Part shown: in pieces, positions 1 through 40,413 of the stretch
How positions within the stretch are numbered: position 1 is the stretch's first letter
How the letters are laid out: the number at the start of each line of letters is the position of its first letter
Assembly (NCBI GenBank): GCA_030596605.1
Contig: JAUVJI010000021.1
Location: forward strand, 1-40,413
From: Bacteroidales bacterium
GTDB lineage: Bacteria; Bacteroidota; Bacteroidia; Bacteroidales; JAADJA01
DNA: 40,413 nt
Reading direction: 5' to 3'
Made by a program: the position numbers and the translations under genes
The notes under the pieces: model-generated
Databases searched by the model: none
Seen by the model: the letters and a program-made list of their open reading frames with translations, nothing else
Told to the model about the DNA's origin: nothing

Positions 1-2
1 GA

Positions 3-332
3 ACAAAAAAAATCAAGCTACATGGTCATTGCCAGCAGAAATCCATAGCCTCAACCGAGCCAACAAAAAAAATGCTTTCTTTGCCGATAAATTATAGCGT
101 TGAAGAGATTGAATCAGGATGTTGCGGAATGGCAGGTTCATTTGGCTATGAAAAAGAACATTACGACCTTTCAATGAAGATCGGGGAATTGATTCTTTTC
201 CCGGCGGTTAGAAAATCAGAGGATGAAACCCTGATTGCTGCTTCAGGAACAAGTTGCCGACAGCAAATAGTTGACGGTACAGGCAAAAGGGCTTTTCATC
301 CGATAGAAATTCTTTATGACGCATTAAAATAG
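3..332 (+). CDS. C-terminal end of an FAD-binding/(Fe-S)-binding oxidoreductase (partial)
   Basis: The reading frame is open from the left window edge and stops at 330-332, so only the last ~109 codons are present. Two cysteine motifs of the CCG (cysteine-rich) domain are visible: KLHGHCQQKS near the start and SGCCGMAGSFGYE in the middle. In this family such motifs occur at the C-terminus of large fused proteins with a GlcD-like FAD-binding oxidase domain followed by a GlpC/GlcF-like iron-sulfur part; they bind a cofactor or Fe-S centre used to pass electrons from an oxidised 2-hydroxy acid. A final cysteine (TSCRQQI) and the ending HPIEILYDAL are also typical. An internal ATG at 72 is not the start, because conserved residues precede it. 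The N-terminal flavin domain lies outside the window, so the substrate cannot be judged. A stand-alone CCG-domain subunit (GlcF/LutA type) is the alternative. Confidence 0.75.
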   Translation, partial: TKKIKLHGHCQQKSIASTEPTKKMLSLPINYSVEEIESGCCGMAGSFGYEKEHYDLSMKIGELILFPAVRKSEDETLIAASGTSCRQQIVDGTGKRAFHPIEILYDALK

Positions 333-334
333 AA

Positions 335-853
335 ATGATGAAAAAATATTTGTTTGCCTTATTAGTAATTCTAATTGGTTGTAATCCGCAACCTTCTGCC
401 AATGAAAAAGAGAAGAATAAACTTTTAGGAGATTGGCAATTCCTTGATATAAGGGGAAATTACGTTGAAGCATTTTTTGATGATAGCACTTACTTTATTT
501 ATAATATGTCCATGGGTAAATCTCCGAAATTCAACTATTTCATTATAAATGACAGCTTGTATTCAAACGTTGATAAAAGGAAACCAGGAATAAACAAAAT
601 TGCCGAGATTATTTGGATCAATAACGATAAGGTGTTGATGAGAACTGAATTTTCGAGGGATACAATGCAAAGATTAAAAGATGCGGCAATAACATTGGGA
701 GTTACTGATTTGAAAAGAGATTCAGCTGTTTTTAAAGAAGCTATGGATAAAAGGTATGAGGACTATCTGTTAGCAAAAGGAATCTTAACACCTGAAGAAA
801 TAAAAGAATTTAAGGAAACTAAGATCATCCCGGAAGATGTGCTGAGAAAATGA
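335..853 (+). CDS. Small putative lipoprotein, unknown function
   Basis: I do not recognise the family. The 172-residue product begins with a short lipoprotein signal: two methionines, lysines, a hydrophobic stretch LFALLVILIG and a cysteine at the lipobox (LIGC), followed by a polar, probably flexible tether. The mature part resembles small Bacteroidota lipocalin-like or DUF4488-type lipoproteins, with GDWQFLD soon after the lipidated cysteine and alternating beta-strand-like segments, but this is only a resemblance. The C-terminal third is helical and charged. The ATG lies 2 nt after the preceding stop codon, so it is probably translated from the same message. A second ATG three bases later is an equally possible start. 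Confidence 0.6.
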   Translation: MMKKYLFALLVILIGCNPQPSANEKEKNKLLGDWQFLDIRGNYVEAFFDDSTYFIYNMSMGKSPKFNYFIINDSLYSNVDKRKPGINKIAEIIWINNDKVLMRTEFSRDTMQRLKDAAITLGVTDLKRDSAVFKEAMDKRYEDYLLAKGILTPEEIKEFKETKIIPEDVLRK

Positions 854-868
854 TCAGAATTGAACATT

Positions 869-1780
869 TCAAACATCGTAGTTTTTCCCGTCACTTGCAG
901 CCCTTGTATGTTTAAAAACTGTTTTGGCCTCCTTTAACAGCTCCTGACTACTTTCATAACGCGTGGAAAAATGCCCGATGACAAGGTTCTTAACCTCAGC
1001 TTTTTTTGCTATGGTGGCTGCATCCACTGAAGTAGAATGAAATTTTTCCCGCGCCACATCAACCATATCATGCGCAAAAGTGGCTTCATGATAAAGCAGA
1101 TCAACATTTTTAATGATGGGAATTATTTTTTCGTAATAACCGGTATCGGAACAATATGCGTATGAGCGAACAGGGTGAGGATTATCAGTTACTTTGTTGT
1201 TTTTAATTGTTTTACCATTTGAATCGATATAGTCAGCGCCGTTTTTCAAATTAAGATATTCATTGACAGGTATCTTGAGTGAATTAACCACATCTTTTTT
1301 TAACTTACGCTTCCCCTCCTTCTCTTTAAACAAAAATCCGCAGGTAGGAATCCTGTGATCCAGCGGAATTGTTTCCACTATCAGCTTTTCATCTTCATAT
1401 ATTTTATCATGCACATCAGGTTTTATTGGATGAAAGTTAAAAGGATAAATAAGCTCAGTTTGTGATGCCTCAAGCTGAACATTAAGAATGTTTTCCAGTA
1501 ATGGAGGAGCATAAACATGAAGTTCCCTTTTTCTACCTAATAAATGCATACTGGAAATTAACCCTATAAGTCCGAAAAAATGATCGCCATGCAAATGACT
1601 TATAAATATATGATGTATACGCTGCATTTTGATACGGTATTTCCTCAATTGAATTTGTGTCCCCTCAGCACAATCAATCAGGAAAAACCTCTCATTATGG
1701 TTTACAAGTTGCGCGGTTGGCTTACGTTTTAAGGTAGGAATGGCTGAATTACTACCTAATATAGTTACATTTAATACCAT
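869..1780 (-). CDS. rnz: Ribonuclease Z (tRNA 3' endonuclease)
   Basis: This 303-residue metallo-beta-lactamase-fold protein is the usual length for short-form RNase Z, which removes 3' trailers from tRNA precursors that lack an encoded CCA. The two-zinc signature SHLHGDH is at residues 61-67 (H62, H64, D66, H67). The N-terminal strand with LGSNSAIPT, the later SDTGYYE segment supplying a metal-binding aspartate, and LLYHEATFAHD with GHFSTRY near the C-terminus all fit the family. The ATG gives the expected N-terminus directly before the first beta strand. The gene converges with the upstream lipoprotein gene, with only 15 bp between the stops, and diverges from the CHAD gene. Confidence 0.93.
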   Translation of the reverse strand: MVLNVTILGSNSAIPTLKRKPTAQLVNHNERFFLIDCAEGTQIQLRKYRIKMQRIHHIFISHLHGDHFFGLIGLISSMHLLGRKRELHVYAPPLLENILNVQLEASQTELIYPFNFHPIKPDVHDKIYEDEKLIVETIPLDHRIPTCGFLFKEKEGKRKLKKDVVNSLKIPVNEYLNLKNGADYIDSNGKTIKNNKVTDNPHPVRSYAYCSDTGYYEKIIPIIKNVDLLYHEATFAHDMVDVAREKFHSTSVDAATIAKKAEVKNLVIGHFSTRYESSQELLKEAKTVFKHTRAASDGKNYDV

Positions 1781-1886
1781 TGAATTTTCTAATAAAGTGT
1801 AAAGTAAATAAAAAAAGATGAAAAAAAACCGCTTATACTGAAAACAAATTAAATGTTGAAATCTTATGAAGTACTAAAGTAATTTA

Positions 1887-1894
1887 TAATTTTG
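1887..1894 (+). promoter_or_regulatory. Predicted Bacteroidota -7 element for the CHAD gene
   Basis: The octamer TAATTTTG fits the Bacteroidota primary-sigma -7 consensus TAnnTTTG. It lies 21 bp upstream of the ATG at 1916 and would place the transcript start between the TTG at 1892 and that ATG, supporting 1916 as the start codon. No convincing -33 TTTG is visible at the usual spacing. Confidence 0.4.
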
Positions 1895-1915
1895 ACATCA
1901 CTTTACAACAACTTA

Positions 1916-2728
1916 ATGACTGAAATAATAAGGGACTATTATATTGAACATAAAACTGTTTTCGAAGAAAAGTTTTCAATGGTTTTGGAAAGCTTTGATA
2001 TGGAAGCTATTCACAAGATGCGAACCACCACAAAACGTTTCAGGGGGTTATTTCAGTTAATAGCATACCTCTCAACAAATAAGTTCAAAGCAAAAAAGCA
2101 GCTCAAAGAAATTCGTGTATTGTTTAAATATGCCGGCAAGATCAGGGAGGTTCAAATCGAGCAGTTGATAGTTTGGGACTTTGAAATAAAACTGAATGAA
2201 AATTTCTCCGAATATCTCGAATACCTTTTACGAAGAGAGCATATCGAAATTTCCAGATTTTTAAAGCACCTGCCTGATTTTGATCAACGCGAAAGTATTT
2301 TAGACCATGATAAAATTCTTGCAGCTATTGATTCCATCAAAATTTCAAAGCTTCAAAAAAAGGCAAATAAATTCATTAGTTCCAAAACCAAAACACTTAA
2401 GACATTAATAAGCAAACCAGTATCCAACAACACGATTCACAGAAGTCGAACTATTTTAAAACAACTATACTACCTTTATGATGTTCTGATTTATATCTCA
2501 GGAAGAAAAGATATTTTAAATCTTCCTGTAGAAAGGATAAGAGATTTAGAGCAAAAAATCGGGACATGGCACGACCTTGTTAATTCGTCACTCTATCTGA
2601 ATGCATTTTCCAAAACTAAATATGGAAAGAAATTTGAGAAATATGAATTGCTGAAAAAGAGTGTTAAAAAAGAAAGAGATGGGATGAGAAAAGAGATTGT
2701 TTTGGAACTAAGAAATCTTCAATTATAA
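1916..2728 (+). CDS. CHAD domain-containing protein
   Basis: The 270-residue, almost entirely helical and lysine-rich protein carries the opening signature of the CHAD (conserved histidine alpha-helical) domain, IHKMRTTTKRFRG, at about residues 32-44. A second CHAD-like repeat follows in the C-terminal half (TIHRSRTILKQLYYL). CHAD domains bind inorganic polyphosphate through their basic helical surface, and some accompany adenylate-cyclase-like (CYTH) enzymes; no CYTH domain is present here, so this is a CHAD-only protein, probably cytoplasmic. I chose the ATG at 1916 over an upstream in-frame TTG at 1892, because that TTG overlaps a good -7 promoter match. The gene stands alone and runs convergently into the ABC transporter ATPase gene with an 11-bp gap. 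Confidence 0.75.
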   Translation: MTEIIRDYYIEHKTVFEEKFSMVLESFDMEAIHKMRTTTKRFRGLFQLIAYLSTNKFKAKKQLKEIRVLFKYAGKIREVQIEQLIVWDFEIKLNENFSEYLEYLLRREHIEISRFLKHLPDFDQRESILDHDKILAAIDSIKISKLQKKANKFISSKTKTLKTLISKPVSNNTIHRSRTILKQLYYLYDVLIYISGRKDILNLPVERIRDLEQKIGTWHDLVNSSLYLNAFSKTKYGKKFEKYELLKKSVKKERDGMRKEIVLELRNLQL

Positions 2729-2739
2729 CTTTTACGGGT

Positions 2740-3435
2740 TTAAACCGCAAAATAACTCTCCAGTTCTTTCAAAGTATCTACACTTGTTTTCAAATCATGT
2801 ATGATTTTACCCTCCTCAAGAATAGCGATCCTGTCACAGACTTCTGTAATGTGTTTTAAATCATGACTTGAGATCAGCATAGTGATCCTGGTCTCTTTTT
2901 TCAATTCATTAAGTAAATTAATCAGTCTTATTTGTGTGGAGGGATCCAAACCGTTAAAAGGTTCATCCAAAACAAGAATTTCAGGTTTGGCCATGAGTGC
3001 GGCAGCTATCCCTACTTTTTGCTTATTACCCTGTGAAAGGTCACGAATATATTTTTTCTTACCCAAAATTTCATCATTAAAAAACTCCTCAAATTCTGAA
3101 TAGAATTTATCGAGGTCTCCCTTTGATAATCCATGAACCCCGCCTAAAAAATCAAAATATTCTTCGGGAGTCAGGAAGTCAATTAAGAAACGCTGGTCGA
3201 GATAAGAACCTGTGTAATATTTCCAGTCATTACTTTGTTTAACATCCACATTTTTTGATTTTACAAACCCTGAATTGGCTCTTATCAAATCAAGAATCAG
3301 CCGGAAAAAGGTTGTTTTGCCCGCCCCATTGTTGCCAACCAATCCAAAACTTTCACCTTCCTTAATGGATAGCTCTTGAATATTTAAAACAATAGTGCCT
3401 GAATAATCCTTTGTTAAATCTTTTACTTCTATCAT
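2740..3435 (-). CDS. ABC transporter ATP-binding protein
   Basis: A complete ABC ATPase of 231 residues: Walker A GNNGAGKTT at 34-42, signature motif LSQGNK at 133-138, Walker B ILVLDE at 153-158 followed by the D-loop, and the switch histidine H191. A single ATPase domain of this size, with a multi-spanning permease gene just upstream on the same strand, is the pattern of an ABC-2-type exporter. It is predicted to form a peripheral membrane dimer that powers the DUF5687 permease at 3551-5029, 115 bp away. It resembles GldA-type or gliding-like exporter ATPases but I see nothing that assigns it to gldF/gldG, which lie 12 kb away. Substrate unknown. Confidence 0.85.
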   Translation of the reverse strand: MIEVKDLTKDYSGTIVLNIQELSIKEGESFGLVGNNGAGKTTFFRLILDLIRANSGFVKSKNVDVKQSNDWKYYTGSYLDQRFLIDFLTPEEYFDFLGGVHGLSKGDLDKFYSEFEEFFNDEILGKKKYIRDLSQGNKQKVGIAAALMAKPEILVLDEPFNGLDPSTQIRLINLLNELKKETRITMLISSHDLKHITEVCDRIAILEEGKIIHDLKTSVDTLKELESYFAV

Positions 3436-3550
3436 TGGATATAAATTTTTTAATTCATTGTAATTTGTTGATTTTTCATACTAAAATAATAACCAATATC
3501 AATTAACTGATAACTCTTAACCCTTAACTCTCAACTTTTAACTTTTAACA

Positions 3551-5029
3551 TTATTCCCTGAATCCTTCAGCCATGTGATATTTTCTTCTATTAAATTGTT
3601 TTAAAATAATATTGAGCAATGATTTATGAAATAATAATCCTGTTAAACCTAACGCACCAATGAACAGCAAACCAGCCATTGGGATACCCAACCAGCGAAA
3701 TGGCAAATAAATAAATATTGGGAGCAAGAATGTCGGCAGCATTGACAACCAGTGCGAAGCTCCCAAACCCTGGTAATTAAATGTAGCGCCTTTGCTAAGA
3801 TCCATCCTTTTCTTCGAGTAGGTAGCCACATAAATCAAAACAAATGACAAAAATCCGAGGTTATATAAGTATGTCACTGTGTTAATAAGCAAAATTTCAG
3901 TGCCGAAGAACACATAAGGAATTGTTAAAACATAGCATACTGTTGCTATTGCTATTCCAAATAAATATTTGGAGCGGAGGTACTTTTCAAAATCCTTGTA
4001 ATTGGCCAAAATATTATCAAAATAATTGCTTTCATATCCGAAACAATAATTCAGATAATTCATCATCATTCCTCCTGTCATAAATATCCCCACGAAAATC
4101 ATAAAACCAAAGTTATCCTCATATCCGGGATTGGGATAAATCATAAATCCATATCCGAGGAATATGGGAGCCATATAAACAATGGATTTTGTTCGTTTAT
4201 GCCTCCATATCAATCGTAAATCCAGTGATATCAATTGGCCTGTAAAACCCAATGTTTTTAAATATTTGATATTAGCCAATGAATCGATCTTTGACTTTTT
4301 CTCTTTGTTGATCTCCTCGGGGTACAGCTTTGTTTTAAGTAAAAGATAATTCAGTGAATAAGTGAAGATTACAAGTAAAATTGGAATTATGATCAAAATA
4401 GGATTTTGCATTAATTCACTAAAGACTAAACTTGAAAATGCCGAAACCGAAATGATATTGAAATAATCGAGGATTATCAAGGATATTAAGATCACTCCAA
4501 AAATACCAACGACTTTTGGATTGTTAACCAATTGACGTTTTACATAGGTAGCAAGAAAATTATTGCTAAAAACCAGCAGGGCAAATGATAGCAACCACAA
4601 CCAGGCTGCTGCCGGAGAATATGTGGGTAAAATCACTTTAAAAGCAAAAGGAGCCACAACAAGCCATGAGAGGTAATTACCTATTACAAATATTGATTTT
4701 CCGGAAACAAAATGAACAATAGAGGATTTTTTAATTGGTAAATGCAAGTATGTTTCAATGTTAAGGGTGGGAAGGGATTGCATAAAAAATCGCAGGAAGA
4801 ACTCGAATCCCAGGTAGTATAAAATAATACCATTAAATATAACAACAGGGTCATTATCCGGAAAGAGCCTATAAAGTATCTTATCAATAAAAAGCCCAAG
4901 CATTAAAAGATACATCAACATCAGCAAAATAAAGAAACCGAGAACTATATTAATGGCCAGATTTTTCTGCCAGATAGAGGAGCGCTTCATTTCCTTCCAC
5001 TGGTGGAGAAGGAACCATTTATATATCAT
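3551..5029 (-). CDS. DUF5687 family ABC exporter permease
   Basis: A 492-residue, strongly hydrophobic protein with roughly a dozen predicted membrane spans. The N-terminus (MIYKWFLLHQWKEMKRSS) and the region ETYLHLPIKKSSIVHFV match what I recall of DUF5687, a Bacteroidota family of ABC-2-like permeases. The ATPase partner is immediately downstream, so the two are probably one operon transcribed from 5029 leftward. The 115-bp gap between them contains a low-complexity run of TTAAC-like units. A basic cytoplasmic loop near residues 240-250 is compatible with contact to the ATPase. The exported substrate cannot be inferred. Confidence 0.75.
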   Translation of the reverse strand: MIYKWFLLHQWKEMKRSSIWQKNLAINIVLGFFILLMLMYLLMLGLFIDKILYRLFPDNDPVVIFNGIILYYLGFEFFLRFFMQSLPTLNIETYLHLPIKKSSIVHFVSGKSIFVIGNYLSWLVVAPFAFKVILPTYSPAAAWLWLLSFALLVFSNNFLATYVKRQLVNNPKVVGIFGVILISLIILDYFNIISVSAFSSLVFSELMQNPILIIIPILLVIFTYSLNYLLLKTKLYPEEINKEKKSKIDSLANIKYLKTLGFTGQLISLDLRLIWRHKRTKSIVYMAPIFLGYGFMIYPNPGYEDNFGFMIFVGIFMTGGMMMNYLNYCFGYESNYFDNILANYKDFEKYLRSKYLFGIAIATVCYVLTIPYVFFGTEILLINTVTYLYNLGFLSFVLIYVATYSKKRMDLSKGATFNYQGLGASHWLSMLPTFLLPIFIYLPFRWLGIPMAGLLFIGALGLTGLLFHKSLLNIILKQFNRRKYHMAEGFRE

Positions 5030-5174
5030 AAGTTGAAGTTTTAAAAAGTTCTATATTTCACAATAAACATGCAGTAAATTCAACTCTTTACTAATCAATA
5101 ACTTATTGATGTATAATGAAAATCATGGTCGTTTTATAATCAATTTTCGTACACATTTTGTTCGCAATTGAACA

Positions 5175-5504
5175 TCAACTTTTCAGTTTTTCATTTGATA
5201 GGTGCCTGTTTGCATCCCTTGATGATTTTTTTTGCATATTCTTTTCAAATGCTTCAGTTAGGTCTACACCTGTTTGATTAGCAAGGCAAAGTAAAACCCA
5301 AAATACATCGGCAAATTCATCAGCAAGGTCTATTTCTTTTTCAGATTCCTTAAAAGACTGATCTCCATATTTTCTGGAAATAATTCTTGCAACTTCTCCT
5401 ACCTCCTCGGTAAGTATTGCCATGTTGGTCAATTCACTGAAGTACCTCACACCGGTGGTATTGATCCAAACATCAACTTTTTCCTGTGCTTCTTTTATTG
5501 TCAT
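5175..5504 (-). CDS. MazG-like nucleotide pyrophosphohydrolase
   Basis: The 109-residue helical protein has the metal-binding motifs of all-alpha NTP pyrophosphohydrolases: EEVGE at 33-37 and DEFAD at 62-66, the EExxE...ExxD arrangement that coordinates magnesium. It has the length of single-domain MazG/RS21-C6-type enzymes rather than the two-domain MazG. Such enzymes hydrolyse (d)NTPs to monophosphates plus pyrophosphate, as house-cleaning or in regulation of nucleotide pools. Family placement is firm; substrate preference is not predictable. The gene is divergent from the methyltransferase gene, with an 80-bp shared promoter region. Confidence 0.85.
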   Translation of the reverse strand: MTIKEAQEKVDVWINTTGVRYFSELTNMAILTEEVGEVARIISRKYGDQSFKESEKEIDLADEFADVFWVLLCLANQTGVDLTEAFEKNMQKKSSRDANRHLSNEKLKS

Positions 5505-5559
5505 CTCTATTCATTTTTTTCAGATACAAATATGCAAAATTAACTGGTTTAATAATGCT

Positions 5560-5567
5560 TAAATTTG
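5560..5567 (+). promoter_or_regulatory. Predicted -7 element for the methyltransferase-pfkA operon
   Basis: TAAATTTG matches TAnnTTTG and ends 17 bp before the ATG at 5585, which would give a very short leader. No clear -33 element is seen. Confidence 0.4.
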
Positions 5568-5584
5568 CAGCATAGACATTATAG

Positions 5585-6820
5585 ATGGCAGAGAATACAA
5601 AAACATTCAGGATGATCGCTAAAACCTTTACCGGTATGGAAGAGGTATTGGCAATGGAATTAACTGATTTAGGAGCTACAGAAGTAAGAACTGTAAAGAG
5701 AGGGGTACAGTTTTATGGAGATAAAAAACTTCTTTACAAAGCTAACTACACTTGCAGAAGCGCTTTACGTATACTTAAACCGATTGCTTCTTTTAAAGCA
5801 ATGAACGAAACTCAGCTATATGATGAGGTTCGCAAAATAGACTGGTCGGAATACCTGGATACGGAGAGGACTTTCTCAATAGATGGGATAACAAGTTATT
5901 CCAATATCACTCATTCAAAATACCTCGCTTTAAAGACAAAAGATGCCATTGCTGACCAGTTTAGGGAAAAGTTTGGTAAAAGGCCAAGTGTAAATAAAGA
6001 TTATCCTGATGTTGCAATTAATGTTCGAATATTTAAAAATGAGGCAACCGTGTCACTTGACAGTTCAGGAGAATCATTGCATAAAAGAGGGTACAGGGTT
6101 GCAACCGGGCCGGCTCCTATGAATGAAGTGCTTGCAGCAGGATTGATATTATTAAGCGGATGGAAAGGAGATACAAATTTTATTGATCCTATGTGTGGAT
6201 CTGGCACGATTCCAATTGAAGCAGCATTGCTTGCAAGAAATATCCCTTCAGGCTATTTCAGGGACGACTATAGCTTTAAACGCTGGAAAGATTTTGACTC
6301 AGATCTTTGGAATGAAATAAAAACTGAAGCCGAAAATGAAATAAAAGAATTTGACAAAAAGATCATCGGCTCCGATTGGTCGGGAAGGATACTGACAGTT
6401 GCAAAAGATAATGTTTCATCAGCAGGATTAAAAAGCACAATAACCCTGAAAACAAGTTTCATTGATGATCTTCAACCAATTGAAGGAGGGGGAATACTGA
6501 TCATGAATCCTCCTTACGGAGAGAGGATAAAAATTGACGATATCATAGAATTATATAAAGGTATTGGTGATGCATTAAAACAAAACTTTATTGGTTATAG
6601 TGCCTGGGTCATCAGTTCCCATCAGGAAGCTTTAAAGTTTGTTGGACTAAGGCCATCAAGGAATATCACTGTTTTTAACGGTCAGCTGGAATGTAAATTT
6701 GCAAAGTTTGAACTATATAGTGGCAGCAAGAAAAATTCAGGAGAAAATAAACAAACAGAAGAGAAGTTCAGACAAAACGAAAAGAATGATTTTGTAAAAC
6801 GAAAACGGAAAAGAATATAA
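5585..6820 (+). CDS. THUMP-domain class I SAM-dependent rRNA methyltransferase (RlmL/YpsC-like)
   Basis: The N-terminal ~155 residues form a ferredoxin-like plus THUMP RNA-binding region, beginning TFTGMEEVLAMEL. The SAM-binding loop DPMCGSGTIPIEAALLA is near residues 201-217, and the catalytic NPPYGERI motif starts at residue 308; N-P-P-Y is the signature of N-methyltransferases acting on exocyclic amines. At 411 residues it matches the stand-alone RlmL-type (23S rRNA G2445 N2) or YpsC family rather than the long RlmKL fusion. The tail is lysine/arginine-rich, which would suit RNA contact. The stop overlaps the pfkA start by one base (TAATG), so the two are almost certainly co-translated. 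Confidence 0.85.
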   Translation: MAENTKTFRMIAKTFTGMEEVLAMELTDLGATEVRTVKRGVQFYGDKKLLYKANYTCRSALRILKPIASFKAMNETQLYDEVRKIDWSEYLDTERTFSIDGITSYSNITHSKYLALKTKDAIADQFREKFGKRPSVNKDYPDVAINVRIFKNEATVSLDSSGESLHKRGYRVATGPAPMNEVLAAGLILLSGWKGDTNFIDPMCGSGTIPIEAALLARNIPSGYFRDDYSFKRWKDFDSDLWNEIKTEAENEIKEFDKKIIGSDWSGRILTVAKDNVSSAGLKSTITLKTSFIDDLQPIEGGGILIMNPPYGERIKIDDIIELYKGIGDALKQNFIGYSAWVISSHQEALKFVGLRPSRNITVFNGQLECKFAKFELYSGSKKNSGENKQTEEKFRQNEKNDFVKRKRKRI

Positions 6821-7800
6821 TGAATACTGTAGAAAAAATTGGAGTTCTGACTTCTGGAGGTGATTCTCCGGGTATGAATGCTTGTATTCGTGCTGTGGTT
6901 CGAACAGGGATTTATCATGGACTTGAAGTATTTGGAATTAGAAACGGATACGATGGTTTGATAAACAATGATATTATTAAACTGGAGAGTTCATCCGTTT
7001 CAAATATAATCCAGCGCGGGGGCACAATATTAAAAACAGCCCGCAGTGAGGAATTTATAACAAAAGAAGGCAGGCAGAAAGCTTATAATAACCTTAAAAA
7101 ATACGGACTTGATGCTATGGTCGTAATTGGGGGAAACGGAACCTTTACAGGTGCCAACATTTTTATCAATGAATTTGATTTTCCCATCATGGGTGCACCC
7201 GGAACTATCGACAATGATTTGTATGGAACTGACAATACTATTGGTTACGATACTGCTGTAAATACGGTTGTTGATGCAGTGGATAAAATCAGGGATACTG
7301 CTGATTCGCATAACAGATTGTTTTTTATTGAAGTGATGGGCAGGGATGCCGGATTTATTGCTTTAAGAAGTGGAATAGCAGGAGGTGCGGAAGATATTCT
7401 TATTCCTGAAACAGTTACCTATATTGATGAATTGGTTGAAATTCTTGAAAAAGGATTCAGGAAAAATAAAAAGTCGGGAGTAATAATAGTTGCTGAAGGA
7501 GATGATGCCGGTGGCGCTTTTGATGTTGCCCGTAAAGTAAAAGAAAAATGTTCGGGTTATGATACAAGAGTGACAATCCTGGGGCATATTCAAAGAGGAG
7601 GCTCTCCCACATCTTTTGACAGAATACTTGCCAGTACTATGGGATACGGTGCTGTTAAAGCATTGCTTGAAGGAAGACGCGGAGAAATGGTTGGTGTCAT
7701 CCATAGGGAATTGGCTTATACACCTTTTGAAAAAGCGATTAAACATCATAAAGAAATAAAAAGGGAATTATTGGAGATGGCCCGGATACTATCTTCATAA
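6820..7800 (+). CDS. pfkA: 6-phosphofructokinase
   Basis: Family A phosphofructokinase, 326 residues, the normal bacterial length. It phosphorylates fructose 6-phosphate, the committing step of glycolysis. Landmarks: nucleotide loop GGDSPGMNA at 13-21; catalytic TIDND at 129-133; substrate loop MGRDAGFIAL; GHIQRGGSPTSFDR near residues 250-263. The ATP/metal loop reads GGNGT (104-108) where most ATP-dependent enzymes have GGDGS/T. Keeping glycine at the fourth position favours ATP over pyrophosphate as donor, but the aspartate-to-asparagine change affects the residue that binds magnesium in E. coli PfkA. It overlaps the methyltransferase gene by one base. Confidence 0.93.
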   Translation: MNTVEKIGVLTSGGDSPGMNACIRAVVRTGIYHGLEVFGIRNGYDGLINNDIIKLESSSVSNIIQRGGTILKTARSEEFITKEGRQKAYNNLKKYGLDAMVVIGGNGTFTGANIFINEFDFPIMGAPGTIDNDLYGTDNTIGYDTAVNTVVDAVDKIRDTADSHNRLFFIEVMGRDAGFIALRSGIAGGAEDILIPETVTYIDELVEILEKGFRKNKKSGVIIVAEGDDAGGAFDVARKVKEKCSGYDTRVTILGHIQRGGSPTSFDRILASTMGYGAVKALLEGRRGEMVGVIHRELAYTPFEKAIKHHKEIKRELLEMARILSS

Positions 7801-7839
7801 CTGCAAAAATTTAAAATTCTTAATTTGAATTGAAGTTAA

Positions 7840-7847
7840 TATTTTTG
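7840..7847 (+). promoter_or_regulatory. Predicted -7 element upstream of the RecQ-ComF gene
   Basis: TATTTTTG fits TAnnTTTG and lies 31 bp before the ATG at 7879. It suggests the helicase gene has its own promoter and does not rely on readthrough from pfkA. A TTTG at 7824-7827 is too close to serve as a standard -33 box. Confidence 0.4.
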
Positions 7848-7878
7848 AACTTAGTGGCATTATTATTAAAGATCCGGC

Positions 7879-9918
7879 ATGACGAGGCATGAAGCAGAAA
7901 TAAAACTAAAAAGAATCTTCGGATTTGATAAGTTTTATGATGAACAGTGGGAAACAATTGATATGCTTCTTCGTGGAAAAAGAATGTTGTTAATTGAAAG
8001 AACAGGCTATGGGAAATCACTTTGTTTTCAATTTCCTGCAACCCAATTTGACGGAATTACCGTAATATTCTCACCTTTAATTGCATTAATGCGTGACCAG
8101 GTTAATAGTTTGAATGAAAAAGGAATTGCCGCAAAACATATAAATTCTGAGCAAACATACGAGGATAATTCACAAGTAATTCAAGATGCAATAAATGGTA
8201 AGATAAAAATACTTTACATAGCCCCAGAAAGGCAGGAAAATCAAGAATGGATTGAAGCAACACGAAAAATGAATTTGTCAATGATTGTAATTGACGAAGC
8301 ACACACAATATCTGTTTGGGGACATGATTTCCGACCTTCCTTTAGAAGAATTATAAACTTAGTGCAATTACTTCCTAAAGACCTACCAATTTTGGCCACC
8401 ACAGCAACAGCCACCAAAAGAGTACAAGCTGATATTGAACAACAAATTTCTGGCAATTTAACCACAATAAGAGGCAATCTGCTACGGGAAAATTTCAATC
8501 TGTTTGTAATTGAAACAAAATCTGAAGATGAAAAACTCCTTTGGCTTGCCGAAAATATAAATAAACTTCCCGGAACAGGCTTGCTTTATACAGGCACAAG
8601 GGTAAACACAGAAATATATGCAAGATGGTTTGATTTTGCAGGCATAAATTCAACCGATTATAATGCCGGCCTTGATGGAGATACGAGAAAAGAGATTGAG
8701 AAAGGTTTGATGAGTAATAAATGGAAATGTGTTGTCTCTACAAATGCTTTAGGTATGGGTATTGATAAGCCGGATATTCGATTTATAATTCATACGCAAA
8801 TACCGGTATCCCCAATTCACTATTATCAGGAAATTGGAAGAGCGGGGCGAGATGGACAAAAAACCTACATTATCCTATTTTACAATTCAAATAAAGATGA
8901 TGATGGTATTCCTGAAGACTACAAATTACCTAAAGCATTTGTTGATGGCGGAAGGCCAAGTATCAAAAAATATCAAATAGTAATCAATGCTTTAAAACAA
9001 GAGCCTCTTGGCGAAAGGCAATTGATGAAAAAAACGAATATGAAGCAAACTCAAATCAGGGTTATAAAAGCAGATTTGATTGAGCAGGGAGTAATAAAAG
9101 AAGTAAAATATGATAGATCAAAAAAATATGAATACCAGTTTAATGCACCAGAATTAAACACAAAAAAATTTGATGAACTGAGAAATACTAAACTTAAAGA
9201 TTTAGATTCAATGTTAGAATATGTATTCACTACTGAACCTCGAATGAAGTTTTTATGTGAGTATCTTGGTGATAATCCCCCAAATAAATTTGATAATTGC
9301 GATAACTCAAAATATAAGAAACGAACTGTACAGTCTGACAAATCAACAATTGAAAAATTAACAGAGTTCAGAGAAACCTATTTCCCTGTACTTAATGTTG
9401 AAAGCAACAATTCAAATATTAAAAATGGAATAGCCTCTTCGTATTATGGGGTTTCAAATGTTGGTACCGTTTTACATCGTTGTAAATATGAAAATGGTGG
9501 CGACTTTCCCGATTTTTTACTAAAACTGACCTTGAAAGCATTTAGAAAAACTTTTGGAAATAAACATTTTGATATGATTGTTTATGTTCCTCCAACAACA
9601 TCGGGTGAATTAGTGAAAAATTTTGCTGAGAAAATTTCATATGTTCTTAAAGTTCCAATTAGTCATAAACTTATAAAACAACGTGAGACTCAACCTCAAA
9701 AAGTTTTTCAAAATGGTTACTTAAAGAGAGATAATGTTTCCGGAGCATTTAATTATACAGCGCCTGATGAAATCAATAACAAGAGTATCTTGCTTGTTGA
9801 TGACATTTTTGATAGTGGTGCGACTATTAAGGAAATAGGTAAATTATTGACTAATTTTGGAGCTAAATCAATTGTTCCATTAGTTATAGCAAGAACAGTT
9901 GGAGGTGATTTAAAATGA
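7879..9918 (+). CDS. RecQ-family DNA helicase fused to a C-terminal ComF-like phosphoribosyltransferase domain
   Basis: The 679-residue protein starts with a complete RecQ helicase core: Walker A RTGYGKS (41-47), DEAH box (139-142) with the RecQ-type continuation SVWGHDFRPSF, ATTATAT (174-180), and motif VI YYQEIGRAGRDG (315-326). The RecQ zinc subdomain is reduced: only C460 and C474 are left of the four expected cysteines. From about residue 495 the sequence becomes ComFC-like: a linker with LHRCKYENGG, the stretch RETQPQKVFQNGYLKRDNVS (602-621), GAF, and the PRPP-loop signature LLVDDIFDSGATI (638-650). So it is predicted to unwind DNA 3' to 5' and to carry a PRTase-fold module whose substrate is unknown; ComF itself acts in DNA uptake. 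A divergent DprA gene follows. This is not an ordinary housekeeping recQ. A competence, repair or defence role is inference. Confidence 0.88.
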   Translation: MTRHEAEIKLKRIFGFDKFYDEQWETIDMLLRGKRMLLIERTGYGKSLCFQFPATQFDGITVIFSPLIALMRDQVNSLNEKGIAAKHINSEQTYEDNSQVIQDAINGKIKILYIAPERQENQEWIEATRKMNLSMIVIDEAHTISVWGHDFRPSFRRIINLVQLLPKDLPILATTATATKRVQADIEQQISGNLTTIRGNLLRENFNLFVIETKSEDEKLLWLAENINKLPGTGLLYTGTRVNTEIYARWFDFAGINSTDYNAGLDGDTRKEIEKGLMSNKWKCVVSTNALGMGIDKPDIRFIIHTQIPVSPIHYYQEIGRAGRDGQKTYIILFYNSNKDDDGIPEDYKLPKAFVDGGRPSIKKYQIVINALKQEPLGERQLMKKTNMKQTQIRVIKADLIEQGVIKEVKYDRSKKYEYQFNAPELNTKKFDELRNTKLKDLDSMLEYVFTTEPRMKFLCEYLGDNPPNKFDNCDNSKYKKRTVQSDKSTIEKLTEFRETYFPVLNVESNNSNIKNGIASSYYGVSNVGTVLHRCKYENGGDFPDFLLKLTLKAFRKTFGNKHFDMIVYVPPTTSGELVKNFAEKISYVLKVPISHKLIKQRETQPQKVFQNGYLKRDNVSGAFNYTAPDEINNKSILLVDDIFDSGATIKEIGKLLTNFGAKSIVPLVIARTVGGDLK

Positions 9919-9992
9919 GTATCAGTTATAAAAATATACATTTAGAAATTGATGATATTGAAAATTTTGGCATTTTTCTTATGCCGGTTTAA
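9915..9992 (+). CDS. Tiny ORF translationally coupled to the RecQ-ComF gene (possible gene remnant)
   Basis: An ATG at 9915 overlaps the helicase stop codon in the classic ATGA arrangement and opens a 25-codon frame (begins MSISYKNIHLEIDD) ending in TAA at 9990-9992. The overlap implies coupled translation, but the product is very short and runs into a dispersed repeat. It could be the 5' stub of a third gene whose remainder was lost when the repeat arrived, or a chance frame. Not recognised. Confidence 0.3.
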   Translation: MSISYKNIHLEIDDIENFGIFLMPV

Positions 9993-9993
9993 A

Positions 9994-10090
9994 CTTTGTG
10001 CAGCTTTGTGCTTTCTTTGTGTAACTTTGTGAAACAGCTATTACACAGAGTATCACAGAGGAGACACATCCCGCACGTGCGGGAACAAAG
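9994..10090 (+). repeat. Intergenic repeat with TTTGTG/CACAGAG arms and a 16-bp palindrome
   Basis: The gap holds several TTTGTG units (as in CTTTGTGTAACTTTGTG), then the roughly complementary CACAGAGTATCACAGAG, then the perfect palindrome TCCCGCACGTGCGGGA at 10069-10084. This layout is that of a dispersed hairpin-forming intergenic repeat. It lies between the helicase gene and the DprA-like gene. Confidence 0.5.
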
Positions 10091-10162
10091 AAAAAAGTGT
10101 TAACTACTTATATTCAAAAATGAAAGATATCTGAGTTTTAAAGTTTATAAAAATGAATTTGT

Positions 10163-11302
10163 ATGAAACAAGAATACGCATACTGGATGGCTTTGGCACA
10201 TCTTCCGAAAATGAGAATTGCAAGGAAGAATGAATTAATAGTTCGATTTTTTGAGGAAGGACAAAGTATTGTTGATTTCTTTCATTGCGAAAAGTCAAAA
10301 TGGCAAAGTCTGTTTTCTTTAAATGAAAATGAAATTGAACTTTTAATAAGTGCAAAAAGTGAGCTTGCAAATTTTTCATTTCTTGTAGAGGACTTATTAG
10401 AGCAAGGTTATGAAATAATTCCCATAACATCTCCTGATTATTCACCCGTAATGAAAGACAACCTGAAGCGGGCTTATTCACCGCCTTTGATTTACACAAA
10501 AGGGAATAAACAGATAATGAAGGAGGATTCGATTGCAATCGTCGGTTCACGTAAAGCAGAGGATATTTCTTTGGAATTTGCAGACAATGTAGCCAAAAAG
10601 GCAAGTAAAGAATACAAAGTTATTGTAAGCGGTTTTGCCAAAGGTGTTGATAAGCAGGCATTGGATTCTGCAATTAAATACAGAGGGCAAAGTATTATAG
10701 TTTTACCCCAGGGAATTACCACATTTAAATCAGGATTTAAAAAGTATTACAAACAAATTATCGAAGGAGACGTTCTTGTTCTCAGTACTTTTCATCCCAA
10801 AGCGCCATGGAGCGTACAACTTGCAATGGGAAGGAATCCGATTATCTATGGTTTAGCCAAAGAAATTTATGTTGCAGAATCAAGTGAAAAAGGTGGAACA
10901 TGGTCCGGTGTTGTTGACGGATTGCGAAAAGGACGAAGTATTTTTGTCAGAACACCGTTGAGTTCCGAAAAGAATGCCAATAATTTATTAATTCAAAAAG
11001 GGGCCATTCCTGTTGACAACCAAGGAAATAAAATTGAAAACTATTCAATATCAGAAATAAAAGAATCTGTTGTTAATGAACCGGCATCTGCATTTGATGA
11101 TATTGATTCAGAAATAATAAAATTATTATCAGTTGGTGAATTTACTTTGAAGGAAATTATCGAAAGGTTAAAAATTGATTGGACTTCAAGAAAACTAATA
11201 AATTATCTCAAACAAAACCAAAGTATTGTGGTCCTGGATAAAAAATCACCGATGAAATTTACCATAAAAACTAAAGAAAATTCACAACAATCATTATTCT
11301 GA
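10163..11302 (+). CDS. Divergent DprA/Smf-like DNA-processing protein
   Basis: A 379-residue protein with the DprA layout: a helical N-terminal part (1-~75), a Rossmann-fold DprA/Smf domain (~85-270) and a winged-helix C-terminus (~312-365). Recognisable motifs are SIAIVGSRKAED (123-134), VSGFAKGVDKQAL (155-167), GRNPIIYGLA (223-232) and EKGGTWSGVVDGL (242-254). DprA binds single-stranded DNA and loads RecA during transformation. These motifs differ from typical DprA (SGLA.GID.AAH; RNRIIAGL), so this is a divergent paralogue, perhaps specialised. It follows the RecQ-ComF gene and precedes priA by 10 bp. No second DprA is in the window. The family call is secure; whether it is the cell's general DprA is not. 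Confidence 0.82.
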   Translation: MKQEYAYWMALAHLPKMRIARKNELIVRFFEEGQSIVDFFHCEKSKWQSLFSLNENEIELLISAKSELANFSFLVEDLLEQGYEIIPITSPDYSPVMKDNLKRAYSPPLIYTKGNKQIMKEDSIAIVGSRKAEDISLEFADNVAKKASKEYKVIVSGFAKGVDKQALDSAIKYRGQSIIVLPQGITTFKSGFKKYYKQIIEGDVLVLSTFHPKAPWSVQLAMGRNPIIYGLAKEIYVAESSEKGGTWSGVVDGLRKGRSIFVRTPLSSEKNANNLLIQKGAIPVDNQGNKIENYSISEIKESVVNEPASAFDDIDSEIIKLLSVGEFTLKEIIERLKIDWTSRKLINYLKQNQSIVVLDKKSPMKFTIKTKENSQQSLF

Positions 11303-11312
11303 TAATAAAATC

Positions 11313-13799
11313 ATGAACCGAACAACCCTTTTTGTTGATGTCATATTACCGCTTCCTGTTCCCGGTTTGTTCACCTACAGGGTGCCGTATGAATTAAATG
11401 ATTCGGTGGCTTGCTGGAAGCGTGTTGTTATTCAGTTTGGCAAAAAGAAAATTTATACAGCCATTATTGTCAATATCCATGAAATACCTCCAAAGAATTA
11501 TGCGGTCAAATATATTCTTTCGGTTCTGGATACGAATCCCATCATGAATCAACTGCAATACAAATTTTGGCAGTGGATTGCTGAATATTATATGTGTGAA
11601 CCCGGAGAGGTAATGAATGTTGCCATTCCAACAGCATTTAAACTTGCGAGTGAATCAAAAATAGTATTAAATCCTGGTTTTGATGGTGATGTAGAAGAAT
11701 TGAATGAAAAGGAGTACCTCGTGGTTGATGCTCTTGATATTCAAAAAAAACTTACCCTTACTGAGGTTGAAAACATCATTGAGCAGAAAAAAGTAATCCC
11801 TGTAATCAAAGGCCTTATTGAAAAAAATATTGTTCTGGTTGAAGAGGAATTAAAGGAGCGCTACAAACCAAAAAAGGAGACTTTTCTGCAGCTTTCGGAA
11901 GAATACCATGATGAAAATAAAATGCAGGAACTTTTTAACCGGCTTGAAAAAAGAGCTTTCAAACAACTTGAGGTTTTGATGGCCTTCATTAGTCTTTCAA
12001 ATTTTGGATCCGGCAAAATCCGGGATGTAAAACAAGCATATTTGACAAAACAACAAAAATTTAGTCCGGGTGTAATAAAATCGCTTGTTGATAAAGGTGT
12101 ATTACTATCATTTTCAAAAACGATCAGTCGGCTTGGGAGTTTTGATCAAACCGCTTTACCTGAAGATATTGAACTCAGTAATGATCAAAGCGAAACTTTA
12201 GATCAGATAAAATCTTCATTCAGCAAAAAAAATGTTGTTTTGTTACATGGTGTTACTTCAAGCGGTAAAACGGAATTGTATATTAAGCTCATCAAAGAAA
12301 ATCTGGAACAAGGCAAACAGGTACTTTATCTTTTGCCCGAAATTGCGCTTACAACGCAGATCATCAACCGGCTCAGAAAGTATTTTGGGAATCAAGTAGG
12401 TGTTTACCATTCGAGGTACAATGAAAATGAACGTGTAGAGATCTGGAATAATGTATTGAATAATAAAATAAATAAATCGAAGTACCAGATCATACTCGGT
12501 CCCAGATCAGCTCTCTATTTACCTTATAGCGACCTCGGACTTGTTATTGTTGATGAAGAGCATGATTATTCTTACAAACAATTTAGTCCGGCGCCAAGAT
12601 ACAATGCCAGGGATGCCGCTATTTATCTTGCCGGTAAACATAATGCAAATGTTCTTTTGGGTTCCGCCACACCATCCATCGAAAGTTACTACAACACCAA
12701 AAATGGCAAATACGAACTGGTTGAACTGAATAAAAGGTTTGGCGATATCCAATTGCCAGAGATTTTAGTGGCGGATATTAAAAAGGAAACCCGCCAAAAA
12801 ACCATGAAGTCGCATTTCTCATCCCTCCTTCTTGATCATGTTTCTGAGGCGCTGAAAAATAAGGAACAGGTTATTTTATTTCAAAACAGGCGTGGTTTCT
12901 CATTGCGTATTGAGTGTGATACATGCAACTGGATGCCCGAATGCAAAAATTGTGATGTAACACTCATTTACCATAAACACAATAATCAATTAAAGTGTCA
13001 TTATTGTGGCTATTCACGACGGGTCCCTGAGCGCTGTGATTCGTGCGGCAGCACACATTTGCACATGAAAGGTTTCGGGACGGAAAAGGTAGAGGACGAA
13101 TTGCAAATTCTATACCCAGATGCCAGGATCAGAAGAATGGATTTGGATACAACAAGGTCAAAAAATGCCTATCAAAGTATTATCAATGATTTCGAAGAAC
13201 AGAGGATTGAAATTCTGGTCGGGACGCAAATGGTAACCAAGGGCCTTGACTTCGATAATGTGAGCATTGTAGGCATCCTGAATGCTGACAATATGTTGAG
13301 CTATCCTGATTTCAGGTCATATGAACGCAGTTTCCAGTTAATGGCACAGGTAAGCGGCAGGGCCGGGCGAAAGAAAAAAAGGGGAAAAGTTATCATTCAA
13401 TCATATAATCCTTACCACTCTGCAATCAGGGATGTTATTGAACATAATTATAAGTCGATGTACAGCAGCCAGATACTGGAAAGGAGGAATTTTAAATACC
13501 CTCCCTTTTACCGTTTAATAAATTTAAGCCTGAAGCATAAAGATCCCCGTCTTTTGAATGAAGCATCGCGAGAGTTTGCAATAATGCTCAGGGAAATATT
13601 AGGCAAAAGGGTTCTGGGCCCTGAATATCCACTTATTTCAAGAATAAAAAACCTCTACATCAAAAATGTTTTGATCAAGCTCGAAAGGGATGAAAAATTA
13701 AAAGATCAGAAAGAAAATATCCTGAAAACAATTGACAGGTTTAAAGGAGAATCTTCTTATAAGTCGGTAAGGGTAATAATTGATGTTGATCCGATTTAA
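11313..13799 (+). CDS. priA: Primosomal protein N' (replication restart helicase)
   Basis: PriA recognises stalled forks and starts primosome assembly to reload the replicative helicase. At 828 residues this is full length for Bacteroidota. It shows the N-terminal 3'-DNA-binding domain (VDVILPLPVPGLFTYRVP), Walker A HGVTSSGKTELY near residues 311-322, the DEEH box near 414, the paired zinc clusters from about residue 535 (CDTC, CKNC, CHYC, CDSC) and the helicase motif VGTQMVTKGLDFDNV. Nothing essential is missing. The ATG is 10 bp after the DprA-like stop, so co-transcription is likely and priA may depend partly on that promoter. Confidence 0.95.
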   Translation: MNRTTLFVDVILPLPVPGLFTYRVPYELNDSVACWKRVVIQFGKKKIYTAIIVNIHEIPPKNYAVKYILSVLDTNPIMNQLQYKFWQWIAEYYMCEPGEVMNVAIPTAFKLASESKIVLNPGFDGDVEELNEKEYLVVDALDIQKKLTLTEVENIIEQKKVIPVIKGLIEKNIVLVEEELKERYKPKKETFLQLSEEYHDENKMQELFNRLEKRAFKQLEVLMAFISLSNFGSGKIRDVKQAYLTKQQKFSPGVIKSLVDKGVLLSFSKTISRLGSFDQTALPEDIELSNDQSETLDQIKSSFSKKNVVLLHGVTSSGKTELYIKLIKENLEQGKQVLYLLPEIALTTQIINRLRKYFGNQVGVYHSRYNENERVEIWNNVLNNKINKSKYQIILGPRSALYLPYSDLGLVIVDEEHDYSYKQFSPAPRYNARDAAIYLAGKHNANVLLGSATPSIESYYNTKNGKYELVELNKRFGDIQLPEILVADIKKETRQKTMKSHFSSLLLDHVSEALKNKEQVILFQNRRGFSLRIECDTCNWMPECKNCDVTLIYHKHNNQLKCHYCGYSRRVPERCDSCGSTHLHMKGFGTEKVEDELQILYPDARIRRMDLDTTRSKNAYQSIINDFEEQRIEILVGTQMVTKGLDFDNVSIVGILNADNMLSYPDFRSYERSFQLMAQVSGRAGRKKKRGKVIIQSYNPYHSAIRDVIEHNYKSMYSSQILERRNFKYPPFYRLINLSLKHKDPRLLNEASREFAIMLREILGKRVLGPEYPLISRIKNLYIKNVLIKLERDEKLKDQKENILKTIDRFKGESSYKSVRVIIDVDPI

Positions 13800-14124
13800 T
13801 AACTTCTGAACTCCTGACCCATCTTAAATGGATTGTCTATTAATCTTCCTTGTGCCTTGAATCCTTATATGAACTTATGTGCTAATATGATTTAAAATTT
13901 GAACCACATAAGAAATATAAGGAACACATAAGGTAAATGGGTTGAAGTTATTGAAAAATGAGAAGTCTCGGAATTCCTGATCCAGTATGCAAACAATGTC
14001 GTATATTTTATTAAGCATACACAAGATTGCACTGTTGAATCTTACATAAACTTATGTGCCTTATATGGTTCAAAAAAAAGAAAACAACATAAGACACACA
14101 TAAATAAAATCTTAGTAGTAAGTT
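13800..14124. repeat. Intergenic region with two copies of an ACATAAG/CTTATGTG repeat
   Basis: No gene is visible in these 325 bp. Two related elements stand in the same orientation: 13874-13932 (CTTATGTG at 13874-13881, CACATAAG at 13905-13912 and 13925-13932) and 14051-~14103 (CTTATGTG at 14051-14058, then ACATAAG and ACACATAA). Each opens with AACTTATGTGC and then an AT-rich centre, and each has inverted arms able to form a hairpin. They separate the convergent priA and DUF4340 genes. Confidence 0.55.
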
Positions 14125-15174
14125 TTACTCAATCTCAAAATAGGACAAAGGCCTAAGTACTTTATCAAACACATAGTACTGAATCAAAACAAAATCCTGC
14201 CGCTGATTCACCAGGGCATACAATCTGTCAAGATCATGCACATAAATGTTACCCTCCATATCAAAACTTCGATTATCATTCGGTTTTAAAAAGGTTACAA
14301 TTTCTGAACTATCCCCTTCATTATCTACAATAGTAAGTATGTTTTCCGGAACTGAATTAATAATCGAATCTCTTCTAACAGGATCCATTTCATTGAGAAT
14401 TGCTTCAAAACGAATATCGGCAAAGGATGTCAGAAAATTTAAGAGTTTTAGGGTATCATATTGCGGAATGATCTCATTTGTTTCTAACCTTAACAAGGAT
14501 AATTTCCTGTTATCATTTATTACTTTAAAAGAGTTTTTCGGATCACGGGGCAATTCCATGGTCACACTTTTAATATCTGAAAGATTGATACGGAAAACCG
14601 TATGGTCGCGCCAGTTCTTTGCAATGGTCGTATATCGTGGTGCAACATATCCCCTGAAGCCCAAAAGATGTACAACAAAAGGAACATCAGCGCCTTCCAT
14701 CAACATATAAGTTCCCATATTATTAGGGGTGGCGCCACCAACAAAATATGTTTTGGTAAGCTTCTCATGTGGAAACAACTTTAAACCAAAAATATCAATT
14801 CGGTAAACAGATTGATAAATTTCAACTTTAACTGAACTGACGGCAAGATATGAGACTATTGTATTATGGGCCGCTTCAGGAACAGGATATTTGGGTACCA
14901 GATTTTTAAGTGTTTCCATTAACATGTTAACACCTGAATTCCTGGCTTTGAATCGGGAATTAAGCAGCCACTCTCCTACACCTGTTTTTTCCAATAAAAC
15001 GGTTTTGTTTTTTTTATCAGCAAGAAATATTTTAGTGATACTCGCTGTATCTTGTACGGCAAAATTTTTAGTTCTGTCTTTAAAAGTTCCGCTGCTCTGG
15101 TTATAAACGAGAAATAAAGCAATAACCATTAAAAGAATTACAATAATCAGTATGATGATATTCTTTTTCTTCAT
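14125..15174 (-). CDS. DUF4340 domain-containing protein of the gldFG locus
   Basis: A 349-residue protein with one N-terminal membrane anchor (IIILIIVILLMVIALFLVY), then a periplasmic part. The repeated pattern SITKIFLADKK...WLLNSRFKARN and the later YTTIAKNWRDHTVFRI are typical of DUF4340, a family often found next to GldG-like ABC components in which it probably supports the exporter. The ATG at 15174 is 13 nt after the gldG stop; an in-frame TTG two codons upstream is less likely. It is the last gene of the gldF-gldG-DUF4340 unit. Its biochemical role is not known. Confidence 0.8.
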   Translation of the reverse strand: MKKKNIIILIIVILLMVIALFLVYNQSSGTFKDRTKNFAVQDTASITKIFLADKKNKTVLLEKTGVGEWLLNSRFKARNSGVNMLMETLKNLVPKYPVPEAAHNTIVSYLAVSSVKVEIYQSVYRIDIFGLKLFPHEKLTKTYFVGGATPNNMGTYMLMEGADVPFVVHLLGFRGYVAPRYTTIAKNWRDHTVFRINLSDIKSVTMELPRDPKNSFKVINDNRKLSLLRLETNEIIPQYDTLKLLNFLTSFADIRFEAILNEMDPVRRDSIINSVPENILTIVDNEGDSSEIVTFLKPNDNRSFDMEGNIYVHDLDRLYALVNQRQDFVLIQYYVFDKVLRPLSYFEIE

Positions 15175-15187
15175 CGGCAAAATGATA

Positions 15188-16960
15188 TTAAGTATATTTT
15201 CTTTTTCTAATTATGAACATAATTATTCCTAAAATTATTATGATAACAACCGGTAGTAATGTATTTAAGAGCTGCCAGAATAATTTGTCATTGTTGATTT
15301 TTGTTCTGTCAAGTAATCTTAATTTCAACTCTCTCGATCGAATTGAGATCAATCCTGATTCATCAATCAGGTAATTCATAGCATTCAGGATGAATTCCTT
15401 ATTACCAAATGTTTGGCCTGTGTACCTGTCATAACCTAATGGATAGGGTGTTGGCCGTGTACCGGAAGTGCGAATTTGATTTCTAATAATATCCCCATCT
15501 GCGATAACGATCATTTTTCCGGGCTCACTCGATGCAACAAATCCTATATCCTCATTATCCCGAATTTCCGGTGATATTCTGTTCCGGTACAGGGATTCAA
15601 ATTCACCCTCAAGTAATATTGCGACAGGAATGTGCTTTTGATTATATAGTCTTGTATCCGGTTCCTTTTGCAATATATCAAGACTGATTAAAGCGGGTGT
15701 GTTTACTGTTCTTGAATATTGCGATGATGTAAGCAAAATGGTTTTGGTAATACCTCTATTATTCAAAGTATCAATACTACTGATAAATTCGGTTTTGATG
15801 GCATTCAGGTTTTTAACAATAGGATGGTCAACCAATGGATTTAATATCGGGAAATAATACCACGGAAAAAAATCAATTTGCGGAGCGCCCCCAACCTCTC
15901 CTGTTTTCAACGGTATGGGTAATGCATTAATGTCCATTACAAGGTTGGTGTTTAACCTCACTCCATAATTGAAAAGCTGGTCTTCAAGATTTAGTTCATT
16001 GATAACCCCAACCGTAGCATAAGAAAATTGGATACTGTCCATGCTTGCAAAAACCGGATCAATCAGCCAAAGCACCTTTCCGCCCCGCATGATAAACTGA
16101 TCAACGATAAATTTGTCTTTTTCATCAAAAACAGTATCAGGTTTGGCAATAACTAAAGCATCATATTTATTTTGAACTTCCGTTTGTACCGAGTCTACTT
16201 TAACTCTTTCGGTGAGACTGTTTAACTGCCCATTAATTTTCACTCTTTCAACAGAATAGTACTCACTCAATGCATATGCAATGTCAGCGGTTTCAAGCAC
16301 ACTCAGTTCTCCATGCCCTTCGATGAATGCAACTTTTGGCCTGTTGGCTGTACTTAATTTCCGGATGGTATTTGCAATATTGAATTCAAGGTTCTGAATG
16401 GAATTATTCAATACTTCTTCGGGTGGAATACCCATTTGAGATAAAAGCAATTCCATCGGAATTTCATTGTTTCTATATGATACAATCGCCCCCGGGAAAA
16501 TGATTTGCTGACTGGAACCATCATTTGTTTTTACCTGCAAATCAGTTGGATTAAGCCCCCTTTCCATTAAACGCTCATAAACATCATTTCTTTCTTTCGG
16601 GTCCGAACTCGCTGAAGGATTGATAAAATCATACTGGATATAATCGGAATAAGCCCTGAACTGATCAAGCATTTCTTTTGTTTCTCTTCTCAGCCTCTTA
16701 AACCCGGCTGGAAATTCACCATCAAGGTAAACCTGGAAATATACAATATCATCCAATTCCTTTAGCATCTCTTTTGTTGGCTCCGATAGTGTATAACGCT
16801 TTTCGGAAGTAAGGTCAAATCGTGTAAAGACATAATACCCGATCACATTGATAAGAACAATGATCAGCAATCCAAATACTAATTGAATAATATTACTCTG
16901 TTTTATGTCCTTTTTTTTGTTCTCCACCGTTTCTTTTGAAGAGTTAATAGTTATTTGCAA
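15188..16960 (-). CDS. gldG: Gliding-motility ABC transporter component GldG
   Basis: GldG is the large membrane-anchored auxiliary component of the GldA/F/G ABC transporter of Bacteroidota. The 590-residue product has an N-terminal membrane helix (IIQLVFGLLIIVLINVIGYY), a periplasmic region starting TSEKRYTLSEPTKEML, the conserved VAFIEGHGEL segment, VLWLIDPV, and a second helix at the C-terminus (LLPVVIIIILGIIMFIIR) followed by basic residues. This is the usual length and topology. No ATG lies near the expected N-terminus: the frame can start at TTG (16960) or GTG at codon 12, and I cannot decide between them. A repeat-filled gap of 177 bp separates it from gldF. Confidence 0.9.
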   Translation of the reverse strand: MQITINSSKETVENKKKDIKQSNIIQLVFGLLIIVLINVIGYYVFTRFDLTSEKRYTLSEPTKEMLKELDDIVYFQVYLDGEFPAGFKRLRRETKEMLDQFRAYSDYIQYDFINPSASSDPKERNDVYERLMERGLNPTDLQVKTNDGSSQQIIFPGAIVSYRNNEIPMELLLSQMGIPPEEVLNNSIQNLEFNIANTIRKLSTANRPKVAFIEGHGELSVLETADIAYALSEYYSVERVKINGQLNSLTERVKVDSVQTEVQNKYDALVIAKPDTVFDEKDKFIVDQFIMRGGKVLWLIDPVFASMDSIQFSYATVGVINELNLEDQLFNYGVRLNTNLVMDINALPIPLKTGEVGGAPQIDFFPWYYFPILNPLVDHPIVKNLNAIKTEFISSIDTLNNRGITKTILLTSSQYSRTVNTPALISLDILQKEPDTRLYNQKHIPVAILLEGEFESLYRNRISPEIRDNEDIGFVASSEPGKMIVIADGDIIRNQIRTSGTRPTPYPLGYDRYTGQTFGNKEFILNAMNYLIDESGLISIRSRELKLRLLDRTKINNDKLFWQLLNTLLPVVIIIILGIIMFIIRKRKYT

Positions 16961-16994
16961 ATCGTTAAAAGTTATTTTGCACTATTCATAAAAT

Positions 16995-17127
16995 TTCTCG
17001 CCAAGGCGCTAAGTCGCCAAGAAATTCAAAAATATTTCTTAAAAGATTAAATCCTGTCTATATATCATATTTCATTTAACAACATATTTTAATTAACACT
17101 TTGCGTCTCTGCGTCTTTGCGTGAACA
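16995..17127. repeat. Dispersed repeat pair in the gldF-gldG gap
   Basis: At 17000-17022 lies CGCCAAGGCGCTAAGTCGCC plus AAG, and at about 17098-17120 CTTTGCGTCTCTGCGTCTTT plus GCG. The reverse complement of the first agrees with the second at 17 of 23 positions, so they form imperfect inverted arms around an AT-rich centre. The layout is like the other dispersed repeats of this window but with a different sequence. Confidence 0.5.
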
Positions 17128-17137
17128 ATTTTTCAAC

Positions 17138-17869
17138 TTACCATTTCCGGGTTTCTAATGATATTTTAGTCAATAAAACGAACAACGTTATCAAACTGAT
17201 AAAATACAACAAGTCCCTTGTATCAATAACACCTTTGCTCATATATGAATAATGTGAACTTATGCCCAGGGTCTTAATGAAAAGATCAACATTTCCAAAA
17301 AGATTCAAATTGTAAATAAATTCAAATCCAATATATATAAATCCGCAAAGTAAAGCTGCCAGTATAAACGATATGATCTGGTTATCCGTCAGGGAAGATG
17401 CAAAAAGTCCGATTGAAACAAAAGAAGCCCCCAGGAAAAGTAATCCGATATAGGATCCCCACATGCCTCCTGTGTCAATATTTCCCTTCGGAAAACCCAG
17501 TTGGTAAACCGAATAAAAATAAATAAGTGTGGGCAAAAGTGAAATAAAAACGAGGGTAAGCCCTGCAAAATATTTCGCAAGTATCACCTGGATATCAGTA
17601 AGTGGTTTGGTCATGAGTAACTCAATGGTTCCGCTTCTTTTCTCCTCGGCAAAAAACCGCATGGTGATAGCCGGTATCAGGAATAGAAAAACAAATGGGG
17701 CTAACAGAAACAATCCGTCAAGACTGGCATAACCATAATCAATGATATTTGATTCAAGCGGAAACACCCAGAGAAATAAACCATTTACCAGCAGAAACAC
17801 AGTAATTACAATGTAGCCCAGCAAAGAGTTTAAAAAACTGTTAATTTCCTTTTTGTAAAGTATAAACAT
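17138..17869 (-). CDS. gldF: Gliding-motility ABC transporter permease GldF
   Basis: A 243-residue ABC-2-type permease with six predicted membrane helices. It begins MFILYKKEINSFLNSLLGY, the characteristic cytoplasmic start of GldF, and has the conserved amphipathic segment RFFAEEKRSGTIELLMTKP after the second helix. It would form the exporter channel with GldG and an ATPase of the GldA type that is not encoded beside it. The ATG at 17869 is preferred to the TTG one codon upstream. A good -7 box lies 21 bp upstream. Some Bacteroidota carry these genes without gliding, so motility should not be assumed. Confidence 0.9.
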   Translation of the reverse strand: MFILYKKEINSFLNSLLGYIVITVFLLVNGLFLWVFPLESNIIDYGYASLDGLFLLAPFVFLFLIPAITMRFFAEEKRSGTIELLMTKPLTDIQVILAKYFAGLTLVFISLLPTLIYFYSVYQLGFPKGNIDTGGMWGSYIGLLFLGASFVSIGLFASSLTDNQIISFILAALLCGFIYIGFEFIYNLNLFGNVDLFIKTLGISSHYSYMSKGVIDTRDLLYFISLITLFVLLTKISLETRKW

Positions 17870-17889
17870 CAACTGCCAAATTTGAGGGG

Positions 17890-17897
17890 CAAAAATA
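17890..17897 (-). promoter_or_regulatory. Predicted -7 element for gldF
   Basis: On the minus strand the sequence reads TATTTTTG, fitting TAnnTTTG, 21 bp upstream of the gldF ATG. The -33 region is not clear. Confidence 0.4.
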
Positions 17898-18445
17898 CGT
17901 ATTTTTTATGCTTGCTTTTTGTGAAATATATACGATGATTGAGTGGAGTTATTGTATTTGATCAATATTTATCAGAAAACATTTTTGGCTAAACCCTTAT
18001 GGCAAGTCATGTGATTCGGAGTAAAGCATGGTTGATGTGGCCAACTATTAAAAATGATCTTTAAATTTTAGTAGTTGAAAGCAAGGCACGAGTCTCGCAT
18101 TAGCTGAATCATATTGTGAAGACTTGTGTCAGTTGGGAGCGGGCTGTATATACAAGCAAGGCAGGCGGAGAAATGGAGGGCTTACCTGTGCGGTTGGTCG
18201 GGTGTCTGCCGGTTGAGGCTGGTCAGGGGCTATTTAACATAATTAGGTTATAGGACAGCATAGGTTGTGGCTGACGTTGTGTTGGAGTGGGCTGACTTAT
18301 TTTAGGGACTGTTCCTATAACTACATGTTATGTTACTTAGCTTTGGGATTATCACACAATCTTCAATTGTTTTTTAACTGAAAAATGACGATTACTGATG
18401 GGGAACGTCTGAAGTATGAAGCGTTTTAATTCTTTATACTTTCAT
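17898..18445. other. Gene-free, G-rich intergenic stretch with inverted repeats
   Basis: No convincing coding frame is present in about 550 bp. Unlike its AT-rich surroundings, 18120-18300 is strongly G-rich on the plus strand (GGGAGCGGGCTG, GGCAGGCGGAG, GGTTGGTCGGGTG). Two hairpins are visible: CAACTATTAAAA at 18042-18053 against TTTTAGTAGTTG at 18066-18077 (11/12 pairs), and GTTATAGGACAG at 18247-18258 against CTGTTCCTATAAC at 18309-18321, a 75-nt imperfect palindrome with one bulged base. It may be a cassette junction or non-coding element; function unknown. Confidence 0.4.
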
Positions 18446-18460
18446 GTTAGGCAAAGTTTT
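18446..18460. repeat. Left inverted repeat flanking the nuclease-like gene
   Basis: GTTAGGCAAAGTTTT matches the reverse complement of 19743-19757 at 14 of 15 positions. It overlaps the stop codon of the minus-strand gene. Confidence 0.5.
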
Positions 18461-19718
18461 ATTCCATCTTTTGGATGCCAAATTTGTCAGTATTAAATTC
18501 ACCTATTGATAAATCATCTATGGTTGCAGTAGCAACAATGAGTAACCCTTTAGGAAGATTAAAATCTTCACCATTAGAATTATCTTCTTTTAAATCTTCA
18601 CCAATTTTTATCCATTTATCACTTTCATCAAAAATCTCAAACTCAATTTCAATCTCCGTAAATTGTACATCCCTTGTTATTACATTTTCTATGGCTTTAT
18701 ATACTTCCGGAATAAAAAATCTTAAGTAATACTCTTCCCTCGTTGTGTAATAAATATCCAATTGGTCCATGACTTTCCAACCAGCATTATATGTATTCAT
18801 TTTTAAAGTACTAGTTTTCATGGATATTAGATGAATACTATCTGTTACATGAGGAATAAGATTATTATCCCATTTATAAGATATAATATCTTTAATGGTG
18901 AATGTTTCTTCACCTTCATTATATGAAAATATTAGTTCTGTAAAATCTCCAGGTATTTTATCACCTGCGTCTAGTTTAACCCCAAATTCAACATGCATTA
19001 ATGGAGTAGATTTTATCCAAACAACGGGAATCTCAATGTTTTCATTCCATTTTCTTGATTGTGCATCCTTGAAAGTACATAAGTCAACATTATTTTTTGA
19101 TGCAAATTCAACAACATCTTCAGAAAAACCGCCATTACAAATAATTATACCTTTTGCAACCTTAATGTCTTTTAAAGCAATAATAAAATCCAATATATCC
19201 AAATATTTAGCCTTGTGACTTAAAGGCAACAACTTAAATACCATAAGAATATCATGTCCAAGACTTGTTGTATTAACAGCGATATCAAAGACATGTGATT
19301 TTTCATTGAATTGTGAATTGATAGTGTCATTTAGGTTTAATAAAGAATTTTCATATAAGGTTTCATATATATTCAATACACCTTTTGAATATTCTGTAAG
19401 TAAGTCTTTTGAAATTGAATCACTGTGCTCAGATAGTATCTTTTCAATTATTAAATCAGGAGTTTTATCCTCTTTATTCTCTTCAACATAGTATTTTAGC
19501 AGCTCTTTATTGAAATCCGTAATATGATAGTTTATTGTATTACTATTGCCCTGAATATTTATTGATTTAGGGCTGTTTTGGTTTTCTATTGTCTGAACAT
19601 CGTTTTCTACATCTTGGTTTTTATTGAAAATTCCAAAAACACCAGCAATAATTGCTGCTAGTATAATTGCAAGGAAAGTGATCCATGCTGCCTTTATAGT
19701 TACTGATTTTAGTCCCAT
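18459..19718 (-). CDS. Membrane-anchored protein with a degenerate Mrr-like nuclease domain
   Basis: The 419-residue product has one N-terminal membrane helix (ITFLAIILAAIIAGVFGIF), then SINIQGNSNTINYHI, a motif often found between a membrane helix and an effector domain. Residues ~140-235 look like a restriction-endonuclease-fold (Mrr/PD-(D/E)XK) domain: a possible catalytic aspartate in HVFDIAVN (142-149), then the hallmark helix-strand part KDIKVAKGIIICNGGFSEDV (183-202) and VEFASKNNVDLCTF. At the place of the (D/E)XK strand I read ILMVFK (157-162): the lysine is kept but the acidic residue seems replaced by valine, so catalysis is doubtful. Residues 240-419 are unassigned. The gene is flanked by 15-bp inverted repeats, as if it travels as a cassette. 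Domain assignment is by eye only. Confidence 0.55.
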   Translation of the reverse strand: MGLKSVTIKAAWITFLAIILAAIIAGVFGIFNKNQDVENDVQTIENQNSPKSINIQGNSNTINYHITDFNKELLKYYVEENKEDKTPDLIIEKILSEHSDSISKDLLTEYSKGVLNIYETLYENSLLNLNDTINSQFNEKSHVFDIAVNTTSLGHDILMVFKLLPLSHKAKYLDILDFIIALKDIKVAKGIIICNGGFSEDVVEFASKNNVDLCTFKDAQSRKWNENIEIPVVWIKSTPLMHVEFGVKLDAGDKIPGDFTELIFSYNEGEETFTIKDIISYKWDNNLIPHVTDSIHLISMKTSTLKMNTYNAGWKVMDQLDIYYTTREEYYLRFFIPEVYKAIENVITRDVQFTEIEIEFEIFDESDKWIKIGEDLKEDNSNGEDFNLPKGLLIVATATIDDLSIGEFNTDKFGIQKME

Positions 19719-19742
19719 TTTTTTCTATCTATTTTGCTTTCC

Positions 19743-19757
19743 AAAATTTTGCCTAAC
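19743..19757. repeat. Right inverted repeat flanking the nuclease-like gene
   Basis: AAAATTTTGCCTAAC is the mate of 18446-18460. Read on the minus strand it places GTTAGGC about 30 bp before the ATG, with GCCTAAC just after the stop, the order seen in integron cassettes; a full attC was not found. Confidence 0.5.
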
Positions 19758-19822
19758 TTTTTTTTAATCATACCAAAAGTAAGAAAAACCCAGGATATTT
19801 AGGAAAATATAAATCCTTTAAG

Positions 19823-20107
19823 TTATTTTGATATTTTGAACCTTTTTTGAAGCAGGTGCCTATCTTTTTCCATTAAATTAAACAATGCCTGAATTAGCTT
19901 TTCGTTTGATTTGTTGTTTTGAAGTTGCTTAATGAGCCATCTTTTGAGGATAATTCTTTCTTCGAGGGTGTTTATTAATTGCAGGCAGAGTTCCAAGTCA
20001 TGCTGGCACACGAGGCTGGGCTTCGAGACAGCTCCTAAAGTCGCCTCCTCAGCCTGAGCGGGATTAGATTTGACATTTGGCTGGAGCCGAGTGCCAACAG
20101 GAAACAC
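19823..20107 (-). repeat. Repeat copy A: modular element with a short ORF
   Basis: A 94-codon frame exists here, but its sequence is built from two repeat modules shared with 21377-21688: 19924-19972 (47 of 49 bases identical to 21481-21529; encodes LEERIILKRWLIKQL) and 20020-20057 (34 of 38 identical to 21433-21470; encodes QAEEATLGAVSK). The modules occur in opposite order in the two copies. I treat it as a decayed gene or dispersed repeat, not a functional gene. The protein motif is not recognised. Confidence 0.5.
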
Positions 20108-20185
20108 TTTCTTTTATTCTATAAAATTAAACCCTGATTGTCTACCCCCTAAGTGAAAGGCAATATGTGTTTTGCAAAGGATAAA

Positions 20186-20227
20186 AAACACACCTTGTCC
20201 GCCTATTGACGGACATCTGGTGTGTTT
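20186..20227 (-). terminator. Rho-independent terminator downstream of the lipoprotein gene
   Basis: A strong two-part hairpin: AAACACACC (20186-20194) pairs with GGTGTGTTT (20219-20227), and GTCCG (20197-20201) with CGGAC (20210-20214). On the minus strand it is followed by a run of six T. It lies 58 bp beyond the stop of the minus-strand lipoprotein gene. ATTTTT on the plus strand suggests it may work in both directions. Confidence 0.8.
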
Positions 20228-20285
20228 GATTTTTATAATCGGGCAGAATTAGTCAGTCCTGATCCTTCTGTGGTTTCCCTAACTC

Positions 20286-20852
20286 TCATTTAATATAACC
20301 ATCGGTTGCATAGAAAAAAGTCGTAGGATCACTAAAAACATAATTCATTGTATATGTCCATTTACCAACCATTCCCTTCACGTCACCTTCTTTGCCCGTA
20401 CCATTAGCATCACATATTATCTCAAGTCCACTACCATCTTCGTATAGCGTCAGGTATCCATGCCATGATAATTCCCATTTTCCGCTGCAATTTTCACCAT
20501 CCACAATTATATCAGCCTTTCCCCACATTTTTGCGCTGCCATCCGGGTCGGTCAATGAATTCGCAGTCCAATAAGAGCTTCCGGTAATCATCCCCGCACA
20601 AGAATCAGAATGATCGTACCATTCAACAGTCACCCCCGTTATTAGTGTCTTACCGTTCGGTAAAAAAGTTGTATCACCTCCTATAGGAAGACCAGCAGGC
20701 ATTGATGTACCCGTAAATGGTATTTTAGATGCTTTCAAAAAGGTTTCCTGATCACTTTGGCTTAACTCGGGAGCCAAAGAATTGTCTTTTGAGCAACCAG
20801 AAAAAATAATGGCTAATCCAATAACCAAAAACATTAAGTTTGTACGTTTCAT
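20286..20852 (-). CDS. Putative outer-surface lipoprotein, unknown function
   Basis: A 188-residue protein with a clear lipoprotein signal: MKRTNLMFLVIGLAIIFSGC with lipidation expected at C20, followed by SKDNSLAPE. The mature part has many glycine, tryptophan and tyrosine residues in a strand-like pattern (ADIIVDGENCSGKWELSWHG) and two to three cysteines that could form a disulphide, suggesting a small beta-barrel or beta-sandwich. Not recognised. It has a long AT-rich upstream region and its own strong terminator, so it is a single-gene unit, and lies between the two copies of the modular repeat. Confidence 0.7.
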   Translation of the reverse strand: MKRTNLMFLVIGLAIIFSGCSKDNSLAPELSQSDQETFLKASKIPFTGTSMPAGLPIGGDTTFLPNGKTLITGVTVEWYDHSDSCAGMITGSSYWTANSLTDPDGSAKMWGKADIIVDGENCSGKWELSWHGYLTLYEDGSGLEIICDANGTGKEGDVKGMVGKWTYTMNYVFSDPTTFFYATDGYIK

Positions 20853-21376
20853 AGTTTTCTCTTTTTATTTAATTAGTAATTAGTGATTAATTTCATCTCT
20901 CAGTATCTTAAATACCTCCTTTCATTTTAATGCCTCGAGATTTTTTTATCTCAATTCTAATCTATTTTCTAATCTTCTAATTTGTAAATTTATTTAGCTG
21001 TTGTTTAATTATGATAGTTGTATTAATTGTTTTAGTGAAACACCAAAACCTGGATAGCTTTATGGAATTGACCAGGATAATTTGGTTATTCCTTAAATAT
21101 TGTTTATCTGCTTTTACAAGCATGTATAAAGTTCTTGGTATAAGAATGCCCTTTTAAAAATAAAGAATTATAAATAAAGACTAATGCCTATCAAAAATTA
21201 TACCTGCGTATTAGAGCCCTTAATTTCAGAGATTTCCATAGTTGCAAGCAATAAACTAATTCCTAAAATGGGGAGATATTCCATTTATAGGATTTTTTTT
21301 ACATATATCAGTATTATTATTGAAATATATTACAGATCGGCTGTCATACTGATATTTTGAATCGCTTCTGAAGAGT
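20853..21376. other. AT-rich intergenic region without visible genes
   Basis: About 520 bp with no coding frame I can support. Close to the lipoprotein gene the minus strand has AAAGGAGGT (20914-20922), a perfect Shine-Dalgarno-like sequence, but 60 bp from the ATG and so unlikely to serve it. A small hairpin GAGAT/ATCTC encloses a T-run near 20937-20953. The remainder shows nothing I recognise. Confidence 0.4.
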
Positions 21377-21688
21377 TTACCGGTCTTTGTCTGAGGAATC
21401 AAATAAAAAGACTGGATATAAAATTTCTTTTAGCTTCGACATGGCTCCTAAAGTCGCCTGCTCAGCCTGACTATTATGGAGTTGCTTTATGAGCCATCTT
21501 TTGAGGATAATCCTTTCTTCGAGGGTGTTGATGTTGATTGCTTCTTTTACGTCTTCCAGATAGAGGAACTCACGTTTAATGACGATGTTGTGGTGTGTGT
21601 GTTGATCTCGACAAATCGGTTGGTTACGGAAAAATATACGTTGATTAAGGAGAAATAATTGTATTTGTATGATTACTGCCAGATTCAA
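21377..21688 (-). repeat. Repeat copy B: modular element with a short ORF
   Basis: A 103-codon frame overlies the second copy of the modular repeat (modules at 21433-21470 and 21481-21529). The encoded order is LEERIILKRWLIKQL then QAEQATLGAMSK, the reverse of copy A. The upstream part reads THHNIVIKREFLYLEDVKEA, which may preserve more of an ancestral gene. Not recognised; probably not functional. Confidence 0.45.
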
Positions 21689-21729
21689 ATTTTAAAAGGA
21701 AAATTTAGCAATAATCAAAAATGAATATT

Positions 21730-21737
21730 TAAATTTG
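21730..21737 (+). promoter_or_regulatory. Predicted -7 element for the DHOD-like gene
   Basis: TAAATTTG fits TAnnTTTG and ends 41 bp before the ATG at 21779. No -33 motif at normal spacing. Confidence 0.35.
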
Positions 21738-21778
21738 TTCGCTTAAAGTTCGTATTAAAGAAATCAATAATAAGCAGC

Positions 21779-22765
21779 ATGGCAGACTTACGTACAAAAT
21801 ATTTGGGACTCGAATTCAGGAATCCGGTAATTGTGGGAAGTTCAGGATTGACTAATTCTTTTGAAAAAGTTAAGGAACTGGAAAAACTGGGAGCAGGCGC
21901 CGTTGTTTTGAAATCTCTTTTCGAAGAACAAATTGATTTTCAGGTTCAGAAATCAGTGTCTCAAAGCGAATCCATCTATAATTATCCCGAAGCGGAAGAT
22001 TATATCAGTAACTACACAAAAGACAATTCCATAACCGAATACCTTGATTTAATAAGAAAATGTAAATCGGGTACTTCAATTCCAATAATTGCAAGTATTA
22101 ACTGTGTGTCATCAGCCGAGTGGATCTCGTTTGCAAGAAAGATGCAGGATGCCGGAGCAGATGCTCTTGAGATTAACATCTTTGTTTTGCCTTCCGACCC
22201 TAAACGTTCATCTGAGCAAAATGAAAAGGTGTATTTTGATGTGGCCATGGCCATCGTAAAAGAAATTTCTATTCCTATTGCATTTAAGGTCAGTTATTAT
22301 TTTGCAGGATTTGCGAAAACTGCCTTAAAGCTTTCCTGGACAGGAATTAAAGGTATGGTATTATTCAACCGGTTTTTCTCACCTGATATTGATATTGATA
22401 AGTTTGAAGTTACTGCAACAAACGTATTCAGTACGCCGGAAGAAATTTCTACTTCTTTAAGATGGGTTGCCATGTTATCCGACAGGCTCCATTGCGATAT
22501 TGCAGCTTCAACCGGTGTTCATGATGGGGCAGGTGTAGTAAAGCAATTACTGGCTGGCGCTAAAGCTGTGCAGATTACTTCAACCCTGTATAAGAATGGG
22601 ACTGATATTATTCCTGCAATGTTGGATTTTATTGAAAAGTGGATGGATAAACACGGATTTACAACCACCGATGATTTCATTGGGAAAATGAGTTTTAAAG
22701 AAACCACCAATCCGGCTGCTTACGAAAGGGTGCAATTTATGAAGCATTTTGCAGGAATTGAATAA
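21779..22765 (+). CDS. Dihydroorotate dehydrogenase-like flavoprotein
   Basis: A TIM-barrel flavoprotein of 328 residues related to class 1 dihydroorotate dehydrogenase. It starts with YLGLEFRNPVIVGSSGLT, typical of the family, and near the C-terminus has GVHDGAGVVKQLLAGAKAV, the FMN-phosphate-binding region. At the loop where true class 1 enzymes carry NISCPN with the catalytic cysteine, this protein reads EINIFVLPSDP (about residues 127-137): the cysteine is missing. It therefore belongs to the DHOD-like group and probably does not serve pyrimidine synthesis. Its 3' end is duplicated at 23355-23430, beyond a small two-gene segment. Confidence 0.88.
   Translation: MADLRTKYLGLEFRNPVIVGSSGLTNSFEKVKELEKLGAGAVVLKSLFEEQIDFQVQKSVSQSESIYNYPEAEDYISNYTKDNSITEYLDLIRKCKSGTSIPIIASINCVSSAEWISFARKMQDAGADALEINIFVLPSDPKRSSEQNEKVYFDVAMAIVKEISIPIAFKVSYYFAGFAKTALKLSWTGIKGMVLFNRFFSPDIDIDKFEVTATNVFSTPEEISTSLRWVAMLSDRLHCDIAASTGVHDGAGVVKQLLAGAKAVQITSTLYKNGTDIIPAMLDFIEKWMDKHGFTTTDDFIGKMSFKETTNPAAYERVQFMKHFAGIE
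22734..22764 (+). repeat. 31-bp direct repeat, copy 1 (end of the DHOD-like gene)
   Basis: These 31 bp, starting AATTTATGAAGCATTTTGCA, recur exactly at 23399-23429. They encode the C-terminus FMKHFAGIE of the DHOD-like protein. Confidence 0.85.
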
Positions 22766-22770
22766 TAACC

Positions 22771-23001
22771 TTATCCATTCATTCTTTTACTTGCATTTAA
22801 TATTGATAATCCAATTATTTCATCTTTTTGGTATCGGATAATAATATCATCATCTGTCATTTCAGTATTATCAGCATTATTCGGTTTTTTGAAATGCAAG
22901 TATAAAATGTCTGCTTCATTATCATAATTCGCCCATACATTCTTATGTTTTAATAGGTAGGGCAAAATGATTTTAGCTTCATCTATGATTATTTTTTCCA
23001 T
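22771..23001 (-). CDS. DUF2283 family protein
   Basis: A 76-residue protein with the DUF2283 signature: NYDNEADILYLHFKK near residues 25-39, then DDDIIIRYQKDEIIGLSILN, a small beta-rich domain. DUF2283 proteins are often encoded beside small toxin-like or DUF4258-like proteins, where they may act as partner or antitoxin; this role is inferred. Its ATG lies within the last codons of the upstream gene (13-bp overlap), so the two are translated together. It ends only 5 bp from the stop of the convergent DHOD-like gene. Confidence 0.75.
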   Translation of the reverse strand: MEKIIIDEAKIILPYLLKHKNVWANYDNEADILYLHFKKPNNADNTEMTDDDIIIRYQKDEIIGLSILNASKRMNG

Positions 23002-23300
23002 ATTAATTCCTTTTTATCCAAGTAATTGATTTTATTTGTAATAAAAGCTGTAATTATGAATCCGTCTGTTATCCCTATTTCTTTATATATAACTACGATG
23101 AACTTCCGTGCTTTATTATCCACTTGACTTACAGCTATTAAATCGTCAAATCTGCCTTTATAAATAAAATTTGGATTTTCTACTGTTTCTAAAATTTCAA
23201 AGTAATAATCGGCAATTTCAGGGTGTCCGGTTGAAATATGATACCATCTCTCTTCCGTTAACCTTACTGGTACTTTATTTATTGAAATTGCAATATCCAT
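22989..23300 (-). CDS. Small toxin-like protein, possibly PBECR/RelE-barnase superfamily
   Basis: This 103-residue protein has the pattern RLTEERWYHISTGHPE (13-28), then TVENPNFIYKGRFDDLIAV, FIVVIYKE and GFIITAFITN: a histidine-bearing helix followed by strands, as in the phage Barnase-EndoU-ColicinE5/D-RelE-like nuclease group and similar DUF families. Members are candidate RNases, so the first gene of the pair may be the toxin and DUF2283 the partner. That is inference from layout. The family call is by eye and could be wrong; a non-toxic DUF is possible. Upstream lies the decayed copy of the DHOD-like 3' end. Confidence 0.5.
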   Translation of the reverse strand: MDIAISINKVPVRLTEERWYHISTGHPEIADYYFEILETVENPNFIYKGRFDDLIAVSQVDNKARKFIVVIYKEIGITDGFIITAFITNKINYLDKKELIWKK

Positions 23301-23712
23301 ACTTCTGGAATAACCATTTCAACAAAGATAATAATTATTTATGATAGATGTTACGGGATTTATTGAAACTACAACCTCAACCGCTTACGAATGTGGTTAA
23401 TTTATGAAGCATTTTGCAGGAATTGAATAGAAGATCGTAATTTATTTTCGACCCTTCACTCCTTTTGTTTAGTGTCTTATTTTTGAAAACTTTGCTTTTT
23501 TGGCGATAAATTTCAAATTTCAATGATCAAATTTCAAATAAATCTCGAAATCCAATCTCAAAATTTCAAACTTGTTTGTAACTTGAGGATCTGAAAAAAT
23601 TGGAATTTATTTGGGTTTTGTTTTTTCCGCGAGTGCTAAAGCTACTCTGCGGAGGCGCTGAGATTTGTCCTTTCCAGTTTATCTGGGCTAGGTGGTTGGG
23701 GGGAGGTGTAAT
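23301..23712. other. Gene-free region with duplicated gene end and dispersed repeats
   Basis: It contains the decayed duplicate of the DHOD-like 3' end (annotated separately), then a run rich in AAATTTCAA units (about 23508-23567, with TCAATGATCAAATTTC as a small palindrome), and then CCGCGAG...CTCTGCGG (about 23627-23656), which can form a hairpin. No coding frame is supported. Confidence 0.5.
23355..23430 (+). pseudogene. Decayed duplicate of the 3' end of the DHOD-like gene
   Basis: The sequence aligns without gaps to 22690-22765. Its last 31 bp (23399-23429) are identical; upstream the match is partial. In the matching frame it reads ETTTSTAYECG, then a TAA, then FMKHFAGIE and TAG, so the copy cannot be functional. 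It marks the outer side of a ~0.6-kb segment carrying the toxin-like/DUF2283 pair. Confidence 0.8.
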
Positions 23713-24462
23713 TTAACTCTTTCCAAATACCCTTTCCAGAATATCCGTAACTCTTGCAAGCGGATCTTTCCGGATTTGTTTTTCCTCATTGGCTACTTTA
23801 AGGAATAATCCGTTCAATGCTTTTCGTGTAACATATTCATCAAGTTGTGTATTGACTTTATTCCATCCTAGAACAAAATTAGCAACCTGATTATACCCAT
23901 TTGTCAAAGTACTCCAGGCTTTATTAGCAGAAACATTTGCTACAAGAGGCTTGTTAAGCGATGTACTTATTTTAGGTTTAAATTTGCTTTTAAGTTGATT
24001 ATAGGTTTTCTGTCTGAAAAAATGAGTTGCCGCTGTATCTGATCCGTTCAGTATGTTAAAAGCATCTTGTATGGTCATTGATCTAATGGCATTTGCAAAA
24101 ATCGGGGTTGCTTCTTTAGCCGCATCTTCGGCAGCCCTGTTCATTCTGAGAATTACATCATTAACCATATCAGTTATTCCAATAGTCTTTAACATCGGAT
24201 GATTCATGTTATCAGTAATGACCTTCGCTTCCGGCGGAAGTAATATTTTAATCAACTGATCTTTATAAAATCCATTGGTAACGGAAACTATACTAACGGC
24301 TGTATCCGTACTCACGCGTAAAGCTTCTTTAAGACCCTTTACTACTTCCTCTTCAGTAAGTGGAAGTTCGTCCTCCAACACTCTGATCACACTTTCAGCA
24401 ACATCACAGGAGTTTAGAAACAAGAATGATATTATAAATATAAATAGGAATCTCCTTTTCAT
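23713..24462 (-). CDS. DUF4197 domain-containing lipoprotein
   Basis: A 249-residue protein with a lipoprotein signal (MKRRFLFIFIISFLFLNSC) and the DUF4197 pattern: VVKGLKEALRVSTDTAVSIV, FYKDQLIKILLPPEA, AAEDAAKEATPIF, ATHFFRQKTYNQL and a C-terminal ALNGLFLKVANEEKQIRKDP. DUF4197 is a helical periplasmic or outer-membrane lipoprotein family of unknown function. The ATG is 6 bp after the pyrG stop, so it is probably co-transcribed with pyrG; the functional link, if any, is unclear. Confidence 0.85.
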   Translation of the reverse strand: MKRRFLFIFIISFLFLNSCDVAESVIRVLEDELPLTEEEVVKGLKEALRVSTDTAVSIVSVTNGFYKDQLIKILLPPEAKVITDNMNHPMLKTIGITDMVNDVILRMNRAAEDAAKEATPIFANAIRSMTIQDAFNILNGSDTAATHFFRQKTYNQLKSKFKPKISTSLNKPLVANVSANKAWSTLTNGYNQVANFVLGWNKVNTQLDEYVTRKALNGLFLKVANEEKQIRKDPLARVTDILERVFGKS

Positions 24463-24468
24463 AGGTCG

Positions 24469-26082
<1,614 letters not shown>

Positions 26083-26143
26083 TTAATCTTTTGTAGTTTT
26101 TGCAAATATCTGATTATTTGCTCAAAACGGATTCATAAAAAAT

Positions 26144-26179
26144 AAAAAAATGGGCAAATATAAAAATCTGCCCATTTTT
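26144..26179 (-). terminator. Rho-independent terminator downstream of gap
   Basis: AAAAATGGGCA pairs with TGCCCATTTTT around an AT-rich loop. On the minus strand the stem is followed by T-rich sequence. It separates gap from pyrG. Confidence 0.8.
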
Positions 26180-26196
26180 CAAAATTCTATTTTCTA

Positions 26197-27669
26197 CTAA
26201 TAATAAGTGTACCTTTTAACTTTGGCTATATGACGTGATAACCTGATAACCTGCATGGTATATCCAAACTCATTATCATACCATAAATATATCTGAATAT
26301 TTTTTCCATCTTTTGAAACAAGTGTAGCCGGACTATCAAATATAGAAGCTACCGGATCACCTATAAAATCAGAAGAAACAGATTCATTGGAGGCAGAAAA
26401 TCTGATCTGCTCTACGTATTTACCCCGAAGTGCTTCATTCCGTAAAAGTTCTGTTATTTCTTCTTTGGTTGTTGCTTTTTTCAAGGATAACGAAAGAATC
26501 GCTAGTGACACATTTGCAGTCGGAACCCTGATGGCATTGGCTGTTAGCTTTCCATCAAGACTAGGTATCACCTTAGCAGCGGCTACCCCAGCCCCAGTTG
26601 AAGTAATTACAAGGTTCAACGCTGCTGCCCTTCCCCTTCTGGGTTTTTTATGATAATTATCTAACAAGTTCTGGTCATTAGTATATGAATGAACTGTCTC
26701 CACATGTCCTTTTTCTATCCCTAACTTACTTTCAAGAACACTAAGTGTCGGCACAATTGCATTTGTAGTACAAGATGCAGCAGAATATATATTTTCAGAA
26801 TCAAGTACCAGATCGTTATTATTTACACCATACACAATATTGGATATGTCACCTTTACCGGGAGCTGTTAATAATACTTTACTAATTCCCTTGGCTTTTA
26901 AATGACGGCTTAATCCTTCCCTGTCCCTATAAACACCGGTATTATCAATCAGCAATGCATTATGGATTCCATAAGATTCATAATCGATATCTTCCGGATT
27001 AGAACCGGCAATCATTTTTACAACATGTCCATTCAAATAAATCGATTTGTTTTCCATGTCTTCAATCACATTACCCCTGAAAGGACCATGCACAGAATCA
27101 TGACGTACCAATGAAGCCCGTTTTGACACATCTTCCGGAGTAACTTTACGTGTAACTACAGCTCTTGGTCGGAGTTGCCTGCCATTACCCTGTATAATTA
27201 ATTCCCTTAATAACAATCTGCCGATCCGGCCAAAACCATAAAGAACAACATCTACCGGATCATTATTTTTCGGTGGCTTCCCAATGATATTTTTCAGTTT
27301 GTCAGTAAGGAATGCATATGCACTATTGCTATAATTGCCTTTTTCTTCTACCCATTCCATATTAAGCTTGCCTATATCAATTTTTGACGGGGGCATTGCA
27401 AAACTGTAAAGTTCCTTTGCGAGAGTGAGAGAATCCTGAATGGATAATGTCTTGTTAATTATAGTTTTTGAATAAGAATGTTTGTGTAAAATTACACTTG
27501 CACTTCTGTCAATCAACTGGGTTCTGAAAAATATCAGTTCAATGGATTTATCGTAAAACAGCTTACCCAGCACATTGATAAACTCAAAACCTGCTTTTTC
27601 ATCATCTATCCATTCAAGTAATGATTTTTCGTATGCTTCAGCTTCGGATGAATTGTTTTTTTTGCTCAT
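26197..27669 (-). CDS. gap: Glyceraldehyde-3-phosphate dehydrogenase (long form)
   Basis: Oxidises glyceraldehyde 3-phosphate to 1,3-bisphosphoglycerate in glycolysis. At 490 residues it belongs to the long class with a ~135-residue helical N-terminal extension, common in Bacteroidota and some Pseudomonadota; ordinary GAPDH is ~335 residues. The NAD-binding motif YGFGRIGRLLLREL begins at residue 144, the catalytic cysteine is C300 in SAASCTTN, and LNLVITSTGAGVAAAKV plus WYDNEFGYTMQVIRL are the expected C-terminal elements. It is a single-gene unit bracketed by two terminators. Confidence 0.94.
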   Translation of the reverse strand: MSKKNNSSEAEAYEKSLLEWIDDEKAGFEFINVLGKLFYDKSIELIFFRTQLIDRSASVILHKHSYSKTIINKTLSIQDSLTLAKELYSFAMPPSKIDIGKLNMEWVEEKGNYSNSAYAFLTDKLKNIIGKPPKNNDPVDVVLYGFGRIGRLLLRELIIQGNGRQLRPRAVVTRKVTPEDVSKRASLVRHDSVHGPFRGNVIEDMENKSIYLNGHVVKMIAGSNPEDIDYESYGIHNALLIDNTGVYRDREGLSRHLKAKGISKVLLTAPGKGDISNIVYGVNNNDLVLDSENIYSAASCTTNAIVPTLSVLESKLGIEKGHVETVHSYTNDQNLLDNYHKKPRRGRAAALNLVITSTGAGVAAAKVIPSLDGKLTANAIRVPTANVSLAILSLSLKKATTKEEITELLRNEALRGKYVEQIRFSASNESVSSDFIGDPVASIFDSPATLVSKDGKNIQIYLWYDNEFGYTMQVIRLSRHIAKVKRYTYY

Positions 27670-27730
27670 AATTTAATTGAATCTAAATGGTTAAATCATT
27701 AAATATTTGATGCATCAAAATTAAAAGAAA

Positions 27731-27764
27731 AAGGGATTATTACAAAAAAAAGTAATAATCCCTT
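27731..27764 (-). terminator. Rho-independent terminator downstream of rpoD
   Basis: A perfect 13-bp stem, AAGGGATTATTAC against GTAATAATCCCTT, with an eight-base loop, followed on the minus strand by a T-rich tract. It lies 22 bp beyond the rpoD stop. Confidence 0.85.
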
Positions 27765-27785
27765 AATTATTTTTTGAAAGTATAG

Positions 27786-28652
27786 TTACTGTCCTAAATA
27801 AGCTTTTAAAAGTTTACTTCTGGATGTATGCTTTAACCTGCGTATCGCCTTTTCTTTTATTTGGCGTACCCGCTCACGCGTGAGGTCAAACTTAGCACCA
27901 ATTTCTTCGAGAGTAAGACCATGAGGCATTCCTATCCCATAATAAAGATTAATTACGTCTCTTTCCTTTTTGGTAAGGGTAGCAAGTGATCGTTGAATTT
28001 CCCTTGCTAAAGATTCCCTCATTAAAGTATCGTCAGTATGTGGAGAGTCATCAGAAACAAATACATCAAGGAATTTCGTTTCATCATCCTTAGTTAAAGG
28101 CGCATCCATGGAAATATAACGGGTTGTTATTTTTTTGGCTGCATCAATCTTGTAATTGGGCATTTCAAGTTTCTCTGCAATTTCTTCCGCAGAAGGAGTT
28201 CGCTCGAATTGCTGCTCTAATTTTGAAGTAGCTTTCTTAATTTTATTTAATGAGCCAACTTGATTCAAAGGTAACCTGATGATCCTTGATTGTTCAGCAA
28301 GCGCTTGTAAAATTGACTGCCTGATCCACCAAACCGCATAAGAGATAAACTTAAAACCACGGGTTTCATCAAATCTTTTGGCTGCTTTAATTAATCCAAG
28401 ATTTCCTTCATTAATTAAATCAGGCAAACTTAATCCCTGATTTTGATATTGTTTTGCAACCGAAACGACAAAACGTAAGTTAGCCTTTACTAATTTTTCA
28501 AGGGCTAAATGATCTCCTTGTTTTACCTTTTGTGCTAACAGAACTTCCTCATCTGCCGTTATCAATTCCTCTTTTCCAATATCCTGAAGGTATTTATCGA
28601 GGGAGGCGGTTTCACGATTTGTAATCGATTTGGTTATTTTTAATTGTCTCAT
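27786..28652 (-). CDS. rpoD: Primary RNA polymerase sigma factor (RpoD/SigA)
   Basis: The 288-residue protein is the short primary sigma type of Bacteroidota, without the long N-terminal region 1.1. It shows region 1.2 ([18 protein letters not shown]), region 2 with the core-binding and -10 recognition part ([33 protein letters not shown]), region 3 ([12 protein letters not shown]) and region 4 with the helix-turn-helix [20 protein letters not shown]. It directs transcription from TAnnTTTG promoters such as those marked in this window. It has a predicted promoter of its own and a strong terminator. Confidence 0.96.
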
Positions 28653-28716
28653 TACACTAAAAAATTAACTTAAATGGCTGAATATCAAATGCTTAAAGTC
28701 TGAAGAAAAAAGTATA

Positions 28717-28724
28717 CAAATGTA
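28717..28724 (-). promoter_or_regulatory. Predicted -7 element for rpoD
   Basis: On the minus strand TACATTTG fits TAnnTTTG and lies 64 bp upstream of the rpoD ATG, which gives a leader of about 60 nt. The -33 region is AT-rich with no clear motif. Confidence 0.45.
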
Positions 28725-28889
28725 CAAAAAACTTTTTTCTTAAAAAAATTTATTGGTAATAAATTACTATCCAACTGAAAATTAAACTTTAATTCGCTGT
28801 CTTTTATTGTATTAAATTTCCTGTGTCTCACTAACAAGAATTCCTATGACGCACTAAATAGTTAAAAGGTTGCTTGTCGAAATAAAATT

Positions 28890-30329
28890 TTATAACCCAA
28901 CTCCATAATACGCTTTTTGACCATTGGGATAAATTCCCTCAATTAATGTTCCTCCATGTTTACCCTCAAGTATAAACTTTAAATCATCAACTGATTTTAC
29001 CAATTCTTTATCAACAGATATAATAATAAATCCTTCTCTCACCCCTGAGCTCTTAAATTTGCCATCTCTAAGGTCAATAATTTTTAATCCGCTACTAATA
29101 TTTAATTTATCCAAATCTTCTTGAGGTAATGCTTCGAAAGTTGCACCCAGAATTTCGATCTTATCCTTTTTAACAATATCTGTGTTGCCACTTCTATTTC
29201 TCAATGTGACTTTAAATTCCTTCAAATTCTCATCCCTCATTATATACACTTGTACTTCGTCACCCGGCCTTTGCGTTCCAATGGTTTCAAGTAAGGAAGA
29301 TTTAGAATTAATATCCGTGCTATTTACCCTCACAATAACATCTCCCTGCTTAATGCCAGCATCATCAGCAGCACCGTTATCCAAAACTTCAACAACATAT
29401 ACTCCTTTAATTTCCTTTAGTCCCTTTTCATTTGCAAACTCACTGTCAATTTCTCTGAACGAAATGCCCAAATAAGCCCGCTGAATTTCACCAAAATTCA
29501 AAATATCATTCATTACTTTTTTTACAATATTGACAGGAATGGCAAATGAGTAACCGGTATACGAACCGGTATTAGATGCAATTGCAGCATTGATCCCAAT
29601 AAGTTCTCCTTCAGTATTGACCAAGGCACCACCACTATTTCCCCTGTTTACTACTGCATCAGTTTGGATAAAAGATTCTATGGCGGATACTTTGCCCAGG
29701 ATATTGATATTTCTTGCTTTTGCACTAACGATTCCGGCAGTTACAGTAGATGTAAGATTAAATGGATTTCCAACAGCAAGTACCCATTCACCTACTTTAA
29801 CCTCATCGGAATTACCATATGTAATAAATGGCAAATTTTCGACATCTATCTTTACTAAAGCAAGGTCGGTTGTGGGATCAGTACCTATAACAATGGCTTC
29901 AAAAGATCTTCTGTCATTTAATGTTATTTCCAATTTGCTGGCTTGCTGTACAACATGATTATTAGTAACAATATAGCCATCGGAAGAAATAATCACACCA
30001 GATCCTGAGGCAACAACCGGCGCATTGTAACGGTATTGATGGCCTCCAAAGAAATCATTAAACAAATCAAAGAAATCATTGTAAACTTGATTCCTTTGTT
30101 GTAATTCTGACTTGATATGAACGACAGCATGAACAGTTACATCAGCCGCATCTACAAAATCAGGCCCGATTACCGCTGAACGAGGAGTGTAATTTGTTTG
30201 ATGAATAGGCAAATTGTTGTTTTCAGAAATCTCTTGTTGAGTTTCTTTTTTATCAATTGACCTGTAAACGACTGCGAAAATTGCTGCACCTAATAAGGCT
30301 GCCAGAAAAAAACTAAAAAATCTTTTCAT
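28890..30329 (-). CDS. Do-family periplasmic serine protease (HtrA/DegP-like)
   Basis: A 479-residue envelope quality-control protease with an N-terminal signal or anchor segment (FFSFFLAALLGAAIFAVVY), a trypsin-like domain with catalytic triad H125 (TNNHVV), D155 (TDLALVK) and S232 (GNSGGAL), and two PDZ domains from about residues 275 and 385 onward. Such enzymes degrade or refold misfolded periplasmic proteins and form trimers or larger cages. Length and layout match DegP/DegQ-type proteins of Bacteroidota; I do not choose between the two names. It lies upstream of rpoD on the same strand, divergent from dapF. Confidence 0.94.
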   Translation of the reverse strand: MKRFFSFFLAALLGAAIFAVVYRSIDKKETQQEISENNNLPIHQTNYTPRSAVIGPDFVDAADVTVHAVVHIKSELQQRNQVYNDFFDLFNDFFGGHQYRYNAPVVASGSGVIISSDGYIVTNNHVVQQASKLEITLNDRRSFEAIVIGTDPTTDLALVKIDVENLPFITYGNSDEVKVGEWVLAVGNPFNLTSTVTAGIVSAKARNINILGKVSAIESFIQTDAVVNRGNSGGALVNTEGELIGINAAIASNTGSYTGYSFAIPVNIVKKVMNDILNFGEIQRAYLGISFREIDSEFANEKGLKEIKGVYVVEVLDNGAADDAGIKQGDVIVRVNSTDINSKSSLLETIGTQRPGDEVQVYIMRDENLKEFKVTLRNRSGNTDIVKKDKIEILGATFEALPQEDLDKLNISSGLKIIDLRDGKFKSSGVREGFIIISVDKELVKSVDDLKFILEGKHGGTLIEGIYPNGQKAYYGVGL

Positions 30330-30520
30330 AACTATTATTGATTTATAACATTTAACCTAACTGAATTGTTTAAAATCGTTGGACAATAATTATACCCATC
30401 CACTAAATTAAACTATTGAGAAAATTTAAAAATTGTATGTCAATTCTTTCAACGACCGGTATTTTATAGTATTATTGTATTGTTGTTAAATTATGTTAAC
30501 ACATTGTATTAAAGAAACTA

Positions 30521-30549
30521 TTGCAAATCGAGTACAAATATTAAATTTG
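30521..30549 (+). promoter_or_regulatory. Predicted Bacteroidota promoter for dapF
   Basis: TTG at 30521-30523 (-33 region) and TAAATTTG at 30542-30549 (-7) with 18 bp between them form the best-spaced promoter in the window. The start of transcription would be near 30556, 17 bp before the ATG. Confidence 0.55.
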
Positions 30550-30572
30550 TAAATGCCAATATGACATAAAGC

Positions 30573-31361
30573 ATGAAACATCCATTTTCAAAATATCATG
30601 GAGCAGGTAATGATTTTATCCTGATTGATAATAGAAAGAATAATATTCAACCGGATAATGGAATATTTGCTCAATTGTGTAACAGACATTTTGGGATTGG
30701 AGCAGATGGAATCATGATATTGAAGTCATCGGAAAAGTTTGATTTTGAAATGGTCTATTTTAATGCAGATGGAGAAGAAGGAACAATGTGTGGAAATGGC
30801 GGAAGGTGTATCACATTTTTTGCGAAAGATCTTGGCATTATTAATAACAAAACCAGATTTCGTGCAATTGATGGAGAACATGAAGCAGAAATCAAATCAG
30901 CAAAAGGAAATGAGGCAATCGTTTCTTTAAAGTTATCTGATGTTAACAAGATTGAAAAATTTGAGGATTACTATTTGATTGACACCGGTTCACCACATTA
31001 TGTGCAATTTGTAGAAGAAATTGATAAGGTGAATATATTGGAAGAAGGAAAAAGACTGCAATGGGATGAAAAGTTTCAGCCAAATGGAGTTAATGTAAAT
31101 TTTGTTGAAATAAAAGGGGAAAACCTGGAGGTAAGGACTTTTGAAAGAGGTGTGGAAAACCTCACTTTATCATGCGGTACCGGAGTTACAGCTTCAGCAA
31201 TTGCGGCTCATTTGATCATGGCTGGAAGTAAGGAATCTTTTAATATTAAAACCTACGGTGGTGATTTGAAAGTCAGGTTTAATAGAAATGGTGAAGTATT
31301 TACTGATATTTGGCTTGAAGGACCTGCTATGAAAGTTTTTGAAGGAAAGATTGAAATTTGA
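30573..31361 (+). CDS. dapF: Diaminopimelate epimerase
   Basis: Interconverts LL- and meso-diaminopimelate for lysine and peptidoglycan synthesis by a cofactor-free two-cysteine mechanism. Both catalytic cysteines are present: C73 in MCGNGGRC and C201 in LSCGTGVTASA. FSKYHGAGNDFI at the N-terminus is typical. 262 residues is normal length. It is first in a run of closely packed plus-strand genes; the next start codon follows its stop by 4 bp. Confidence 0.96.
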   Translation: MKHPFSKYHGAGNDFILIDNRKNNIQPDNGIFAQLCNRHFGIGADGIMILKSSEKFDFEMVYFNADGEEGTMCGNGGRCITFFAKDLGIINNKTRFRAIDGEHEAEIKSAKGNEAIVSLKLSDVNKIEKFEDYYLIDTGSPHYVQFVEEIDKVNILEEGKRLQWDEKFQPNGVNVNFVEIKGENLEVRTFERGVENLTLSCGTGVTASAIAAHLIMAGSKESFNIKTYGGDLKVRFNRNGEVFTDIWLEGPAMKVFEGKIEI

Positions 31362-31365
31362 AAAT

Positions 31366-31806
31366 ATGAATTCAAACTTTTCAATAAGAGATTATCGAAA
31401 GAATGATTACCCAGAAGTTAAAAAACTTTGGGAAAATACAGACATGGGAGGCACTTTCAGGGGTGATGATGAGCAAGTTATTGAAAAAACGATACAATCA
31501 GGTGGAAAGCTGTTGATTCTGGAAAATAGTGAAACAGGTGAGATTATTGGAACATCCTGGATGACATGTGATGGCAGAAGAATGTACCTTCATCATTTTG
31601 GCATCCAACCTGAGCATCAAGGGAAGGGATTTTCAAAATCTCTACTCAAAGCTTCATTGGAATTTGCAAAAAATGCAGGAATGCAGCTTAAAATTGAAGT
31701 TCATCGAAATAATTCCAGGGCAATAAATCTTTACCTCAAGGGAGGTTTTAAATATCTTGGAGATTATGATGTTTATATTATCAGGGATTTTAATTCGATT
31801 AAGTAA
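31366..31806 (+). CDS. GNAT family N-acetyltransferase
   Basis: The 146-residue protein has the GNAT fold: N-terminal FSIRDYRKNDYPEVKKLW, the acetyl-CoA pyrophosphate-binding loop in FGIQPEHQGKGFSKSLLKAS (the Q/RxxGxG/A type motif QGKGFS), and HRNNSRAINLYLKGGFKYLG at the C-terminus. Acceptor unknown; a protein N-terminus or small amine is possible. I chose the ATG at 31366, 4 bp after the dapF stop, over one at 31339 that would add nine residues and overlap dapF. Likely co-transcribed with dapF. Confidence 0.85.
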   Translation: MNSNFSIRDYRKNDYPEVKKLWENTDMGGTFRGDDEQVIEKTIQSGGKLLILENSETGEIIGTSWMTCDGRRMYLHHFGIQPEHQGKGFSKSLLKASLEFAKNAGMQLKIEVHRNNSRAINLYLKGGFKYLGDYDVYIIRDFNSIK

Positions 31807-31812
31807 AAACTT

Positions 31813-33159
31813 ATGAAAGCCTTTCATGCTTACGATATAAGGGGAATTTACAACAAGGAATTTACAGAAGAAGATGTTTATAAAATTGGCTTCTTTCTTC
31901 CTGAACTACTTAAAACAAAAAAGGTTTTAGTTGGCAGGGATGCCAGGATTTCGTCTCCTGAGATTTTCGAAAGTTTATGTAAAGGGATCACTGATTTCGG
32001 TGCAGATGTTTACAATGCAGGACTGACTACAACCCCAATGATTTATTGGTCAACTGCAAAATATGATTTTCATGCATCAGTCATGATCACAGCATCGCAC
32101 AATTCCAAAGAATATAATGGACTAAAGGTATCTCGTAAAGAAGCTTTGCCTGTTCGATATGACAATGGGTTAAAAAAAATCGAAGCCAAAATCCTTAAAA
32201 ACGAATCCATTAATATCAATAATGTTAAAGGAAAAATTATTGAACATGATGTATTAAAGGATTATATTGAATTCTTAAATCAATATGTAAGTGATATTTC
32301 CAATCTAAAAATTGCAGTGGATTGTTCAAATGGAATGGCCGGTTTACTTATAAAAAACTTCCTGAAAGATCATCCTGAATACATTAACCTGGAATTGGAT
32401 GGAACATTTCCTAATCATGAGCCAAATCCTCTGGTAATGAAAAATGTCAGGCAGCTTCAGGATTTGGTCATCAACGAAAAATGTGATGTGGGTGTTATTT
32501 TTGATGGCGATGCCGACAGGGTGATGTTTGTAGATGAAACAGGAAACTTCATTTCGCCTGACCTGATGATTGGCGTTTTGGCTCATTATTTTTTAGAAGA
32601 AAAAGGACTAAAGGGAAATGTGCTTCAAGATATTCGAACATCTAAATCTGTTACTGAATACATTGAAAAATTTGACAGCAAAGTACATACCTGGAAAGTG
32701 GGAAGGGCTTTTGCTGCTGAGAAACTCAAAGAAATAAATGGTATTTACGGAGGTGAACTTGCCGGTCATTATTACTTTCGTGATTTCTATTATTCCGATT
32801 CCGGAATTATGGCTTGCCTCATAATTCTGAAAATTTTAAGTAAGTTCAAAAAGCAGGGAATCAAAGTTTCAGAACTAATTAACCAAATAGCAAAGTATGC
32901 AAGTTCAGGGGAAATAAATTTCACAATTGAAAAAAAGGTTGAAGCGATGGAGGCCGTGAAAGAATTTTTCACAAAAAATGATAAGGTTGATGCTTTTTAT
33001 GATTTCGACGGCTACCGGATTGAATTCAAAGACTGGTGGTTTAATATCAGGCCATCCAACACAGAACCATACTTACGATTACTCGTAGAAGCTATTAATA
33101 AAGCTCTACTTAAAAATAAATTGGAAAAAATTACTTCCATAATTAAGAAATTTGAATAA
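31813..33159 (+). CDS. Phosphomannomutase/phosphoglucomutase family enzyme
   Basis: An alpha-D-phosphohexomutase of 448 residues. The phosphorylated serine is S95 in ITASHNSKEYNG; the metal-binding loop DGDADR is near residue 231; the sugar-binding GELAGHYYF segment and the C-terminal phosphate-binding loop IRPSNTEPYLRL are present. Such enzymes interconvert 1- and 6-phosphates of mannose or glucose for cell-surface glycans. Specificity between ManB/AlgC-like and PGM is not predictable from motifs; a GEMGGH-to-GELAGH loop fits PMM/PGM. The next gene overlaps its stop by one base. Confidence 0.9.
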   Translation: MKAFHAYDIRGIYNKEFTEEDVYKIGFFLPELLKTKKVLVGRDARISSPEIFESLCKGITDFGADVYNAGLTTTPMIYWSTAKYDFHASVMITASHNSKEYNGLKVSRKEALPVRYDNGLKKIEAKILKNESININNVKGKIIEHDVLKDYIEFLNQYVSDISNLKIAVDCSNGMAGLLIKNFLKDHPEYINLELDGTFPNHEPNPLVMKNVRQLQDLVINEKCDVGVIFDGDADRVMFVDETGNFISPDLMIGVLAHYFLEEKGLKGNVLQDIRTSKSVTEYIEKFDSKVHTWKVGRAFAAEKLKEINGIYGGELAGHYYFRDFYYSDSGIMACLIILKILSKFKKQGIKVSELINQIAKYASSGEINFTIEKKVEAMEAVKEFFTKNDKVDAFYDFDGYRIEFKDWWFNIRPSNTEPYLRLLVEAINKALLKNKLEKITSIIKKFE

Positions 33160-33683
33160 TGTTGAAAGGAAAAAATATTGAGTTAAGAGCCCTTGAACCA
33201 TCGGATGTTGACCTGCTATATCAATGGGAGAACGATGAAAAAATATGGCATTTGAGCAATACGGTTGTCCCTTTTTCACGATTTGTTCTTGACCAGTATG
33301 TCATAAATTCAACTCAGGATATATACACCAACAAACAACTTCGTCTGATGATAGATAAAATTGAAAAGGGAAACAAGACAACAATTGGAAGCATTGACCT
33401 TTTTGATTTCGATCCCACAAATAAAAGGGCGGGTATAGGGATACTCATAATTAAAAGTGAACAGAGAAAAGGGTATGCTTCTGAATCACTTAAACTGTTG
33501 TTGGATTATTGTTTTAAGACACTACATCTACACCAGGTGTATTGCAATATTACTGATATGAATACAGCCAGTTTAAATTTATTTAAAAATCATGGTTTTC
33601 AAATAATTGGCTTGAAGAAGAACTGGTTACATATCAAAGATAAGTGGATAGATGAATATATCTTACAATTAATTTATCGTTAG
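33159..33683 (+). CDS. RimJ/SpeG-like GNAT acetyltransferase
   Basis: A 174-residue acetyltransferase: N-terminal KGKNIELRALEPSDVDLLYQ, then IGSIDLFDFD, the acetyl-CoA loop EQRKGYASESLKLLLDYCF and the C-terminal NTASLNLFKNHGFQIIGLKK. The layout is that of RimJ/RimL/SpeG-type enzymes, which acetylate ribosomal-protein N-termini, polyamines or amino sugars; SpeG-like is favoured by the NDEKIWHLSN stretch. The ATG shares a base with the preceding stop (TAATG), indicating coupled translation with the mutase. Confidence 0.85.
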   Translation: MLKGKNIELRALEPSDVDLLYQWENDEKIWHLSNTVVPFSRFVLDQYVINSTQDIYTNKQLRLMIDKIEKGNKTTIGSIDLFDFDPTNKRAGIGILIIKSEQRKGYASESLKLLLDYCFKTLHLHQVYCNITDMNTASLNLFKNHGFQIIGLKKNWLHIKDKWIDEYILQLIYR

Positions 33684-33763
33684 TTAATTATAGGTAAAAC
33701 AATATTTGAAATTTTACGTAGAAATCAACAATTAATTTTATCAAAATAAACTACTGATTACAA

Positions 33764-34849
33764 ATGGAATACTACCATTCCGGATATGACAGAGGGAGGA
33801 CTAAAAAGAAATCAAAATTTTCAAAATTTATCCTTTTTTTCCTTTTGATTTTAATAATTGCTGCTGTTATCATTGCCTATCAATTATATAAAGTCATATT
33901 AAAACCCAATACCTGGGTAAAAAATGAACAGTCAACATCTATTTTCATCCCAACCGGATCTTCAATTGAGGATGTGAAAACATGTTTGTATGAAAAAGGA
34001 ATTGTGATTAACAGGATAAGTTTTGAATGGCTCGCTAAAAAGAAGAACCTGAAAAATAATATTCATCCTGGCAGGTACCTCATCACCAATGGAATGAGCA
34101 ATGATGAACTAATAAACTTATTGCGGGCGGGGGAACAAATACCGATAAAACTTATTTTTAACAATATCCGCACAAAAGAAAGCCTGGCCCAAAAGATAGC
34201 CATGCAAATTGAATCTGATTCAACAGAGATCATTAAACTTCTTAGAGATTCGGCCTATATAAGCATTTTTGGTTTTGATCAGGAAACAATCCTTATCATG
34301 TTCCTTCCCAACACCTATGAGGTTTATTGGAATATTACACCCAAGGACTTAATGGACAGAATGTATATCGAGTACAATAAATTCTGGAACGCAGATCGAA
34401 GACATAAAGCTGAAGAAATAGGCCTTGATCCTGAGGAGGTAAGCGTATTGGCTTCAATAGTTGAAAAAGAAACAGCAAAAAATGATGAAAAAGCAAAGAT
34501 AGCAGGAGTTTATATGAACAGGATGAAATACGGATGGCGGTTGCAAGCTGATCCAACTATAATTTATGCTTGGGGTGACTTTGGTATCAGAAGGGTCCTT
34601 AATATCCATAAGCAGGTTGATTCCCCATACAATACCTATATTTATTTTGGCTTGCCTCCCGGCCCAATTTGCATACCGTCAATTGCGTCTATCAATGCCG
34701 TATTGAACAGGGAAGACCATAATTATATGTTCTTCTGTGCAAAAGATGATTTTTCAGGGTATCATGTTTTTGCTACGACGCATGCCCAGCATAATATTAA
34801 TGCCATCCGGTATCGGCGTGCGCTTGATGCACGAAATATCAAAAAATAG
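33764..34849 (+). CDS. mltG: Endolytic murein transglycosylase MltG
   Basis: MltG is an inner-membrane lytic transglycosylase that cleaves nascent glycan strands and helps set their length. The 361-residue protein has a basic N-terminus, one membrane helix (~25-45), a LysM-like part, and the YceG domain with the catalytic glutamate E234 in SIVEKETAKNDE. Further motifs are RLQADPTIIYAWG, SPYNTYIYFGLPPGPICIPS and YMFFCAKDDFSGYHVFATTH. Length and order are normal. It is 80 bp beyond the second GNAT gene and may be part of the same operon. Confidence 0.95.
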   Translation: MEYYHSGYDRGRTKKKSKFSKFILFFLLILIIAAVIIAYQLYKVILKPNTWVKNEQSTSIFIPTGSSIEDVKTCLYEKGIVINRISFEWLAKKKNLKNNIHPGRYLITNGMSNDELINLLRAGEQIPIKLIFNNIRTKESLAQKIAMQIESDSTEIIKLLRDSAYISIFGFDQETILIMFLPNTYEVYWNITPKDLMDRMYIEYNKFWNADRRHKAEEIGLDPEEVSVLASIVEKETAKNDEKAKIAGVYMNRMKYGWRLQADPTIIYAWGDFGIRRVLNIHKQVDSPYNTYIYFGLPPGPICIPSIASINAVLNREDHNYMFFCAKDDFSGYHVFATTHAQHNINAIRYRRALDARNIKK

Positions 34850-34878
34850 CTGTTTGTAAGATTTATGGATCACAAGGA

Positions 34879-35865
34879 ATGAAGTTTAATTTAATTCTAC
34901 TTTTACATCTTTTAAAATTCATGATCTTGAATAAGTTCAATGTTAAGATTCATATTATCTGTTGGTCAATTCTTCTGCTTTTTTCTGTAAAATGTTTTTC
35001 ACAGTCTGATCCGTATTTCTTCAAAAAGTATCCTGATACCCTAAATAAAAAAAGGTTGGCATATGTCCTGGGTGGCCAGGGAGTTATTTATGCTTCTACA
35101 TTGGCTGTGCTCTACCAAGCCTGGTATAAGGATTATCCACAATCTTCTTTTCAATGGATAAATGATGGTAAAGAATGGATGGGGGTGGACAAAATAGGCC
35201 ATGCAACTACATCTGCCTATATTGGAAAATTTGGTTATGAGTTCTACAGATGGGCAGGTATAGAACGGAAGAAATCAATATGGTTAGGTGGATCAGCAGG
35301 GTTTTTCTATTTAACCATTGTTGAGATTTTGGATGGATTCTCAGCTGAATGGGGTGCCTCTGTTTGGGATTTTGCCGCCAATGCTGCAGGCACAGGATTG
35401 TTTATAGGACAGCAATTGGGATGGGATGAACAAAGGTTTTATTTGAAATGGTCATATCATCCAACTGAGTATGCTCAATACAGAGCAGATCAACTAGGAT
35501 CCAGTCATCTTGAAAGAGCATTAAAAGACTATAATGGACAGACATATTGGCTATCCGGGAATATTAAAGCATTTTTACCAAAAAGATCGAAGTTTCCGGG
35601 CTGGTTGAATGTATCTATAGGATATGGAGCTGAAGGGATGTTAGGAGCCAATTACAATCCTTCAGAAATTGATGGAATTCCATTACCGGAGTACCCAAGG
35701 TATAGCCAGTATTTCCTTTCCCTTGATGTTGACCTGGCAAGGATAAAAACCCGGTCCCATTTTCTCAAATTCCTACTGAATGGTTTGAACTTCGTTAAAA
35801 TTCCGTTTCCTACCCTGGAGTATAATAAGGAGAAGGGATTTGTATTTCATTATTTGTATTTCTAA
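34879..35865 (+). CDS. DUF2279 (YfiM-like) family protein
   Basis: The product of up to 328 residues carries DUF2279 motifs: DKIGHATTSAYIGKFGYEF, a hydrophobic core WLGGSAGFFYLTIVEILDGF and ASVWDFAANAAGTGLFIG. These proteins are predicted to be membrane-associated, and function is unknown. A secretion signal is seen in IHIICWSILLLFSVKCFSQS; the ATG at 34921 would place it at the N-terminus and may be the true start instead of 34879. The C-terminal half is rich in aromatic residues and strand-like. It follows mltG by 29 bp on the same strand. Confidence 0.8.
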   Translation: MKFNLILLLHLLKFMILNKFNVKIHIICWSILLLFSVKCFSQSDPYFFKKYPDTLNKKRLAYVLGGQGVIYASTLAVLYQAWYKDYPQSSFQWINDGKEWMGVDKIGHATTSAYIGKFGYEFYRWAGIERKKSIWLGGSAGFFYLTIVEILDGFSAEWGASVWDFAANAAGTGLFIGQQLGWDEQRFYLKWSYHPTEYAQYRADQLGSSHLERALKDYNGQTYWLSGNIKAFLPKRSKFPGWLNVSIGYGAEGMLGANYNPSEIDGIPLPEYPRYSQYFLSLDVDLARIKTRSHFLKFLLNGLNFVKIPFPTLEYNKEKGFVFHYLYF

Positions 35866-35872
35866 GCTACCA

Positions 35873-35921
35873 GACCTGTTAGGTTGAGGCCAGACTAAAA
35901 CGGAGGCAAACCTAACAGGTC
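35873..35921. repeat. Inverted repeat between convergent genes
   Basis: GACCTGTTAGGTT (35873-35885) and AACCTAACAGGTC (35909-35921) are perfect 13-bp inverted arms around a 23-nt loop. The hairpin lies just after the DUF2279 gene, facing the T9SS cargo gene. No T-run follows on either side, so it looks more like a dispersed repeat than a standard terminator, though it could stop transcription from both sides. Confidence 0.65.
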
Positions 35922-35976
35922 GAGAAATCTAAATTGAAGGAAAAATCAAGCTCAAATAGCAATAGCACTAATCCTT

Positions 35977-36819
35977 TTATCTGATAACTACTCTCTCCTG
36001 CTGCACAATTCTATCTTTTTCCCCTATCCTATAAAAATACACACCCGCTTTTAAATCAGCAACATTCATTTCGAAATATGGGGATTGGATGTTTTTTTCT
36101 TGTTTTACTAATTGGCCGTAGAGGTTTCGGAGTTCAACTTCATAAGAACAATTTGGATTTTGAAAGTTGAAATTTAGTCTGTTGTTTGCTGGATTGGGGA
36201 AAACAGTAATTTTTAAATATTTGTTAGATTTTCCATTGGTTGAAACAATAATAGGAGTTCCCCACTCCTCGCCTCCTTTATTGTAATAAACCAGTTCATT
36301 ACTGCCCTCTGAAAAATAATTTTCATCATAAAAATATTCTAATGCTAATCCGCAACCTTTTACAAACTTTAATTTCCATGTATGGTCGTAAGTAATATCC
36401 TCCATATAATTTATAATACGTCCGTTGTATAAATTGATATTTGTATATACCGAATCAATATTACCTGAATTGATCAATGAATCAAGATAAATATAATAAA
36501 CAGTATCGATATAATACTCGAATGTCCATACAGGATTCTCAGCAGAAATTTCCTGGTAATCAATATCCCTTATGTAAAATAAAGTATCATTATTTGGCGA
36601 ATAGTATTTATCCAGTATTTCTATGTTCGTTATAGATATCATTCCCGACCCTCCTCCATACTCGGCACTAAAATCATAATGAAAAATATCATCAACCTCA
36701 AAATCATAAATTTCCTCAACGGTCGAAATGTCCTGTCCAGTTAAGAGTATGCTAAAGATCAAACTTGTAGAAATCATTAAGATGTATATGGGCTGGAAGA
36801 AAGTGTTAATAGCTTTCAT
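35977..36819 (-). CDS. Secreted protein with type IX secretion sorting domain
   Basis: A 280-residue protein beginning with a signal peptide (MKAINTFFQPIYILMISTSL...). The last ~75 residues form a type A T9SS C-terminal sorting domain: VFPNPANNRLNFNF, VELRNLYGQLV, FEMNVADLKAGVYFYRI and the final VQQERVVIR. The middle is unrecognised: acidic, tyrosine-rich and beta-like (YYIYLDSLINSGNIDSVYTN). The cargo would cross the outer membrane through the type IX system and be attached or released. The ATG at 36819 fits the signal peptide better than an upstream in-frame TTG at 36846. Confidence 0.85.
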   Translation of the reverse strand: MKAINTFFQPIYILMISTSLIFSILLTGQDISTVEEIYDFEVDDIFHYDFSAEYGGGSGMISITNIEILDKYYSPNNDTLFYIRDIDYQEISAENPVWTFEYYIDTVYYIYLDSLINSGNIDSVYTNINLYNGRIINYMEDITYDHTWKLKFVKGCGLALEYFYDENYFSEGSNELVYYNKGGEEWGTPIIVSTNGKSNKYLKITVFPNPANNRLNFNFQNPNCSYEVELRNLYGQLVKQEKNIQSPYFEMNVADLKAGVYFYRIGEKDRIVQQERVVIR

Positions 36820-37176
36820 TAAAGTAGCCTTTTGGTTAAGCAGCAAAGATAATAATAATCGAATAATAAAGCAAATAAATGAGAAGCATTTACTGTGTGA
36901 GCTGATCCGTAAAAACCGCCAGCATCTATCTAATCAGATTAATCAAGGGTAGCATTATCCCCCCTTGAGATCCTGTCCCGAACTTGTTTCTGGAGGGGAC
37001 AAGAAGGGGTGATCCCATTGCACTGCAATTCTAAAAAAGCATTCCCGCGAAATCTGGGAATCCAGAAATAATACAATCAAATAATTCAGGGTCAAAATAG
37101 ATCCCGTTTCACTTCGTGAACGGGATTTGATATTCCTAGACTTTCGCTGCGTTGCACTTGCAAAAGTTAAGGACTA
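36820..37176. repeat. Intergenic region with a cluster of palindromic repeats
   Basis: No gene is visible. Several hairpins follow each other: CCCCTTGA (near 36962) facing the AAGAAGGGG segment near 37010, ATTCCCgcgaaatctGGGAAT (~37041-37061), and ATCCCGTTTCAC against GTGAACGGGAT at 37101-37126. The TTCCCGCG...GGGAATCCAGAA form is a style of dispersed repeat found in many genomes. The last hairpin might terminate ychF, which ends at 37177, but a T-run is weak. Confidence 0.5.
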
Positions 37177-38274
37177 TCAAACATTAAATCTCACAAACAC
37201 TATATCACCATCCTGAACAATATAGTCCTTGCCTTCCAATTTCATTTTACCGGCTTCTTTTACTGCGTTTTCTGAACCGTATTTAATAAAGTCAGCGTAC
37301 TTGATTACTTCGGCCCTGATAAAACCACGCTCCAGATCGCTATGGATTGTACCTGCTGCCTGCCGGGCATTTAGCTCTTTCCTGATAGTCCAGGCATGTG
37401 CTTCTTTGGGGCCTAGAGTGAAAAAAGATTGTAAACTGAGTAGGTCATAAGCCGCTCGTATCATCAGGTTAACACTTGGTTCAGCCAATCCGGCATCTTC
37501 AAGAAATTCCATCCGCTCTTCCTTGGTATCTAACTCTGCAATATCAGCCTCAAGGGCTCCGGCAACAACAAGTATTTCTGCTTTGCTATCCTGAAGGGCA
37601 TCCCTGAACTGCTCAACATATTTATTTTCCTTAACCGCAGAAGCCTCATCTACATTGCAAACATAAACAACCGGTTTGTCAGTCAACAAAAACAAATCTT
37701 TAACAACTTCTTTCTCAGTTTGAGATAAATTTATAGTTCTTGCATTCTGAAAATTTTCAAAATGCTCTTTGTATTTTAACAAAATATCAATGGATTTCAA
37801 AACTTCTTTATCACCCGATTTTGCTATTTTTTTTAACCGTTCGATCTTTTTCTCCACCATTTCCAGGTCCTTTACCTGTAATTCAAGGTCAACGATTTCA
37901 ATATCCCTGACAGGATTTATTGATCCTTCGATGTGTGGTAAATTGTCATCATCAAAACATCTCACTACGTGGATGATCGCATCCGTTCTTTGAATATCAT
38001 TAAGAAATTTATTTCCAATTCCCTCGCCATGACTGGCTCCCTTGGCCAGACCTGGAATATCCACGATTTCAACAGTAGCCGGTGTAACCTTTGCCGGGTT
38101 AACCAACTTTGCTAACTCATTCAGCCTGTTATCGGGTACTTCTACCAGGCCTAAGTTAGATTTTGATGCGCTGAATGCATAATCGCTTATTTCAGCCTTC
38201 GATTTTGAAATACAATTAAAAATGGTAGTCTTACCTATATTAGTTATTCCAATGATTCCGCAAATAAGGGCCAT
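37177..38274 (-). CDS. ychF: YchF/Obg-like ribosome-associated ATPase
   Basis: A P-loop NTPase of the Obg family that binds ribosomes and prefers ATP. The 365-residue product has G1 GITNIGKTTIFN near the N-terminus, G3 DIPGLAKGASHGEGIG, the family-typical NVDE in place of NKxD, a coiled-coil region (~120-165) and a C-terminal TGS-like domain (LSLQSFFTLGPKEAHAW, AEVIKYADFIKYGS, YIVQDGDIVFVRF). Full length. It is divergent from rpsA with about 220 bp between them, so both promoters lie in that interval. Confidence 0.95.
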   Translation of the reverse strand: MALICGIIGITNIGKTTIFNCISKSKAEISDYAFSASKSNLGLVEVPDNRLNELAKLVNPAKVTPATVEIVDIPGLAKGASHGEGIGNKFLNDIQRTDAIIHVVRCFDDDNLPHIEGSINPVRDIEIVDLELQVKDLEMVEKKIERLKKIAKSGDKEVLKSIDILLKYKEHFENFQNARTINLSQTEKEVVKDLFLLTDKPVVYVCNVDEASAVKENKYVEQFRDALQDSKAEILVVAGALEADIAELDTKEERMEFLEDAGLAEPSVNLMIRAAYDLLSLQSFFTLGPKEAHAWTIRKELNARQAAGTIHSDLERGFIRAEVIKYADFIKYGSENAVKEAGKMKLEGKDYIVQDGDIVFVRFNV

Positions 38275-38387
38275 AGTTTATTAACTTTTTGATATTACAA
38301 ATATTAATCTCTTAACAGATTTAAAATTTAAGACCAGATTGCCCTGAATTAAAACCGCAAAGATATAGGATATATAAAAATAAACAG

Positions 38388-38395
38388 TACTTTTG
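38388..38395 (+). promoter_or_regulatory. Predicted -7 element for rpsA
   Basis: TACTTTTG, followed by CACCCC, is a strong TAnnTTTG match of the kind often seen ahead of ribosomal genes in Bacteroidota. Transcription would start near 38400, giving a leader of about 95-100 nt. Confidence 0.5.
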
Positions 38396-38398
38396 CAC

Positions 38399-38461
38399 CC
38401 CCGATTTTGAACGTAATGTTAAATCACTTTCCGAAATGTTCCTGAAATCCTTTAATCGGGG
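38399..38461 (+). promoter_or_regulatory. Possible structured 5' leader of rpsA
   Basis: CCCCGATT (38399-38406) at the predicted 5' end of the message is perfectly complementary to AATCGGGG (38454-38461), 36 nt before the ATG. The stem would close a 47-nt internal region. S1 mRNAs are autoregulated through leader structure in E. coli; a similar role here is a hypothesis. Confidence 0.4.
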
Positions 38462-38497
38462 AGGAAGCCTGAACAATCGGAATACAAAGTTTAAATA

Positions 38498-40330
38498 ATG
38501 TCAGAAGAAACTAAAGAAAAGAAAAATGTTGAAGTAACTGATGCGGTTACTGAAGAGCCAAAGGTAGAAAAAAAAGAGGAAGTTAAGGATACGGCAGTTG
38601 CCGAAACTGAGAAAGAAGAAAAGAAAAAAACCACTGTAAAAAAAGCTACTGAGAAAAGTGAAGAGCCTGAATTAGAAAAAGCAGAGGATAAGAAAGAAAC
38701 AGCAGAATTAGAAAAAGCAGAACCCAAAGAAGATAAAAAAGCCGAAACAAAAGAAGAGGAAGTAAAAAAGGAAACCAAATCCAAAGCGAAAACAGAAGAG
38801 AAGAAAGAAGCTGAAGTTAAAACAGAAGATAAAACTGATGCTCCTGAAGAGACTAAAGAGGATGTTAAAGTTGAGACAGAAAATAAAAAGGATTCGAAAG
38901 AAGAAGTAAAAGAAGAATTAAAAGAAGAAAAGCCGGTTGAAGAGAAAGCAGAACCAACTCCTATTACAACTGAACCACCCTCATTCGACTGGGATTCAAT
39001 AGGCAAAAAGCAGGAGCAATATACCACCGAAGAGAGGCAGAAATTAGAAGATATTTATGATAATACGCTTAAATCCATTACTGAACATGAGGTTTTGGAT
39101 GGTACTGTTGTTGCAAAAAGCAGCCGGGAAGTTGTCGTAAATATAGGCTTTAAATCGGATGGTGTTATTCCATTGGGCGAGTTGCGTTATAACCCTGATT
39201 TGAAAATTGGAGACTTGATTGAGGTTTACGTTGAAAACCAGGAAGACACAACAGGTCAATTGGTATTGTCGCACAAAAAAGCACGGATACTACGCTCATG
39301 GGAAAGGATTAACGTAGCCCACGAAAAAGATGAGATCATCAAGGGTTATGTTAAATGCAGAACAAAAGGTGGACTTATCGTTGATGTGTTTGGAATTGAA
39401 GCTTTCTTACCCGGTTCACAAATAGATGTGAGGCCCATCCGCGATTATGACGTTTTTGTTGACAAGACAATGGAATTCAAAGTTGTGAAGATCAATCATG
39501 AATATAAAAACGTGGTAGTATCACATAAAGCACTTATTGAAGACGAGCTCGAAGCACAGAAGATCGAGATCATGTCGAAACTTGAAAAAGGTCAGGTGCT
39601 TGAGGGTACTGTTAAAAATATTACTTCTTATGGTGTATTTATTGATCTGGGTGGTGTTGATGGACTTATCCATATCACTGACCTTTCGTGGGGAAGGATC
39701 AATCATCCGGAAGAAATTGTTGAGTTAGACCAGAAGATCAAGGTAGTTATTCTTGACTTTGATGATAATAAGAAACGGATCGCACTTGGGTTGAAACAAT
39801 TAACACCTCATCCATGGGAATCGCTCGATACTAAACTCAAGATAGAAGATAAAGTTAAAGGAAAAGTTGTTGTTATTGCCGATTACGGTGCATTTATTGA
39901 AATCGCTCCCGGAGTAGAGGGACTTATTCATGTTTCAGAAATGTCATGGTCACAGCATTTAAGAACAGCCCAGGATTTCCTTAAGGTTGGAGATAAAGTA
40001 GAAGCTGTAATTTTGACCCTCGACAGGGAAGAAAGAAAAATGTCGCTGGGTATCAAACAACTGATCCCTGATCCATGGATCAATATCAAGGGCAGATATC
40101 CGGCTAACTCAAAACATACTTCCATAGTTCGCAATTTCACCAATTTTGGGATTTTTGTCGAACTTGAAGAAGGTGTTGACGGGTTGATCCATATTTCAGA
40201 TCTTTCATGGTCGAAAAAAATAAAACATCCTGCCGAATTTACTAAGATTGGAGAAAACATCGAAGTTGTTGTTCTTGATGTGGATGAAGAAAACATGAGA
40301 TTAAGCCTCGGACATAAACAATTAGAATAA
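38498..40330 (+). CDS. rpsA: 30S ribosomal protein S1 (interrupted by an in-frame TAA; continues past the window)
   Basis: S1 helps bind mRNA to the small subunit. This copy has an unusual N-terminus of about 160 residues made almost only of Glu, Lys, Ala, Thr and Val, then FDWDSIGKKQEQY and five S1 (OB-fold) domains at about 198-262, 280-345, 366-434, 453-521 and 537-606. The linkers KQLTPHPWESL and KQLIPDPWINI join domains 3-4 and 4-5. After domain 5 the frame reads KQLE, TAA, then NPWDVFESVFTLGS: the stop falls exactly inside the next linker and the sixth domain continues in the same frame to the window edge. GAA to TAA is one base change. The stop may be a sequence error, a real truncation or a recoded codon. 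Confidence 0.9.
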   Translation: MSEETKEKKNVEVTDAVTEEPKVEKKEEVKDTAVAETEKEEKKKTTVKKATEKSEEPELEKAEDKKETAELEKAEPKEDKKAETKEEEVKKETKSKAKTEEKKEAEVKTEDKTDAPEETKEDVKVETENKKDSKEEVKEELKEEKPVEEKAEPTPITTEPPSFDWDSIGKKQEQYTTEERQKLEDIYDNTLKSITEHEVLDGTVVAKSSREVVVNIGFKSDGVIPLGELRYNPDLKIGDLIEVYVENQEDTTGQLVLSHKKARILRSWERINVAHEKDEIIKGYVKCRTKGGLIVDVFGIEAFLPGSQIDVRPIRDYDVFVDKTMEFKVVKINHEYKNVVVSHKALIEDELEAQKIEIMSKLEKGQVLEGTVKNITSYGVFIDLGGVDGLIHITDLSWGRINHPEEIVELDQKIKVVILDFDDNKKRIALGLKQLTPHPWESLDTKLKIEDKVKGKVVVIADYGAFIEIAPGVEGLIHVSEMSWSQHLRTAQDFLKVGDKVEAVILTLDREERKMSLGIKQLIPDPWINIKGRYPANSKHTSIVRNFTNFGIFVELEEGVDGLIHISDLSWSKKIKHPAEFTKIGENIEVVVLDVDEENMRLSLGHKQLE

Positions 40331-40413
40331 AATCCATGGGATGTATTCGAGTCAGTGTTTACGCTAGGATCTGTACATAAAGGCACGATCATCGAGATGA
40401 ATGAAAAGGGAGC
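40331..40413 (+). pseudogene. In-frame continuation of rpsA beyond the TAA (start of S1 domain 6)
   Basis: In the rpsA frame these bases encode NPWDVFESVFTLGSVHKGTI followed by IEMNEKG, an ordinary S1-domain opening (GSVHKGTIIEMNEKG). There is no new start codon or leader before it. It belongs to the same gene, separated only by the TAA at 40328-40330. Runs off the right edge. Confidence 0.85.

Follow-up and report, generated by a model that had tools for sequence, protein, structure and literature searches.

A Bacteroidota copy of the PsyrTA/RqlHI gene pair lying between pfkA and priA

What is the gene pair at positions 7879-11302 of the 40,413-nucleotide stretch of Bacteroidales DNA analyzed here (the window), in which a RecQ-like helicase fused to a phosphoribosyltransferase (PRTase) is followed by a DprA-like protein, and how does it come to lie beside priA? 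Judged by its sequence, the pair is a Bacteroidota copy of PsyrTA (= RqlHI), an already described system. The best explanation of the locus as a whole, to which we assign a probability of about 0.9, is a PsyrTA/RqlHI toxin-antitoxin module that was acquired between pfkA and priA and in which the DprA-like protein (A) would restrain the helicase-PRTase protein (T). The features discussed below are as follows.

6820..7800, + strand: pfkA, left host flank, outside the system (TIGR02482, 429 bits, over the cut-off)
7840..7847, + strand: possible promoter box TATTTTTG, 31 bp upstream of the T start codon (pattern match only)
7879..9918, + strand: T, psyrT/rqlH-like putative toxin gene, RecQ-like core plus C-terminal PRTase, 679 aa (PADLOC, Pfam, AlphaFold2)
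9397..9915, + strand: C-terminal PRTase domain of T, residues 507-679, presumed toxic part (Pfam Pribosyltran; the left edge is a choice)
9799-9819, + strand: PRPP loop DDIFDSG, residues 641-647, within the PRTase domain
9917..10160, no strand: insert of ~236 bp with a dispersed repeat, core ~9994-10068 (edges approximate)
10022..10029, + strand: possible second promoter box TAACTTTG, within the insert and upstream of A (pattern match only)
10163..11302, + strand: A, psyrA/rqlI-like putative antitoxin gene, 379 aa (PADLOC PsyrA, PF02481, AlphaFold2), with an N-terminal helical part, a DprA Rossmann core (nt 10403-11014) and a predicted C-terminal winged helix
11313..13799, + strand: priA, right host flank, outside the system (TIGR00595, 593 bits, over the cut-off)

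Identity of the two proteins

T matched the PADLOC PsyrT model at 878.3 bits (residues 3-677, model positions 5-688 of 689), and A matched PsyrA at 254.4 bits over nearly its full length. An earlier note on this DNA knew of no named system with this composition, which was wrong: PsyrTA/RqlHI has it, as shown by these matches, by PMC4670107, and by PMC9122126. PsyrTA is the toxin-antitoxin pair of Sberro et al. 2013, according to PMC8790059 and PMC9122126. The present copy is like PsyrTA in that T and A align with its models over almost their whole lengths and the genes are adjacent on one strand; it is unlike PsyrTA in that 244 bp, including an insert with a repeat, separate T from A and in that the set of zinc-binding cysteines is incomplete. 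In extraintestinal E. coli, RqlHI (Russell and Mulvey 2015, PMC4670107) likewise combines a RecQ-like helicase and C-terminal PRTase with a DprA-homology protein encoded downstream, and, judged by motif, has the equivalent PRTase aspartate.

The note's description of the genes themselves held up. Both open reading frames lie at the coordinates it gave, with the helicase and PRTase in one polypeptide (Pfam DEAD at residues 22-183, Helicase_C at 228-326, and Pribosyltran at 582-665; the last at 36.4 bits, cut-off 26.3), and the PRPP loop that it placed at residues 638-650 contains DDIFDSG, beginning at residue 641. The AlphaFold2 model of T had a mean pLDDT of 88.9, and its top PDB matches were RecQ-family cores. 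The profile scores exclude chance, as does aligning T with its homologues (34 proteins, the window's own included). Walker A K46, DEAH-box D139, E140, and H142, and D641, D645, and S646 of the PRPP loop were invariant in 34/34 aligned proteins; by motif, D645 corresponds to D663 of RqlH.

Like RecQ helicases, T has the core helicase, and it passed TIGR00614, a subfamily model for the RecQ family (residues 10-337, 316.5 bits; cut-off 219.8). Unlike them, it scored far under the cut-off of the RecQ equivalog TIGR01389 (350.8 and 338.7 bits in two runs, against 640.2), carries a PRTase at its C terminus, and has an incomplete four-cysteine zinc site, with C460 and C474 only (RecQ_Zn_bind, 21.5 bits against a cut-off of 25). 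The comF model covered T residues 528-672 at 40 bits, under its cut-off, and the PRTase domain by itself gave nine weak matches to PDB sequences (best E value 0.0048).

The term "divergent DprA" was a fair description of A. PF02481 matched at residues 81-284 with 135 bits (cut-off 29.6), but the NCBIfam DprA equivalog TIGR00732 gave 107.3 bits, under its cut-off of 191.15. The AlphaFold2 model (mean pLDDT 88.4) matched DprA and ShosA structures, e.g., 3uqz and 8zva, with ordinary DprA structures fitting about as well as the antitoxin relatives PsyrA and ShosA. At the C terminus, where a helix-turn-helix region would be expected of a PsyrTA/RqlHI partner and where Pfam gave no match, the model contains helices at 314-324, 329-336, and 342-351 and two short strands.

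Two other systems were considered and rejected. ShosTA also pairs a PRTase toxin with a DprA-like antitoxin, and A matches ShosA by fold and by score (107.3 bits with the PADLOC model). ShosT presumably lacks a helicase, since its PADLOC model is only 237 positions long and is matched by T at residues 563-674 alone; T, at 679 aa with a helicase core, is not such a short, helicase-free PRTase toxin. Several PADLOC DpdF models matched T, mainly across the helicase part, but the NCBIfam DpdF model NF041063 reached only 172.1 bits (cut-off 550), and only over T residues 42-337, so T was not assigned to the Dpd system.

Recurrence of the pair and its genomic surroundings

A search of genome contigs found an A homologue downstream of T, on the same strand, in all 38 close-homologue loci, and in 37 of these the T-A gap was between -64 and +15 nt. 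The phylum sample comprised 395 genomes, including the one studied here (E-value thresholds: T, 1e-120; A, 1e-40). Full-length T was detected in 10 of them; nine genomes carried T and A adjacent, one on separate contigs, one A only, and none T only. Full-length T was present in 2 of 17 same-genus genomes, and the spread of PsyrTA is thus patchy in both the genus and the phylum sample. These data support well the proposal that the two genes form a self-contained module in which the DprA-like partner recurs, and neither outcome named in the note as fatal to it, a partner that does not recur or a fusion universal in the clade, was found. The antitoxin is not always present, since locus L008 has T without A in its 1.5-kb flanks and in a published survey 55.3% of strains, including nearly all the Gram-positives, had rqlH but no rqlI that could be detected (PMC4670107). 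A gene resembling the middle gene of locus L048 occurred in 3/395 genomes at 1e-20, over the PRTase part only.

The genome also carries another RecQ (668 bits, over the recQ cut-off), a second DprA, and a comF-like gene (100 bits, short of the comF cut-off); the PsyrTA pair is thus an addition to these separate genes. T had no match among plasmids at 1e-100. Among 50,697 phage records, 11 contained distant A matches at 1e-10, none covering 80%.

No defense island was seen around this copy among 13 other window ORFs scanned with PADLOC: in a set of ten, one ORF (28890-30329) had matches, to four families, all partial and the best at 55 bits, and three further ORFs had none. Flanks of the 38 loci (124 ORFs of at least 130 aa, up to two per side, with six ORFs over 900 aa excluded) contained some strong PADLOC matches, e.g., RT-TIR_XII, PtuA, AbiEi, and type II enzymes, beside housekeeping genes; this tally counts families rather than members matched and had no control set, so we claim no enrichment.

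The pfkA-priA site and the T-A insert

As the note had it, the pair adjoins priA, with T, A, and priA in that order on one strand. In the 12 other same-genus genomes with both host genes on one contig, priA follows pfkA without an intervening PsyrTA. The two are 4-100 bp apart in five relatives and 537-1,548 bp apart in seven others, six of which hold other cargo (MNT/HEPN, PIN, AlbA_2, DUF559, and 23S-IVP). No integrase gene was present in the pfkA-priA gaps that were read. The G+C content of T (33.0%) and A (33.9%) is lower than that of pfkA (39.1%), priA (37.8%), and the window (35.2%), which is compatible with acquisition without proving it. It is possible, though less likely than not, that in this genus small cassettes, either toxin-antitoxin or nuclease, dock between pfkA and priA and replace each other there, PsyrTA being one tenant, and that here a dispersed repeat split T from A and may have given A its own promoter.

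The T-A insert is missing from the five closest relatives compared, and parts of it match 40 scored places in its own genome (itself included), from 104 first-look candidates. The resulting 244-bp gap is unusual and may alter the dosage of A. Both candidate promoter boxes derive from TAnnTTTG, which we take to be a Bacteroidota-type promoter motif; the TAACTTTG box is poorly spaced from an upstream TTTG. The case for a separate promoter for the pair, predicted in the note, is weak: there was no sigma-70 site in the 78 bp separating pfkA from T, and the one TAnnTTTG box, at 7840, is a pattern match. Across 7600-11500, the sigma-70 scan gave 18 sites against 16.4 ± 4.3 in shuffles, and a terminator scan likewise showed no excess over shuffles.

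Proposed mechanism and competing explanations

In E. coli RqlHI, the helicase-PRTase protein is toxic alone, its PRTase being genotoxic when the DprA-like RqlI is missing, and RqlI binds and neutralizes the protein (PMC4670107). Changing D663 of RqlH abolished growth inhibition and SOS induction, with only a modest loss of viable counts remaining (PMC4670107). The same study found that the PRTase alone is not toxic and that helicase-dead mutants show increased SOS and decreased viable counts, and regulation is therefore not a simple matter of toxin plus brake. By analogy with these published relatives, toxicity in the present pair would depend on the PRTase, and the DprA-like partner would bind the toxin and rescue the cell. 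T would couple a RecQ-type DNA helicase to a PRPP-using domain, and A would bind it, probably at the PRTase domain, and keep it harmless. Loss of the antitoxin, or presumably the sensing of phage or DNA damage, would upset this balance; the freed PRTase, whose target may be DNA or, as has been reported for ShosT, the nucleotide pool, would cause DNA stress and stop the cell, which could abort an infection. We infer that this copy is active. An anti-invader role for the PsyrTA/RqlHI family is an idea already in print, and the pair is a candidate anti-phage system. PsyrTA of E. coli NILS69 gave no detectable protection in an expression assay, and its strain had a growth defect (PMC12409345); deletion of rqlHI caused no fitness loss that could be found (PMC4670107).

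In the cooperative model that Russell and Mulvey put forward, RecQ-like unwinding and DprA-like handling of single-stranded DNA work for the host's benefit, and toxicity arises only as a side effect when A is lost; this model overlaps with the toxin-antitoxin explanation and does not exclude it. The invariant helicase motifs and the cooperative, beneficial function proposed in PMC4670107 favor such a DNA-maintenance complex, but its patchy presence (2/17 in the genus and 10/395 in the phylum sample) and the genome's additional RecQ and DprA make it unlikely as the main account. It is doubtful, too, that this is a decaying copy on its way out, with A uncoupled from T by the insert, a reading compatible with a toxin-antitoxin origin: the insert's absence from the closest relatives and the splitting of T over several ORFs at 2/38 other loci (L033 and L050) would fit, but both reading frames here are full length and keep the invariant motifs. 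A natural-transformation module, whose ComFC-like and DprA-like parts would handle incoming single-stranded DNA, is highly improbable: this role, raised in the note, has no support here except the domain names, and although PMC5512222 ties a PRTase-helicase fusion and DprA to the uptake of DNA or to a reaction against invasive DNA, the genome has separate comF-like, DprA, and RecQ genes, A falls short of the DprA cut-off (107 against 191 bits), and its relatives include the antitoxin models PsyrA and ShosA, even if ordinary DprA structures match similarly.

A false lead is removed, as the RecQ-ComF-like fusion plus DprA already carries a system name. The PsyrTA pair is in itself ordinary, and its location is mildly interesting. 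The locus is a natural instance of the usual tight T-A arrangement being broken, and comparing sites that hold this PsyrTA copy with sites that lack it offers a way to test whether it was acquired without any visible mobile element.

Identity of the RecQ-PRTase and DprA-like pair

An ORF check of the window found both genes described in the earlier note to be genuine, with its coordinates. They lie on the same strand, with an RlmL-like methyltransferase gene and pfkA 5' of the first and priA 3' of the second:

6820-7800 (+), pfkA, host gene
7879-9918 (+), T, psyrT/rqlH-like, 679 aa; DEAD, Helicase_C and Pribosyltran (phosphoribosyltransferase, PRTase) domains
10163-11302 (+), A, psyrA/rqlI-like, 379 aa; divergent DprA with a DprA core
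11313-13799 (+), priA, host gene

The pair is PsyrTA, also called RqlHI. The PADLOC PsyrT model matched T at 878.3 bits (T residues 3-677, model positions 5-688 of 689), and the PsyrA model matched A at 254.4 bits (A residues 6-367, model positions 9-395 of 398). The earlier note had thus rightly spotted the pair but mistaken it for a system without a name. Our best explanation, held at a probability of about 0.9, is a PsyrTA/RqlHI toxin-antitoxin module between pfkA and priA; this figure chiefly covers membership and the toxin-antitoxin mode of action, and two of the three rival explanations overlap with it. PsyrTA has already been predicted in a Bacteroides strain (PMC12135933), so its occurrence in Bacteroidota is not new.

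Among the best 25 of 30 NCBIfam families, TIGR00614, a RecQ-family subfamily, was the sole model above its cut-off on T (316.5 versus 219.8 bits). T fell below the cut-offs for RecQ proper (350.8 versus 640.2 bits) and for comF (40.4 versus 233.55 bits), the latter a threshold to be read with caution: the genome's separate comF-like gene also fails it (100 bits), and 2 of 14 control genomes reach it. A fell below the DprA equivalog cut-off (107.3 versus 191.15 bits). T and A are not the genome's housekeeping versions: it also holds a second DprA (252.6 bits) and two more RecQ-type genes, one a RecQ above the cut-off (667.7 bits), the other RecQ-like (457 bits). AlphaFold2 models were of good quality (mean pLDDT 88.9 for T and 88.4 for A). 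The PDB matches listed for T are RecQ-family helicases, most spanning approximately 470-520 alignment columns. The A model is about equally close to ordinary DprA structures and to ShosA 8zva (E 3e-17 to 6e-17), and ShosA 9vzo also matches A by sequence profile.

Pairing and distribution of T and A

Scanning genome_contigs with T, a method that recovers close relatives only, yielded 38 loci. The DprA-like neighbor on which the earlier note's module idea depended recurs in all of them, 3' of T on the same strand (38/38). These A genes, some from other phyla, match A at 257 bits or more, versus 38.6 bits for the second DprA of its own genome.

Full-length T (>700 bits) was present in 6 of 60 genomes compared, including its own, and A adjoins T in four of the five others. 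In the fifth, L008, no A was found within the 1.5-kb flanks of T; an SNF2-family helicase comes next instead. The next-best matches in those 60 genomes were ordinary RecQ-like proteins, matched at up to 255 bits over the helicase portion alone. Nor is the fusion universal in the clade, as the other outcome that the earlier note had set against a module (universality with a normal recQ-like phylogeny) would require: 2 of 17 same-genus genomes, its own included, carry full-length T, most of these assemblies being incomplete (65-97%). Across 395 genomes sampled from the phylum (T called at E ≤1e-120, A at E ≤1e-40), scoring the top three to four candidates per genome gave lower bounds of at least 10 genomes with T and at least 11 with A, including its own, and at least nine with the two adjacent. 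In G082 the two genes are on different contigs, T being at the end of its own; G408 had A alone among its scored candidates.

The T-to-A gap is -64 to +15 nt in 37 of 38 loci; the exception, L048, has an intervening gene. This 532-aa ORF (L048:10013-11611) overlaps A by 4 nt, and its C-terminal part is PRTase-like, matching PsyrT 515-687 (38 bits) and ShosT (31 bits). The locus is possibly a three-gene variant that encodes two PRTases, and similar PRTase portions occur in 3 of 395 genomes.

Insertions within and around the locus

The gap of 244 bp in the window is unique among the adjacent pairs compared. In the five closest relatives (L015, L016, L032, L033 and L050; three realigned), both sides can be aligned and about 236 bp are missing. 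Segments of the insert, mostly from its positions 76-150, have matches at 40 scored places in its own genome, itself counted. A dispersed repeat of the CTTTGTG/CACAGAG type lies at 9994-10068 and elsewhere in the genome, and the window copy contains an imperfect inverted pair. The insert also has a TAnnTTTG box, one of 23 on the plus strand of the window and poorly spaced; a role for it in driving A is guesswork.

pfkA and priA share a contig in 13 of 17 same-genus genomes. They are on separate contigs in G008 and G015, and gene searches of G001 and G009 gave no priA match and weak pfkA-family matches. The distance from pfkA coding end to priA start codon is 3,515 bp in the window, 4-100 bp in five genomes (G012, G010, G014, G006 and G002) and longer in seven others. 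G002, with an 11-bp gap and a partial pfkA at a contig end, is absent from the junction table of the others. G005 has its own PsyrTA on another contig, away from this site.

Table. Cargo in seven same-genus genomes with a pfkA-priA distance of 537-1,548 bp.
G003: NTP_transf_2 and HEPN
G005: pair like that of G003; HEPN by Pfam, partner by PADLOC PDC-S09 only
G016: 84-aa PIN ORF
G011: SLFN_AlbA_2
G007: 23S_rRNA_IVP
G004: DUF559
G013: only 40-aa and 41-aa ORFs; by eye, the gap looks to hold the start of a G003-type nucleotidyltransferase gene

Gaps >500 bp occur at 8 of 12 pfkA-priA junctions versus 11 of 71 at twelve other junctions of the block (one-sided Fisher P = 0.0005), in a comparison picked after looking, among related genomes in which the cargo of G003, G005 and G013 may be one event. 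The DUF5687-w5175 junction is also long, in four of eight. Because of this post hoc choice, the relatedness and the second long junction, an insertion hotspot at pfkA-priA is a lead, not a result.

Further features of the window:

17873-21778, 3.9-kb interval separating gldF from a dihydroorotate-dehydrogenase-like gene (210-294 bp in four relatives)
18459-19718 (-), ORF within that stretch, sub-threshold Mrr_cat match
22766-23712, gap of 953 bp in the junction measurement (53-74 bp in four relatives)
22989-23300 (-), 103-aa ORF within that gap, weak PBECR2 likeness under the cut-off
28890-30329 (-), 479-aa ORF; two PADLOC RT-Protease_XI models align through their C-terminal portions with residues 103-274 (up to 55 bits), probably through a shared protease domain only

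Conserved residues and published mechanism

The antitoxins of shosTA, psyrTA (printed as syrTA) and rqlHI have been named as DprA homologues, and a DprA-PRTase pair gives protection from T7 and lambda (PMC9122126). Counter to a defense role, PsyrTA of E. coli NILS69 gave no detectable protection in the expression assay reported in PMC12409345. One review describes ShosT as an enzyme with both PRTase and pyrophosphatase activity that upsets purine pools, ShosA as DNA-binding and T7 Gp0.7 as the trigger of ShosTA (PMC12593503).

The zinc site of T in the window is incomplete (C460 and C474); L007, L039 and L040, among others, retain more cysteines. Judged by ORF length, T has longer C termini in L039, L040, L041 and L042 (Dehalococcoidia and KSB1 MAGs; all but L041 also in the T alignment), and the L039 extension terminates in an HRDC domain.

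All 34 aligned T proteins share K46, the DEAH box and the PRPP-loop residues D641, D645 and S646 without variation. The toxicity of RqlH in E. coli requires its PRTase, yet the PRTase by itself is not toxic; RqlI binds RqlH and counteracts it, and removal of the PRTase domain abolishes RqlI co-precipitation (PMC4670107). Changing RqlH D663, in the motif DIVD, abolished growth inhibition and SOS induction (PMC4670107). Matched by motif rather than by alignment with the E. coli protein, D645 of T is the predicted counterpart of this residue.
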